Below, piece after piece: positions 1 to 64,000 of a stretch of 64,000 nucleotides of DNA. Below the pieces are notes generated by a model. It saw nothing but the letters and a program-made list of their open reading frames with translations, made no database searches and was not told the origin of the DNA. Location of the stretch: NCBI GenBank assembly GCA_021208645.1, contig JAJOJL010000050.1, forward strand, positions 1 to 64,000, read 5' to 3'. Within the stretch, counting starts at the first letter, position 1. Each line of letters opens with the position of its first letter. This DNA is from Bacillus sp. (in: firmicutes). Its GTDB lineage: Bacteria > Bacillota > Bacilli > Bacillales > Salisediminibacteriaceae. The translations under genes were made by a program, and so were the position numbers.

Positions 1-250
1 TCTCTACTTTAATCATAACCCACCTCTTGATTGAAGTAGCAGCTAATTTTCCTCTCTACTTTAATCATAACCCACGCCTTGATTGAAGTTAGCGCTAAGT
101 TACCTCTCTTACTTCAATCATAACCCACTTCTTGATTGAAGTAGCTACTAATTTTCTTCTCTACTTAAGTCATAACCACTTCTTGATTGAAGTAGGAACA
201 ACTTTTCCACTCTATTTCCATCAAAAGCACTTTTCAGGATTAAATTAAAT
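1..250. repeat. Tandem array of four 52-bp units, each a hairpin (CTACTTTAATCA...TGATTGAAGTAG), plus a degenerate fifth
   Basis: Units start at about 1, 53, 105 and 157, each 52 bp; arms are reverse complementary within each unit. Confidence 0.9.
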
Positions 251-262
251 TCACTTACAACA

Positions 263-300
263 AAAGGCCAGAGGGTGATACACGCTACCCTCTGGCCTTT
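263..300. terminator. Perfect bidirectional stem-loop terminator downstream of ridA
   Basis: AAAGGCCAGAGGGT-gatacacgct-ACCCTCTGGCCTTT. Confidence 0.9.
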
Positions 301-316
301 ACTTGCAAACTCTAAC

Positions 317-697
317 TTAACCCTTAACTGCAATCACTTCAATTTCTACAAGTCCATCTTTTGGTAAACGTGCCACTTCTACAGCACTTCTTGCTGGGAA
401 TGGCTCAGCAAACTGTTCAGCATAAATAGCATTCACAGCAGCGAAGTCATCCATATTTTTCATAAAAACAGTTGCCTTCACAACGTTAGCCATAGTGCAG
501 CCTGCCGCTTCCAATACTGCTTCAATGTTTTTGAAAACCTGTTTTGTTTGTGCCTCAAGACCCTCCAACAATTCACCTGTTTCCGGATCCATTCCTAGCT
601 GGCCCGAGGAATAAACAAAATTACCAGTAATAACTGCTTGCGAGTACGGTCCAATTGCTCCTGGTGCATTTTTTGTTGCTACTACTTCCTTTGTCAT
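317..697 (-). CDS. ridA: RidA family reactive intermediate/imine deaminase
   Basis: 126 aa; N-term [12 protein letters not shown] and C-term [22 protein letters not shown] typical of RidA/YjgF. Confidence 0.95.
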
Positions 698-814
698 GGT
701 CTAAACACCCTTTCCATTTAGCGTATGTATTTTAATAGTTCTATCCATAGAAGAGAATTCCCTTTTCCACTGCCCTTTATGTTTTTCGCAAAAGATCTAT
801 AGTAACATTTCCCC

Positions 815-1777
815 TTATATCTTCCGCATTTTCACGGATTCTACTAAATGCTCGTCCCCTTTATGGAGGATTAAGTCAGCACGGGACCTGGTGGGGAGGA
901 TATTCTCCAACAGATTCTTACGGTTAATGGTGTTCCAAATGCTCTCCGCCATTTCAAAAGCCTCTTCGTCGCTGATTCCGGCAAACTTTCGAAAATAGGA
1001 ATCTTCATGGCGGAAGGCCGTTTCCTTTAAGATCTTGAACCTTTGTACATACCATTGAAAAATATTTTTTTCATCAGCATCCACAAAAATCGAGAAATCG
1101 AAGAAATCAGAAACGGATAGCTGGTCAATTGTATGCCCATCCGTTATTTTCGGTGGCTGCAAGACATTTATTCCTTCCACAATCACCACATCAGGGCTAG
1201 AAATGATTTGCTCCTTGTCAGGAATCACATCGTAGGTAATGTGGGAGTAAACGGGCGCCTTCACTTCCCCGTTTCCTGACTTTAGCTGGGACAAAACATG
1301 AAGTAAATTGGAAATGTCATAGCTTTCAGGGAATCCCTTCTTATTCATTAAGCCCTTCTCTTCCAAAACTTTGTTCGGCATTAAAAATCCATCGGTTGTC
1401 AATAGATCTACGTTAGGCTTATTGGGCCAGCGGGAGATCAACGTTTTTAACACACGGGCCATGGTGCTTTTCCCAACAGCAACACTGCCGGCGATACCAA
1501 TAATATAAGGAACTTTTTTTACATTTGTCCGTAAAAAAGTGTTGCGGCTGTCGTGAAGCTCCTTTGTAGCTCTTGCGTGGAGATACAAAAGTCTCGACAG
1601 GGGCATATAGATTTTAGCCACTTCTTCCATATTAAGTACTTCGTTTAACCCCTTTAATTCCTCAATATCCTCCTCTGTGATGGTCATTGGTGCAGAGGAA
1701 CGGAGACTTGCCCAGTCGTTCCGGTTAAAAGTTATGTATGGAGTAAAATTATCATGATTTTCCATGGGCCACCTCAA
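815..1777 (-). CDS. coaA: Type I pantothenate kinase
   Basis: 320 aa; IGIAGSVAVGKSTMARVL P-loop and TTDGFLMPN motif of bacterial CoaA. Confidence 0.93.
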   Translation of the reverse strand: MRWPMENHDNFTPYITFNRNDWASLRSSAPMTITEEDIEELKGLNEVLNMEEVAKIYMPLSRLLYLHARATKELHDSRNTFLRTNVKKVPYIIGIAGSVAVGKSTMARVLKTLISRWPNKPNVDLLTTDGFLMPNKVLEEKGLMNKKGFPESYDISNLLHVLSQLKSGNGEVKAPVYSHITYDVIPDKEQIISSPDVVIVEGINVLQPPKITDGHTIDQLSVSDFFDFSIFVDADEKNIFQWYVQRFKILKETAFRHEDSYFRKFAGISDEEAFEMAESIWNTINRKNLLENILPTRSRADLILHKGDEHLVESVKMRKI

Positions 1778-2382
1778 CTAAGACTTCATCATTACTGCAA
1801 ATATCTTTAAATTTAGGCTACGCTTTCTCCATTGTAATTGATTATAAGATAGAAAGCACACACTATTGGTGATTTTTTGCAAAATTCCAACCTTACTTAT
1901 TATATTACAAGTCGTTAGAAAAGAAGATTTTTTTGCTCAGATTGTTTTTGTATTTACTCAAAAAAATACTAGATGAAAATAGAATTAATATTTTTGAGTA
2001 ATAGAATTTATTCTTAGTTTAACTTTGCGCAACCATCGAAGTTTCTAGTTTTGTTGGATTTCTAATGATATTCAAATCAACGCTAATACCCTATTATCTA
2101 TACAATTACACCATAAATCCTAATGATCCAATACATCTATTTAATTTCTAGTCATTTCCTAGCAATTTGTGGAATATTATATTTCGATTGCAAAATTATT
2201 ACAAAATTTTAAAAATTTTTATTGCTTTATTTTCAGAATTATAGTAATTTTCTATTAACCCCTATTGTTTTACATTAGAGCAATACATAAGAACACATAC
2301 TACTATTTTTACAAGCATTCGACAAAAAGTTTTAAAAAAACGAAAAATACTCCTAATTTTCGAAAGGGGGAGCTGAAAACTT

Positions 2383-3399
2383 ATGAAAAAACCAGTCTTA
2401 GAAATTAATCAGCTTCAAACTCACTTTTTCACAGACAGGGGAGAAGTTCCTGCTGTAGATAATGTGAGTTTTGCTATACATGAAGGGGAAGTTCTTGGTG
2501 TCGTAGGAGAATCAGGTTGTGGTAAAAGCGTTACCTCACTGTCTGTTATGGGCTTAGTCCCTAACCCTCCAGGGAAAATTGTGGGAGGCGAAATCATATT
2601 TAGAGAGCTTGTTTCTAACAATTTAAGAGAAGAAGACTTAGTAAAGATTAGCAAAAAAAAGACTCCGGCAAATTCGTGGCAATCAAATTGCCATGATCTT
2701 TCAAGAGCCGATGACTTCGTTAGATCCCCTGTTTACAATCGGGTTTCAAATAATTGAAGTCATAAAAATCATCAGAAGGTTACAAAGAAAGAAGCACGGA
2801 TGAAAGCCATTGATATGCTAAAGCTCGTTGGAATTCCACGGGCAGACCAAGTAGTAGATGAATACCCTCATCAGTTGTCAGGGGGAATGCGGCAACGGGT
2901 GATGATAGCCATCGCCATGGCTTGTGATCCGGAGGTTCTCATTGCCGATGAACCAACTACCGCATTGGATGTTACGATTCAAGCTCAAATACTAGATTTG
3001 ATGAAAAAACTCAATAAAGAAAAGGGAACAGCTATCATGTTAATTACCCATGACCTCGGTGTTGTAGCAGAAATGTGTGACAGGGTGGTGGTTATGTATG
3101 CTGGCAAGGTGGTAGAAGAGGGAACTGTTCGAACTATCTTAAAGGAACCGAAACACCCTTACACAAAAGGATTAATTCGCTCACTCCCTAAAATGAGTAA
3201 GCGAGATGAGCGACTCTATTCCATTCCAGGAAATGTTCCAAAGCCAGGATCCATAAAAGCAGGCTGTCGCTTTGCTGCCCGCTGTGAAGAGGTATTTGAT
3301 CGCTGCTACAAGGAAGACCCGGAACTATTAGATCTTTCCGGTGGCCATACGTGCCGCTGCTTCCTTTATGAAAAGGAAGGAGAGGTCGCCTATGTCTAA
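2383..3399 (+). pseudogene. Dipeptide/oligopeptide ABC transporter ATP-binding protein (DppD/OppD-like), two compensating frameshifts as given
   Basis: Walker A GESGCGKS in 2383-2757, LSGGMRQR and Walker B in 2800-3399; the missing middle ([35 protein letters not shown]) is present in another frame between an A8 run (~2652) and an A5 run (~2764). Confidence 0.85.
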
Positions 3400-4378
3400 T
3401 GCAAAACAACCATTACTGGAAGTGAAAGGCTTAAAAAAGTATTTTGACATCACTGGTGGTATTTTATCCCGTAAAGTCGGCGAAGTGAAAGCTGTCGATG
3501 ACGTTTCATTTGCGGTGTATGAAGGAGAAGTACTTGGAATTGTTGGGGAGTCTGGCTGTGGAAAATCAACGACAGGAAAAACTCTACTTCGACTCATTGA
3601 ACCAACGGAAGGCCAAGTAATTTTTGATGGAGAAGACATTACGAATCTCGATACAGAAGGGATGAGGAAAAAAAGGCGGGATATGCAAATCATATTCCAG
3701 GATCCATACGCCTCTCTTAACCCTCGTCATAAAGTAGAAAAAATTCTTAGTGAACCGTTGATTGTACACGGAATTGGTACAAAGGAAGAAAGAAAAGAGA
3801 AAGTGAAAAAAATTCTTGAGGTAGTTGGTTTGCCTGGAGAGCACGCATCCCGTTATCCCCACCAATTTAGTGGGGGGCAACGACAGCGTATTGGTATTGC
3901 CCGCGCTTTAATTGTTAATCCAAAGCTAATTGTTTGTGATGAGCCCGTTTCAGCCCTAGACGTTTCTATTCAATCACAAATTCTAAACTTAATGGAAGAT
4001 TTACAAGAGGAATTTGGGTTAACCTATGTGTTTATTGCCCACGATTTAAGTGTTGTAAAACATATTAGTGATCGAGTTGGAGTTATGTACTTAGGACGTA
4101 TGGTGGAATTAACGGACAATGAAAAGCTTTATGATAATCCGTTACATCCTTATACGAAATCATTGCTCTCTGCAGTACCTGATCCGGACCCAGACTTTAA
4201 AAGGGAGAGAGTGATTTTGCAAGGGGATGTTCCTAGTCCGTCTAATCCTCCGTCTGGATGTGCTTTTCATACTCGTTGTCCTGATTGTATGGACATTTGT
4301 AAAACGGTTAGACCAGAGTTCCAAGAAGTTTCTGATAACCATTTTGTAGCCTGTCATCTATATGAAGATAGTAGATGA
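3395..4378 (+). CDS. Dipeptide/oligopeptide ABC transporter ATP-binding protein (DppF/OppF-like)
   Basis: [28 protein letters not shown]-terminal oligo_HPY cysteine region; probable start [18 protein letters not shown] within the ORF. Confidence 0.92.
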
Positions 4379-4400
4379 TAGATTACAAATGTTATAAAGT

Positions 4401-4632
4401 GGCGCTGTTAAATTTTGATGTTGATTTTTGCTACAGGAGCTCGCTTTCCGCGGGCAACGCTTCAGCCTCCTCGTTCCTGCGGGGTCTTCAGCTGTTGCTT
4501 TTCCCGCAGGACTTTGAGATGCTTCGTGGGGGAATCCCACGCACGAAGAAAATGTGAAGCATTTTCGAGGAGTCTCGCTCCTTTCGCAAAATCAACGCTA
4601 ATCAAAAATCAATACTAACCTTTAACAGAGCC
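4401..4632 (+). mobile_element. MITE-like dispersed element, copy 1 (232 bp)
   Basis: Terminal inverted repeats GGCGCTGTTAAA...TTTAACAGAGCC; same length and highly similar in reverse orientation at 33873-34104. Confidence 0.8.
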
Positions 4633-4666
4633 TAAAAAAAGACCTATATTTAAGGGGGATGACGTA

Positions 4667-6343
4667 ATGAAGAAAAGCTTTTGGTTGCTGTTGCTTTCTC
4701 TCATTCTAGTAGTTGCTCTTGCTGCCTGTGGCGGTGACGACGAGCCTGCTGATGGTGGAAGTGACGGGGATGACACCACCGACACAACTGACGACGGAAC
4801 AGATGATGCTACAGAGGAAAGCACATCAGGCGGTACTTTAATTTTTGCCCGTGGTGGAGACTCTGTAAGTCTCGACTATGCTAGTGTTACAGACGGTGAA
4901 TCTTCCCGAGTAACAAAACAAATCTATGAAACATTGTTAGAGTTCGATGATTCTACCTTCGATATTGGTCCTGGCTTAGCCCACGACTGGGACGTAAGTG
5001 ATGATGGATTGACATTTACATTCTACTTACGTGAAGGTGTACAGTTCCATGACGGAACAGATTTTAACGCTGAGGCTGTTAAACTAAACTTCGAGCGTTG
5101 GGCAGACCCAGATCACGAGTATGCCTTTACGGATCAAGGTTACAGCTACAGTGTATATGGAACTCAATTTGGCGGATTTAAAGGCGACCCTGGACACGTA
5201 ATCAGCGAGATCAACGTACTCGATGACCTTACGGTGGAATTTGTCCTAAATGAGCAATTAGGTTCTTTCATTCAAAATATGGGGATGAGCTATTTCGCCA
5301 TCACTTCTCCTGCTGCATTTGAAGAGCATGGAAGTGCCATTAACGAAAACCCTGTCGGTACTGGTCCATTTAAGTTTGTTAGCTGGACAAAGGACGACAA
5401 CATTGTATTAGAAAGAAACGAAAATTACTGGAAAGCTGGTTATCCAAAGCTTGACCGTGTTATTTTCCAAGTTATCCCTGATAACTCTGCTCGTCTAACA
5501 GCACTACGTGCCGGCGAGATTGATATTATGGACGGTTTAAGCCCGGATGATGTGGCTGCTATCGAAGCAGATCCAGATTTAAATGTTTTCGAACGTACAG
5601 AAAATAATATTGGTTACCTTGGCTTCAACAACGAAAAATATCCATTTGATAATGTATTAGTTCGTCGTGCGTTAAACCATGCAGTCGATAAAGAAGGGTT
5701 AATGGCTATGTTATATAGCGGCCTTGCTATTCCTGCGAAAAACATTATTCCGCCAGCGTACCTTGGTTACAACGATGACGTACAAGAGTATGAATATAAC
5801 CCTGAGTTAGCAATGGAGCTTCTTGCAGAAGCTGGCTATCCTGATGGACTTGAGTTCGACTTATGGACAATGCCAGTTGCTCGTCCATACATGCCAGATC
5901 CACAGCGTGCAGCAGAGGTTCTTCAACAGAACTTCGCAGATATTGGTGTAACAGCTAACATCGTTACGCATGAGTGGGCAACGTATCTAGAGCTTACTCA
6001 GCAAGGGGATCAAGACGTATTTATGTTAGGTTGGTCTGGTGTTAACGGTGACCCTGACTACTTCTTTGGTAACTTGTTACACAGTGCGGCTATTCCTGGT
6101 GGTAACCGTACGTTCTACCGTAACTCTGAGGTAGACGCATTGTTTGACCAAGCGAAAGTAAGTGTTGATTTCGATGAGCGTGCAGAGCTTTACAGACAAG
6201 CACAACAGCTTGTACATGAAGATGCACCGATGATCAACTTAGTTCATACTCGTCCTGTTTTAGCTGGTAGTGTGCGCGTAAGAAATTACGTTCCACATCC
6301 ATCTACTAGTGAAGCATTAACTTACGTTGAGATTGACGAGTAA
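4667..6343 (+). CDS. Peptide ABC transporter substrate-binding lipoprotein (SBP_bac_5 family)
   Basis: Lipobox LAAC followed by a very acidic linker; SBP family 5 features; SD aaggggg. Confidence 0.92.
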   Translation: MKKSFWLLLLSLILVVALAACGGDDEPADGGSDGDDTTDTTDDGTDDATEESTSGGTLIFARGGDSVSLDYASVTDGESSRVTKQIYETLLEFDDSTFDIGPGLAHDWDVSDDGLTFTFYLREGVQFHDGTDFNAEAVKLNFERWADPDHEYAFTDQGYSYSVYGTQFGGFKGDPGHVISEINVLDDLTVEFVLNEQLGSFIQNMGMSYFAITSPAAFEEHGSAINENPVGTGPFKFVSWTKDDNIVLERNENYWKAGYPKLDRVIFQVIPDNSARLTALRAGEIDIMDGLSPDDVAAIEADPDLNVFERTENNIGYLGFNNEKYPFDNVLVRRALNHAVDKEGLMAMLYSGLAIPAKNIIPPAYLGYNDDVQEYEYNPELAMELLAEAGYPDGLEFDLWTMPVARPYMPDPQRAAEVLQQNFADIGVTANIVTHEWATYLELTQQGDQDVFMLGWSGVNGDPDYFFGNLLHSAAIPGGNRTFYRNSEVDALFDQAKVSVDFDERAELYRQAQQLVHEDAPMINLVHTRPVLAGSVRVRNYVPHPSTSEALTYVEIDE

Positions 6344-6436
6344 AATTTTTTCCAGAGTCTCGGGTCGTTTAAAGTGTTGTATTTAAACTACTGACTTAAA
6401 TAGACTTCCGTGTTCTGTGAGTAATTTTTAATGTCT

Positions 6437-6510
6437 AAAAGGGGAGTTATGAAGTGGATGAATTGTAATCGTACAAATCCATTGCAATTCGCCACTCTCC
6501 TCCCCTTTTT
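6437..6510 (+). terminator. Intra-operon terminator/attenuator between the binding protein and permease genes
   Basis: Nested stem AAAAGGGGAG..AGTGG..GAATTG-AAT / ATT-CAATTC..CCACT..CTCCCCTTTT followed by T-rich tract. Confidence 0.75.
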
Positions 6511-6589
6511 ATTATCTTTTATTTTCTATTGATTGTCTTTACGACCTGATTTTGCACTTATAGATACATACGTCTGATGGAAGTTAGAG

Positions 6590-7600
6590 GTGAATTCCAT
6601 GGTTTCTTATACAATTCGAAGATTATTAATGCTTATACCTGTATTAATTGGAATGAGTTTAATTACATTTTCCATTGTACATCTTATTCCAGGTAATCCA
6701 GCGCAGGTTATCCTCGGAGAGCAGGCAACCCCACAAGCAATTGCCAACCTTGAAGAACAACTAGGGTTAAATGAGCCTTATTTTGTTCAATACACAAAAT
6801 ACGCTTGGGGCCTTTTACAAGGAGATCTTGGTACCTCCTTACGTACAAAGTCTGAAATCTCCAAAGAGATATGGCCTTACTTAGCTGGAACGATGGAACT
6901 GACCTTTTTTGCGATGTTATTTGCAATAATCGTCGGGGTTAATGCAGGTATAATCAGCGCTTGGAAGCAAAATTCCTTGTTTGATTATACAGCAATGGTT
7001 ATTGCACTTGTTGGGGTATCCATGCCAATTTTCTGGCTTGGGTTAATGCAGCAATGGGTATTTGCTCAGGAGTTAGGCTGGCTTCCAGCTTTCGGGCGGC
7101 AAAACCCGAGGGATCCTGTGGAAGCAATTACCCACTTTTATCTGATTGATACCTTGCTCAATGGCAGGATGGATCAATTTTGGACATCCTTTAGGCACCT
7201 AATTTTACCAAGTATCGCCCTAGGTACGATACCTATGGCAATCATTGCACGTATGACCCGTTCCAGTATGTTAGAAGTGTTGCGTTCTGACTATATTCGT
7301 ACGATTGAAGCAAAAGGGTCAAAAACATTTGCAGTTATTTACCGCCACGGCTTTAAAAATGCTGTTATTCCAGTACTTACAGTTGTTGGTCTGCAAGCCG
7401 GGACACTTCTAGGCGGAGCAATTTTAACAGAAACGATTTTTAGCTGGCCTGGCATTGGCCGTTATGTTTTCCAAGCAATCGGGAATCGTGATTACCCTGT
7501 TATTCAATCTGGTATTCTAGTGATTGCATTCATGTTCGTCATCATTAACTTAATTGTAGACCTTCTCTACAGCTACATTGATCCAAGGATTAAATATTAG
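6590..7600 (+). CDS. ABC transporter permease (DppB/OppB-like)
   Basis: BPD_transp_1 features; N-term YTIRRLLMLIPVLIGMSLITF; EAKGSKTFAVIYRHGFKNAVIPV loop. Confidence 0.93.
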   Translation: MNSMVSYTIRRLLMLIPVLIGMSLITFSIVHLIPGNPAQVILGEQATPQAIANLEEQLGLNEPYFVQYTKYAWGLLQGDLGTSLRTKSEISKEIWPYLAGTMELTFFAMLFAIIVGVNAGIISAWKQNSLFDYTAMVIALVGVSMPIFWLGLMQQWVFAQELGWLPAFGRQNPRDPVEAITHFYLIDTLLNGRMDQFWTSFRHLILPSIALGTIPMAIIARMTRSSMLEVLRSDYIRTIEAKGSKTFAVIYRHGFKNAVIPVLTVVGLQAGTLLGGAILTETIFSWPGIGRYVFQAIGNRDYPVIQSGILVIAFMFVIINLIVDLLYSYIDPRIKY

Positions 7601-7618
7601 GGAAAGGGGGGCATCTAC

Positions 7619-8542
7619 ATGGAACCAGAAAAACAAACAAAAGAGATACAAACGGTTGACCCTGGTCAACAAACTCCCAATTCTAACGGCAAGGTGGAAT
7701 CCATCTCCCCTTGGAAGGAGGCTTATTGGCAATTAAGAAAAAATAAGCTAGCTATTATCGGCTTAATTATCATATCATCGTTTGTACTCGTTGCGATTTT
7801 TGCACCTTTTTTAACAAAGTATACTTACGAGGGAATGAATGCAGCCGTTCGACTGCAAGGGCCCTCCGTCGACCATTGGCTCGGTACGGATTATGCGGGA
7901 CGTGATATATTTACGAGAATCATTTACGGAGCTAGAATCTCCTTAATGGTTGGTTTGTTCGCCGTAACGGGAGCCATGTTTTTTGGTACATTACTAGGGA
8001 TTGTAGCAGGATATTATGGACGCTGGGTTGACATGCTTATCTCCCGTATATTTGACATTATGCTAGCCTTTCCTAGTATTCTACTAGCGATTGCCATCGT
8101 TGCTATCCTAGGACCATCTTTGCAAAATGCCATGATCGCTATTGCTATTATAAATATCCCTATATTCGGTCGTCTCGTTCGATCGAAGGTTATATCTATC
8201 AGGTCAGAAGAATATATTTTGGCAGCGAGAGCACAAGGTATGAAAAATGGTAGAATATTGCTCCATCATATTCTACCAAACAGTATTGCACCAATTATCG
8301 TTCAAGCCACCTTGGGGTTTGGTACAGCCATTCTAGAAGCTGCTGCATTAGGTTTCTTAGGATTAGGAGCACAACCGCCTCAGCCAGAGTGGGGGCGTAT
8401 GTTATCAGATTCACGGGATTACATCCAAAGTGCTCCCTGGACCGTTTTATTCCCAGGTCTATCCATCATGTTGGTAGTATTAGGGTTTAACATGATCGGT
8501 GACGGCTTGCGGGATGCGCTGGATCCGAAGATGAAGAATTAG
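7619..8542 (+). CDS. ABC transporter permease (DppC/OppC-like)
   Basis: LGTDYAGRDIFTRIIYGARISL and EYILAARAQGMKNGRILLHHILPN motifs. Confidence 0.93.
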   Translation: MEPEKQTKEIQTVDPGQQTPNSNGKVESISPWKEAYWQLRKNKLAIIGLIIISSFVLVAIFAPFLTKYTYEGMNAAVRLQGPSVDHWLGTDYAGRDIFTRIIYGARISLMVGLFAVTGAMFFGTLLGIVAGYYGRWVDMLISRIFDIMLAFPSILLAIAIVAILGPSLQNAMIAIAIINIPIFGRLVRSKVISIRSEEYILAARAQGMKNGRILLHHILPNSIAPIIVQATLGFGTAILEAAALGFLGLGAQPPQPEWGRMLSDSRDYIQSAPWTVLFPGLSIMLVVLGFNMIGDGLRDALDPKMKN

Positions 8543-8586
8543 GTTGGGGATTTGTTGTGGATGGTTAAATTAGGAAGTGATTAAGG

Positions 8587-8625
8587 AAGGTGCACAGCCT
8601 GAGAGTGGCTGCGCACCTTTCTTTG
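8587..8625 (+). terminator. Rho-independent terminator of the ABC operon
   Basis: AAGGTGCaCAGCC-tgagagt-GGCTGcGCACCTTTC. Confidence 0.85.
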
Positions 8626-8639
8626 GTCTCTTTTAAGTG

Positions 8640-8990
8640 GAAATTTACTCGGTTTATTACACTTTCGAAAATATTTCGTGCAATAGCCACAAACGAACGG
8701 TTCTATCTACTCGGTTTTCCTCGACTGAATTGTTTTCGTGTTCATTGAACGCTTCTATCTACTCGATTCTGCCTCGTACAGCTTGATTTCGCGTTCATTG
8801 AACGCTTCTATCTACTCGCTTTTCCCAATCCAGCCTGGTTTCGCGTTCATTGAGCGGCTCTATCTACTCGTTTTTCCCAAACCAGTCTGTTTTCATGCCC
8901 ATTGAACGCTTCTATCTACTCGTTTTCAAACCAGCCTGGTTTCGTGCTCATAGAACAGACCTACCAACTCGTTTTTTCCCGAACTAGCTT
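8640..8990. repeat. ~52-bp tandem array (GTTCATTGAACGCTTCTATCTACTCG units)
   Basis: tctatctactcg motif at 8702, 8754, 8807, 8859, 8911: spacing 52, 53, 52, 52. Confidence 0.92.
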
Positions 8991-9036
8991 AAATTCACCG
9001 TCCACAACAAATCAGACACATCCCTAAACCTACCCC

Positions 9037-10185
9037 CTAATCAATCCTCTCAATAATCGTGGCATTGGCCATTCCGAAGCCTTCACAAATCGCCTGCAAC
9101 CCGTAACGGCCGCCCCGCTGCTCTAACGCATTCATCAACGTCACCATCACCCGCGCGCCACTTGCCCCGAGGGGATGGCCGAGAGCAATCGCTCCCCCAT
9201 ATACATTCAGCTTCTCTCGGTCAGCGCCCATCTCCTTCAACCACACCAAAGGCACCGAAGCAAACGCTTCGTTCACCTCATACAAGTCCATATCAGCTAA
9301 CGTCATGCCAGCCTTCTCCAATACTTTTTTCGTAGCAGGTATGGGACCTGTCAGCATCAATGTTGGGTCTGAACCCACAACACTCCGCGCCACGATCCGG
9401 AACCGAGGTTTTAACCCTAACGCCTCCGCTTTTTCACGGCTCATTAACAGCACCGCCGCCGCACCATCACTAATTTGCGAAGAATTGCCTGCCGTAATCA
9501 CCCCGTCCTCCTGAAAAGCAGGCTTCAACTCACCAAGCTTCTCCAAAGACGTATTTTCCCGTGGCCCTTCGTCATCATTGACCCATTCGTTGATGCCATC
9601 CCCCTTCACCTTCACAGACATGATTTCCTTTTTGAAAACACCATCACGCCTCGCCTTCACTGCCCGCGCGTGACTCTCCAAGGCAAAACTGTCCAATTCC
9701 TCCCGGGACATTTCCCAAATCTCCGCAATCCGCTCTGCAGACAATCCTTGATTGATAATTTCATACTTTTCAGTCAACACAGGGCTGTAGCCTGCATCCT
9801 GCATATTTGAAAACATGGGCACCCGTGACATACTCTCAACACCACAAGCAACGACCACATCCATATCGCCACTAGCTATGGCCTGCGAAGCAAAATGAAT
9901 TGCCTGCTGACTAGAGCCGCATTGCCGATCGATGGTCACACCTGGCACGTGTATGGGAAATCCCGCAATTAGGGCGGCTGTTCTGGCAATATCCGGTGCC
10001 TGCTCCCCCACCTGTCCAACACAGCCTGCGATAACGTCCTCCACTTCCTTCGGGTCAACATTTGCCTTTTTCATGAGTCCAGCAAGGGTTTTTGCCAACA
10101 ATTCATCCGGTCGAATGTGACTTAATTTCCCATTCCGCTTCCCAATGGGCGTTCTAACCGCATCAATAATCACCGTTTCCCGCAT
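9037..10185 (-). CDS. Thiolase family protein (acetyl-CoA acetyltransferase / 3-ketoacyl-CoA thiolase)
   Basis: VDRQCGSSQQAIHFA-type active site, NVYGGAIALGHPLGASGARV, CEGFGMANATI. Confidence 0.95.
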   Translation of the reverse strand: MRETVIIDAVRTPIGKRNGKLSHIRPDELLAKTLAGLMKKANVDPKEVEDVIAGCVGQVGEQAPDIARTAALIAGFPIHVPGVTIDRQCGSSQQAIHFASQAIASGDMDVVVACGVESMSRVPMFSNMQDAGYSPVLTEKYEIINQGLSAERIAEIWEMSREELDSFALESHARAVKARRDGVFKKEIMSVKVKGDGINEWVNDDEGPRENTSLEKLGELKPAFQEDGVITAGNSSQISDGAAAVLLMSREKAEALGLKPRFRIVARSVVGSDPTLMLTGPIPATKKVLEKAGMTLADMDLYEVNEAFASVPLVWLKEMGADREKLNVYGGAIALGHPLGASGARVMVTLMNALEQRGGRYGLQAICEGFGMANATIIERID

Positions 10186-10349
10186 AGAAGCTCACTCTCC
10201 TTCACTTGATTCAGGGTAATACTTAATTTATTCGCTAATGACTGACTTTTTCCTGTTAAAAAATCATTTAATATAGTTTGCAAGTGAGGGCGTGCTTAAA
10301 AAGTAACTTTATTTGGCAAGCTAGATATTGCTTAAAAAAATCACTTTGG

Positions 10350-10856
10350 TTAACGGCGACTATTTATTTTTATAATCGTCTCCCGGTTTGGCGGAGGAAA
10401 TCGCTTACTAGGAGACTCTTTCTCTTCAATCATGGAAGTACAGTTAGGACAGCGCAATGCCCTAAGGGGAATATCCACAAAGCAGTATGGGCAATTTTTT
10501 GATTTCGTGGCTTCAACAGGAATTTTCCGAAGCTTGTTCATTTGAATAATGATTAAATAAGCAGCGAAGGCGATAATGATAAAATGCAGAATGGTTTCAA
10601 TGAAATTTCCGTACTTTATCATGACCGCACCTGCCTCTTCCGCCTCCGCGATTGTTCGATAATGCCCTCCTGAAAGATTAATATATAGATTGGTGAAATT
10701 AACTTTCCCTAAGAAAAGTCCTAAAGGAGGCATCATGATGTCCGACACAAACGAGGAAACAATCTTCCCGAAGGCAGCACCAATAATAACGCCAATCCCC
10801 ATGTCCACCACATTTCCCTTAACAGCAAATTCTTTAAATCCTTGGAAAAAACTCAT
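10350..10856 (-). CDS. mscL: Large-conductance mechanosensitive channel with C-terminal zinc-ribbon-like extension
   Basis: N-term FKEFAVKGNVVDMGIGVIIGAAFGKIVSSFVSDIMMPP; C-term CPYC...CPNC. Confidence 0.93.
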   Translation of the reverse strand: MSFFQGFKEFAVKGNVVDMGIGVIIGAAFGKIVSSFVSDIMMPPLGLFLGKVNFTNLYINLSGGHYRTIAEAEEAGAVMIKYGNFIETILHFIIIAFAAYLIIIQMNKLRKIPVEATKSKNCPYCFVDIPLRALRCPNCTSMIEEKESPSKRFPPPNRETIIKINSRR

Positions 10857-10940
10857 ATATGGTTCCTACTCCTTTTTAAGGTTTAGTGTCTCTATTCCAA
10901 AGTATGAGGTTGTCCATTATTTATATGACTGATTGCATAC

Positions 10941-10981
10941 AAAAAACCACTGAAAAAGTTGTTTAAACACTTTCAGTGGCT
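10941..10981 (-). terminator. Terminator of the germination operon
   Basis: Minus strand CCACTGAAAGTG-tttaaacaa-CTTTTTCAGTGGTTTTTT. Confidence 0.75.
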
Positions 10982-11006
10982 TCTACTCCGCACTATATGA
11001 ATGGAT

Positions 11007-12125
11007 CTATCTCAAATTCCCTACCCTTTTTAGTTTTGAAGTTACATCTATATTGATTTCAACGTCAGGGTAAGTTTCTTTCCAATCTAATGCAGTCCAT
11101 TCCCGATAATTCATACTATTCCTAACTTCTCTACCAATTCCTAAAGGGTCTACACCAATTTCTTGAAAGTAATTGATTATACTATTTGCTTCCCCGGTAA
11201 TGTATTCCGAGAGTTTTTCTTCTAAATAATGCTGGTTTTTCTTTTCCATAAGATTTAAATCCCCAGAGTATTCTTCGATGGACATTTCTAACTTCAACTG
11301 GAGATGTACAGTAATGGTACCTGCCTCTCCATGATGAACATCTACTTTTTTTTGATTGTTTATGATTGTAACAGTGAAATACGATGGATACTCGTTTTCA
11401 GATTCTCCACTGTTCCCTTCAGAGGGGAGGTCAACAGAAAATTCTCCCCCCTTAAAATTATCAAGGAATAATAAAAAGATCTTACTGTTACTGGGGTTTA
11501 TTCTTCCTTTATACTTATCCCCATTAAATAATGCTAGTCCGTCTAAAATAATTTCTTTCTTTCCTTTTTTTATCATCGGTGCTACTGGGTCAATTCCGTC
11601 ATCATAATAATCTCGCATAAACAGATGTAACGTTGCATCACTTATATTATAATGATCTATTTCTCTTTGAATCATATATGTTATATAGCGCTCTGTTCTC
11701 GGATGAGCTGGATAGTCAATCGTTAAAAGTTCTTTCGGACTGCCATCAACGATAATCACTTTCACCCCTAACCCAACAAAGGGATCCCTAACTAAAGTGT
11801 CCATCGGTTTTACTAAGCCCTTCTCTGCCATTTCTTTGCTATATAGTACATTCGTGAGTTGCCCATTGACTAGCTTTCTTTCCGTTCTTCGTTCTAAATA
11901 CTGTATTGCATTTCGCGGATTCTTTACAACGACAGAATGCACTTCCCTATCTTTTACTGCTTCAGTTGAAACTTGAGGAACACCAATGGTAACCTCAAAC
12001 TCTCCATCATTTAATTCATATCCGATACTATGAATAAAACCTAATTCTTCAATAATTCGCTCATAGGAACATCCACATACTACTAATGTGATGGATATCA
12101 AAAGAAGATGTAATCTTTTAGCCAT
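11007..12125 (-). CDS. Ger(x)C family spore germination protein (C subunit)
   Basis: Lipobox VVCGCSYERIIEELGFIHSIGYE; DGLALFNGDKYKG; C-term YREWTALDWKETYPDVEINIDVTSKLKRVG. Confidence 0.9.
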   Translation of the reverse strand: MAKRLHLLLISITLVVCGCSYERIIEELGFIHSIGYELNDGEFEVTIGVPQVSTEAVKDREVHSVVVKNPRNAIQYLERRTERKLVNGQLTNVLYSKEMAEKGLVKPMDTLVRDPFVGLGVKVIIVDGSPKELLTIDYPAHPRTERYITYMIQREIDHYNISDATLHLFMRDYYDDGIDPVAPMIKKGKKEIILDGLALFNGDKYKGRINPSNSKIFLLFLDNFKGGEFSVDLPSEGNSGESENEYPSYFTVTIINNQKKVDVHHGEAGTITVHLQLKLEMSIEEYSGDLNLMEKKNQHYLEEKLSEYITGEANSIINYFQEIGVDPLGIGREVRNSMNYREWTALDWKETYPDVEINIDVTSKLKRVGNLR

Positions 12126-13222
12126 TACTAGTCTCCTTTTTTACTTTTTGAGAATTTTGAGAAAGTAGAAGGAAATACAATAACGTCGGTAAGGCGAAAG
12201 CCAAGAATATATCAACGTAATTTAAATATGTATTCCAAAGAGTTATATCACGATTTAAATTCACAAACGAAGCCGTAACATGGGGTATAGCTAAGGTAAG
12301 AAACAACAAAAATGAAGGATTGACTCGCTTAAAAGATTTCTTTTAACATCTCGAATGCTCCCCAGTAATACATCACCTTTGTTACTAGCATCTTTAATAC
12401 AAAAACACTAAAAATAATATTTTCTAACCTCTCAATAATTGGAGTTTCAATAAACTTCATAATACTAATAAGCGGATAGATAATTGCTTTCAATTGATCA
12501 AAACTAAAAAATCCGTACGATACAATACATATTCCAAGGTAGATAAATAATGTAAACGAATGTCCTAAAAAAATACCCTTAAATAATTTCGTTGTCCTTG
12601 TAATATAGGGGAACAGGAGTAGAGTAAACTGATATCCTAGAAATCCAGAGAATATTTCCATACTGCCCTTCACCATCTCGGTGTCCCCCTGTAAAATAAA
12701 AGGAGTGAATCGTGAAAATTTGAATTCAACTAAATGAAAGCCAAGAAGAAAAATAGTCCATACCGTCAAAATAAAAAACATGGACGAAGCGTGGATGATG
12801 CTATGAATTCCTTTTTTTAGTAGTAAGAACGCTAATGTTCCTGTAATCATAAGAAGGAGATTGGATGATACAGTCGTAAAGGCCGTCATTTGGACCATCA
12901 TCATATATTCTTTTCCGATAAAAATGCTTGTGTGTGACCAGACGAGGGCAATAAGAAAGTAAGCAGGGTAAAGGATATACTTTGGAATGGAACTACTTAA
13001 AATTGCAAAGATGGATTGCCCCTCTCCTTTTCGGAAAACTAAAATAATTAGATAAATGTTGGAAAGGGCAAGAAAGTATACAGGAAAAAGAGAAAGCCAT
13101 CCATTGGTACCAAAGTACTCGGCCGTTATTCTAGCTAAAGAAAATAGCGTTACAGCTGATTGAGTCATATAGATGAGGATGGCAATATTAATATAGTGGA
13201 CCTCTTTTTTCATTTCTACCAT
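12118..13222 (-). pseudogene. GerAB-type spore germination permease (B subunit), one frameshift near 12330
   Basis: 12329-13222 carries most TM segments; the C-terminal part continues in another frame (12118-12309). Confidence 0.85.
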
Positions 13223-13236
13223 TCCTTATTCCATAC

Positions 13237-14675
13237 TCATGTCGATTTTTTGTTGGACAATTCCTTAGAAATCATATGCTCCTTATACGGTCCCCTAATA
13301 ACGGTATCTATCCACGCTGTCTTTTTATAAGGAGATATGGGAGCCATGTATGGCTTTTTTAAATTCGACAACCCTGACAAATGTATTACAATCAGTCCGA
13401 TCCCTATCATCATTCCAAAGTTCCCCAATATTCCAGCTAAAAGAATTAGTACAAAACGAGCAAGCCGCAAGGATGTACTCATTATATAGTTAGGAATAAC
13501 AAAGGAAGCCAATGCTGATACGGCCACCACAATTATAAGAATGTTACTTGTTATACCTGCATCAACAGCAGCTTGTCCAATAACAATACCTCCGACAATC
13601 CCAATGGTTTGCCCAACCTTTGTTGGTAACCTAGCACCTGCTTCTCGTAGTAACTCCAGTGTAAATTCCATAAATAATGCTTCGTAAATTGGTGGAAAAG
13701 GTACTTCCATTCTTGAAGTCGCCATGGAAATCAATAAATCCTCCGGTATCATGTCATAATGGTATGTAGCAACTGCAACGTATAAGGGGGTGAAAAATAA
13801 AGTAATAAACAAAGCAAAAAACCGGATAATTCTAATGGAAGATGCAATTACCCATCTTTGGTAATAATCGTCAGGAGAATGAAAGAAATCGAAAAAGCCG
13901 GTTGGTGCACTAAACATATTAGGACTCCCGTCCACCAAACCGACCACTTTCCCTTCCAACAATTTTGAAACGGCAGTATCAGGCCTTTCTCCTGTTTGGA
14001 ATTGGGGAAAAATCGAGTTAGGAGAATCGTCAATCAACTGAACTAGCATATTCGTATCTTGGATACCCACAATTTCTAAATTAGATATCCTATTTTCTAA
14101 CTCTTTTTTTATTTCCAAATCCACTAATTCGTCTACATACAACAAATAAACATCTGTTTTCGTTAATCTCCCTACTTGCATTCTGACAGCTTTTAAATGT
14201 GACGTCTTGAGCCTATTTCTTATTAAGGATATATTGGTTACAGCATTCTCTATAAAGGAATCATGAGGACCATTAATAACTGTTTCTGTTTCACTTCTTT
14301 CCACAGAACGCACCTCAGGTCCTGATACATTCACTACCCAAGTATGTTCATTAAAAAAAAATTGCTGTTTTGCCACTCAATATTTCTTCAATCACTAATT
14401 CCAAATCATTAATCTGTTCAAACGATTTTCTTCGAAACAATCCATTTATTTCTTCTGGATTAACTCTTGTAAGTGGCAAAACGACTTCTCTCTCTAGTTT
14501 TTCCTCACTGACCATATGTTCAAAATACAAGATATCACAATCGATTTCAGGATAACGTTGATGAGTTAATGTCACTGCAGAATTCAAAATTTTTTTATTA
14601 ACGCTTTGTAAACTCGGAATCTCAGGTAAGTGTACTTTTTGAACGGGTAATTTCTAATGAGTTCTCTTTATTCAT
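13237..14675 (-). pseudogene. GerA-type spore germination receptor A subunit, frameshifted at a T9 tract and probably near the N-terminus
   Basis: 14351-14587 (...LSGKTAIFF*) joins 13237-14376 (FFNEHTWVVNVSG...) if T9 (coding strand) becomes T8. Confidence 0.85.
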
Positions 14676-14781
14676 TAATATCCCTTTCAATTTCTGCCAC
14701 ATAACGATACCATTACCCCTTCAAATTGATTTACATATTATCCTTGTAATCCTTAAAATACGTTTTAAAGTAAAATTTTAT

Positions 14782-15621
14782 TCAATTCTCCGCATCAAAA
14801 TTAGTTGGCTTTGTTAGTGGACAACCGGGAAGATTGTAGATTTCTGGTTCAAAGTATGCGAGCTTCCTTAAGAAGTAGCAAGTTTCTGTAAAATGATGTT
14901 CAATAAAACGGAGGGTCAACCGACTTAATACTTCATCTTTCTTAAACCTTTCCCAAACAGTTGTAACAAAAGCATTTAAGGCAACAATACTTTCCGCTAC
15001 CTCCCGAGCGAACAATCGTTGAGCCGGAAAACCTGGGTTGGTAAATCGCAAATAATTACGCATATGATGATTTCTTACCATGTGGCTCTGAAATATCTTA
15101 ATAAACCCATTTGTTTTTTCATGAAGAGGGCCTTCTACAGGATCAAGGTGATTTTGAAGGAGCAAGGCATGACCAAGTTGATCCTCGAGCCATAAATCCA
15201 TTAAATCAACTAAAGGCAACTCTACTGGTTGCTTCCCTTGAATTAAATACTCTAGTAACCTCAAATATTCTTGATTTTCACCTAAAGTGCCGTTGAAGTA
15301 TGTTGGAGTTAACTCAATATTAATTTCATTTAAAATACGTAACTGCTGTATATGGCCCTCAAACTGATAATACCCATGTGCTATCGGATGAACTTCTCTT
15401 GAAAATTCAGTCATCTCTCTTGATGTAGCAGATAATGATGGGCTAATATTACTTAATTTTTGTCTTAGTGCTTTAAAGCTACTCACATACTGTTTGGCAA
15501 TTTCAACATACTCCGTTTCTGTAGGAGATAAATAATCCCTTACAAATATTGCGTGATCTTCTAATACCTCAATCCAAAACTGATGTTCCTCCCACACTGT
15601 AATAAATGGATTTGTGCTCAC
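14782..15621 (-). CDS. DUF2935 family protein (paralog 1)
   Basis: EEHQFWIEVLEDHAIFVRDYLSPTETEYVE; clear paralog of 26271-27080. Confidence 0.85.
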   Translation of the reverse strand: MSTNPFITVWEEHQFWIEVLEDHAIFVRDYLSPTETEYVEIAKQYVSSFKALRQKLSNISPSLSATSREMTEFSREVHPIAHGYYQFEGHIQQLRILNEINIELTPTYFNGTLGENQEYLRLLEYLIQGKQPVELPLVDLMDLWLEDQLGHALLLQNHLDPVEGPLHEKTNGFIKIFQSHMVRNHHMRNYLRFTNPGFPAQRLFAREVAESIVALNAFVTTVWERFKKDEVLSRLTLRFIEHHFTETCYFLRKLAYFEPEIYNLPGCPLTKPTNFDAEN

Positions 15622-15816
15622 TCCATCCCCTCCTTGATTTAATCCCTCTAAACCATTGTATTCGTGTTGAGGAATTTAATAATATATGTTGGCAAATTCT
15701 TTAGTAATCTATTGAGAAAGTACATTCGGTTAAAGCTCTCCGTATAGAAACGGAAGTATTGCCTAAAAATAAGAGGAATATATTGTATTTTTCTGCTTGA
15801 AGGAGGATTATCTCAA

Positions 15817-17388
15817 ATGGATCATAATGTACATAATTACGAAGGCTTACCGAAATATCCCGAGTCCTACTGGCTCGAGTCCACAAAACAGCAAAGCTTC
15901 CCACCTGTAACAGAAGACGCAAAGCATTATGATGTAGTCATTGTCGGAGGAGGTATTACAGGCATCACCACCGGCTATCTTCTTGCTAAAGAAGGAATCA
16001 AAACAGCAATCATTGAAGCAACTAGAATAATGAATGGGACAACTGGCCACACGACTGCAAAAATTACGGCCCAGCATAATCTCATTTACGACGAACTAAT
16101 TCAGCATTTCGGCGAGAGTTTTGCCAAAACGTATTACGAAGCAAATAACAAAGCTCTCGAGTTCATTCGCGCAACCGTAAAAGAGCACAACATCGATTGC
16201 CAGTTTGAGGAGAAGGACGCGGTCCTCTACGGGGCGACAGATAAATCCGTCCGTAAACTGGAAAAGGAATACAAAGCGTATCAAAAGCTAGGTATACCGT
16301 CAGAATTAACGGAGTCTCTTCCCTTTGATGCTGACGTGCAAAAGGCATTGGTCATGAAAAATCAAGCCCAGTTCCATCCAACTCAGTACTTAAGCGCAAT
16401 ACTAGATCAATTCCTAAACAACGGAGGTACTATCTTTGAAGGGACAACGGCCGAGAGTATTGTAACTGAATCCCAGAGCGGGGAAGACCGGCTCATCATC
16501 GATACGCATGATGGTCATACAATTTCTTGTCACAAGGTCCTGTCCTGCTCCCATTTTCCTTTTTATGAGGGAGAAGGCTTTTATTTCATGCGTATGCATC
16601 CAGAACGGTCGTATGTGGTGGCGGCAAAAACGGATATTGAATCCCTCCCTGGCATGTATTTGAGTGTGGACAGCCCAAGTCGTTCGGTGAGAACGGTGAA
16701 AATAAACGGGGAAACCCACCTCCTCCTTGGGGGAGAAGGGCATAAAACGGGGCAAGGGGAGCCAGAAATGAAGCATTACGAAGCTCTCAAATTTTTCGGC
16801 CAAGATGTTTTCCAAGCGACGGAATTCCCTTACCGCTGGTCGGCCCAGGATCTCTATACTCAAGACAACGTCCCTTACATCGGACCCGTGTCTGCTAATG
16901 AAACAAATATCTTTGTGGCGACTGGCTACCGGAAATGGGGAATGACCACGAGTACCGTCGCCGCCCATATTCTAAAAGACTATGTACTAGAAAAAGATAC
17001 ACCAGAAATGGAGGTATTCTCCACAGAGCGGTTCCATGCAGACCCTAGCTTAAAGCATTTCTTCAAGGAAAACTGGAATGTGACGAAACAATTTGTGAAG
17101 GGCAAGCTGGAACTCACCCGTAAAAAGCCGGAAGACATTCAGCCTGGCGAGGGGGATGTGGTCATTATTAACGGTAATCGCTGTGGCGCGTACCGTGAGG
17201 AAGACGGCACCCTCTATTGCGTGGATACGACGTGCAAGCATATGGGCTGTGAAGTGGAATGGAATAGCGGTGACCTTACGTGGGACTGCCCGTGCCACGG
17301 CTCCCGCTATGATTACAAAGGAGAAGTGATGGAAGGTCCTGCAAAGGAAGGACTTCGCAAAGTGGAGCCTGATGAGAAGCTAAGTTAA
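15817..17388 (+). CDS. FAD-dependent oxidoreductase with C-terminal Rieske [2Fe-2S] domain
   Basis: YDVVIVGGGITGITTGYLLAKEG; CKHMGCEVEWN...WDCPCHGSRYD Rieske ligands. Confidence 0.93.
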   Translation: MDHNVHNYEGLPKYPESYWLESTKQQSFPPVTEDAKHYDVVIVGGGITGITTGYLLAKEGIKTAIIEATRIMNGTTGHTTAKITAQHNLIYDELIQHFGESFAKTYYEANNKALEFIRATVKEHNIDCQFEEKDAVLYGATDKSVRKLEKEYKAYQKLGIPSELTESLPFDADVQKALVMKNQAQFHPTQYLSAILDQFLNNGGTIFEGTTAESIVTESQSGEDRLIIDTHDGHTISCHKVLSCSHFPFYEGEGFYFMRMHPERSYVVAAKTDIESLPGMYLSVDSPSRSVRTVKINGETHLLLGGEGHKTGQGEPEMKHYEALKFFGQDVFQATEFPYRWSAQDLYTQDNVPYIGPVSANETNIFVATGYRKWGMTTSTVAAHILKDYVLEKDTPEMEVFSTERFHADPSLKHFFKENWNVTKQFVKGKLELTRKKPEDIQPGEGDVVIINGNRCGAYREEDGTLYCVDTTCKHMGCEVEWNSGDLTWDCPCHGSRYDYKGEVMEGPAKEGLRKVEPDEKLS

Positions 17389-17545
17389 TATAGCACCTCT
17401 CCCCTCCATCAATGATTAGCCTACAACATTTAAGCAGATGCTTTCTCCATGGCATCTGCTTTTATCGTTTATTCATGACCCCATGTCCATGATACAATGA
17501 ATGCAAGACGAGATACAGATTGTGTAGACAGGAGGACAATTATTA

Positions 17546-18715
17546 ATGATTCGGGAAAAAATAACAGCCTTCGTTGAAGAGAATCGGGATGAGTTTTTCC
17601 AAATAAGCCAGTACATAGGCAATAATCCTGAGCTTGGGAACGAGGAATATAAAGCTTGCAAGGCGTTGACAGAAGCGTTAGTGAAACACGGCTTTACAGT
17701 TAAAACAGGAGTTGTGGAGCAGCCGACAGCTTTCGAAGCTTTTTATGACAGTGGGAAGCCAGGCCCTCATATCGGCTATATGTCAGAATACGATGCCCTC
17801 CCTGAGGTGGGACATGCGTGCGGCCATAACCTCATTGGCACGATGGGCATTGCCGCCGGGATTGCCTTAAGTAAAGTGGTGGCAGAAACGGGCGGTGCCG
17901 TTTATGTGTATGGTACCCCTGCGGAGGAAACTCGCGGTGCAAAAGTGACGATGGCCGACGCAGGCGTATTTGACCATTTGGACGTAGCCATCATGGCTCA
18001 CCCAAGCAGTTCTTATGTGAAAAGTGGTTCCTCCCTGGCAATGGATGCGATCCAATTTGAATTCCGCGGAAGATCGTCCCATGCGGCGGCAGCACCAGAA
18101 GAAGGAATCAATGCCCTCGATGCAGTTATTCAAACCTTCAACAGTATTAACGCGTTAAGGCAGCACGTCACTTCAGATGTGCGCATTCACGGAATTATTA
18201 CGGAGGGCGGTAAAGCGGCCAATGTGGTGCCTGATTATGCAGTTGCTCAGTTTTACGTGCGCGCAAAAAAACGGAAGAACTTAAATAAAGTAGTGGAAAA
18301 AGTGGTGGCATGTGCTGAAGGTGCCGCAGTTTCAACAGGGTCGAAGCTGTCCATTTCCAATTACGAATACTCTTACGACGATATGATCACAAACGAAGTC
18401 TTATCTGATATGTTTACGGAAAACTTAGTGGAGTTAGGTGTTAAGCCTGAGGATATTGGTGAAAAAGCAGGTGGCGGATCGTTGGATATGGGAAACGTTA
18501 GTCAACGGGTACCATCCATTCATCCGTATATTAAAATCAGCGAGACACCAATTATCGCTCACACCCATGAATTCCGGGAGGCATCTTTAAGTAAGCGGGG
18601 ATTTGAAGGAATGGTCCTTGCAGCAAAGGTTATGGCCTTAACCGGATATGATGTGTTGACTGCTCCAGAGTTGCTGGAAAAAATTAAAGAAGAGTTTAAT
18701 AACAACAAGTTTTAG
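17546..18715 (+). CDS. M20 family metallopeptidase/amidohydrolase
   Basis: GHACGHNLIGTMGIAAGIAL; PAEETRGAKVTMADAGVF; RGRSSHAAAAPEEGINALDA. Confidence 0.92.
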   Translation: MIREKITAFVEENRDEFFQISQYIGNNPELGNEEYKACKALTEALVKHGFTVKTGVVEQPTAFEAFYDSGKPGPHIGYMSEYDALPEVGHACGHNLIGTMGIAAGIALSKVVAETGGAVYVYGTPAEETRGAKVTMADAGVFDHLDVAIMAHPSSSYVKSGSSLAMDAIQFEFRGRSSHAAAAPEEGINALDAVIQTFNSINALRQHVTSDVRIHGIITEGGKAANVVPDYAVAQFYVRAKKRKNLNKVVEKVVACAEGAAVSTGSKLSISNYEYSYDDMITNEVLSDMFTENLVELGVKPEDIGEKAGGGSLDMGNVSQRVPSIHPYIKISETPIIAHTHEFREASLSKRGFEGMVLAAKVMALTGYDVLTAPELLEKIKEEFNNNKF

Positions 18716-18816
18716 AAAAAAGCTATTTTAACGTTGATTGTTGATTTTCTCTTCAGGAACTCCCTTTCTGCGTACAACGCCTATAAATATGAACAATAGC
18801 CACTAACATAAGCTAG

Positions 18817-18868
18817 AAAAAAGTCTGCCTAAACCAGGGTTAAACCCTAGGGGAGGCAGACTTTTTTT
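18817..18868 (+). terminator. Rho-independent terminator
   Basis: AAAAAAGTCTGCCT...AGGCAGACTTTTTTT. Confidence 0.85.
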
Positions 18869-19147
18869 CTACCATGACCAAAGCATCGTATTCAAGCAAC
18901 TTTACTTGCCATAGCACCTACAACCTTACTTAATAGAAAATATTTTTCACCAAAACTACTTTAACCTTATTCCTTACGTCCCAAGAGTGATTGCGCTTAC
19001 AGTTTTTCCGAAGAGTGACCATATTGCAGAAACCCTTCACACAACAGGCTTTTTTAGGGTTGTAAAAACCATTGGCAAAGACTATAATGTCTTTTATATA
19101 TAAACACATGTGCGCGTAGGATAAACAAAAGAGAGGGAGAGAGTGGA

Positions 19148-20449
19148 ATGGCAGAAAAGGTATCCGTTGGTTTACTTGGCCTTGGGACAGTAGGGAGTGG
19201 CGTGGTCGAAATCATTGACCATCACCAGGATAAACTCATGCATCAAGTTGGTTGCCAAGTGAAAATCACAAAAATATTAGTAAGTGATGTAAACAAAAAG
19301 AGAGATGTATATTTAAACGGGTCTAGGCTGACGACGGACGCCTACGAGATTATTAATGACCCTAATATAGATGTGGTTATTGAAGTAATGGGCGGTGTGG
19401 AAGAAGCACGGGGATATATTCTTGATGCCTTAAAGAACGGAAAGCATGTTGTTACGGCGAACAAAGACCTAATGGCTTTGTATGGAAGCGAGTTGCTGGC
19501 TGCTGCTGTAGAAAATGGCTGTGATTTGTTTTACGAAGCCAGTGTTGCAGGTGGGATTCCTATCTTACGTAGTTTAGTAGAAGGGCTTTCCTCTGATCGT
19601 ATTAAAAAAATGATGGGAATTGTGAACGGAACAACAAATTATATTTTAACGAAAATGTCCCAGGAAGGGCGGGAGTACGAAGAGGTTTTAGCGGAAGCTC
19701 AAGCGCTGGGCTATGCAGAAGCAGATCCTACTTCAGACGTGGAAGGCCTTGATGCTGCAAGAAAAATCGTTATCCTTGGTACACTTGGTTTTTCCATGAA
19801 AATAGATCTTGAGGATGTTCGTGTGGAAGGTATTTCGCAAGTTTCTAAGGAAGACTTGGAATACGGCAAACAGCTTGGCTATGAAATGAAGCTAATTGGC
19901 CTGGCTAATCGCACTGGCGATAAAGTGGAAATTAGCGTTCAGCCAACCTTCGTACCTGTGAGTCACCCCCTTGCGTCCGTCCATAATGAATTTAATGCTG
20001 TTTACGTTTATGGGGAGGCAGTCGGTGAGACCATGTTTTACGGTCCTGGGGCAGGAAAGCTGCCAACTGCCACCGCTGTCGTTTCCGATTTGGTAGAGGT
20101 TGTGAAGAACATGCGCCTAGGTGTCAACGGCAACAGCTTTATTTTGCCACAGTTTGAGAAAAAGTTGAAAACTGCTGACGAGATTACGGCGAAATACTTT
20201 TTGCGAATACACGCAACGGATCAACCTGGCACTTTTGCCGCGTTAACGAAATTGTTTGCGGAGGAGAAGGTGAGTTTAGAAAAGATTTTACAACTCCCTA
20301 TGAAAAATAAAGAGGCAGCAGAGATCATCATCGTTACCCACCAAGCAACGAAGCGTGCCTATGACAATGTGGTTAGTAGATTACGAGATTTAGAAGTGGT
20401 GGATCAATTAGCAAGTAGCTACCGTGTAGAAGGAGAGGATGTTTCATGA
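19148..20449 (+). CDS. hom: Homoserine dehydrogenase with C-terminal ACT domain
   Basis: [30 protein letters not shown]-like C-term; operon with thrC, thrB. Confidence 0.95.
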
Positions 20450-21510
20450 GATGGCGGGGGTTATTACAGGAGTATAGGGAATTTTTGCCAGTAACGGAGG
20501 CCACTCCCCTCGTTTCCTTACAGGAAGGAAATACGCCACTCGTTTTTTTAGAGAGGCTGTCAGAAGCGTGGGGAATTGAGCTTTATGCTAAATACGATGG
20601 GGCCAACCCGACTGGCTCCTTTAAGGACCGGGGAATGGTGATGGCAGTGGCGAAAGCGAAGGAGGCCGGGAGCGAAGCGATTATGTGTGCCTCCACTGGG
20701 AACACTTCCGCTTCTGCTGCAGCCTACGCTGCTCGTGCAGGCTTGCGGTGTGTCGTCGTTATTCCTGATGGAAAAATCGCAATGGGAAAGTTGGCACAGG
20801 CGGTCATGTACGGGGCAGAAATTTATGCCATAAAAGGGAATTTTGACAATGCTTTGGCGATGGTTCGAAAGTTGAGTGAAGTAGCACCCATTACGCTGGT
20901 GAACTCCGTTAACCCTTTTAGGATCGAAGGGCAAAAAACAGCAGCCTTTGAGGTGTGTGACCAGTTGGGGGGCGTTGCACCGGATGTGTTGGCATTGCCT
21001 GTGGGGAATGCCGGTAACATTACGGCATATTGGAAAGGTTTTAAGGAATATGACGTTGTGAAGGGCTCTGGTCTGCCGGAAATGCGTGGCTTTGAAGCGG
21101 AAGGGGCGGCGGCAATTGTGCGCGGTGCTGTTATTGAGGAGCCGGAAACGGTGGCAACAGCGATCCGGATTGGTAACCCTGCCAGTTGGAAAACTGCTGT
21201 TGCGGCAGCAGATGAATCTGGAGGCATGATCGATGAAGTTAGTGATAAGGAAATTTTAGAAGCTTATAAATTGTTGGCTCGGTCGGAAGGTGTTTTTGCA
21301 GAACCTGCATCATGCGCTTCCATTGCCGGTGTTTACAAACAGGTTTTATCAGGGGAAATCAAAAAAGGTTCCCGGATCGTTGCCGTGTTAACGGGGAATG
21401 GCTTAAAGGATCCAAATTGCGCCATTGACTCGGTTGGCGTGAAGCCGGTGGTACTGCCGAACGAGGAAGAGGCGGTTTTCGATCATATATTGGGGCGTGT
21501 GAAACAATGA
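20446..21510 (+). CDS. thrC: Threonine synthase
   Basis: [26 protein letters not shown]-lysine motif; ATGA overlap with hom. Confidence 0.95.
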
Positions 21511-22547
21511 ACCGGGGGCAAGGACGAGGCGTGGCGTTTACAATTACCGTTCCTGGTAGTACAGCCAACTTAGGCCCTGGCTTTGATTCGGTGGGTTTGG
21601 CGGTAGATCGTTATTTAACGTTGCACGTGGAAAGAGCTGATCAGTGGCGATTTATTCCGTTGTCGGCAGGTTTGGCAGGGGTACCGTCTGGGAAGGAAAA
21701 TCTCGTTTATGAGGTGGTGGCGGCTGTTGCTAAGGAGTATGGCGGTGGAGCTTCGTTGCCCCCTTGTGAGGTGCGAATGGAAAGTGAAATTCCCATGTCC
21801 CGTGGCCTCGGCAGTAGCGCCTCTGCCATCGTGGCAGGTGTTGAATTAGCTAACGAGCTGTTAGGTCTGGAATTATCTGCATCGGAAAAAGTGAGGTTTG
21901 CAAGTTTATGGGAGGGCCACCCTGACAATGTGGCTGCCTCTATATATGGTGGGTTGGTCATTGGCAGCCATCGGGAAGATGGAACGGATCTTGTGTTTGG
22001 CGGCTATCCAGAGGTAGAAATGGTGGCGGTGGTGCCTAGGTACGAACTGAAAACCTCCGCTTCAAGGGGGCTCTTGCCTGATCAGATTGGGTTGAAAGAT
22101 GCAGTTCAAGCCAGTAGTGTTAGTAATGTGTTGGTTGCGTCGTTATTGCAAGGTCGTTGGGATATTGTCGGTAAAATGATGAGCCGGGATTTATTTCATC
22201 AACCTTATCGGGTGGGAGTTATTCCAGAGTTGAAGTTGGCGATGGAGATTGTTGAGTTGGTTCGTGGCGAAGGCTGTGGTAAGGCTGGTGTCGATGAGGT
22301 GAGTTCTGCGACAGGGGATTTTGCGGTGAATGCACATCGGGATACACTTCGAGGGCTACCTATTTACGGTGTTGCTTTAAGTGGGGCTGGACCGGTTGTA
22401 ATGTTTTTTGCCCCTACTGGAGAAGGGCAGAAAGTCAAGGAAGCTTTAGAGAGCGTTGGAGTTTATGGTGAACATGACTTGGAGGTTCTAAAGGTAGACA
22501 GAAAAGGGGTTTCGGTAAATTTAATTGTAACTTCGGCGGAAGCTTAA
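21507..22547 (+). CDS. thrB: Homoserine kinase
   Basis: GHMP motif [20 protein letters not shown] overlap with thrC. Confidence 0.95.
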
Positions 22548-22599
22548 TTACCTTAGGCTTACGCCTTTTTGGTTTTTGTAGGTTTTGTGTTGAGGGAGG

Positions 22600-22755
22600 A
22601 GGCTGTTATTGCTGGGGGCTATTCGACGCCCAAATGCGGAATTGAGCGCTTCTATACCGCTTTTCGCGACGGTTCCATCCTCCAAATGCGGAATTGAACT
22701 CCCTTATCCCGCCCTTCTCCCCAATTCCATCATCCAAGAATTCAATTGATTCCCT
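22600..22755. repeat. 52-bp tandem array between convergent thrB and glnS
   Basis: caaatgcggaattga-like motif at 22631, 22683, 22735: spacing exactly 52 and 52. Confidence 0.85.
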
Positions 22756-22799
22756 CCACAAATAGGGCTGCCGGCAAGCGGCAGCCCCACAACACACTT

Positions 22800-24456
22800 T
22801 TATAACTTAAACGAGCTCTTCAGCTCTACAATTCGGTTAAACACAAGCTTACCGCCGTCAGCAACAGCACCTGACATCTTAGGATCCACATTAAAGTACC
22901 CGTGACGGAAGAACTGGAACTTGTCACCGCCCTTAGCATCGACCATGTTGGGCTCCACAAACCCTTTGCCACTTCCAACGACTCAGGATTGATCTTATCT
23001 AGGAAATCGTCCCCGCCCTTTTCATCCAAAATCAAGGAATCATACAAGCGAATTCCGCTTCCTTCGCCTGCGTTGCTTCCACCCAATGCAACGTCCCTTT
23101 CACCTTTCGGCCAGTAAAGCCAGTACCACTCTTCGTTTCTGGGTCGTACGTACAACGCAATTCAACTACATTGCCTTCTACATCCTTAATGACCTCATTA
23201 CACTTAATGAAGTAAGCATGCTTCAAACGAACCTCATTTCCTGGGAACAGACGGAAATATTTTTTTGGCGGATTCTCCATGAAATCGCTTTGCTCAATGT
23301 AAATTTCGCGGCCAAATGGAATTTTTCGCATACCCATCTCTTCGTTCTCAGGGTTCACTTCCGCATCAAGCCACTCCACTTCCCCTTCAGGATAGTTCGT
23401 AATAACCACCTTTAACGGATGCAACACAGACATGGTACGCGGTGCCTTCATCTTCAAGTCTTCACGGATGAAATGCTCCAGCATACGCACATCTACCGTA
23501 TTATCAGATCGAGCAACACCAATCTCACGGCAGAACTGCTTGATCGCTTCTGCAGTAAAGCCACGGCGACGCATTCCAGAAATAGTCGGCATACGGGGAT
23601 CATCCCAGCCATCAACATAGCTTTCGTCCACAAGCAATTTCAACTTCCGCTTACTCATAATCGTATTCGTTAAGTTCAAGCGAGCAAACTCAATTTGCCG
23701 AGGTGTCGCTTCCATCTCACACTGCTCCACGACCCAATTATAAAATGGGCGTTGATCCTCAAACTCCAACGTACATATAGAGTGGGTCACCCCTTCAATG
23801 GCATCCTCTAACGGATGAGCAAAGGCGTACATAGGATAAATGCACCACTTGTCTCCCGTATTATGATGGGTCGCATGGGAAATCCGATAAATCACCGGAT
23901 CACGCATATTAATGTTCGGCGATCCCATATCGATTTTTGCCCGAAGAACCTTCTCTCCGTTCCCAAACTCACCGTCACGCATGCGCTCAAACAAATCAAG
24001 ATTCTCCTCCACGGAGCGATCACGATGCGGGCTCTCTTTCCCAGGCTCCTTCAACGTCCCCCGGTAGGCACGAATCTCCTCTTGCGAAAGATCATCCACA
24101 TAGGCCAAGCCCTTCTTGATCAAAAGCACCGCCCGCGCGTACATCTCATCGAAGTAATCGGAGGCAAAATGCAAGCCGTCCCACTCATAACCAAGCCACT
24201 CAATATCCTCTTTGATGGAATGGACGAACTCCGTATCCTCCTTCACCGGATTCGTATCATCAAAACGAAGATTCGTACGGCCGCCAAACTCATCGGCCAA
24301 CTCAAAATTCAGGACAATCGACTTCGCATGCCCAATATGTAAATACCCATTCGGCTCTGGCGGAAATCGGGTCACAATCTCCTCATGCTTCCCCTCAGCC
24401 AAATCCTCCCGTACAATATGCTTAATAAAATTCGAAGAACTATTTACCTCACTCAT
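22800..24456 (-). pseudogene. glnS: Glutaminyl-tRNA synthetase, C-terminal anticodon-binding region frameshifted (at least two indels)
   Basis: [35 protein letters not shown]-term ([27 protein letters not shown]..., [11 protein letters not shown]) recoverable only by changing frame. Confidence 0.9.
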
Positions 24457-24933
24457 CAGTCAATCCAACCTTTCTCAAACAAACACATTTATATGTTGTT
24501 ATATCATAAAAATCTTATTATATCTATTAAACATAGACAAAACCACTTTTTCTTTTGGAAAACATCATTACCGCTTACCCTACCTTTGTTTTTCCAAAAA
24601 TAAACCTGACTCCCTAGCACGTTCATCCGCAAACCACCTAAGAACAGTATAGGTGCAAATGAGCTGCAGTTATTCACAGGAAACCATAAAAGCAAAGAAT
24701 TCTCCCTATTCGTAAAAATGTCAGACAACTTTGTCAATATTGTGTCTGAGTAAGATCCAATACGAATTATTCATTCCCATTTAGTATAATAGAAGTATAT
24801 AAATATAGCCCTCCCTTCTATCTTTATTTAAAAGGGAATTTTTGAGTTTCTAGTCTTAAATGTCTAATTATGTGCGTTCCAATTATTATTGTTATATATT
24901 TACGTTTTCTCTCCAAGAAGGAGGCGGCAAATC

Positions 24934-26127
24934 ATGAATGAGACCATCGAGTTAAAAGGTTTTTTCAATGTAAACCAAAGCGTCACAAAAGAAATCAAAG
25001 AAAAGAATGTATGGCGAATCTTTTATTTGTCTGGAATTATGACAATCGTCCACATTGCTTATATCCTTTCATTTTCCTTCAATCAACCTACCATGGAAAG
25101 TACCTACCTTGAAAACTGGGCTCAGTTTGTGATTTTGTCCCATTCTATTATGTTAGTCGTCGTTATTTTTCTATGCTTTCTATCTTTTTATATGTTAAAA
25201 AAGAAAAAAACAACTAGTTTCTTCACGTTGATAATGACAGAAGTAACAGCTATTTTATATTTACTTTTTGGTGTTAGTGTAACCGCCGCATCACAAGGAG
25301 CAATCTCTAGCGTTACACCGTTTCTCCTAACGGCTATTGGCGTTTCCGCAATCCTACTTATCCCGCCATTTGTAGTTCTAATAAACTTTTCCATTATTTA
25401 TGTTATTTTTTATGTAACTATTGATGCCTATCAGTTAGCTCCAGAGATCATTCTTTCTTCACACTTAAACGCTTTTACAAGTGTAGCCATCAGTATTGGA
25501 CTGGCCCATGTTTTATGGAAAAACGTAGTTACGCAAATGGAACAAAGACATAAAATTGAAAAACAGCATGAAGTGTTAGAAGCAGCAAATAAGCGCTTGG
25601 ATTTTTTAGTGACGTATGACCCCCTTACAAAATTGTATAACCGGATGAAGTTCATGGACATTGTTAACGGGGAAATTTCTAACATGAAGAGGAATGGCTA
25701 TGAAGGAAGTATTATTATCTTTGATCTAGACAATTTCAAAAATATTAATGATCAGTTTGGCCATCCCATAGGTGACAAGGTTCTTCAGGAGGTTGGTCAA
25801 ATTATTATTAATAATATTGGTGAGAAAGATTCGGCCGCTAGACTAGGTGGAGAAGAATTTATTATTTTATTACGACAACAATCGGTCGAAGAAAGCGTAA
25901 TTACAGCTAATCGACTTAGGGAAAAAATCGCAACATTACCTTTGAAGACAGAGACGGATGCTACTGTGCAAGTTACGGCCAGTTTCGGTGTCGCTCCTTT
26001 TATCCCTACAGGAGACGACCCTTTTCAAACAAGCTACAGCGAAGCAGACAGGGTTATGTATATTGCTAAGACTCAAGGTGGTAATAGGGTTGAAGCAATA
26101 CCATTTATTTTGACACCTTCTTCCTAG
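24934..26127 (+). CDS. Membrane-bound GGDEF diguanylate cyclase
   Basis: ~6 TM N-terminal region, then YDPLTKLYNRMKFMD... and ARLGGEEFIILL active site; SD gaaggagg. Confidence 0.92.
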   Translation: MNETIELKGFFNVNQSVTKEIKEKNVWRIFYLSGIMTIVHIAYILSFSFNQPTMESTYLENWAQFVILSHSIMLVVVIFLCFLSFYMLKKKKTTSFFTLIMTEVTAILYLLFGVSVTAASQGAISSVTPFLLTAIGVSAILLIPPFVVLINFSIIYVIFYVTIDAYQLAPEIILSSHLNAFTSVAISIGLAHVLWKNVVTQMEQRHKIEKQHEVLEAANKRLDFLVTYDPLTKLYNRMKFMDIVNGEISNMKRNGYEGSIIIFDLDNFKNINDQFGHPIGDKVLQEVGQIIINNIGEKDSAARLGGEEFIILLRQQSVEESVITANRLREKIATLPLKTETDATVQVTASFGVAPFIPTGDDPFQTSYSEADRVMYIAKTQGGNRVEAIPFILTPSS

Positions 26128-26140
26128 AAGGTGTTTTTTG
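26113..26140 (+). terminator. Terminator overlapping the stop region of the GGDEF gene
   Basis: ACACCTTC-ttccta-GAAGGTGTTTTTTG. Confidence 0.8.
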
Positions 26141-26270
26141 TTTGGTTGCGTTTCCTATACTAAGTTTCCTTTACTGTTGTTTACCCCTCCAACTTACCCC
26201 TGCTTTTTTCCAGTCATGATTCCTCTTGTAGCACATATATTTTATAGTCATGACTATGGAGGTGTTGATA

Positions 26271-27080
26271 TTGGCTAAAACCTTTCGTGATGAAGCATTA
26301 TTTGAATTGAATTTTTGGCTGCAAGTGTTAGGTGATCATGGGAGATTTATTTATGATTCCTTATCGCCTGGTGAAACGGAATATGTAGAGACGGCAGACT
26401 ATTTTATAAAAAAATATGATTCGATGCTAGCTGAAGCACGGCAAGGTCCTGTTGGAGAAAACTTGATGTCACTACTGAAACGGGCGAATGAAACTACCCA
26501 TGAACTTAGAAAATTAAAGCTGGCAATCATTCGTGAGCAATTAACTGGCAACATAAAAATCACTCTCCCACCTACGTTTTTGAATCATATGGTGAATGAG
26601 TTAGAAGAGGCATTGAGGTTGTTTTCCTTTCTCGTGAAGGGAGAAATTCCCGAGGAGGTACACCCGCTCCATCACGATTTAGTTTGGCTGTTAGATGCAG
26701 CCGGACACGCTGGTGCCATTAACGACAATTTAGACCATGTGGAAGCTGAACTTAAAGAAAAAAGTCACAAATTTACGAAGGAGTGGGAAGACTTTTACTT
26801 TAAAGCAGTTGAACTGGCTGGCTACTTACGGGCCAATGTGACGTATTTCCCTGCTCTATCCAAGTTCCATAAAGATATTGAGTTGGAAATGGAAATTTTT
26901 AAAACTTTTCTGCGGGAACTGGAGGAAATGCGGTTGAATAAGGAAGCGTTAGGTGTCCTTTCACCCTTAATGGCTGATCATATGGCCAGGGAAGAGTGTT
27001 ATTACTTAATGAAACTCGCTGAAACTACGGAGCTTAAGCCGCCAAAGTGTGACCCGACAAAACCTCGGACGGAAGTGTAA
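26271..27080 (+). CDS. DUF2935 family protein (paralog 2)
   Basis: TTG start after GGAGGTG SD; DEALFELNFWLQVLGDHGRFIYDSLSPGETEYVETA. Confidence 0.85.
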   Translation: MAKTFRDEALFELNFWLQVLGDHGRFIYDSLSPGETEYVETADYFIKKYDSMLAEARQGPVGENLMSLLKRANETTHELRKLKLAIIREQLTGNIKITLPPTFLNHMVNELEEALRLFSFLVKGEIPEEVHPLHHDLVWLLDAAGHAGAINDNLDHVEAELKEKSHKFTKEWEDFYFKAVELAGYLRANVTYFPALSKFHKDIELEMEIFKTFLRELEEMRLNKEALGVLSPLMADHMAREECYYLMKLAETTELKPPKCDPTKPRTEV

Positions 27081-27131
27081 GGCAAGGTTATTTGTTGACG
27101 CTCATTGTATATCGCTTAATGACAATTGATG

Positions 27132-27164
27132 AGATTGCCTAGATTGCTTTGGGCAATCTTTTTT
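27132..27164 (+). terminator. Rho-independent terminator
   Basis: AGATTGCC-tagattgcttt-GGGCAATCTTTTTT. Confidence 0.8.
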
Positions 27165-27179
27165 GTTGTAGTCTGGGAG

Positions 27180-27365
27180 GTGGGGTTTGAGTACGACGTG
27201 TAATTTGCGATTAAATTAGTTTGGCTTTGCAATTTTTGCTTTAAGACACAAAATTGGCGATTTGACTTTGTTTCACGTCGTAATCTCAGCTTTACGACGT
27301 ATAATCAGATTCTTCGGTTTGGTTTCGCGTCGTAATCGAGCATCCACGATACATTCCTCGCACTA
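27180..27365. repeat. ~50-52-bp tandem array with TACGACG...CGTCGTA dyads
   Basis: tacgacgt-like motif at 27192, 27242, 27293; tttcrcgtcgtaat at 27271 and 27323 (52). Confidence 0.75.
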
Positions 27366-27466
27366 CGACTATCTTTTGACATTCCTTCTCCCCCCCCTTT
27401 CTTTTGCATAATTTGTGATGATTGGCAGAAATTATGAACAATCAATGCAGAAAGGGGTATGGGAAC

Positions 27467-29416
27467 ATGAAAAAACGTTGGTGGATAATTGGCGGAGTCC
27501 TTGTCGCTCTTCTGATTGCCATTTTTACGGTTGAATTTGAGTATGCTTATGTCCCTGAGCAAGAGGATCTTCTCAATGATATTTACGACTCCTTTAGGGG
27601 TTATGACCTATGGGGCGAACGAATTCCAATGGACACAGCGAACAACATGATTCATTCCAAAATTAAAAGTCATTCCCTGTCCCCTGACGAAGGGGCTGTT
27701 CGTGTGGATGACGAGTTCCTAGCGTTTGGCCGAGACCAGTTTTACCGAGAAACCTTTAATAACGAGGAGTATTTAACAGAAATTCTTGGTGTGCTAGATG
27801 GAGGGATAACCCTTCCCGCCATGACAATGGCGATTTTAAAGCAAAAGCTGTCTGGAGAGCCTACAAGCAATCTTAAAGTAAAGCTTGCCAAAGATGTGAC
27901 GATTGGTGATCGAGTTTTAAAAAAAGGAGAAGTGATTGATACGGGGCTCGATTTACCGAAAGGGGCCTTAGCTCCTATCGGCATGCCCATCAGCTATGAG
28001 AGTGGCAAAATTCGAACTGGCGTTAGCTGCGCTGCCTGTCATGCGACCATCGATGATCGGTCGGGAAAAATTGTGGAGGGTGCTCCCAATGCAGACTTCG
28101 ATGCTGGCATGCTCTTAGCGTTGGCACCTAACTCGACTGCTTTTTTCCCAAACACAGAAGTGGAAGTGATTGAGAAGTTTGTTAACGACAATTCTGCCTA
28201 CGTGAATGCCAGCGAAGGTGGACAAGAGGCGCTGCCTGACCCTGCAGCCATTGAAGCTGAGGTGGACAAAACGTTGGCCAGCTGGCCGAAAGGGAATTTC
28301 GATTCCACCATCGACCTGGTAAGCAACCCAACACAAATACCAGATTCTTTTACTCTAGAGGACCATCCATACGGCTGGAATGGGTTTGCTGCAGTCGGAC
28401 CATTTCATGGACTAAGTTCATTAAACAACAACGTTCATGCACAAAACTCCGACTTGTTGGCTCAATTCGAACAGAGCAACGAGCTTTTTGACATTGATAA
28501 GGAAGTGTATATAGGAACAATCTTACAAAATGCACCTAACCGAAGGTACAGATATGACCCTGACAGTGGCGAGAAGCCTTCTGAGTTTTTTGCTAGTATT
28601 GACGAAGACCCCGAGGTACCTGGGGTGAATGAGATGGTCAAGCCTCCCCACTTTCCAAACATTTCGTTGTTTTCACCAAACGGGACGGTAGTTAACTCCC
28701 CTGGATTTAAGTTTGCCGAGCAGATTAACGGCATGTCTGCTTTTCAGAATGCGCTACGCCCGCCAATGCCTGAAGAGGTGGATTTAGTCAGTGCGGAGGC
28801 AGGACGGGAAGTGTTTGATCGGGCTGGCTGTTCTTCTTGTCATGCGGGGCCAGGGTATACGAATAACAAAGTGGTGCCTGTAGAGAGAGTAAAGACAGAG
28901 CCATCAAGGGCAAAAGCTTTCGAAGATTCGGTAAAAATGATGGACACCTCCTGGATTTATTCGTTCGATACGCCCGTTCCGATTCCAAAAGGGGCTAAAA
29001 AATTGAAGGTGCCGACGATGCATTTGGAGGAGGAACAATTGCGCCTAGTGCTAGCCCAAGGAAATGAAGGCGGCTACAAGGTGAAAGGCTTGATCGGTTT
29101 AGCTTGGTCTGCACCATATTTGCATGATGGCGGTGTCGCTGTCGGACCAGATTTGGAGAATGATTTAGGCATACCTGGGACACTGCGAAAGGCAGTGAAA
29201 CCGGATCCGGTAAACAGCTTGCGGGCATTGATTGACAGGGAATTAAGGCAAAAGGTGATTGAAGCAAACCGAGCGGATCCTCGTTTGGCCGATGTGCATG
29301 TAACTGGCGAAGGTCATGAGTTCTGGGTCGACGAGCAAGCAGGGTATACGGAAGAAGAAGTAGAAGCGATTATCAATTATTTGATGTCGTTGACGGAGAT
29401 TGAGGATCAGGAGTAA
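27467..29416 (+). CDS. Membrane-anchored di-heme c-type cytochrome
   Basis: N-terminal TM; two CXXCH motifs (CAACH, CSSCH). Confidence 0.85.
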   Translation: MKKRWWIIGGVLVALLIAIFTVEFEYAYVPEQEDLLNDIYDSFRGYDLWGERIPMDTANNMIHSKIKSHSLSPDEGAVRVDDEFLAFGRDQFYRETFNNEEYLTEILGVLDGGITLPAMTMAILKQKLSGEPTSNLKVKLAKDVTIGDRVLKKGEVIDTGLDLPKGALAPIGMPISYESGKIRTGVSCAACHATIDDRSGKIVEGAPNADFDAGMLLALAPNSTAFFPNTEVEVIEKFVNDNSAYVNASEGGQEALPDPAAIEAEVDKTLASWPKGNFDSTIDLVSNPTQIPDSFTLEDHPYGWNGFAAVGPFHGLSSLNNNVHAQNSDLLAQFEQSNELFDIDKEVYIGTILQNAPNRRYRYDPDSGEKPSEFFASIDEDPEVPGVNEMVKPPHFPNISLFSPNGTVVNSPGFKFAEQINGMSAFQNALRPPMPEEVDLVSAEAGREVFDRAGCSSCHAGPGYTNNKVVPVERVKTEPSRAKAFEDSVKMMDTSWIYSFDTPVPIPKGAKKLKVPTMHLEEEQLRLVLAQGNEGGYKVKGLIGLAWSAPYLHDGGVAVGPDLENDLGIPGTLRKAVKPDPVNSLRALIDRELRQKVIEANRADPRLADVHVTGEGHEFWVDEQAGYTEEEVEAIINYLMSLTEIEDQE

Positions 29417-29456
29417 GTAACGATTGGCTTGGGGTTGTTGAAAAATGGTAATTAAG

Positions 29457-29483
29457 GAGCTCAGTTTAATGAGCTCTTTTTTT
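29457..29483 (+). terminator. Rho-independent terminator
   Basis: GAGCTC-agtttaat-GAGCTCTTTTTTT. Confidence 0.8.
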
Positions 29484-29529
29484 GTTTGTTGGTTTTTGCT
29501 TTTTGGGAAACTCGTTTCTGTGATTTCAT

Positions 29530-29770
29530 CATGCTTTTTAAGTTCATTGAACGGGTCTATCTACTCGTTTTTCCAGAGTCATCGCCATTTCGCGTTCATT
29601 GAACGGCTCTACCTACTCGTTTTTCTAAAATCATCAGCATTTTACGCTCATTGAACGGGCCTATCTACTCGTTTTTCTGCTTTTGTCTTATTTCCCTTTC
29701 ATTGAATAGCTCTATCTATTCTTTTTTACAAAAACATCATTATTTGATGTTCTTGAAGGCCACCTACTCC
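29530..29770. repeat. 52-bp tandem array, same sequence family as 8640-8990
   Basis: tctatctactcg-like motif at 29556, 29608, 29660, 29711; units contain GTTCATTGAACG. Confidence 0.92.
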
Positions 29771-29938
29771 TTCACAAACCCTCACCAAACTCAAAGACTA
29801 TTATATTTTCAATACAGAAAACACAAAAATCTTGTTAAAATATTCCTATAGGAGTGTGTCATTTCAATCTGGAAAAATATACACCACCTTTTTTTGCCAG
29901 ACTCGATAGGACAAATCTGAAAAGGGGAATGATCTAAA

Positions 29939-30149
29939 ATGCCATACGTAAACATTAAAGTAACGAAGGAAAAAAACGCCGGTCACACCTGAACAAAAAC
30001 AACAGCTTATTGAAGGGGCGACGAAGCTCTTGCAAGACGTCCTTGGCAAGAATCCACAAACAACGGTTGTTGTCATTGATGAAGTAGACATGGACAATTG
30101 GGGAATTGGTGGGGAATCCGTTACCACTAGAAGAGCAAGGGGCCAATAA
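29939..30149 (+). pseudogene. 4-oxalocrotonate tautomerase family protein, one frameshift in an A7 tract
   Basis: MPYVNIKVTKE then, with A7->A6, KTPVTPEQKQQLIEGATKLLQDVLGKNPQTTVVVIDEVDMDNWGIGGESVTTRRARGQ*. Confidence 0.85.
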
Positions 30150-30255
30150 AACAGGTTACCATGTAAAAGATTGAGATCTTCTTGCCCACCTAAAGCAAGC
30201 ACGCCTGTATTTTCCTATTGATTTTACTGTGATTTATGTTAAAGTAGTTTAGTTA

Positions 30256-30301
30256 GCGGAGTTCGAAACCATCCTCCGCTTTATAAATAAAAACTAGGGA
30301 G
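30256..30301 (+). promoter_or_regulatory. preQ1-I-like riboswitch covering the queT ribosome-binding site
   Basis: GCGGAGTTCGAAACCATCCTCCGCTTTATAAATAAAAACTAGGGAG: short stem-loop, A-rich tail, AAAAACTAGGGAG; followed by queuosine transporter and queF. Confidence 0.8.
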
Positions 30302-30311
30302 ATGATTTTTT

Positions 30312-30998
30312 ATGAAAAACTCAATCGGTTTCAACGAGGCGCAGTTAAATAAGCTTGTGCTACTGGCGGGGATCTTCTTTACGGCCTTACTAGTATCGAA
30401 TGTAATCTCAGCCAAGTTGTTCGACATTGGCGGCATCGTCCTTACGGCAGGGATTCTCATGTATCCTTTGACGTTCTTAATTTCCGATGCTATCGCTGAA
30501 GTTTACGGAAAGGCCATTGCAAAGAAAGTCATTATTATAGGTTTAGTGATGAACGTATTAATGATTGGCTTCTTCTATTTAGCCATTTCACTTCCACCTG
30601 CAGGCTATTGGCCGATGCAAGGAGAATTTGAAGCAATCCTTGGTGCCGTTCCGAGAATGGTTGCCGCGTCACTCATTGCTTACTTTATTTCGCAAATGTT
30701 TGATGTGAACTTGTTCCATAAACTAAAGGAAAAAACGCAAGGGAAGCATCTATGGCTTCGTAACAACGGAAGCACGATGGCAAGTCAGTTGCTTGACTCT
30801 ACGATCTTTATTTTTATCGCGTTCTATGGTGTCATGCCTTTATCTGCATTGTTTGCCATGATCGGGACACAATATTTGGTAAAATTAGCAATTGCTGCAG
30901 CCGATACACCGTTCATTTACTTGACTGTACGTTGGTTGAGGGGCAGCAACAGCGAAACCACCATTAGCAGTAAGGAGGCAGCAGCAAATGTCTCATAA
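30312..30998 (+). CDS. Queuosine precursor transporter (YhhQ/QPTR family)
   Basis: [39 protein letters not shown]. Confidence 0.92.
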
Positions 30999-31488
30999 TG
31001 AGAAGCATAGTCGTCATGATGAAGTGTCCTTGCTTGGTGAAGCAGGCGTTCAATATAACTTTGAATATAATCCGGATATCTTAGAGGCCTTTGAAAATCG
31101 TCACGAATACCGAGATTACTTTGTAAAATTCAATTGCCCTGAGTTTACGAGTCTTTGTCCAAAAACAGGCCAACCTGATTTTGCAACGATTTATATTAGC
31201 TACATCCCAGACAAGAAAATGGTCGAAAGTAAATCTTTGAAGCTCTATCTTTTCAGCTTCCGTAACCACGGTGACTTTCACGAGGATTGCATGAACATCA
31301 TCGTGAATGATCTGGTAAAACTTATGGACCCTCGCTATATTGAGGTTTGGGGAAAATTCACGCCCCGCGGTGGCATTTCCATTGACCCATATGTTAACTA
31401 CGGTAAGCCTGGTACGAAATATGAGCAAATGGCCGAGCACCGGATGATGAACCACGATTTGTATCCGGAAACCATCGATAATCGGTAA
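30988..31488 (+). CDS. queF: NADPH-dependent 7-cyano-7-deazaguanine reductase
   Basis: [28 protein letters not shown] and [14 protein letters not shown] motifs. Confidence 0.95.
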
Positions 31489-31504
31489 GGATTTTTTGGA
31501 AAAA

Positions 31505-31544
31505 TAAAGCAGCAACCGTTATGATAAGGTTTGCTGCTTTTTTG
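31505..31544. terminator. Bidirectional terminator after queF
   Basis: AAAGCAGCAAACC-like stem: aaagcagcaaccgttatgataaggtttgctgctttttt. Confidence 0.75.
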
Positions 31545-32220
31545 TATCTCCTCTGCCGTCGTTTTCTATTGTTGAACTGCTATTGCTAATTACGTCTCCA
31601 TGGCTACTTTCTGCCTCAGGAACTCCATTGTCCAACAATAAGTTTCGAACTTTCCCCACTTCGTTTTTATCCAAAAGAAAAACACTATTCCTATCAAAAA
31701 TTCCATTACTCGGCTTAAAAATCACTTCAGTATAATCGCTGGAGTTCTCAAACATACCGTAACCGAGGCTTCCCATTTTCACAGGCTCAATTGAAAAGTA
31801 CTTAAGCTTCTCCCATTTGAAGAATCTTTCATCTAGATAGATACCTTCGTTCATGATTAAAAAGCTTGGTATTTTATTAAAGGATAATGTATTGATAGCT
31901 ATAACCAAAAATATGAAACTTGTCGTCCAAAGAATGCTTTCATAAATGATGGATATCGCAGACACAACAGTAAAAATAACAAAAAACATCACAACTAACA
32001 AGCGCTTTTTCTTCCATACCTTCAAATGAATACTCACTGGCTCCATTTTACCTAAGGATGTTATCATATCCGTTGCAGGCTTGCCATTTTGTGGGTACTG
32101 CGCTTCACTGGAAGCGGCAATCAGCCGTTTTCCTCGAATATAATTATAGATCAAGAGCATTAGGGACAAACCAATAACAAATTTTGAAAAACAATCTCTC
32201 CGATCATCAAATTCCCCCAA
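31519..32220 (-). CDS. Hypothetical membrane protein; N-terminus possibly frameshifted
   Basis: Multi-TM with C-terminal soluble domain; alternate N-term MTYYWGNLMIGEIV... in another frame. Confidence 0.55.
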   Translation of the reverse strand: MGEFDDRRDCFSKFVIGLSLMLLIYNYIRGKRLIAASSEAQYPQNGKPATDMITSLGKMEPVSIHLKVWKKKRLLVVMFFVIFTVVSAISIIYESILWTTSFIFLVIAINTLSFNKIPSFLIMNEGIYLDERFFKWEKLKYFSIEPVKMGSLGYGMFENSSDYTEVIFKPSNGIFDRNSVFLLDKNEVGKVRNLLLDNGVPEAESSHGDVISNSSSTIENDGRGDTKKQQTLS

Positions 32221-32281
32221 TAGTAAGTCATCGTTACATAATATATTCTAACCCCAAGTGGAAATTCCTTCCTGAAATAAG

Positions 32282-32324
32282 AAAACCCCCTTTCACCTGT
32301 AAAAAGGGGTGAAAGAGGGGTTAC
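32282..32324 (-). terminator. Terminator at the 3' end of yidC2
   Basis: Stem aaccccctttcacc / ggtgaaagaggggtt. Confidence 0.75.
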
Positions 32325-32325
32325 T

Positions 32326-33143
32326 TTATTTTTCCACAGACGGAGCAAGAACTGGCTGGGCCTGCTTGTAGACCGCCTTCGATAAAAGGGTCTGCATGAT
32401 GAGGAACATGCCACCGATAGTCCAATAGAGCGGTAATGCCGCTGCCATGTTAAAGGAGATGAAGCCCATGAACACAGGCATCATATAGCCCATTACTTTC
32501 ATGATCCCTTCCTGGCCAGGTTGCACGGTCATACCAATTTGTGAAACTTTAAATTGTACGAAATAGACGAGCGTTGCCAAAATAGGCAGGATGACATCTG
32601 GTTCCCCTAAGTTGAACCAGAGAAACGAATGCTCGGCAATTTCTGGCGTCCGCATAATCGCCCAGTAAAAGCCCATTAGAATCGGCAGCTGAATCATCAT
32701 GGCAGGCATCCCATGGATGAAATGGGATTGAAATTGTGCTTTTGGTATAAGCCCATCATTTCCTTCTGCATTTTTTGTTGAGATTCCTGATCCTTTTTAT
32801 CCTTAAACCTTTCCTGGATTTCTTTCATTTCCGGCTGAATTACGGCCATTTTTTCCCGCATGGTCATTTGCGATTTATACTGCTTCATCATGAGCGGCAG
32901 CAACGCAAAGCGAATAAGTAAGGTCATGACGATAAGGGATATACCGTAATCCCCAAATATCCCTGCAAAAAATTTGATGGAAAAGGAAAATGGGTAAACG
33001 ACGTAATGATTGAAAAATCCAGCTGTGTTTGCGTCAATTGGTTCGTTCGTGGCCCCACATCCAGTTAATGTTACTACTACTAGTCCGATTAAAAGGAAAA
33101 TACCATACCTTTTAAAGAAGTTGAATACAGATTTGTTTTCCAT
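32326..33143 (-). pseudogene. YidC/Oxa1 family membrane insertase (lipoprotein type), one frameshift near 32705
   Basis: LTGCGATNEPID lipobox; 32697-33143 (...SSMGCLP) joins 32326-32709 (MMIQLPILMGFYWAIMRTPEIAEHSFLWFNLGEPD) with a 1-nt change. Confidence 0.9.
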
Positions 33144-33454
33144 TGTTGTCCTCCTCGATATCTATCTGTAATGATTGCCTTCGAGGAGAAAAAATAATCT
33201 GCATCGTCTTCAGGAGCTTCCTTTCGCTTCACAATTCGCGTGAGGAAATTTTGTTTTTCCACCAGTTCTTCCGTCACTTCTGTTTCTGTGGTCGAAACGG
33301 CAGTGACCGCCTGGAGGCTGTTGTTTACACGGTGTCGTCGGCTGACCGTGTAATCCTTGGCCATCCCATCCACAAGCTGTGCGGCGATAATCGTTAACAC
33401 GATACTCATGGAAAAAAGTATTGGCACTAAATCATTGGAAAACTCGAATATCAT
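33089..33454 (-). CDS. Candidate MifM-like regulatory arrest peptide upstream of yidC2
   Basis: ATG at 33454 after AAAGGAGGTG SD; one N-terminal TM; TRIVKRKEAPEDDADYFF acidic cluster just before an SD-sequestering hairpin. Confidence 0.65.
   Translation of the reverse strand: MIFEFSNDLVPILFSMSIVLTIIAAQLVDGMAKDYTVSRRHRVNNSLQAVTAVSTTETEVTEELVEKQNFLTRIVKRKEAPEDDADYFFSSKAIITDRYRGGQQWKTNLYSTSLKGMVFSF
33151..33188 (-). promoter_or_regulatory. Hairpin sequestering the yidC2 Shine-Dalgarno
   Basis: Minus strand CTCCTCGA-aggcaatcattacagataga ta-TCGAGGAG, 8-bp perfect stem; 3' arm is the SD 7 nt from the yidC2 ATG. Confidence 0.8.
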
Positions 33455-33500
33455 CTGTACTCTCACCTCCTTTAATAGGTTTAGGTTTGTCCTAGGGTCT

Positions 33501-33640
33501 GATCCAAAATCTCCGTTTCTAAGATTTTGGATCAAAGCCTATGCAATGAGCGTAGCGTCCGCAATTTTTTTAAGAGCTGACAGGAGAGGGTTTCTCCTGT
33601 CAACGAGGCGCGAGGGAAGCCATTGCCATAGTACTTCAAA
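33501..33640 (+). repeat. Dispersed double-hairpin element, copy A
   Basis: GATCCAAAATCT/AGATTTTGGATC; TGACAGGAGA-gggt-TCTCCTGTCA; linkers gcaatgagcgtag.. and gaagccattgc. Confidence 0.75.
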
Positions 33641-33872
33641 CAAGCTCTTCTAAATAAGTATATATATCATCGTTTATTAGATGGGAATTGTCAAAGAATA
33701 TTTTATTCCAGTTACTATGCATCCTAGCCAATAGTGTGAACAACATATACTTGATATGCAAAAATCTCTTTTTTCACAATCTTCACCATAGTTTTGTGCC
33801 CTTATGGGTAGTTTGTGGATTGCCTACTCTGAGTCTTTCTGACAAGATGAAAACTCATGTATTTTTCTTAAA

Positions 33873-34104
33873 GGCTCTGTTAGTGGATAATGTTGATTTT
33901 GGATATACGTTGATTTTGCGAAAGGAGCGAGACTCCTCGAAAATGCTTACACATTTTCTTCGTGCGTGGGCCATTTCGAGGAAGCATCTCAAAGTCCTGC
34001 GGGAAAAGCAACGGCTGAAGACCCCGCAGGGACGAGGAGGCTGAAGCGTTGCCCGCGGAAAGCGAGCTCCTGTAGCAAAAATCAACAACAAAGACTAACA
34101 GAGC
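33873..34104 (-). mobile_element. MITE-like dispersed element, copy 2 (232 bp)
   Basis: Reverse complement of 4401-4632; ends GGCTCTGTTAGT...ACTAACAGAGC. Confidence 0.8.
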
Positions 34105-34277
34105 TTAATTATTACTATCCATAAGGATACTCTTTCTTCCGTAAAAAATAAATTAATCGTTGACAAATCTGGGGAAGTTTTAATTTTCAGAATCCAAGTT
34201 CCCGTTTTTTGAAAAATCTAATCATTTTTCAGCTTTTACGGTAATACGTTTCCCTAAACACTTTGTTTTTAGTATAA

Positions 34278-34295
34278 TGAATGAATACTCAGTCA
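34278..34295 (+). promoter_or_regulatory. FadR-like operator overlapping a TATAAT -10 box
   Basis: TGAATGAATACTCAGTCA matches the Bacillus FadR consensus TGAATGAMTANTCATTCA at all but one position. Confidence 0.65.
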
Positions 34296-34327
34296 TTTTA
34301 GGTTATTCAATTTAAGGGGGAATCGAA

Positions 34328-36259
34328 ATGGGTGGATGTGTGGCTTTATTTCAACCATTAAAACTGAAAAACATCACTTTCAAAAATCGGGTCATCATGG
34401 GCTCCATGCACGTTGGCTTAGAAGGTTTAGATGAAGGAATTGAACGATTAACGGAGTTTTATCGACTACGGGCGGAGCATCAAGTTGGTTTAATTGTTAC
34501 TGGTGGTGCCGCTGTTAATAGAGAAGGAAGCGGCGGCTTGGATTTTATGTCCATTTATGAAGAGGAGGATGTTTTGCGGTGGAAACCCTTAACAAATGCC
34601 GTTCACAATGAGGGAGGAAAAATTGCCTTGCAGCTGTTTCATGCCGGCCGCTACGCCTATAAAGCATTGAATGGCGTGGACCCTGTAGCTCCATCCCCTA
34701 TTCGCTCGCCTATTAACCCTGATACGCCTGTTGCTCTAAGTGATCCTGATATTAAGAGGACAATTATTGATTTTGCAGAAGGGGCTAGGCGGGCAAAGGA
34801 AGCTGGCTTTGATGCGGTGGAGATTATGGGTTCTGAAGGCTATTTAATTAACCAATTTGTCTCCCCTGTCACGAATAAACGAACGGACCAATGGGGAGGG
34901 AGCTTTGAAAAGCGGATTGCCTTCTCTCTGGAGATTGTTAAAGCTGTCAGAAAAGCCGTTGGAAATGATTATCCGGTCCTTTTCCGCATGTCTGGCCTTG
35001 ATCTAATTGAAGGAAGCACCACCGAAGAAGAAACTCTTCGGTGGGCTCAGGAGTTGGAAAAGGTGGGGGTTGATCTATTAAATATTGGAATAGGTTGGCA
35101 TGAATCACGGGTTCCTACCATCTCAATGAAGGTTCCAAGAATGAATTTTGTTCCTGTTGCAGAAGAAATAAAAAAACATGTAGAGGTGCCTGTTGTTGCA
35201 AGCAACCGCATCAATGATCCTATAGCAGCCAACAAACTATTGGAAAAAGGGACAGTCGATATGATTTCCATGGCCCGGCCTTTTCTGGCAGATCCAGCCA
35301 TTTTGACGAAAGCAATGGAGGAACGATTTGAGGAAATTAATACATGCATCGCCTGTAATCAAGCTTGCCTGGATCATGTTTTTGAAGGATTGCCTGCATC
35401 TTGCCTTGTTAATCCTGAAGCAGGACGAGAAATGGAGTTACCACTGATTAAAGTCTCCCAGCCAAAAAAGTTGGTAGTCATTGGAGCCGGACCGGCGGGC
35501 TTGGAAACGGCCCGGGTTGCTGCAGAACGGGGGCATGACGTTACCCTTGTGGACGATAAAGAAGAAATCGGAGGTCAGCTCAATTACTCAAAACGCATTC
35601 CTGGCAAACAAGAGTTTTATGAAACATTACGATACTATCAAGTACAGTTAAAGCGCTTAGGCGTAAAAATAATTTTAAATACGAGAATTTCAGAGACCTC
35701 CCCCCTAGTAGAAGAAGCAGATGAAATCGTTATGGCAACGGGCATTAAACCACGGATACCAGCGATTTCAGGTGTGGAAAACAACTCTGTTGTTTCTTAT
35801 CAAGCTATTTTTGATGGTGAAGTAGCATATGGATCAACTGCAGTCATTATCGGTGGCGGTGGAATTGCCTGTGACTTGGCCTTGTTTTTACAGGAAAAAG
35901 GTGTAAAAGACATTACCTTGTTACAACGGGGAAAATCATTTGCAAGGGGAATTGGAAAAACCACACGCTGGGCTACATTAATGGAACTCCGACAAAAAGG
36001 GATTAACATGATTGGTGGGATAGAGTCTTATGAAACAATACATGAAAATACTGTCCATTTTACTCTCAAAGGAGAAACCCGTTCCGTTAAAGCTGAATCT
36101 ATTATTCTAGCAGCAGGGCAGCTAGTTAATAATGATCTGGCAGAAAGGCTGACTGCAATTGGGAAAAAGGTTCACGTCATTGGCGGAGCAAAGCATGCCC
36201 TTGGGTTAGATGCGAAAAAAGCAATTTATGATGGGGCTTTAATTGGAAGAGAAATATAA
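34328..36259 (+). CDS. NADH:flavin oxidoreductase / 2,4-dienoyl-CoA reductase family protein
   Basis: OYE barrel (FKNRVIMGSMHVGLEG) plus CIACNQACLDHVFEG Fe-S cysteines and FAD domain VVIGAGPAGLETARVAAERGH. Confidence 0.93.
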   Translation: MGGCVALFQPLKLKNITFKNRVIMGSMHVGLEGLDEGIERLTEFYRLRAEHQVGLIVTGGAAVNREGSGGLDFMSIYEEEDVLRWKPLTNAVHNEGGKIALQLFHAGRYAYKALNGVDPVAPSPIRSPINPDTPVALSDPDIKRTIIDFAEGARRAKEAGFDAVEIMGSEGYLINQFVSPVTNKRTDQWGGSFEKRIAFSLEIVKAVRKAVGNDYPVLFRMSGLDLIEGSTTEEETLRWAQELEKVGVDLLNIGIGWHESRVPTISMKVPRMNFVPVAEEIKKHVEVPVVASNRINDPIAANKLLEKGTVDMISMARPFLADPAILTKAMEERFEEINTCIACNQACLDHVFEGLPASCLVNPEAGREMELPLIKVSQPKKLVVIGAGPAGLETARVAAERGHDVTLVDDKEEIGGQLNYSKRIPGKQEFYETLRYYQVQLKRLGVKIILNTRISETSPLVEEADEIVMATGIKPRIPAISGVENNSVVSYQAIFDGEVAYGSTAVIIGGGGIACDLALFLQEKGVKDITLLQRGKSFARGIGKTTRWATLMELRQKGINMIGGIESYETIHENTVHFTLKGETRSVKAESIILAAGQLVNNDLAERLTAIGKKVHVIGGAKHALGLDAKKAIYDGALIGREI

Positions 36260-36281
36260 AAATGATCATGGAGGGGAAAAC

Positions 36282-37063
36282 ATGTCAGAAACAGTGCTAT
36301 ATTCAGTTGTAGGTGGGGTTGCCACGATTACCATGAACCGGCCGCAAGTGAAAAATGCCATTAACGAGAAAATGCACGAGGAACTATATCATGCATTTAC
36401 TGCTGCCAAGGAAGATGAGTCTGTTAAAGTAATTGTCTTAACTGGGAAAGATGGTGCATTTTCTAGTGGAGCAGATATAAAAAGTATCCCTATAGACAAA
36501 ATGGCAGAGTTTGACCACGGGGATTATTTAGAAAGGACATATAACCGGTTATTGCTATTAATTGACGAATTAGAAAAGCCAACGGTTGCATACATTAACG
36601 GAATTGCCGTAGGAGCAGGATTGAGTATTGCCCTCGCCTGTGATTTCCGCATCGCCAATTCTGACAGTAAATTTGCCTTAAGCTTTTTTGGAATTGGGCT
36701 TATTCCTGATGCTGGTGCGTCCTATTTTTTACCGAGATTAGTAGGTTTGGGGAAGGCGATGGAGCTTTCCTTAGGAGGATCGCTATCTGCCGAGGAAGCG
36801 TATCGGATTGGGCTCATTAATCAAATGGGACAGCCAGAATTATTCATTGAACAGTTGAAGGAAGTCCCTACACCGGCATATGGCTTAGCAAAAAAGATAT
36901 GAAAGCAGGGTTCAACCACACGTTATCAGAAGTATTAGCCATGGAGACGGAAGGTCAACGACAAGCTGGGAAATCCGATTCCCACCTAAAAGCTGTGATG
37001 AATTTTATGAAGAAAAGCGAAGGCGCCCGCCTATCGGCGAAAGGAAAATGCTCTGACCGATAA
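36282..37063 (+). pseudogene. Enoyl-CoA hydratase/isomerase, frameshift at ~36895; 3' end runs into a dispersed repeat
   Basis: ATITMNRPQVKNAINEKM, GAFSSGADIKS; continuing in another frame as MKAGFNHTLSEVLAMETEGQRQAGKSDSHLKAVMNFMKKSEGARLSAKGKCSDR. Confidence 0.85.
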
Positions 37064-37130
37064 AAAGTGCTTTTTACTTTTTATTCGGGCAGAAATTTTC
37101 ACGAGCCGATGGCGCCTGTAGCTAGACATT
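37010..37130. repeat. Dispersed structured element (GGCGCC-flanked hairpin)
   Basis: gcgaaggcgcccgcc...CCGATAAAAAGT-gcttttt-ACTTTTTATTCGG...gagccgatggcgcctgtagctagaca. Confidence 0.65.
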
Positions 37131-37298
37131 ATTTCGAAGAATAATATACTTTCTTCTAAAAAGAAGCAACCATAATCTTACACGATTCTACGGATCGACC
37201 TGTTTGGTTTTTCCCAGTCGACAAAGTATAATGGTAGGAGAAAACCTATTTTTTCCGGTACATACCGTAAATGAACTTGTTGATTGGAGTGAACGTAA

Positions 37299-38042
37299 AT
37301 GAGTGAACCAGCAAAAACTCTCGAAGGTTGGTATTGCCTCCACGATTTCCGTACAATGAATTGGGGAGCATGGAAACAGCTTAGTTCTGAAGAACGGGAA
37401 ACAATTATGGGAGAATTTCTAACTTTGTTAGATAAGTGGAACACAACTCAAGAGAAATTTGAAGGAAGTCATGCCTTATATACGATCGTTGGGCAAAAAG
37501 CAGATTTTATGATGATGCTTCTCCGTCCTACGATGGAAGAATTAAATGAACTAGAGAATGAGTTTAATAAAACTCAATTTGCCGAATACACCATTCCAGC
37601 ACATTCTTACGTATCCGTTGTGGAATTAAGCAACTATTTGCCGGCAGAGAAGGATCCAAATACGGACCCTGAAATTCAAGCACGTTTGAAACCTATCCTG
37701 CCAAAATGGCAATATGTCTGCTTCTACCCAATGGACAAGCGACGAGATGGAAATGATAATTGGTACATGCTTTCCATGGAAGAGCGTCAAAAGCTCATGC
37801 GCAGTCATGGGATGATTGGCCGTACTTACGCAGGTAAGGTGCGTCAAATTATTACAGGTTCTGTAGGGTTTGATGACTGGGAGTGGGGAGTAACATTGTT
37901 TGCCCATGACGTATTGCAGTTTAAGAAACTCGTATATGAAATGCGCTTTGATGAAGTGAGTGCACGATACGGTGAGTTCGGGTCTTTCTTCGTGGGAACT
38001 CTTCTTGAAGAAGGTAAGGTTAAGGACTTCCTTCATATCTAA
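37299..38042 (+). CDS. hemQ: Hydrogen peroxide-dependent heme synthase (coproheme decarboxylase, chlorite dismutase family)
   Basis: [42 protein letters not shown]-type C-terminal region. Confidence 0.95.
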
Positions 38043-38144
38043 ACGAAGAGCAGACTAATTGTGATGAAAATTAAGGTAGAGTATGCCCTCTTGGTTTTTA
38101 ACAGTTCGTTTCAGAGGGCGAAGTTGATAATAACATAAGCTATT

Positions 38145-38182
38145 GGAGATGCGATTAGTACGCTAATTGGCATCTCCTTTTT
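38145..38182 (+). terminator. Rho-independent terminator of hemQ
   Basis: GGAGATGC-gattagtacgctaattg-GCATCTCCTTTTT. Confidence 0.85.
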
Positions 38183-38269
38183 ATATATGTATATATTAAT
38201 CCATTTCCATATAAGAGTAATTAGGCGTTAAAAAAAGTTCTTTCTCAATGCTATTTTCAGGAGCTCGCG

Positions 38270-38555
38270 GGGGCATCTCTTACCGAATTGGAAATCAGGT
38301 TAAACACAATATAAATAACCGGAGAAATTTCCCTTAATTAGAATTTGGCATTGAAAATAGCATAAATAGACGGAGAAATTCCGTTTATAAGCTTGAAGCA
38401 TTCAAAAAAAAGGATTTTCCCTCTACATAACCGGAAATTCTCCCCTTAATACTACCGAAACTAGCTTCCATTCTGTATTTAACTGGAATTTGTCCCCTTA
38501 TTTTTCAGCAGAAAGGATAAGGGACCCCTATTCCACATTTCCTCAATAAAACCTC
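38270..38555. repeat. Degenerate ~51-52-bp array (ataaccGGAGAAATTyccnttaat units)
   Basis: ggagaaatt at 38321 and 38372 (51); ggaaatt/ggaattt at 38433 and 38485 (52). Confidence 0.6.
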
Positions 38556-38800
38556 ATTTGAGTTGAGACGGGGAGTTACTATTTAAAAGAAAAATTTTTC
38601 CTCTATACACCTCTTCCCCCCCTTTTGGCCAAAGTTTCCAAGGTTTCATCTTGTCCTCTGTCATAGGCACCTTTCTCGGCACATAAACATACAATAGTGA
38701 TTGTAGCAATAAGGAATAGACGGTATAAATACGTCAAATTACTCCTTTCTACAGCAGCAAGATTTTTTTCATCATTGAAGGAATTAAAGGGGGTGTTTGA

Positions 38801-39233
38801 TTGGCTGTTATAAAAACTCGTGATCAAGATGTAGCTTTACTGGCACGGTTGATGCGTGCCGAAGCGGAAGGTGAAGGAGAACTTGGTATGCTGAAAGCTG
38901 GAAATGTAATGGTAAACCGGGTGCGTGCTGACTGTTTAGATTTTACGGATATTGTCAATGTGGAAAAAATGGTTTTCCAATCTCCAGGCGGATTCGAGGC
39001 AACACAGAAAGGATATTTTTACCAGCATGCAAGGGAAAAGGATAAGCGACTAGCTAAAAAAACTAATTAACGGAGAAAGGCACCATCCAGCAGAATTTGC
39101 CCTATGGTTTTTTAGGCCAGAAGGATCCTGCCCTGCTCAATGGTGGGGACAATGGAATTCAGGCAGATATAAGCTCCATTGTTTTTATACTCCGTTAGCA
39201 AGTGAATGTCCGTCTGTTTATTCCACTTATTAA
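38801..39233 (+). pseudogene. cwlJ: Spore cortex-lytic enzyme CwlJ, one frameshift in an A7 tract
   Basis: TTG start after AAAGGGGG; LLARLMRAEAEGEGELGMLKAGNVMVNRV; with A7->A6 continues ...LINGERHHPAEFALWFFRPEGSCPAQWWGQWNSGRYKLHCFYTPLASECPSVYSTY*. Confidence 0.9.
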
Positions 39234-39345
39234 AAGACAGACAGCACGGCAAGGCATGAAATTACAGAAAAAGCAGTTACTAAACTGCATTTAATAAAAA
39301 AGAGAGCAAAGCACCATTATCAAATCATTATAAAGGAGTGATCGT

Positions 39346-39855
39346 ATGTATTCGCAAGGTTTCCCTTATTCGCCATATGGTTATGGGTATGGACCAGGAG
39401 GCTATCCAACAGGACAGCCAGGAACTCCGACGCCAGGATTTGCCCAGCAACCACAGCAACCAGCACCACCGCCGCCTGCAGAAGGCCAGTTACCATTGGA
39501 GCAGTCATTCATTGAAAACATTCTTCGGTTAAACAGAGGAAAAGTAGGAACATTCTACATGACGTTTGAAAATAATGAACGTTGGAATGCGAAAGTGTTT
39601 AAAGGGGTCGTTGAAGCTGCGGGGCGAGACCATATCATTTTAAGTGATCCACAAACAGGCAAAAGGTTTTTGCTTCTTATGGTAAACCTTGATTATGTCA
39701 CCTTCGACGAAAAGCTAAAGTATGAGTATGATATACCGGGGATGCCGACAATCAGTAATGTAGAAGCGTATCAGCAATATCAGCAACAACAAGCAGGTGC
39801 AACGCCACCTCCACAACCTGGAATTTCTACTTATGCTCCTCGGGATGAGGATTAA
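39346..39855 (+). CDS. gerQ: Spore coat protein GerQ
   Basis: PLEQSFIENILRLNRGKVGTFYMTFENNERWNAKVFKGVVEAAGRDHIILSDPQTGKR; adjacent to cwlJ. Confidence 0.93.
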   Translation: MYSQGFPYSPYGYGYGPGGYPTGQPGTPTPGFAQQPQQPAPPPPAEGQLPLEQSFIENILRLNRGKVGTFYMTFENNERWNAKVFKGVVEAAGRDHIILSDPQTGKRFLLLMVNLDYVTFDEKLKYEYDIPGMPTISNVEAYQQYQQQQAGATPPPQPGISTYAPRDED

Positions 39856-39886
39856 GTAATAGAAGAAACGAAGATTTCTAACATGG

Positions 39887-39923
39887 AAAGCCTGATAGGA
39901 TATTCCCTCCTATCAGGCTTTTT
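39887..39923 (+). terminator. Terminator after gerQ
   Basis: AAAGCCTGATAGG-atattccc-TCCTATCAGGCTTTTT. Confidence 0.85.
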
Positions 39924-39952
39924 CAATTCCTTTTACGCGTCATTTACTCCAT

Positions 39953-40324
39953 CTAAAGCTGTAAAGCCGCCGCAAACAACATGCCCCACCCTACTAAAAA
40001 TGCCAAGCCACCTAGGGGCGTGATGGCACCTAGAACGGAAATCCCCGTCATACTCAGGGCATACAAGCTTCCAGAAAACAAAATAATACCAATAAAAAAT
40101 GCCCAACCAGCCCCTGTTACAAGTCCAGTTGCAGGTAAAAACTGAGTCAATATAGCAACAGCAACGAGGGCTAAAGCGTGGATCATATGGTATTGGACTG
40201 CCGTTTGGTACGTCTCTAAATATCCTGCTGCTTCAAGCTTCGGCTTTAACGCATGGGCACCGAAAGCCCCTAACGCCACAAATAAAAATGCATTTATACT
40301 TCCCAAAATCAGAAATAATTTCAT
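39953..40324 (-). CDS. DUF423 family membrane protein (YwdK-like)
   Basis: LGSINAFLFVALGAFGAHALKPKL; near gerQ. Confidence 0.9.
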   Translation of the reverse strand: MKLFLILGSINAFLFVALGAFGAHALKPKLEAAGYLETYQTAVQYHMIHALALVAVAILTQFLPATGLVTGAGWAFFIGIILFSGSLYALSMTGISVLGAITPLGGLAFLVGWGMLFAAALQL

Positions 40325-40416
40325 AGTAGACGACTCCTTTGGTCCTTAATAGTATAATACTGACCAAAGAATATCACAGACAACCTGTTTTTCCAAAAAC
40401 AAAGTATTATAACTAG

Positions 40417-40728
40417 CTAACGGTTTTGTACATACACTTCCAAAGCCCTTTCCATTTGCTGTGCTTCTTCCTGGGAATCGGTGTGCACAATAATATGATC
40501 TCCGTTCACTTCAAGATTGACGTGCCTAAACCCTTGTGCATGAAGGAAATCGGAAACGGCATTTGCATCCTCCTTTTGTAAAAACATGGTGTGACTGCCT
40601 ACATAGTCATTGTTTACATAAAGCTCGTAACGGTCCTCATTTAACTTCACATTATTTTCTTCTGAAATCTGTGTCCCCGCCAATATAAATAACGGAAATC
40701 CTTGGCTTGAGTTATATACATTAAACAT
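40417..40728 (-). CDS. Conserved small protein of unknown function
   Basis: 103-aa ORF with good coding character and an upstream purine-rich SD. Confidence 0.65.
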   Translation of the reverse strand: MFNVYNSSQGFPLFILAGTQISEENNVKLNEDRYELYVNNDYVGSHTMFLQKEDANAVSDFLHAQGFRHVNLEVNGDHIIVHTDSQEEAQQMERALEVYVQNR

Positions 40729-40878
40729 AATCTTCTACCTCCTTTTTACGTATTTTTTCCACCCTGTTAAAAACAATGTATGATATTTTCTTGCGGGTAA
40801 AAACTTTTACCGATTATAATCAGAACATAATATAGTTTGGGAATTCCTAACACTACTACGGCTTAGGCTTGTTGAGGA

Positions 40879-41511
40879 GTGAATTATATGAAGAAGGATG
40901 TTCTTGTCCGTACCTATACGATGAATGACTTTGACAAATTGCTTTTGATCCAAAAAGAGGCCTTTCCTCCTCCTTTCCCGGAAGATCTCTGGTGGAGTAA
41001 AGATCAAATTGAAGCACATGTCACTACTTTTCCAAAAGGGGCCATGCTCGCTGAGGTGAATGGAGAACCTGCCGGGTCCGCTACCTCCTTAATTATTCAA
41101 TATGACGGTTCTTCCCATACATGGGAGGAAGCAGCTGATAACGGGTATATTAAGGGGAGCCATAATCCTGAAGGTGACTCTTTGTATGGAATCGATGTTT
41201 GTGTTAGACCGAGATTTCGTGGGCAGGGGATTGCCGGGGCATTATATGAGGCTCGGAAAAAATTAGTTGTGGAGCTTGGATTAAAACGTTATTTAGCTGG
41301 TTGCCGCATCCCAAATTTTCACGAATATGCGAAGGATTTATCGGTTGAAGAATATGTGGAAAAAGTAGTTGCAGGGGAAATCAAAGATTTAGTGCTGAGC
41401 TTTATGTTAAGACAAGGCCTAAAGCCAATTCAAATTATGGAAAACTATTTGGATGATGAAGAATCGTTAAACTATGCTGTTTTAGTGGAATGGAGAAATC
41501 CTGAACGCTGA
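40879..41511 (+). CDS. GNAT family N-acetyltransferase
   Basis: GIDVCVRPRFRGQGIAGALYEARKKL acetyl-CoA binding motif. Confidence 0.88.
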   Translation: MNYMKKDVLVRTYTMNDFDKLLLIQKEAFPPPFPEDLWWSKDQIEAHVTTFPKGAMLAEVNGEPAGSATSLIIQYDGSSHTWEEAADNGYIKGSHNPEGDSLYGIDVCVRPRFRGQGIAGALYEARKKLVVELGLKRYLAGCRIPNFHEYAKDLSVEEYVEKVVAGEIKDLVLSFMLRQGLKPIQIMENYLDDEESLNYAVLVEWRNPER

Positions 41512-41618
41512 GTAGATTTTTTCAATAATACATTTATGTACCCCAAGTTTGGGACACTATATCTATTGCTTCGATTCGGTTGAAAAAGCTCAATATACGA
41601 GCTTTCTCAACCATGTCT

Positions 41619-41921
41619 CTAAAAATCAAACAAGCTATCGCTATCTTTTTTGTCGTCATCGTCATAAGCAGTTAGCCGCTCCAACTCATCTCCATAGGAG
41701 CGGGACTTCTTTCCTTCCACATCCTCCACAGAGGCGTGCTTCACTTTTGGAGGAGGAGCTACTCCAGTTTTTGAAGAAGACAGAAGGATGTCACAATAAG
41801 CTTTGATCACCGTCGCCTGCTCATGGTAACTATTGGACTGGGAATCGTCTGAAATTGCCTTTTTTAACTTCGCCAATTCCTCTTCCATTTTCTCTATAAG
41901 AATACTTGCTGGAATATTCAT
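41619..41921 (-). CDS. YwdI family protein
   Basis: MNIPASILIEKMEEELAKLKKAISDDSQSNSYHEQATVIKAYCDILLSS. Confidence 0.75.
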   Translation of the reverse strand: MNIPASILIEKMEEELAKLKKAISDDSQSNSYHEQATVIKAYCDILLSSSKTGVAPPPKVKHASVEDVEGKKSRSYGDELERLTAYDDDDKKDSDSLFDF

Positions 41922-42014
41922 TATTCGATCACACCCCTTTCTAGGATATTTGCCACCTTATCTTTATTTGGTTGGTCAGTTCACCACTATTATACATAAC
42001 AATGTATGATAAAC

Positions 42015-42050
42015 GAAAGCGCCAAAGGGTCGAAATCCTTTTGGCGCTTC
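42015..42050 (-). terminator. Terminator after the M3 peptidase gene
   Basis: GAAGCGCCAAAAGGATTTCGACCCTTTGGCGCTTTC (minus strand). Confidence 0.75.
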
Positions 42051-42075
42051 AACATTGATTTAGTCTGTAAAACGA

Positions 42076-43855
42076 TTATTTCGTAAGCTCCATAAATGTA
42101 TCCACATCTTCTTTCACGATATCAATCGCTTTTTGCCAGAACTCAGGCTGTGTTAAATCTACATCGAGATGCTTCTTCGCAAGTTCTTCTACTTCTAAGC
42201 GACCTGTGTCTCTAAGTAAATCAATATAGCGATCTTCGAATCCTTCTGCACCTTCTGCAGCTTTTGCGTAAATACCCATGCTGAACAAGTATCCGAACGT
42301 ATACGGGAAGTTATAGAAAGGCACACCTGTAATATGAAAATGTAGCTTAGAAGCCCAGAAACTCGGTGAATACTCACTGAGAGCTTCGCAATACGCTTCT
42401 TTCTGTGCATTAACCATCAGCTCGTTCAAGCGAGGTACACTTACGATCCCTTTCTTACGCTCTTCATAGAAACTCGTCTCAAACAAGAAGCGTGCATGGA
42501 TGTTCATGAAAAACGCGATAGCACGATTCAACTTGTCATCTAACAGTTGGATTTGTGCTTCCTTTGTTTTTGCCTGCTTAACCGTAGCATCAGCGATGAT
42601 CATTTCCGCGAACGTGGAAGCCGTTTCTGCCACGTTCATGGCATAACGCTGGGACATTTGCGGAAGGTCGTTCATAACATGCTGGTGGTAAGCGTGACCT
42701 AGCTCATGGGCAAGGGTTGCCACATTGGAAGCAGATCCGTCGTACGTCATGAAAATACGAGACTGTTCGCTAATCGGGAAACTAGTACAGAATCCACCTG
42801 GACGTTTGCCTGGGCGGTTTTCCGCTTCGATCCATTCTTTGTCAAAAGCCATTTGAGCAAAGTTTGCCATTTTCGGACTGACCGTGTTGAATTGCTCCAC
42901 GATCATATCTGCCGCGTCATCATAGCTCACTTCTTCCACCTTTTCAGATAGTGGTGCGCTTACGTCGTACATGGCCAGCTTATCGATCCCTAGAAGCTCT
43001 GCTTTTCTCTCCATATATTTTACAAAGTAATCTTTATTTTTTGTAATCGTATCCCACATGGCATCGAGGGTTTCCTTTTTCATGCGGTTGATTTGCAACG
43101 GCTCCTTCAACACTTCGTCCCAGCCTCGTGCTTCGTATGTCTGCAGACGGAATCCAGCTAAATGGTTGAGGGTGTTACCGAACAATTCAGCTTCTCCATC
43201 AAAGGCTTTTTCTATTTGTTGAAAAACATGTTGGCGGAAGTTACGATCGGAACTACTTAATTTGTTGGAGGCTTGTCCAACGGAATACCCTTTTGTTTCT
43301 CCGTTTTCTTCAATCTCCACCTTCATTCGCCCTACGATGGTGTTGTACAAGTTACCCCAAGCATGGTAACCGTCTACTCCTAATGCTTGAATTAGCTTTT
43401 CTTTGTCACCAGGAAGTTTATCCTTCGCATTTTCTCTGCGCTCATTTAAGTTAAAGGCTATTTCTTGCATATCATCTAATGCAATAAATTGGTGCCATTC
43501 TTGTTCAGAGAAGGACAATAATTTTTCATCGATTGAAGTTAAGATGGAAGCATAGACGGAATAAAGCTGCTGTGTTTTACCAGTCAGGAGTTTCGCTTCG
43601 TCATCACCCACGTCTTGCGCTGTTAAACACCCAATAAACGCTCCAACTTCCCTGACTTTTTTTTCCCACATCTTGCGCTCTGTTAATAAGTGCAGCCCAA
43701 GATTCAACTTTGTCATCTGCCGTATTCGCTTCATCCTGAAAATCTTTTAATTCCTGCTGCAATTCACTAATTGCCGCTTTTAAGGCTGGTGAATCACTAG
43801 ATCCCCCTTCAAAAATGGCATTTAAGTCCCATATTTGCTTATACTTTACTGTCAT
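42076..43855 (-). pseudogene. M3 family oligoendopeptidase (PepF-like), frameshift in an A8 tract near 43655
   Basis: 43604-43855 gives N-term ...ALINRAQDVGKK; 42076-43734 gives KKVREVGAFIGCLTAQDVGDD...TLAHELGHAYHQHVM. Confidence 0.9.
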
Positions 43856-44553
43856 GAAATTTCCCTCCTGGTTGATTGTTTTAAATTTTTTCCTAAAAGA
43901 CGTATTTGATCTGATTCATAAATGTGAACACCGCTGCTCTCTTCTTGGGCAACTGCACACATGACCTTGGCCAAATACTCTCCCTTTACGGGCTTATACT
44001 TTTCCAACGGTCCTGACAATAGAATCGATAGAGGTTTAGAAATAAATTCTGCTGCTTTTTCTCCAAAACGAAGTTCCTCCCGCTTCCCAACTAGAAGGGA
44101 TGGACGGAAGATATGTAAGGACCTTAATTTCAAAGTAACAAGGGCTTCCTCTAGCTTTCCTTTTACTTTGCTGTAAAAAAACAAGGAATCACGGTCTGCG
44201 CCAATGGAGGTAATGATAAGAAACTGCTTCACATTTGCTTCCTTTGCTAGCTTTGCTAGTTTTAAAGGAAACGTGTAATCCACTTTCATGAATTGCTTCT
44301 TGGATTTTGCCTTTTTCATGGTCGTGCCTAAACAGACATACACGTCGTCGACACCTGTGAATAGTTCTCCATGATCTTCTAGTTTGTCAAAATCAATCAC
44401 ATACTGTTTAACGACTGCTTCATCCACTGCTAGCTCCCGTCTGGTAATAATTATTACTTCCTTGTATTTTCCGCTTCGGATGAGCTCAACTAGGAGATTC
44501 TTTCCTATTAAACCTGTAGCTCCAGCAACCATTGCCCTTTTCAATGGATTCAC
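43852..44553 (-). CDS. NAD(P)H-binding SDR-like oxidoreductase
   Basis: RAMVAGATGLIGKNLLVELIRSGKYKEVIIITRR. Confidence 0.88.
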   Translation of the reverse strand: MNPLKRAMVAGATGLIGKNLLVELIRSGKYKEVIIITRRELAVDEAVVKQYVIDFDKLEDHGELFTGVDDVYVCLGTTMKKAKSKKQFMKVDYTFPLKLAKLAKEANVKQFLIITSIGADRDSLFFYSKVKGKLEEALVTLKLRSLHIFRPSLLVGKREELRFGEKAAEFISKPLSILLSGPLEKYKPVKGEYLAKVMCAVAQEESSGVHIYESDQIRLLGKNLKQSTRREIS

Positions 44554-44699
44554 CTCTAATAAACCGTAGTATATTCAATGTATCATGAATAGTTAGAAAA
44601 ATGAAAGTGATGACTATTTCGAGAGTCGAAAAAAATATTTCCAGCGGGTTTTATAGGGTTTCTGTTAGGTGATTCTTACAGTAAATATGCGCGATTTAT

Positions 44700-44880
44700 T
44701 CCTTTTTGACTCCCGCCTCGGACACGTCGGCGGTTTTTTCATGTTCCACTTGTCCGTTCCTACCTTCGCTACGGACACGTGGGCCGTTTTTCAGGCTCCA
44801 CTTGTCCGTTCCTACCTTCGCTACAGACACGTCAGCTCTTTTTTATGCTCCACCTGTCCGTTCCACACCTGTCGCACCTA
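44700..44880. repeat. 52-53-bp tandem array with GGACACGTGG...CCACTTGTCC hairpins
   Basis: gacacgt at 44721, 44774, 44826 (53, 52); arms reverse complementary, ~17-bp linker gttcctaccttcgctac. Confidence 0.9.
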
Positions 44881-44964
44881 CCCAAAAGAAGCAAACCATA
44901 TTGGGGTTTTCACATAATTGCTACTCGGTTGACTAAAGAAGGCAAAAACATCCCTTCTGAGTTA

Positions 44965-45850
44965 TCATCTATAGTACTTATACAGCGCTTGGGTTCCGGA
45001 GTTTTCTTCTCCTTGTTCCGCAAGTAGTTCATATAGTTGCTTGGCAACCGTTAATCCTGGCGTTTTCAGATCCATTTCTTCAGCCGATTCTAAGGCAATT
45101 TTCATATCCTTTATAAAATGTTTTATATAGAAGCCAGGTGCAAAATCACCGTCAATCATACGCGGGGCAAGCTTACTTAAGGAAAAGCTTCCTGCAGCGC
45201 CAGTTTCAATGGTAGCCAAAACCTTTTTCTGATCCAGACCTGCTTTTTTCGCGTAAGCCATCGCTTCACAAACACCCATCATTGTACTGGCAATGGCAAT
45301 TTGGTTGGCCATCTTCGTGTATTGACCAGATCCTGCAGGGCCTTGCAGCTGAATGTTTTCTCCCATCAACGAGAATACAGGTACCATTGCTTCGAAGGCT
45401 TCCTCTTCGCCGCCAACCATAATGGCAAGCTTGGCATCCCGAGCACCAATATCTCCTCCTGATACAGGAGCATCCAACGCGAAAATACCTTTTTTCTTTG
45501 CTTCATCACTGATTTTTTTTCGCCAAAACAGGCTTGGAGGTTGTCATATCTATGACATAGGAACCAGGCCGGGCATGATGCAAGATTCCGTTTACTCCCA
45601 GATAAACCTCTTCCACATCTGCAGGGTAACCTACAATTGTAATAATTACGTCTGATTTCTCTGCAAGCTCAGGAATGGTGTCACACCAATTAGCCCCCTT
45701 CTCTAAAAGGTCTGCCGCCTTCGCCTTCGTACGGTTGTACACGTTCAGTTCATGTCCACCCTTCATGAGATGACCAGCCATACTTTTCCCCATTACTCCT
45801 GTTCCGATAAAACCTATTATCTTTTCTCTCCCATTGTTTCTCCTCCTCAT
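44965..45850 (-). pseudogene. NAD(P)-dependent 3-hydroxyisobutyrate dehydrogenase family protein, frameshift in a long A tract at ~45520
   Basis: IIGFIGTGVMGKSMAGHLMKGGHELNVYNRT (45506-45850) continues as LDAPVSGGDIGARDAKLAIMVGG (44965-45477). Confidence 0.9.
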
Positions 45851-45894
45851 AAAGTATTTAAAAATTGTTTATAGTGAGTGTTCTAATAGTATGC

Positions 45895-46027
45895 TAGCAA
45901 CGGCTTCGCTCGTCGCTCGCTGACAGGAGAAACCCACTCCTGTCCACCCTTAAAAGATTGCAACGGCTTCGCTCATTGCTTCGAGTCTGTTAAAAAAGGC
46001 AAAGAACGACTTTTTTTCAACTGACTC
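45895..46027 (-). repeat. Dispersed double-hairpin element, copy B (also acts as terminator-like stem for the downstream-ending AKR gene)
   Basis: Minus strand: GAGTCaGTTgAAAAAAAG.../CTTTTTTTAACAGACTC; gcaatgagcgaagccgttgcaatctttt; GACAGGAG-tgggttt-CTCCTGTC; gacgagcgaagccgttgc. Confidence 0.75.
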
Positions 46028-46849
46028 TTACACAAAAGTATCTGGATCTGGTCCTGTTCGGTGATTTTCATTTAAGCTGGAGATTCTCGCCATATCAGCT
46101 TCGGAAAGTTCAAAGTCATAAATGTCCATATTAGCTTCAATTCGCGCTGGCGTTATTGACTTTGGGATGGTTACCACATCGTTTTGCAAATCCCAGCGCA
46201 GGATGATTTGTGCAGGAGTTTTCCCGTATTTTTCACTAAGCTCAACGAGGATTGGATTGTCAAAAACTCGTCCCCGCACTAACGGTGCCCACGCTTCCAA
46301 TTGAATCCCTTTCGCCTTGCAGTAAGTATGTAACTCTTCTTGGGTAAGGAGGGGGTGATATTCCACTTGATTGACGGCAGGAACTACCTTGGCATCCTTT
46401 AACAATTCTTCTAAGTGATGAATTTGAAAGTTACTGACACCAATGGCACGCACCTTGCCCTGGGCATACAACTCCTCCAATGCACGCCACGTCTCTTTGA
46501 ATTTCCCTGTCACAGGCCAATGAATCAGATACAAGTCGATAATATCTAACCCTAGTTTCCCCCTACTTTCTTCAAATGCCTTTAACGTTTCTTCATAACC
46601 TTGTTGATCATTCCAAACCTTAGTGGTTACAAAAATCTCTTCCCGTGGTATACCAGATTCACGGATTCCTTCTCCCACGCCTACTTCATTTTCATAGAAA
46701 GAAGCTGTGTCAATACTGCGATAACCTGCCTGCAACGCAGTCACCACCGCACTTTTCACTTCGCCCCCCTCTTTTACCTTATATACGCCAAGCCCTAGCC
46801 ATGGCATTTTTACACCATTATTTAATGTTATTGTAGATTGAATATTCAT
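46028..46849 (-). CDS. Aldo/keto reductase
   Basis: MPWLGLGVYKVKEGGEV, GYRSIDTASFYENE, LDIIDLYLIHWPV, IGVSNFQIHHLEEL. Confidence 0.95.
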   Translation of the reverse strand: MNIQSTITLNNGVKMPWLGLGVYKVKEGGEVKSAVVTALQAGYRSIDTASFYENEVGVGEGIRESGIPREEIFVTTKVWNDQQGYEETLKAFEESRGKLGLDIIDLYLIHWPVTGKFKETWRALEELYAQGKVRAIGVSNFQIHHLEELLKDAKVVPAVNQVEYHPLLTQEELHTYCKAKGIQLEAWAPLVRGRVFDNPILVELSEKYGKTPAQIILRWDLQNDVVTIPKSITPARIEANMDIYDFELSEADMARISSLNENHRTGPDPDTFV

Positions 46850-46870
46850 CAGTTAATTCCCTCACTCTTT

Positions 46871-47564
46871 TCAATTTTCATTTTCCGCTTCTACAGGAAG
46901 TTCCCAGTTTATTGGTCCCACCCCTTTGCTCATTAAAAATTCATTAGCACTAGAAAATGGCTTACTTCCGAAGAATCCATGCCTTGCTGAAAAGGGGCTT
47001 GGGTGAGGAGATATAATTACATGATGAGCATGATTCGTAATCAGTTCCTTCTTTCCTTCCGCATTCTTGCCCCATAAAATAAACACGATAGGTTGTTGGC
47101 GTCGATCCAAGGCACCTATCACTTCATTCGTAAATTCCTCCCAGCCTTTCCCTTTGTGGGAGTTAGGTTCATGGGCTTGTACCGTTAAAACCGTATTGAG
47201 GAGAAGGACCCCTTCGTCAGCCCACGCTTGTAAATTGCCATGACGGGGAATAGGGTGTCCTAAATCATCATGAAGCTCTTTATAAATATTTTTTAACGAA
47301 GGTGGAATTTTCACGCCCGGCTTTACGGAAAAGCTGAGTCCATGGGCCTGCCCAGGACCATGGTAAGGATCCTGCCCTAATATAACCGCCTTCGTATTAC
47401 GGTAGGGTGTACTATGAAATGCGTTGAATACTTGTGAACTCGGTGGAAGGATAACTTTTTCTCCACCCTCGTATTGTTCCTGCAAAAAAACCTTGCAGCT
47501 TTTTAAAATAAGGTTTTTCAAACTCAAGTTTCAGTTCTTCTGCCCAGTCATTGGTTAAAAACAA
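46871..47564 (-). pseudogene. ung: Uracil-DNA glycosylase, frameshift in a T7 tract near the N-terminus
   Basis: [21 protein letters not shown]-term [23 protein letters not shown] in another frame joins [16 protein letters not shown] if T7->T6. Confidence 0.92.
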
Positions 47565-47608
47565 GATTATCTCCTCACTTACATTCATTAGCGTATCGCT
47601 GAACCTGC

Positions 47609-48298
47609 TTAACTATGCTCCTTGTTTCTTTCTCTATCAATGTGCTTCATTCCTTCCCGAACACTTAAGGTGGACAACTTTTCTTTATGTATAAATTCCT
47701 CTACGGCAGTGGGATCTGTTTTAGAATATTCCCTTAATGCCCAGCCAATTGCTTTTCGAATAAAGAAATCTTCGTCTTCCTTGTTGATGTGGATGAGGTG
47801 AAACAATAAGTCTACGTCTGTTTTTTGTTTGTATTTTAGTTGAAATAATATGACCGTTCGCCTCAGCCACAGATTATCGTGACTCTTCCACCTTGGTATA
47901 TATGTATCTATTAGTTGCGGTTCCCAAAAGAACAACTCCCCTACAATATTGGATGCGAGAGTGTCCACCGTATCCCACCATGATTTTGTAGTAATAAGCT
48001 CCGTAAGCCAAGGCGTATGCTCAGGAAGAAGCCAACGGGGGCGACGCATAATAATTCCCAGTACAGCATATTGATATTCCCGTTCAGGCAACGACCATAC
48101 TTCTTGTAAAAAATCTTGCGGTAAACGCTCCTCGGAGAGTAAGTTGGTCTCTAGGTAAAACTGTTTAAGGAGTCTTTTTCTTTCGGGAGTTTTAATACCT
48201 AAGAAAGGAAAATGATTTTTCATATAGGCTACCATTGGAATGGCATTATCTTCATTTCGTTGGCTTTCGAATAATTTTTGCAACGCCTCTACGTACAT
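47609..48298 (-). CDS. DNA alkylation repair protein (AlkD-like HEAT repeat)
   Basis: MKNHFPFLGIKTPERKRLLKQF; SWWDTVDTLASNIVG; AIGWALREYSKTDP. Confidence 0.92.
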   Translation of the reverse strand: MYVEALQKLFESQRNEDNAIPMVAYMKNHFPFLGIKTPERKRLLKQFYLETNLLSEERLPQDFLQEVWSLPEREYQYAVLGIIMRRPRWLLPEHTPWLTELITTKSWWDTVDTLASNIVGELFFWEPQLIDTYIPRWKSHDNLWLRRTVILFQLKYKQKTDVDLLFHLIHINKEDEDFFIRKAIGWALREYSKTDPTAVEEFIHKEKLSTLSVREGMKHIDRERNKEHS

Positions 48299-48513
48299 TT
48301 GAACTCCCCCCTGTCCTTTATTTAACTCTATTTTAATGAATCTAGTTGATCTCGTCCATTAAGGCCCCATGACCTGATCAGCAATCTCTTCTGTTGTAGT
48401 TTGCTGATAAACTGCTAAAATAAGATACATAAGGGAAGTATCAGCTCCGCACACATAACCGATTTAATCTATCGGAATACAATACAAAAAATCTATTACT
48501 GAGGTGAATTACC

Positions 48514-49458
48514 ATGAAAAAAGCATATATTATTCATGAAAATGCTGAATGGACAAAGCCACTGATCGAAGCTTTAAGGGAAGAAAATGTTCCTTTTGAA
48601 GACTGGCATCTAGACGAAGGGGTGGTTCCACTAGATGAAGCTCCTCCAGAAGGTGTCTTCTATAATCGTATGAGCGCTTCCTCCCATACGAGGGGACATC
48701 GATTTGCACCAGAATTAACCCATGCCGTTCTTACTTGGCTTGAGGGCAATGGACGCAAAGTTTTTAACGGAAGAAACGCCCTTCAATTGGAGCTAAGTAA
48801 AGTCGCCCAATACGAAGCATTAAAGCGCTACGGCGTTTTGGTTCCAAAAACGACTGCTGCCGTAGGAACGAATGCCCTTCTTACTGCTGCAGAAAGCTTC
48901 CCGGCACCTTTTATTACAAAACATAACCGTGCAGGAAAAGGGCTAGGTGTCCATAAATTTGATTCTGCAGATGCTTTGAAGGCTTGGATGGAAAGTGGGC
49001 AGTTAGAGCCATCTGTAGATGGAATCATGCTGCTTCAAGAATATATTTCTGCACCTACGCAAACCATCACCCGCTGTGAGTTTGTTGCCGGTAAATTTAT
49101 GTATGCCGTTCGTGTGGATACATCGGAAGGGTTTGAACTTTGCCCTGCAGAAGCTTGTGCAATCGGTGAACAGTTCTGTCCAACAGATGGTTCCGAGCCT
49201 CAAGCACCAAAGGCCAAGTTTGAAATTATTGAAGACTATCAAAGTCCGTTAATTGAAAAATACGAGCGTTTTCTTCAAGGTGAGGGAATATATTTTGCTG
49301 GAATTGAAAATATTACCGATGCAGACGGCAACGTTTATACGTATGATGTGAATACGAATACGAATTACAATCCCCAGGCGGAGGAAAAGGCAGGAATCTT
49401 CGGCATGAAGGAAGTTGCACGAGCCTTAAAGCAAGAACTGGAGAAGCTCAATAAATAA
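48514..49458 (+). CDS. ATP-grasp domain protein (RimK-like)
   Basis: AAESFPAPFITKHNRAGKGLGVHKF, LLQEYISAPTQTITRCEFVAGKFMYAVRV, YTYDVNTNTNYN. Confidence 0.85.
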   Translation: MKKAYIIHENAEWTKPLIEALREENVPFEDWHLDEGVVPLDEAPPEGVFYNRMSASSHTRGHRFAPELTHAVLTWLEGNGRKVFNGRNALQLELSKVAQYEALKRYGVLVPKTTAAVGTNALLTAAESFPAPFITKHNRAGKGLGVHKFDSADALKAWMESGQLEPSVDGIMLLQEYISAPTQTITRCEFVAGKFMYAVRVDTSEGFELCPAEACAIGEQFCPTDGSEPQAPKAKFEIIEDYQSPLIEKYERFLQGEGIYFAGIENITDADGNVYTYDVNTNTNYNPQAEEKAGIFGMKEVARALKQELEKLNK

Positions 49459-49746
49459 TACCCTATGGATCTTATGAAATGGCTCTGGTTGAAGCGTTGC
49501 CCGCGGCTTGCGAGTTCCTGTAGTATAAATCAACAACAAAGAATTACAGAGATTATGAAATAATACCTCAAGGTGCATGATAAAGGACATTTAATTTTAT
49601 TTTTAGTATGATAACAGTAATATCCCTGTCTGGCCAACAATCGACATCACTGAAAAAAGACTTATGTTGGCCAATGGAGAGACGCTAAAATTGATTGAAA
49701 CTGCTGAAAAGTGAACCTCAGTAGTTACGCTTCAGGAGGGAATAAA

Positions 49747-50097
49747 GTGAAACCGATCGACCCGCAAAAGGTCCACGAATGCTTAAAAAACCTGGCTGGA
49801 AAGAAATTATATGTTCATTTAGAAACAACTAACGGAGCATATGCCTCCCATAAGGATCAATCCTTTTTTCAGTCAGGTGCTTTTATAAGAAATGCAGAAC
49901 TAACTTTTTTACATGGAAAAATTAAAGGTAATGGTCCGTACAGAATTGGTTTAGAAACGAATATAGGCTGGCTGTACGCAGAAGGGTTAACAGAATGGGT
50001 AATAACAGACCAAGAACAAGTGCTATTTGCCGGTCATGACAATGAAGGAAAGCTTGCCATTGCTCTTCATTTAAGCGAGACTCCGTTTTCAAAATAA
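49747..50097 (+). CDS. YojF family protein (DUF1806)
   Basis: GTG start after AGGAGGG; lies directly upstream of bshB2 as in yojF-yojG. Confidence 0.85.
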   Translation: MKPIDPQKVHECLKNLAGKKLYVHLETTNGAYASHKDQSFFQSGAFIRNAELTFLHGKIKGNGPYRIGLETNIGWLYAEGLTEWVITDQEQVLFAGHDNEGKLAIALHLSETPFSK

Positions 50098-50205
50098 TGC
50101 TAAAGGAAATGGATGTGGTAGCTCTAAGACTTGCAAAAAGGTGCTTTTCCCATTTTCACAACTCTCCATTACCTAGTAAACCACAGTACTAAAGGAAGTG
50201 AACTG

Positions 50206-50871
50206 ATGGAACGACATGTGTTAGTAGTATTTCCCCATCCAGATGATGAAGCTTTTGGTGTAGCAGGGACCATCCTGTCTCACACGGAAGCAGGGACTCC
50301 CGTTACGTATATTTGCCTTACTTTAGGAGAAATGGGACGAAACATGGGTAGGCCCCTAATTGCCAACAGAGAAACATTGCCTGTAGTAAGAAAACAAGAG
50401 CTCATGGATGCCTGTAAGTTACTCGGGGTTACGGATTTGCGAATGTTTGGAATGAGAGATAAAACCGTTGAATTTGCGGATCAGGAATTGCTCATTAACC
50501 GTTTGCTGGAAGTGATGAAAGAAAGCAAGCCATCATTGGTTATTACCTTTTACCCAGGCTACGCCGTTCACCCTGACCACAATGCAACAGGAGCAGCGGT
50601 CATTCAGGCGGTCCAGCGCTTGCCGAAGGAAGTACGACCTGTTGTCCATGCTATCGCTTTCTCACAAGGGGCAGAAGATACGATTGGTCCTCCGGACGTC
50701 GTAAATTCCATAGATGCCTTCCTAGACAGAAAAATCCAAGTTATTGAAGCCCATCAATCGCAGACATCAGATTTTATTGAAGACTTAAAAGAGGCTGTCA
50801 AAAATAAGGATAAAGCAGCTATGACTCGGTTTTCTAAGGAAAGATTTTGGACGTATCCATTAGACAGTTAA
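50206..50871 (+). CDS. bshB2: Bacillithiol biosynthesis deacetylase BshB2 (PIG-L/LmbE family)
   Basis: VVFPHPDDEAFGVAGTI and FYPGYAVHPDHNATGAAVI metal-binding motifs. Confidence 0.92.
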   Translation: MERHVLVVFPHPDDEAFGVAGTILSHTEAGTPVTYICLTLGEMGRNMGRPLIANRETLPVVRKQELMDACKLLGVTDLRMFGMRDKTVEFADQELLINRLLEVMKESKPSLVITFYPGYAVHPDHNATGAAVIQAVQRLPKEVRPVVHAIAFSQGAEDTIGPPDVVNSIDAFLDRKIQVIEAHQSQTSDFIEDLKEAVKNKDKAAMTRFSKERFWTYPLDS

Positions 50872-50882
50872 AAGGAATATAG

Positions 50883-50920
50883 AAGCGAGCAAGAGTTTTA
50901 ACAACTTTGCTCGCTTTTTT
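50883..50920 (+). terminator. Terminator after bshB2
   Basis: aagcgagcaaga...ctttgctcgctttttt. Confidence 0.8.
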
Positions 50921-50985
50921 TACTCCTTCTTTGGAAGAACTAGCATTTCCACAACTATCCTTCCCTTTACATTTTAGGGTTAACC

Positions 50986-51492
50986 TTAATTTTCAAGTTT
51001 CTCGTACTTATACGGCAAGGGTTTGCCTAAGTTGGATTGAAGAGCCTCTAACACTTTTTTTGAAGAAAGTACTTGAAAGGAGAAGGTGCGGTATTGGTTG
51101 GGAAACTTTGTTGTTATCTCCAACTGAAGATTTTCCATCTCATATCGAACAATTTGCTCCGTTTCAATAACTGTTTTAATTTTGCGGAAAACTGGAACAA
51201 ACAACAGAAACCTTTCAGTGATTACAAGAAATCCCCTTCTCTCCATTCGGAGTCTGACTGCATCTGTAATGATGATAGGATCCTCCTTCACCATCGCCCT
51301 CACTTTTTGCTTTACAATAAATCTTGCACCTAAATCCACTCCAAAAGTAAGGATAAATGCAATAAAGATACTAAACAGAGCAAAGGTCCAGCCATATTGC
51401 CAAAAGAGAATTCCACCTCCGACACCAAACAGGAGCCAACTAACAATATAACGAAAATATTTGTCTGTAACGGGCTTAGCTCTTACATTCAC
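50986..51492 (-). CDS. Hypothetical membrane protein
   Basis: 168 aa, two N-terminal TM segments; SD aggaggtg upstream. Confidence 0.65.
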   Translation of the reverse strand: MNVRAKPVTDKYFRYIVSWLLFGVGGGILFWQYGWTFALFSIFIAFILTFGVDLGARFIVKQKVRAMVKEDPIIITDAVRLRMERRGFLVITERFLLFVPVFRKIKTVIETEQIVRYEMENLQLEITTKFPNQYRTFSFQVLSSKKVLEALQSNLGKPLPYKYEKLEN

Positions 51493-51830
51493 TTCAACAC
51501 CTCCTTTTGTAAGAATATTTAGTAATTTAATATACCATAATATATGAGTATAGAAATAGTTTTTTCAGTTTTTTGAGGGTTCCCCTAATATAGACGAATT
51601 ACTTCGTGATTCAACAGCTATAATCGATTTTTCTGACAAAAATATGTCGTTAAAATTATGATAGGAAGAATTTTTACCTAATTACCCTTTTAGTGAAAAC
51701 CCTTTTGGAAAAAAATAGTTTCAGTTAGTTTAAAGGTAATTGTGAAACTGTTACAATGGTTGGTAGCGATAATAAAGCAATGAATCCATTGATGTAGGAG
51801 TGGATAGTTGCTAAAAAAAGTAAAGGGAGA

Positions 51831-53069
51831 ATGTACATGAAACAGTTTGATGAGAAGTTAGAAAAATATGCAGAGCTTGCTGTGAAAATTGGTGTCAATA
51901 TTCAAAAGGGGCAGACGTTGGTGGTTAACGCACCTATCTCCTCTGCTGATTTCGTTCGGCTAGTTGCTAAGAAAGCTTATGAAGCTGGTGCGAAAAATGT
52001 GCATGTGGAGTGGAACGACGATGACCTGACACGACTAAAGTATGACATGGCTCCATTCGAAGCCTTTACGGAAGCACCAGTCTGGAAGGCAAAAGGATAT
52101 GAAGAAATGGCAGAAAACGGCGCAGCCTTCATGACAATTAAATCCACAGATCCAGAACTTTTAAAAGGTGTAGATCCTGAGAAAATTGCAGCAGCAAACA
52201 AAGCTGCTGGACAAGCGATGGATACATTTAGAAGTTACATACAATCAGATAAAATTAGTTGGCTTGTCATTTCTACCCCTTCCAAATCGTGGGCGGCAAA
52301 GGTTTTCCCTGATGCACCAGAAGAAGAACAAGAAGCAAAGCTTTGGGAAGCCATGTTTGAAGCTACAAGGGTGAACATGGAGGATCCTGTTGGAGCTTGG
52401 AAAGAGCATGATGAGAACTTAAGAAATAAAGCAGCCTTCCTGACAGAGAAGCAATACAAGCAGTTATCATTTACTGCTCCTGGCACAGATTTAAAAATCG
52501 ATCTCCCTACTGGACATATTTGGCTTGGTGGTGGTGGACCTAGTCAAGATGGCGTTCACTTTGTTGCAAACATGCCGACGGAAGAAGTGTTTACTGCACC
52601 TGCCAAGGATGGAGTTAACGGCACGGTACGAAATACAAAACCATTAAATTATGGTGGAAATACGATTGACGGCTTCTCATTAACATTCGAGAATGGCAAA
52701 GTGGTTGATTTTTCTGCGGAGGTTGGCGCAGATACGTTGAAACATTTGTTAGATACTGATGAAGGTGCACGTCGTCTTGGCGAAGTTGCCCTTGTTCCAC
52801 ATAGTTCACCAATTTCCCAATCGGGTATCTTGTTTTATAACACATTATACGACGAGAATGCCTCCAACCATATTGCCTTAGGTAGTGCCTATTCCACTTG
52901 CTTAAAAGACGGGGCAAAGATGTCGAAGGATGAGCTTGCTGCTCATGGGTTAAATACAAGTATTACACACGTGGATTTCATGATTGGATCTGCTGAAATG
53001 AACATTGACGGTGTTAAGGAAGACGGTACTACAGAAGCCATTTTCCGTAACGGAGAGTGGGCTGTTTAA
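51831..53069 (+). CDS. M29 family aminopeptidase
   Basis: NMPTEEVFTAPAKDGVNGTVRNTKPLNYGG; HIALGSAYSTCLKDG; HVDFMIGSAEMNIDG. Confidence 0.95.
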   Translation: MYMKQFDEKLEKYAELAVKIGVNIQKGQTLVVNAPISSADFVRLVAKKAYEAGAKNVHVEWNDDDLTRLKYDMAPFEAFTEAPVWKAKGYEEMAENGAAFMTIKSTDPELLKGVDPEKIAAANKAAGQAMDTFRSYIQSDKISWLVISTPSKSWAAKVFPDAPEEEQEAKLWEAMFEATRVNMEDPVGAWKEHDENLRNKAAFLTEKQYKQLSFTAPGTDLKIDLPTGHIWLGGGGPSQDGVHFVANMPTEEVFTAPAKDGVNGTVRNTKPLNYGGNTIDGFSLTFENGKVVDFSAEVGADTLKHLLDTDEGARRLGEVALVPHSSPISQSGILFYNTLYDENASNHIALGSAYSTCLKDGAKMSKDELAAHGLNTSITHVDFMIGSAEMNIDGVKEDGTTEAIFRNGEWAV

Positions 53070-53086
53070 TTGAATGAGTGGTATGA

Positions 53087-53122
53087 GGTGTCTAAAGGGG
53101 AAACTCTTTAGGCATCTTTTTT
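53087..53122 (+). terminator. Terminator after the M29 aminopeptidase
   Basis: ggtgtctaaaggggaaactctttaggcatctttttt (includes G-T wobble pairs). Confidence 0.65.
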
Positions 53123-53144
53123 GGTTTGGTATGGGAAAATTTAG

Positions 53145-53310
53145 TCTAGGTAATTTGACCATTTTGGTAGTTTCTCGGGCCTTTCGGGTAAATTAAACCT
53201 TTTAATTTGACAGCTTCACTAGTTTATCCGGCTTTACGGGTAAATTGGACCTTTCAATTTGACCGCTTTGCTAGTTTATCCGGCTTTGCGGTCAAATCAA
53301 ACAACCTACT
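53145..53310. repeat. 52-bp tandem array with AATTTGACCGC...GCGGTCAAAT dyads
   Basis: aatttgac at 53152, 53204, 53256: spacing exactly 52 and 52. Confidence 0.88.
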
Positions 53311-53634
53311 AGAACGTGTTATCACTTCTAACGCGGGGAGATTGATCCGACCATCTATCACAATAATTATCCAGAAGGAAAATCACAATTAGGCACATAA
53401 ATTTTTTATCTAAAAAACCCTTGCTCAATATTTCACCCATGTGTTACACTACAAAAATAAACGAATAAACTGTAATAAAACAGATTGGTAATTATGTTTT
53501 CCATTACATATATATTCATCAATTACTTTCCCACACCAAGTTTATTCCGTCCTAAAATAGTGTAGTTAAACGCTATTATTACTCTATTTATACTTCCGAA
53601 AAAATATTTTTGTTTTTTACCAAAAAGTAATTCT

Positions 53635-53649
53635 AATTTTCGGAAAGTA
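53635..53649 (+). promoter_or_regulatory. Possible CodY-box-like motif within a long inverted repeat upstream of the AGCS gene
   Basis: AATTTTCGGAAAGTA (vs AATTTTCWGAAAATT); arms TATACTTCCGAAAA / TTTTCGGAAAGTATA. Confidence 0.35.
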
Positions 53650-53689
53650 TATATAATTAAAATCATAACATGTACAAGGGGGTATTAGG

Positions 53690-55060
53690 TTGAAAGCATT
53701 TGAAACTTTTATTGCCTCGGTTAATGATGTGGTATGGGGTCCACCAATGCTCATCTTAATCGTAGGTACAGGTGTATTTTTAACGCTTCGTCTTGCATTT
53801 TTACAATTCCGTACTTTGCCTTACGCGTTGAAACTCGCCTTTAGTCCGAAAGCTCAAGACAAAAAGTCACCTGGGGATATTTCACACTTCCAGGCATTGA
53901 CGACCGCATTGGCTGCTACTATTGGGACCGGTAATATTGCCGGGGTTGCTACAGCAGTAGTTCTCGGGGGTCCGGGTGCCGTATTCTGGATGTGGATTTC
54001 TGCTGTATTTGGTATGGCTACAAAGTATGCGGAGGCAATTCTTGCCGTTAAGTACCGTGTGAAAAATAGCCGAGGTGAATATTCTGGTGGTCCAATGTAC
54101 TACATTGAAAAGGGATTAGGATGGAAGTGGCTTGCTGTATTATTTGCCATCTTCGGTGCCTTCGCCGCTTTCGGTATCGGGAACTTAGTTCAGTCCTTTA
54201 ACGTATCCGATACATTAGCTGTAAACTACAATATTCCTCAAGTAGGAACAGGGATCGTACTTGCTGTACTAGCCGGACTTGTTATCCTTGGTGGTATTAA
54301 GAGTATCGGTAAGGTTACGGCTTATATCGTACCTTTCATGGCCCTTTTCTATGTGTTGGCTGGTCTTGTAATTATCTTTATGAATCTTGATCTAGTTGGT
54401 GCTGCAGTTAGCGCAATTTTCACCGAAGCATTCTCACCTCAAGCAGTTATTGGTGGTGGAATAGGTGCAGCTATCCGTTACGGGGTTGCTCGTGGAGTAT
54501 TCTCAAACGAAGCTGGTCTCGGGTCTGCACCTATCGCAGCGGCAGCAGCAAGAACAGACTATCCTGGTCGCCAAGCCCTTGTATCCATGACGCAAGTGTT
54601 CATTGATACAATCATTGTATGTTCCATTACAGGTATTTCTATTGTTATGGCAGGTCTCTACTTCGACGGCCAAAGTGGTGCTGCATTAACGTCTGCATCA
54701 TTTGAGTTCTTCTTAGGTGGTACAGGTGCCTTTATCGTAACGATTGGTCTCGTCTTCTTCGCCTTCTCCACCATACTCGGCTGGTCTTATTATGGGGAGA
54801 AGTGTTTCGGTTACCTATTTAAAGAAGAGAATGTTAAGTACTACCGTATTGCTTTCGTTATTGCTGTCTTCTTTGGAGCTATTGCTTCCCTAGAACTTGT
54901 TTGGGATCTAGCAGATGCCATGAATGCAATGATGGCCATACCGAACTTAATTGGATTACTGGCATTGTCTGGTGTGGTAGTTGCAGAGACAAACCGCTTC
55001 TTGAAGGTTGCTAAAGAAGAAAAGGCAGGAAAACGAAATCCTCCAGCAGCAAATGAATAA
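53690..55060 (+). CDS. Sodium:alanine/glycine symporter family protein (AGCS)
   Basis: ALAATIGTGNIAGVATAV, GGPMYYIEKGLG, FSNEAGLGSAPIAAAAA. Confidence 0.95.
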   Translation: MKAFETFIASVNDVVWGPPMLILIVGTGVFLTLRLAFLQFRTLPYALKLAFSPKAQDKKSPGDISHFQALTTALAATIGTGNIAGVATAVVLGGPGAVFWMWISAVFGMATKYAEAILAVKYRVKNSRGEYSGGPMYYIEKGLGWKWLAVLFAIFGAFAAFGIGNLVQSFNVSDTLAVNYNIPQVGTGIVLAVLAGLVILGGIKSIGKVTAYIVPFMALFYVLAGLVIIFMNLDLVGAAVSAIFTEAFSPQAVIGGGIGAAIRYGVARGVFSNEAGLGSAPIAAAAARTDYPGRQALVSMTQVFIDTIIVCSITGISIVMAGLYFDGQSGAALTSASFEFFLGGTGAFIVTIGLVFFAFSTILGWSYYGEKCFGYLFKEENVKYYRIAFVIAVFFGAIASLELVWDLADAMNAMMAIPNLIGLLALSGVVVAETNRFLKVAKEEKAGKRNPPAANE

Positions 55061-55093
55061 TAACCTAGTTTAATAGAGTTCAAGATAACGTGT

Positions 55094-55127
55094 AAAAAAG
55101 CCTGTTGCTGATGCAGCAGGCTTTTTG
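55094..55127 (+). terminator. Terminator after the AGCS gene
   Basis: AAAAAGCCTGTTGCTG-at-GCAGCAGGCTTTTT-type stem. Confidence 0.85.
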
Positions 55128-55314
55128 TATGTATAAAGATAGACTTCACTAGCTAAAACTTTGGAAAATACTTCACTAGACCGGGTGACACATTCACTCA
55201 TTTCGCATATTTAATAATCTTTTAGTATAAATATAAAATTACCTATTGCCCAAATTTAGTTTTTACATTAAAATGAATCATGTTGTATTTTTATTAATTT
55301 ACGAGGTGATTTCA

Positions 55315-56676
55315 TTGAGCAATTCTAATCAAGCACAAACATCAAATATATCAATTTGGAAATTTTTAATCCCATCATTAATTGGAATCGGATTATTTAT
55401 GATTCCTTTCCACTCCGGAGAAGGCGTATATAAAATTGCCGTTTCTGTGTTAGCCGATTGGCTAGGTGGACTTTTAGAAGGAGCTCTACCAGCAACCATG
55501 ATGGTCATTATCTTCATTAGTTTACTAGGAGTAATTATACAAAAGTGGGTGAAACCGAAGTGGATGACGGAAAGTCCGTTTTTCGTTAACCTATTCGATA
55601 TTAACCCTCTATGGTTTACGATTCGTTTTTTAGCAGCAGTATTAGTAGTTATGGTATTTTTCAATATTGGTCCAGAATGGGTACACGACGATTATACTGG
55701 TGGCCTTTTACTTTATGATTTGCTACCAATTCTCTTTACTATCTTTTTATTTGCTGGTCTATTTTTACCGTTACTATTAAATTTCGGTCTATTAGAATTT
55801 ATTGGGTCGTTATTGACAAAGGTTATGCGTCCTTTGTTTAAATTGCCAGGAAGGTCTTCTGTCGATGCATTAACATCATGGCTCGGTGACGGAACATTAG
55901 GGGTTGTTCTAACAAACAAGCAATATGAAGAAGGGTTTTATTCAAAGCGTGAAGCAGCTATTATCGGTACGACTTTCTCCATCGTTTCCATTACGTTCTC
56001 TTTAGTTGTATTGGAGTATGTGGGATTAGACCATATGTTTCTTCAGTTTTACGGAACGATTTTCTTAGCTGGTTTAGTAGCTGCGATTATAATGCCGCGA
56101 ATCCCGCCATTGTCTCTGAAACCGAATACGTATGCAAACGGCCAGGAAGGGCAACTTGATGAGTCCATCCCTGCAGGATACTCCTCTGCTTCTTGGGGTG
56201 TGAAACTTGCGAAAGAGCGGGCAGAGAAGAACAGTAATTTTGTTGAATTTTTCAAGTCCGGTTTCAAAAACGTGTTGGATATGTGGTTAGGTGTTGTTCC
56301 TGTCGTTATGGCTATCGGAACCATCGGGGTAATTATTGCCGAATATACGCCAGTGTTCACCTGGTTAGGATCACCATTTGTACCATTGTTACAATTGCTT
56401 CAAGTTCCAGAAGCTGCAGCCGCTGCCGAAACATTAGTAGTTGGATTTGCTGACATGCTTCTTCCAGCTATTTTTGCTGGTGGCATTGAAAGTGAGATGA
56501 CTCGATTTATTATTGCCTGTGTGTCTGTGACACAGCTTATCTACTTGTCTGAAGTGGGGGGCGTACTATTAGGGTCAAAAATTCCTGTAAAGTTTAGAGA
56601 TTTAGTGTTAATTTTCTTGTTAAGAACACTAATTACGTTGCCTATCATTACGTTGATTGCTCATATGATATTTTAA
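55315..56676 (+). CDS. YjiH family nucleoside-transporter-gate membrane protein
   Basis: TTG start after GAGGTG; WKFLIPSLIGIGLFMIPFHSGEG; SEVGGVLLGSKIPVKFRDLVLIF. Confidence 0.88.
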   Translation: MSNSNQAQTSNISIWKFLIPSLIGIGLFMIPFHSGEGVYKIAVSVLADWLGGLLEGALPATMMVIIFISLLGVIIQKWVKPKWMTESPFFVNLFDINPLWFTIRFLAAVLVVMVFFNIGPEWVHDDYTGGLLLYDLLPILFTIFLFAGLFLPLLLNFGLLEFIGSLLTKVMRPLFKLPGRSSVDALTSWLGDGTLGVVLTNKQYEEGFYSKREAAIIGTTFSIVSITFSLVVLEYVGLDHMFLQFYGTIFLAGLVAAIIMPRIPPLSLKPNTYANGQEGQLDESIPAGYSSASWGVKLAKERAEKNSNFVEFFKSGFKNVLDMWLGVVPVVMAIGTIGVIIAEYTPVFTWLGSPFVPLLQLLQVPEAAAAAETLVVGFADMLLPAIFAGGIESEMTRFIIACVSVTQLIYLSEVGGVLLGSKIPVKFRDLVLIFLLRTLITLPIITLIAHMIF

Positions 56677-56711
56677 AAAGTGAATTTATGAGTGTTTAGG
56701 AGGTACTGATG

Positions 56712-56862
56712 ACCGAGGGCGCTGAAAAAGTGGTGTTTTTCCACTTTTTCAGTCCCTCTAAGCAATGCGCGAAGCCGTTGCAATCTTTTGAAAGCCTACT
56801 ATGAGTGGGTTTTTCATAGTAGGCGCGCAACGAGCGGAGCCATTGCATTTTAACTTTTCCAG
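56712..56862 (+). repeat. Dispersed double-hairpin element, copy C
   Basis: CTGAAAAAGTGG-tgttttt-CCACTTTTTCAG; gcaatgcgcgaagccgttgcaatctttt; GCCTACTATGA-gtgggtttt-TCATAGTAGGC; acgagcggagccattgc. Confidence 0.8.
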
Positions 56863-57119
56863 TTTATTTGCTGTCTCCTGATGACCTGCACCTCATTTTT
56901 TGTTGGATTTGTGAGACTGAGAAAGGTGGGTTTAACTGGATAGAAGCCGGATTTTGTTAAATAACAGATGGTTTTAAGGTAAAAGAGAGCTTTTATGGGT
57001 TTTTGATGCTAGATTAGCAAGCAGAATTGAGGTTTTGGTATCAAGATGTAGGTATTTGCGGTGAAAAAAAGGGAAAATAGTGGTAATTAATTTCCATTTT
57101 AAGCTATATTGAGCTTGAT

Positions 57120-57245
57120 CGTTTAATAGTTTGATGGTTTTTTGCGGGTGGTTGATGGTTATCAGCCCGGTATTGATGGTTAATGAGGGGGTGTTGATGG
57201 TTATCAGCCGGTTATTGATGGTAAATGAGGGGTCATTGATGGAAT
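57120..57245. repeat. 21/42-bp periodic array (TTGATGG...)
   Basis: ttgatgg at 57131, 57152, 57173, 57194, 57215, ~57236: exact 21-bp spacing, alternating two unit types (42-bp superunit). Confidence 0.9.
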
Positions 57246-57290
57246 GCTTACATTAACTTCCAAATCACCACCAAACCAGCAATAAAAAAA

Positions 57291-57332
57291 TTGACTCAAA
57301 AGGGAAAAACCACACACCCCTTTTGAGTCAAC
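57291..57332 (-). terminator. Terminator of the FabG-like gene
   Basis: TTGACTCAAAAGGG...CCCTTTTGAGTCAA. Confidence 0.85.
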
Positions 57333-57337
57333 CTCTT

Positions 57338-58087
57338 CTATAACGTCAGTCCTCCAGTTACCTCTAGCACGGTTCCATTTACATAAGAGGCATCGTCAGA
57401 GGCAAGAAACACGTATGCTTTTCCAATATCTTCTGCCTCACCTAACCGGCGTAACGGTACTTTTTCTGCCAGTTGGCTCAAGATTTTCTCTGGAACACTA
57501 GCAACCATGTTTGTATTAATAAAACCAGGAGCTACAGCATTGACCCGTATTCCCTTTGGACCAAGCTCCTTTGCCCATGTTTTCGTCATGCCAATAACCG
57601 CTGATTTCGTTGCAGCATAGTTCGTTTGACCAATATTTCCGTGGACCCCAACAACGGAAGAAGTGTTAATGATTACACCAGATCCTTGCTCGAGCAAATG
57701 GGGAATAACTGCCTTGGCACAGTAATACACACCATTTAGATTAACATTAATCACTTGATGCCAATCATCCTCTGACATTTTTCGAAACATGGCATCCCTT
57801 GTTATTCCTGCGTTATTAACTAACACATCAATTTTTCCATAATGGTCCACTACCTTCGAAACCATCTCAGCAACGCTGGCAGAATCAGCTACATCCACTT
57901 GAACAAAAAGGTGTCCACCAACCACCTCTGGTAGCTCTGCGACTGTTTTTTTTCCTGCGTCCTCTACATAATCTGCTACTACAACAGAATCACCGCTCTC
58001 TGCAAACAAACGGGCTGCTGCTCCACCGATTCCTCCTGCTCCCCCTGTAATTAGTACCACTCGATTTTCCTTGTTCATACGCTCCAC
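57338..58087 (-). CDS. SDR family 3-oxoacyl-ACP / acetoacetyl-CoA reductase (FabG/PhaB-like)
   Basis: VLITGGAGGIGGAAARLFAESG; NTSSVVGVHGNIGQTNYAATKSAVIGMTKTWAKE. Confidence 0.93.
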   Translation of the reverse strand: MERMNKENRVVLITGGAGGIGGAAARLFAESGDSVVVADYVEDAGKKTVAELPEVVGGHLFVQVDVADSASVAEMVSKVVDHYGKIDVLVNNAGITRDAMFRKMSEDDWHQVINVNLNGVYYCAKAVIPHLLEQGSGVIINTSSVVGVHGNIGQTNYAATKSAVIGMTKTWAKELGPKGIRVNAVAPGFINTNMVASVPEKILSQLAEKVPLRRLGEAEDIGKAYVFLASDDASYVNGTVLEVTGGLTL

Positions 58088-58136
58088 CCTCTCTATCTAC
58101 CAATCAAAACTTTTTTTCAAAGGCTCTTTTCGCATA

Positions 58137-58240
58137 GATTGTTGTTTTTGAGCAATATTTTGGGCTTGGTTACGCTACAGGCGGACGCTTTCCGCGGGCA
58201 ACGCTTCAGCCTCCTCGTCCCTGCGGGGTCTTCAGCCGTT
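58137..58240. repeat. Partial copy of the 232-bp MITE-like element core
   Basis: gctacaggcggacgctttccgcgggcaacgcttcagcctcctcgtccctgcggggtcttcagccgtt matches copies at 4401 and 33873. Confidence 0.75.
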
Positions 58241-58440
58241 AATCCTGTCTCTTCCTCTTCTAGAATCGCTTCGTTGCTAAGTCCGTCGAGACAACTCGTA
58301 GCTTATTCTTGAAGAATCGCTCGTCGCTGGAGTCGCCGCCTTCCACTCCACCAAGCATATTTAAAAAAGTAACAAAGTCTACGAAAAGAGCCTTTTCAAT
58401 TGCCATCATTGCTCTCTACCCTATTCTCCTAGTCAATCTA

Positions 58441-59328
58441 TCACTCCATATGCTGATCAATAAACCGCTCCATCACATCCAATAACTGAGGTAGATCATC
58501 TACTAAAGGAGAATGGCCACAGCCTTTTAATAGATGATAGGATGCCTGACTTCCAAAATCATCGCGGATTTCCTGTATCATATCGTGAGACACTACAAGA
58601 TCACGCTCCCCTTGCAACACCAATACGGGGGCTTTTATTTTCGCGACCTCCCCTGTCCCCTCTTCTGATATATTAAAATGATTATTGGCATGATAAATAT
58701 CTACTAGATTACGTTGTGTGCACATATCTTCCAGATATTCTGCATACCGCTCAGGAGTTGGTTGATTAGCCGTATAAATCAACTGGTTCCACACGCCCTT
58801 TAAGAAACCTTCATCCTTTTCACCGTAAGCCTTCTGAATAGGGATCGTGCGCCAAATATCCTCTTCCACATCCTCCTTCGTTACGGAGCGTTTAATAGGC
58901 TTAAAGTCTTCGTCCATAAGTACATGGGGATAGCCACGAGTAGACAGGGAACATAATAAGGTCATTGATTTCACCGATTCAGGGTAAAGGGCAGCAAGTT
59001 TCATAGCAACTCCTCCTCCTGTTGACCATCCAACAGCGTGAACCGCTGATATTCCTAAAATATCCAGCATTTCCTTAACGTCTTCCGCCAATTCATCTAA
59101 CGAGTCAAACCGATTTTTGTAAGAAGACTCTCCAAATCCCCGTAGATCAACAGCCAACAGATGATACTTAGGGTCCATTTCTTCCAGTACTAAATCCCAG
59201 TGCTTTGAGGAAGTCATGTTGCCGTGAATTAGAAGTACAGGTTCTGTATCACCACTCCGTTCCCTGTATGCCAGCGTTTCACCATTTCCAAGCTGTACTT
59301 TGTTCAGTTTTACATCAATCAATTTCAA
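58441..59328 (-). CDS. Alpha/beta hydrolase
   Basis: PVLLIHGNMTSSKHWDLV, VGWSTGGGVAMKLAALYPE nucleophile elbow, GCGHSPLVDD. Confidence 0.92.
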   Translation of the reverse strand: MKLIDVKLNKVQLGNGETLAYRERSGDTEPVLLIHGNMTSSKHWDLVLEEMDPKYHLLAVDLRGFGESSYKNRFDSLDELAEDVKEMLDILGISAVHAVGWSTGGGVAMKLAALYPESVKSMTLLCSLSTRGYPHVLMDEDFKPIKRSVTKEDVEEDIWRTIPIQKAYGEKDEGFLKGVWNQLIYTANQPTPERYAEYLEDMCTQRNLVDIYHANNHFNISEEGTGEVAKIKAPVLVLQGERDLVVSHDMIQEIRDDFGSQASYHLLKGCGHSPLVDDLPQLLDVMERFIDQHME

Positions 59329-59398
59329 CTCCCCCTTTAAAATAAATGATTTCTATTAAACTCCTCCAACGAACACCCTAGGTCACAGTCGACACACA

Positions 59399-62300
59399 TT
59401 ACGAAGGCAAGCTTCTCCCCTTTGGAGATCTGTCTTCAAACAACTGCTGCGTTTTTTCCATTGGCTCAACACCAAGTTCTTTTCCTAAAACATCTCTGCA
59501 TTTCTCGAAGTAATAAAAGACCATGGCTTGATTTTGCTTATGATGATAGGCTTCCATTAACAAACGATAAGCCTCTTCCCAGCAACGGTCCTTCTCTAGT
59601 ATTCTTTCAGACCATTCAATGCATAAATCGAACTCTTCCGCCTTCATGAAATCCTGGGCTAATTTTTCTGCTCCCCGTAAATAAAGAACTTGAAGCCGTT
59701 CCCGTTCTTCAATACACCAATCCTCATGCATCCTTTCTGGCAGGTAATCACCTTCATATAACTCTAGACCTTGCGACAGCAACAACACTGCTTCTTCCGG
59801 ATCCTTCCCTTCCAGGCCCTTCATCACACTTCGCTCAAATTCAGCAGCATCCAGTTGAAAGGGGGCTGCCAGATTTAAACCGTAAGCCCTTTCATGCCTT
59901 TGGATAAAAAATGGTGTGGACCTGGCCACCCGGTCAGGCTCCAACACTTTATTCAGGGTATTCAAGGCAACTTTAAAATCCCGCGTTGCCACTTCCTCAT
60001 CCTGGTTTTCCCAAAGCAAGTCATAAATTTCATCCTTCTGAAGTAAATGCTTCCGCTTCGTAACGAATAACTGCAATAGTTCCTTCGCTTTTCCCCGCTT
60101 CCAGTCCCTCTCAGTGATTTCTTCCTCCCCTCTAAATACTTTAAATTCTTTAAAGGTTTGAATCCTCAGCGTATAGCCTGGGTGGGTAGTTCTTCCCTCG
60201 TCCACTCCAAGTTGGAGCATCAGTGGTGCAAAAATGGTTGCTCCTGATTGCGATGGTGATAAGCCTCTAACAACATGGGTGACATTTGCTGCACATCAAC
60301 GGGCCCAAACAACGTAGGCTTCTGCAACAGTTCATCGTAGCCTTCCTTTTCTACTAACTGTAAAAAATGATGAACATAAGGATAAAATTTCGTTTCATCT
60401 TCCATCCGATAGCTGACGAACGCCTGCCATAGGGTTGTGACAGTCAAGCCATAACTGTCACCACAAAGGAGGAATTGTTCATGACATTTATCTAAAACAT
60501 TCAAAGCTTCTTGATTGTGATTAGCATAAATATAAGCAACTGCCTCACATAAATGAAGCCAACTGGAAAGCCAGCGGTCATCTACTTTTTCCGTTTCAGC
60601 AAGGCCTAGCTTGGCATATTTAATGGCTGCATCTAACGTACGTTTTTTCCCGTACAAAAGACTCAATCCCATATAGGGCTCTGCCTTGCCGCGGGAGATA
60701 TTCATCTCTTCCATCATCTCCAGCGCCGTCTGATAACAAGTGGAGGCCAGCCGCTGCTCATACTTTTCCTGAAGCTGGGTAGCATGGCCAAGGCGCATCC
60801 ATCCACATGCTTCCACAAAGGGAGCTTTCGCCTTTACCCCTTGCATGATTGCCTCAGAGGCATAATCCTTTGCCTCCTTGGCCCTGCCGGTGAGGGCGTA
60901 AACAAAGGAAAGAAGTAAATCCGTTTCCCGGTGAGAATTAGGCGGCCGGTTATCTCTTTTCCCTTGATCCTTCCTCCCCCGCTTCCGCCTCTCGAGCCTG
61001 CGAATCATCTCTCCTAACCTTCCTGTCCGAAGGAGCAACCTCGCTTCCAGGTCCGCCTCCACTTCCCCAAGCTGAATCTGCCGGCTTTTGTCAAACCAAC
61101 GCTGTGCTTCTTCCGCATCCCCTAAGTTAATCGTGTTTTCTGACATGGAAACGTAAAGCTGACGAAGTTGTTTTTCAATTTCTGTTTTCTCTTCTCCAGC
61201 CAATCCTTCTAAATATTTTTGTTCGAGAATCTGAATCGATTTTTTCAAGTAAGCTTGGGCATGACGAGGTTGAATCGTATCTAAATACACACGAGCAATC
61301 CCTTCTAGCGCCATGCTTTGAGATAAAGCATCAGCTTCTCCTTCTGCTTGGAGCTCCGCCCGTTGATAATAAAGAATCGCAAGCTCATATTTGGAACGGT
61401 ATCTCTCCAAGTCCCCTTTTACAATCCATAAGCGACTGTAGGATGCCATCTCCGCCTCTTCCATTTCGTTAATCACATCATCTAACACTTGAGAGTTTCC
61501 TTGTTCAATAAGGTTCCGGCCGTATTTATGAATAAACTGGCAAAGCTTTTTTTGTGGAACCTGCTTTTTCCGTTAGGTGAAGGGCTTCCTCAAGCATTCC
61601 ATTCCTTTCGTAATAGGAAGAGGCCATTTCATGGAGCTGAAGCCAACGTTTTTTATCTTCTTTCAGCTTATTTTGCAGAAAGTTTTGGAACAGGGCATGG
61701 TATCGGAAAGCCTGCTTATCCTTTGTTGTATGTAAAAATAAATGCTTTTTTCTGACAACACGTAAAAAATCCTCCCCTTCTTCATCTCGAGGGAATATGT
61801 TTTCGCAAATTTCTGAATTCAAAAGCGGGAATATGGATGATTCCAGCAAAAATTGTTTAATAGGAGGAGTCTGTTTTTCCAGTACATCCATGGCTAAGTA
61901 CTCAAACAATTCTTCCATCGATGCTGCCTCATCCCGAAAAATTTCCTCTAAGGTGTTAGCTTCCTCCAGACGCTGCCACACCATCTGAATGGCCATAATC
62001 CACCCTTCCGTTTTCTCAAAAATGAACTGGGCATCTTCAGCCGTCAGCCTTCGCTCATAATGATCTTCAAACAAAATTTGAATTTCTTCTGGGGAAAAAC
62101 ATAGATCTGCTTCATTCACTTCTACTAACTGGCCTTTTACCCGTAAAGAAGAGAGAAACTCCCAATCTACCTTTGTTCTGCTAACAATAATCATATGAAG
62201 CCGTTGTGGTAAATGCTTCAAAAACCACTTCATAAATTGATTGATTTCCTGGTTTTCCCCTACCAGTTGGTAATCGTCGATAATAAACAGCCAGTCTTCC

Positions 62301-62689
62301 TTCACTTCAACACAGGCATTAATAAAGTGAGCACAGCATTCATACATGGCCCGCTCATCGCCCCGCTGAATATTAACAAATGACTCGGTCAACCACTTTT
62401 CATCGAGCCCAGGTGCCAACATATGAATTGCCTCTTTAAAATACAACAGAAACCGGGAAAGGTGATTGTCATGCTCCGTTACGGTATACCAGACAAAAGG
62501 AAGATTCTCCATACGCAGGAAGGCAGACAGAGCCGTGCTCTTTCCAAATCCTGGTCCCGCCTGAACAAGGGTAAGGGGCCGCTTATTGGCATGTTTCAGC
62601 CGCTTCATAACAGTTGGTCGAAAAAGGACCTGACTGTCCACCATTGGCGGCTCCAGCTTTGTTTTTAAAACGAACTGATTAGCATTCAT
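59399..62689 (-). pseudogene. Large ATPase/TPR/BTAD-domain transcriptional regulator (MalT/LuxR-like N-term, BTAD C-term), split by two frameshifts
   Basis: P-loop QAGPGFGKSTALSAF in 61526-62719; TPR region 60220-61488; BTAD DNA-binding-type region 59399-60220; joins at A7 (~61540) and ~60232. Confidence 0.85.
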
Positions 62690-62732
62690 GGCATCCCCTC
62701 CTTCACTTATCCCTTTCATTGTACAAAACCCT

Positions 62733-64000
62733 TCACGATTTATGAATACGCTTTCTTTGTTGAATCCTGTCTATTATTGCTTTCTTATCAATTTTCCCTA
62801 CATGGGTTTTTGGCAGTTCGTTAAATAAATAAATTTGTTTTGGAACTTTATAACTGGCCAACTTTTGCCGGCAAAACTCCTTTAGGTTTGCGGCTTCCTT
62901 ATGAGGTATTTCAGCAACGTCAGCTTCCGTTAGACCAGGGCGACTGCGGTCCATTACTACAGCTGCCACAACTTTGTCTCCCCACTTCTCATCTTCCAGG
63001 CCTACAACGGCTGTTTCCAGTACTGGAGGATAGGCTGCAATAATATTCTCTACTTCCAGCGGGTAGACATTTTCACCGCCCGTAATAAGCATTTCCTTTT
63101 TCCGTCCTAATATAAAGAAATCCCCGTCCTCATCTTTATATGCTAAATCACCTGTATAAAGACCGCCATTTCTCATGGCATCCGCCGTCTCCTTCTCTTT
63201 CTGCCAATAAGCTTGAAAAAGATGGTCCCCGTATATAACCATTTCACCTATTTCGCCGTTGTTAACTTCTTTTCCTGCTTCATTAACGAGCTTTATGTCA
63301 TTATAAAGCATCGGTTTTCCAACAGAACCCCGTTTTTGTTTCGCCACGTCAGGGTGAATAAAGAAATTATTAGGCCCTGCTTCCGTCAGACCATAGCCTT
63401 CTTTAAAGGGAAGTCCCTTTGCAGCAAAAGTATCGTAAATACTGACTGGACAAGGAGCACCTCCAGACAAAAATACTTTCATATGGGAAAATGAGGCTTC
63501 TTTAAAATCTTTCAGCTGTACAAAAGCTCGGTACATGGTAGGCACCATTAGAACATTGGTACAACGATAATTCACTAAACCGTCTAACACAGATTGGGCA
63601 TCAAACTGGGCATAAATTACAACTGTACCTCCTGCGTGGAGGACTGGAAGGGTCAAGGCGTTCATGCCTCCTGTATGAAACATGGGCAGGACAGTTAGTG
63701 TTACATCGTCTTCACACAGTCCCCATGTAATAATTGTATTAACTGCGTTAGTAAACACCGCCCGGTAAGATAATACCGCTCCTTTTGGTTTCCCTGTTGT
63801 TCCTCCTGTGTAAATCATCATCCAAGGATTGTCTAAGGGTATATCCTCGTTATTAGCCAGTGCTGAATTGGACGATTTAGAAGGCTGTTCTGTTCGTTTT
63901 GCAGATTGGCCTTTGGCCCAGCTTTCCAGTTCGTATTCGGTGCTTTCCATGGTAAGCTCTTCTTTTCGATTGTGAAAGGACGGGTGGATGAATAGGAGAA
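62733..64000 (-). CDS. AMP-binding acyl-CoA ligase, truncated by the window edge or frameshifted near 63950
   Basis: YTGGTTGKPKGAVLSYRAV, EGYGLTEAGPNNF, GLYTGDLAYKDEDGDFFILGRKKEMLITGGENVYPLEVE. Confidence 0.9.
   Translation of the reverse strand, partial: LLFIHPSFHNRKEELTMESTEYELESWAKGQSAKRTEQPSKSSNSALANNEDIPLDNPWMMIYTGGTTGKPKGAVLSYRAVFTNAVNTIITWGLCEDDVTLTVLPMFHTGGMNALTLPVLHAGGTVVIYAQFDAQSVLDGLVNYRCTNVLMVPTMYRAFVQLKDFKEASFSHMKVFLSGGAPCPVSIYDTFAAKGLPFKEGYGLTEAGPNNFFIHPDVAKQKRGSVGKPMLYNDIKLVNEAGKEVNNGEIGEMVIYGDHLFQAYWQKEKETADAMRNGGLYTGDLAYKDEDGDFFILGRKKEMLITGGENVYPLEVENIIAAYPPVLETAVVGLEDEKWGDKVVAAVVMDRSRPGLTEADVAEIPHKEAANLKEFCRQKLASYKVPKQIYLFNELPKTHVGKIDKKAIIDRIQQRKRIHKS

Follow-up and report, generated by a model that had tools for sequence, protein, structure and literature searches.

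A 121-codon open reading frame lies directly upstream of a yidC gene, on the same strand, in the analysed window, which is a stretch of 64,000 nt from a genome that groups among Evansella species. The upstream frame, by its sequence a homologue of MifM, is here called mifM and the downstream gene yidC2; the two overlap by 55 nt. The features of the locus are as follows.

33666-33694, minus: promoter-like site TTGACA-17-GATGAT; relatives have a similar sequence before mifM
33452-33475, minus: Shine-Dalgarno (SD) and start codon of mifM (TTAAAGGAGG..GAGTACAGAT), 5' arm of a long-range duplex, from complementarity, covariation and folding
33089-33454, minus: mifM homologue, from homology and its conserved place upstream of yidC
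33371-33427, minus: transmembrane (TM) segment, residues 10-28, from hydropathy and charge
33197-33247, minus: putative arrest region FLTRIVKRKEAPEDDAD, spanning residues 70-86 and aligning to W73-D89 of B. subtilis MifM
33197-33211, minus: acidic cluster EDDAD, residues 82-86, from sequence
33151-33188, minus: local hairpin masking the yidC2 SD, from a permutation test and RNA folding
33150-33155, minus: yidC2 SD, AGGAGG, from sequence
32326-33143, minus: yidC2 (60KD_IMP/YidC family), ATG at 33143, frame broken by a one-base deletion, from a family match and comparison with relatives
33112-33132, minus: anti-RBS arm, yidC2 codons 4-11 (ATCTGTATTCAACTTCTTTAA), within the mifM/yidC2 overlap, from complementarity, covariation, synonymous change and folding
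32285-32310, minus: terminator-like hairpin after yidC2, from sequence

The mifM frame is preceded by the SD AAAGGAGGTGA, starts with ATG at 33454 and ends with TAA at 33091-33089, and in the local hairpin CTCCTCGA (33188-33181) pairs with TCGAGGAG (33158-33151) in a perfect 8-bp stem. On rechecking, these elements, the TM segment, EDDAD, the yidC2 SD and the overlap were all as described in an earlier sequence-only reading, which had overlooked the long-range complementarity (33475-33453 / 33132-33112) and the damage to yidC2. One base is missing from yidC2 near 32698 (32690-32710) as compared with Evansella relatives. With a genome completeness of 77%, an error of assembly is a plausible cause, the alternative being a broken gene or pseudogene. 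The genome encodes a second, complete yidC with no mifM-like ORF upstream, as expected for a pair of primary and inducible insertases; its neighbours, named by eye from translations, are presumably YidD, Jag and MnmE, that is, the spoIIIJ neighbourhood.

In this genome the promoter-like site is separated from the mifM RBS by a palindromic repeat about 157 nt long (33484-33640, minus), where the relatives examined have only about 40 nt; the genome contains about 40 copies of the repeat with 73-87% identity, many of them partial. Farther upstream, beyond the promoter-like site, the GC-rich stretch 33900-34090 resembles dispersed repeats when inspected by eye. Elsewhere in the window, an enoyl-CoA-hydratase-like ORF (36243-37063, plus) is split into two overlapping frames and may represent another assembly indel.

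Relation of the upstream ORF to MifM

MifM is a textbook arrest peptide, and to our knowledge what is known of it comes almost entirely from B. subtilis. It is present in hundreds of Firmicutes genomes (PMC10987492), and the list of Fujiwara et al. comprises 572 sequences. Searches of Pfam, NCBIfam and Rfam returned no family matching the mifM ORF or its RNA, and the PDB, which includes a MifM chain, gave no match with the single sequence or with profile A1. The homology emerged from the broader profiles A2 and A4, where the profile of the family matched a B. subtilis-type MifM over its whole length (hhalign probability 92% (91.9%), E 7e-7, 88 columns) and picked up loci of the B. subtilis type at E about 1e-4 per genome. 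Members of the B. subtilis type carry RITTWIRKVFRMNSPVNDDEDA, and the loci L150 (WIARYIRRKESSDDDSES) and L139 (WIIKYIRKKESADDEGDH) bridge the two groups. Judged from these profile matches, the ORF upstream of yidC2 is a MifM homologue and a new member of a known family. The arrangement is no chance find: homologous ORFs were found in 13 of 33 genera of the relatives sample (E<=1) and in 40/135 genera of the order sample (E<=0.001), their start codons being assigned by rule. All examined loci except a few were directly upstream of a yidC gene, and the distance from the motif to the yidC start was 77-91 nt in 64/64 loci measured.

The consensus common to relatives is W/F-[IL]-T-R-x-x-K-R-K-E-[AGS]-P-[ED]-D-D, in which the family retains W-I/L, where B. 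subtilis has W73-I74, and the acidic cluster, where it has DEED, with F in place of W in the window ORF and its genus. The B. subtilis critical residues R69-I70 and M80-N81 are not conserved and KRK stands at the constriction, so the contacts of the nascent chain with the tunnel probably differ from those of B. subtilis MifM. The earlier description of the ORF as very different from MifM was overstated, as WIRKVFRMNSPVNDEEDA and FLTRIVKRKEAPEDDADY align without gaps.

The features used to select MifM sequences in published work were also compared. Residues 10-28 form the best 19-residue hydropathy window of the ORF (2.26; a hydropathy scale was used in place of the predictors of PMC10987492), with an acidic N side and a basic C side, and an N-out/C-in orientation is expected; more than 30 residues follow this N-terminal segment, with EDDAD among them. 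The published charge threshold, a local value below -0.3 for a window of 5 residues within residues 70-100 (PMC10987492), compares with -0.8 at residues 82-86. The place of this small uORF immediately before yidC is kept in relatives. A stem over the yidC2 SD is present and co-adapted, and the spacing suggests that an arrested ribosome would open it. In a permutation test this local hairpin suited the locus it came from better than it suited others (z -15). Arms taken from random other loci also paired moderately (28/40 above 0.5) because the consensus is shared, and fold probability alone is therefore weak evidence.

Taken together, homology, the conserved arrest region, the SD hairpin, gene order, spacing and the published criteria strongly support a MifM-like translation-arrest control of yidC2, as the sequence-only reading had supposed; the conservation of acidic cluster and SD hairpin upstream of yidC in relatives was looked for and found.

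Gene overlap and long-range pairing of the mifM RBS

The mifM frame was open beyond the yidC start in 98/114 loci, most often by 31-67 nt, and the remaining two frames held stops in 75/98 and 94/98 of the overlapping loci. The idea that the overlap reflects a frame error (an extra T in the T6 run) was therefore rejected, the overlap of mifM with yidC2 being conserved.

Within the overlap, the anti-RBS arm is complementary to the mifM RBS about 320 nt away. The consensus of the mifM SD, spacer and start (GGAGGTGAATACAGATG) is the reverse complement of the consensus of yidC codons 4-9 (CATCTGTATTCAC); the RBS arm of the window is weaker, with GAGAGTACAG instead of GAATACAG. In the RNAfold minimum free energy structure of the window, the local stem and the long-range duplex were both present (z -5.9), with predicted long-range pairs of 33475-33467 with 33120-33112 and 33462-33453 with 33132-33123.

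Along the transcript, the mifM RBS had its best partner at the yidC start in 91/98 overlapping vs 1/16 non-overlapping loci (Fisher p about 1e-12, uncorrected for descent). As the first profiles extended into the overlap, which could bias them towards arm-bearing loci, the search was repeated in the order sample with a profile ending at the acidic cluster. Non-overlapping loci were then commoner (51, with 26 overlapping), and the association of overlap with pairing held: the yidC start was the best RBS partner in 21/26 overlapping vs 2/51 non-overlapping loci, beside which L186, with a partner one tile off, also counts. On the yidC tree, a quick tree with many weak branches, the overlap state changes about four times (3-4), and few events therefore stand behind the association of overlap with pairing. 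L027/L160, L138 and L230 show full or partial pairing but do not overlap, and L107/L191, L222, L233 and L200 overlap but do not pair. In the non-overlapping genus g53 (L102, L104-L106, L173, L175-L178, L190, L198, L206), the mifM RBS pairs inside mifM, about 109 nt downstream, which is perhaps a second way to close the sensor's own start.

When the arms were anchored independently, on the SD and on the in-frame Phe codon, both set blind to pairing, 11.0/12 positions paired as compared to 8.9 with the arms of other loci. The covariation score was 0.422 (shuffled 0.172+-0.013, slid at most 0.15), 88% of cells were paired vs 30-53% in slid versions, and two-sided changes occurred in 8/12 pairs. 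In the tree-aware test, 22 co-changes fell on the same branch vs a null of 6.8+-2.2 (maximum 15 in 5000). The anti-RBS arm is also constrained at the codon level, with zero synonymous difference at yidC2 codons 4-7 when Evansella relatives are compared; of 260 windows, averaging 0.56, this one is the lowest. Synonymous sites in the arm codons are frozen in Paenibacillus as well, and in the Salipaludibacillus/Alteribacter group the lowest synonymous window is codons 2-5. Covariation across these sequences shows that the long-range pairing is under selection, and we propose that the duplex would gate the initiation of mifM a second time, at the level of the RNA. Our literature searches found no description of the overlap or of mifM-RBS/yidC2 pairing, and this candidate second RNA lock is the part of the system that we did not find described earlier.

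Proposed mechanism and comparison with known systems

The best explanation, to which we give a probability of about 0.7, is a MifM-type monitoring substrate combined with a second RNA element on the mifM RBS. Following the model of MifM, the TM segment of the product would engage YidC, and on failure of insertion the nascent chain would arrest translation with one of about codons 86-89 in the P site, the range covered by the four stall sites of B. subtilis. The leading edge of such a ribosome would be at or beyond the 5' arm of the local stem, leaving the SD and start codon of yidC2 free about 50 nt downstream, and YidC2 would be made.

The long-range duplex may add a further layer. The mifM RBS would be accessible on nascent mRNA and would close once yidC2 codons 4-11 are transcribed, such that, as its likeliest role, it would confine free initiation on mifM to the time before the yidC2 start is transcribed, or while ribosomes sweep the anti-RBS, and would otherwise close both initiation sites. 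Sweeping could come from readthrough of the overlap by mifM ribosomes when there is no stall, or from yidC2 translation upon a stall, which would explain the joint conservation of overlap and pairing. YidC2 translation would keep the duplex open and load more ribosomes on mifM, and without a stall ribosomes would pass through the overlap and the mRNA would close behind them. The net result would be a sharper switch with fewer ribosomes trapped. The duplex may hinder yidC2 initiation as well, as base 12 of yidC2 is the first of the anti-RBS arm. The full two-lock arrangement, in which the coding region of the target folds back about 320 nt on the RBS of its sensor, sensing takes place only on pioneer mRNAs or on those under active translation and the overlap lets mifM ribosomes reset the lock, is in our view evenly poised between right and wrong.

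Alternatively, B. subtilis-style MifM control may be the whole story and the duplex may serve mRNA stability, by protection of the 5' end or as an RNase III site, and not translation. Covariation reveals pairing and not purpose, and the arm is near the expected mRNA 5' end (the promoter-like site is about 40-50 nt upstream in relatives). However, for stability any 5' sequence would serve, whereas the arm spans exactly the SD, spacer and start codon and has its partner at the downstream start site, which makes this reading unlikely, though the strongest of the alternatives. It is far less probable that the arms are a DNA-level inverted repeat serving as operator for a transcription factor. Co-varying halves could track a changing DNA-binding protein, but an arm falls at the SD/start codon in nearly all overlapping loci, the arms follow the promoter-like site and are placed in coding sequence, and A.C mismatches were depleted more than G.U (observed G.U 39 and A.C 10; shuffled 51 and 31). 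Slightly less credible still is a small membrane protein of the ordinary kind that YidC2 requires as a companion and that causes no arrest; arrest in this ORF is deduced from its sequence, but the conserved part is precisely the arrest-like stretch with the acidic cluster and SD hairpin, and the profile match to MifM is of full length. That the complementarity is a by-product of one ancestral coincidence, with the SD dictating GTGA and the signal peptide of YidC2 dictating SVF, would suit the SD-proximal positions, which hardly vary, but it is barely tenable in view of the same-branch co-changes and of the different sequences that pair in different genera (GGTGAATCGATGATG/CATCATCGATTCACC in L028, GTGAATCCCTTGTT/AACAAGGGATTCAC in L118-L130, GTGAACAGAGATG/CATCTCTGTTCAC in L149), with the residues encoded by the anti-RBS arm changing in step (SVF, NVF, KGF, SAF, HHRF).

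Most relatives with the mifM-yidC overlap (Bacillales, Paenibacillales) carry a conserved duplex that, under the preferred reading of a monitoring substrate with a second RNA element, would set the frequency of sensor translation. This raises the testable question of what keeps an arrest peptide from wasting or trapping ribosomes on each mRNA, and offers a case of N-terminal protein sequence (SVF, NVF, KGF) shifting in step with RNA pairing.

The B. subtilis MifM-yidC2 system (YqzJ/YqjG; PMC6037786, PMC4423224) shares with the window locus a uORF of yidC2, one TM segment, an SD hairpin and the order W-I, basic stretch, acidic cluster. The spacing from TM segment to arrest region, about 58 residues, is like that of B. 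subtilis MifM, and the family median is 54 (PMC10987492). The two differ in that KRKEAPEDD here takes the place of RMNSPVNDEED, and in that mifM of the B. subtilis type ends 25-33 nt upstream of the yidC2 start and works without overlap and without long-range mifM-RBS/yidC2 pairing, whereas mifM of the window overlaps yidC2. The arrest sequences of CliM from Clostridia (KYxIW) and ApcA from Actinobacteria (RAPG) are unrelated. The closest mechanism, by analogy, is the Min Jou interaction of phage MS2 (PMC11339067), which is likewise a long-range (about 300 nt) pairing of a coding region with the RBS of another gene, opened by ribosome movement. There the upstream coding region hides the downstream RBS, whereas here the downstream coding region would face the RBS of the upstream arrest peptide, with the gene order reversed.

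Follow-up and report, generated by a model that had tools for sequence, protein, structure and literature searches.

A repeat family of Bacillus-like bacteria best filed as IS1182-associated MITEs, with a left end that folds back and a conserved hairpin core

Three related elements in the window, the 64,000-nucleotide stretch of Bacillus sp. DNA analysed here, belong to a large dispersed family, read as MITEs from its ends and flanks and most likely mobilised by IS1182-type transposases. The class that suits it best is an IS1182-associated MITE family in which the left end folds back on itself and the hairpin core is conserved. To the fuller reading, in which the palindromes are of IS1182-type MITE origin and are then kept self-complementary at the DNA level by template switching, we assign a probability of roughly three in four. 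The genome containing the window (a 3.95 Mb draft) carries about 100 copies, taken as stretches around half-site matches, with those too decayed for the pattern left out. With up to two mismatches allowed, the half-site GCRAYGNGCGNAGCCRTTGC has 205 matches genome-wide and its reversed-pattern control 1; in the window the 20-nt half-site is matched 4 times against 0.01 expected.

Anatomy of the element and its copies in the window

The element is ∼150–165 bp long and has no transposase gene inside. It begins with a hairpin, P1, the 5′ arm of which is the left end of the element, continues into a single long hairpin, H2, mostly of 83–85 nt, and finishes with a right end, which repeats the left one imperfectly in inverted orientation. 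The base of H2 is made of two blocks, one formed by GCAATG-N-GC paired to GC-CATTGC and the other by GC-C-GTYGC paired to GCRAC-G-N-GC; the blocks are separated by a 3x3 internal loop, and each has one bulged base. These strands had been described, in a reading of the sequence alone, as constant linkers. Repeated segments do exist there, but they pair together as the H2 base and covary like the other stems, and the linkers as quoted are exact in the middle copy only, copy 1 having GCAATGAGCGTAGCGTCCGCAATTTTTT and GGCGCGAGGGAAGCCATTGC. An alternative model in which each linker folds on itself as a mini-hairpin via GCGAAGC was rejected, as it gives 0 double changes, whereas the pairing between the linkers covaries.

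The three copies are recovered by the H2 covariance model with E values from 1e-19 to 2e-27, the 79 cores of the model including them. The loci proposed earlier are therefore real, but the elements are longer than the limits first given: ∼33495–33647, 45876–46027 (minus strand) and 56715–56877. Copy 3, on the plus strand, is bounded by target-site duplications. Its left terminal repeat GAGGGCGCTGAAAAAGTGG folds back on an inner inverted copy to form P1 (56715–56758). H2 follows at 56762–56846 (covariance model 97.7 bits, together with fold and covariation), with base strands at 56762–56781 and 56827–56846 and cap arms at 56794–56804 and 56814–56824. The right end (56847–56877) contains the right terminal repeat finishing in GCTGTCTC, its limit being set by the adjoining duplication: the 9-mer CTGATGACC, read directly at 56706–56714, recurs identically at 56878–56886.

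The ends of the other two copies are set by homology, and both copies belong near the largest subgroup, A (ends GAGTCTGTTCAAAAAG). Copy 2 (45876–46027, minus) has P1 at ∼45981–46027, H2 at 45897–45979 and a right end finishing in GAACACTC, with no clear duplication at its flanks; it starts immediately past the stop codon of a gene for an aldo/keto reductase (46028–46849, minus). As single-stranded DNA it preferentially folds each linker singly, and as RNA it forms the long hairpin. Copy 1 (33495–33647, plus) is degenerate, with P1 at ∼33495–33541, H2 at 33543–33626 and a right end finishing in CAAACAAGCTC; its flanks, TCCTA and TTCTA, match weakly, at 4 of 5 positions. Elsewhere in the window, at 39870–39950 (minus), the model has a weak match (16 bits, E = 0.04) to a hairpin GCCTGATAGGAG...CCTATCAGGC, the arms of which are the H2 cap arms of one subgroup without the base strands. 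It is either a remnant or an ordinary terminator.

Covariation and the pattern of mismatches

Covariation between the arms of a stem is usually taken as proof of a functional RNA. We extracted 85 cores with flanks from the genome and added further copies from relatives. Among the 79 distinct H2 cores, 95.9% of cells are paired compared with 86.9% after shuffling, and 166 cells are double-changed compared with 47, although these are not counts of events, as related copies are not independent. The pairing signal vanishes when the partner is slid by 1–3 columns. Compensated variants of the H2 base include GTCGC/GCGAC, GTTGC/GCAAC, GTCAC/GTGAC, GATGC/GCATC, ACAATG/CATTGT and GTAATG/CATTAC. A covariance model search, proposed with the sequence-only reading as a check on it, found further copies, some in other genera, and the stems covary. 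The strong covariation with maintained pairing that it had reported in a dispersed family is thus borne out. Its description of the arms as unrelated and perfectly paired holds in part: compensation is strong and copy-specific, but copies 1 and 2 have the same cap stem (GACAGGAG/CTCCTGTC), and copy 2 has an imperfect P1. Family intermediates (TGACAGGA - TGATAGGA/TGATATGA - TACTATGA) connect the cap stem of copies 1 and 2 with that of copy 3, so that the two are diverged and not unrelated.

The mismatches that remain are evenly divided. G·T and A·C number 34 and 31 in H2 and 20 and 22 in P1, modest counts from copies that are not all independent. Constraint at the RNA level is expected to spare G·U. 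The symmetry therefore fits palindromes held at the DNA level or decaying from perfection, and nothing in the mismatch pattern favours selection on RNA.

Compensation is family-wide in H2 and copy-specific within P1. In the main subgroup, a P1 arm scores 14.2 against its own partner, across a short loop, and 6.8 against those of other copies, its own being the best in 20 of 28. The left end scores 5.6 against its own right end, ∼130 nt away, and 5.3 against others, with no copy-specific match. Since the P1 arms covary with each other and not with the distant right end, we infer local homogenisation by template switching between DNA strands, a described route to making and restoring perfect stems (PMC8794818). 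At the locus behind etfA, which is orthologous in two relatives of one genus (g13; G149 and G040), a P1 pair shows a compensated difference, and the loop difference is also found in the neighbouring repeat. The switching is read from sequence patterns of this kind and not from observed events. Covariation by itself does not establish the earlier view that the fold is what is maintained, as switching from arm to arm yields the same pattern. The stems look “replaceable” because the terminal repeats differ among subgroups and genera and the P1 arms are copy-specific partners.

Two other accounts of these palindromes have been weighed against MITE origin with template switching. A structured RNA, or a terminator or mRNA stabiliser, would have its stems held by selection on the RNA fold. 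This would explain the strong covariation, the very stable RNA fold of copy 3 (z −8.7) and the bias toward gene 3′ ends: by a simple reading-frame call, 25 sites are convergent and 7 divergent, and many copies start within ∼10 bases of a stop codon. However, G·U is not favoured among the mismatches, copy 3 folds into the same structure on either strand, whether as DNA or as RNA, and terminal repeats with duplications are marks of a transposable element. P1 has no following T run, a scan of copy 3 gives one weak terminator-like site only, and Rfam has no match anywhere in the window. The structured ncRNA suggested earlier is consequently improbable. A REP/REPIN-type element moved by a RAYT, a Y1 single-strand transposase, is far less probable again, although the family is palindromic, intergenic and high in copy number and one copy lies directly behind a RAYT-like Y1_Tnp reading frame (L057:1042-1683, contig C112). 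We judge that frame a chance neighbour because 26 Y1_Tnp loci in 7 genomes show no trend: 4 clear H2 matches and 1 weak one fall within 1.5 kb and have no constant position, and the 4 are not clearly above the few expected from the density of the family. The REP-like nature proposed from the sequence is thus not supported, there being no consistent link to Y1 transposases, and target duplications at both ends indicate a DDE transposase. The GTAG/CGTC tag was not found in the element sequences read.

Target-site duplications and IS1182-type ends

The terminal repeats are of the type GAG(N4-7)(C/G)AAAAAG. They form inverted repeats, GAG...AAAAAG / CTTTTT...CTC, in subgroups C and D, are degenerate for many members of the largest subgroup and vary by subgroup and genus as the ends of IS1182 elements do (GAGGGTGTCCCAAAAG, GAGACTGTCGATTAAC, GAGGCCACTGAAAAAG). 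Of 17 copies whose ends are still recognisable, 11 have exact flanking direct repeats of 7–11 bp, compared with 3 of 272 mismatched pairings, which served as the control for a loosened pattern chosen after the sequences had been seen. A free search had preceded this, then a pattern that proved too strict and covered 3 elements only. For the largest subgroup the duplication is short or indistinct.

A complete IS1182-family element resides in the same genome (L181:135-2009, contig C4; PF13751 and PF05598; NF033551, E = 4e-112). The left end of this IS, GGGACCTGTGAAAAAGT, matches the right end, GGAACCTGTGAAAAAGT, of the subgroup D elements, and the duplication GGACGGTTC flanks both the IS and an element of the family (L145). 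In a congener (G022), an IS1182-family element encoding 493 aa (L192, duplication GAAAAGCAA) has the same first 26 bases as that genome's own elements. On account of the duplications and the matching ends, we read the family as MITEs that would be cross-mobilised through ends shared with IS1182-family elements. These IS elements do not contain H2. Against the reading stands subgroup A, for which no IS with ends GAGTCTGTTCAAAAAG was found in the draft genome and the duplication is short or indistinct.

Taken as a sequence of steps, IS1182-type transposition would have spread the elements into gene-end and intergenic sites. After insertion, template switching between closely spaced arms during replication would re-match each palindrome, such that the arms drift in sequence yet remain paired, and some copies may secondarily terminate the preceding gene.

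The resident IS (L181) lies inside a palindrome, GAAGCAAGGGGACGGTTC/GGACGGTTCCC.TGCTTC, the same type of target as for L145 and for a further IS (L193, genome G020). Insertion into host palindromes is clear for L143, L145 and the IS elements L181 and L180, but was rejected as a rule, with only 4 of 18 elements above the 95% null level. A second, longer repeat of ∼380 bp (L159:736-1115, L160, L161 and L162), which has ends GAGTCTGTTCAAAACA and contains an internal stretch CTTTCCGCGGG...CCTCAGCCTCCTCGG, is possibly another MITE with related ends.

Distribution, known relatives and meaning

Within the order, the H2 covariance model has matches in 16 of 291 genomes, which belong to 8 of 114 genera; among genomes sampled from the class it matches 4 of 397. 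Unusually, distant genera share the H2 core beneath differing terminal repeats, and tandem arrays follow gene-specific hairpins. In genus g13 (G149 and G040) and in G010, P1 differs at each locus and occupies the position expected of a terminator; a direct repeat of its 3′ half follows H2, often in tandem arrays. The arrays L239-L251 of G149 and G040 lie directly behind stop codons and have a unit of ∼113–127 bp, made of H2 and the 3′ half of the gene-specific hairpin; array copies share loop changes within a species. In a third species of the genus (G084), the etfA locus carries no clean H2 empty site, but a solo fold-back hairpin GAAAGCGCTGAAAAAGTTAGTTTAACTTTTTCAGCGCTCTC (L261), flanked by TGATTTTT repeats and inside a CAGGT...ACCTG palindrome. 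It is apparently a P1 without H2, moving alone.

These locus-specific P1 sequences and arrays speak against a plain MITE, and both old MITEs with decayed ends that were duplicated in tandem and an independently spreading H2 are possible for the g13/G010 form. The broader version of the second idea, that H2 is an old palindromic DNA module which moves or duplicates independently of any one transposase and docks behind many kinds of hairpin, while template switching during replication continually rewrites the arms of the neighbouring hairpin to match one another and the local sequence, we regard as unlikely. A narrower version, in which H2 spreads or duplicates independently and docks behind hairpins or terminators already in place, the IS1182-like ends being incidental, is less likely than that, and only slightly more probable than selection on an RNA fold. 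It draws on the conservation of H2 in 8 of the 114 genera beneath unrelated P1 sequences, on the gene-specific P1 and direct repeat that flank H2 in G149, G040 and G010, and on the IS1182 elements being without H2. Nevertheless, in the genome of the window the unit inside the target-site duplications includes P1 and both ends, the arrays are explicable by tandem duplication of an old MITE with decayed ends, and the single orthologous locus examined, etfA, gave no clean empty site.

As MITEs, the elements resemble those described in bacteria (PMC3049150, PMC10969869) in being short, gene-less and high in copy number, with terminal inverted repeats, target-site duplication, strong secondary structure and ends in common with resident IS elements, the partners being L181 for subgroup D and L192 for the G022 elements, with none found for subgroup A. 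They are unlike other MITEs in that the left end is doubled as a fold-back hairpin, a separate H2 core stays conserved from genus to genus under changing terminal repeats, and the arms are compensated copy by copy. With IS1182-family elements they share ends GAG...AAAAAG and 8–9 bp duplications, and matching IS elements reside in this genome (L181) and a congener (L192), but those encode a transposase and have no H2. The bcr1–bcr3 repeats of the Bacillus cereus group (PMC6542083, PMC3446304) are likewise high-copy, MITE-like elements of ∼150 bp with conserved structure in Bacillales; compared by description only, they differ in that their descriptions centre on a TTTAT motif and in belonging to a different host group. 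REP, BIME and REPIN sequences (PMC3733652, PMC3116915) are also palindromic and lie chiefly downstream of genes, where the neighbouring genes are convergent or in tandem. However, REPs are 20–40 bp long, have a GTAG or CGTC tag and are linked to RAYTs (PMC3733652, PMC3116915), whereas the elements here are ∼160 bp long, with terminal repeats and duplications and no RAYT link. The pneumococcal BOX, RUP and SPRITE repeats (PMC3049150) are structured, intergenic, partly terminator-like and near gene 3′ ends, and Bhal-1 of Bacillus halodurans (PMC2267715) is a stem-loop family of 74 bp and 36 copies, similar in size to H2; these belong to other hosts and were also compared by description only. Plasmid and phage collections have no match to the element.

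The analysis ties this high-copy repeat of Bacillus-like bacteria, for which we found no published description, to IS1182-type transposases. Should H2 be such an independent module beside arms rewritten by template switching, nature would have kept, across a whole genome, a record of compensatory change that owes nothing to selection on RNA. As a large family within one genome, the repeat presents textbook covariation in a transposable DNA element, with G·T equal to A·C and compensation confined to close arms. The family could provide controls for RNA discovery based on covariation, and a natural setting in which to measure template switching between the arms of palindromes.
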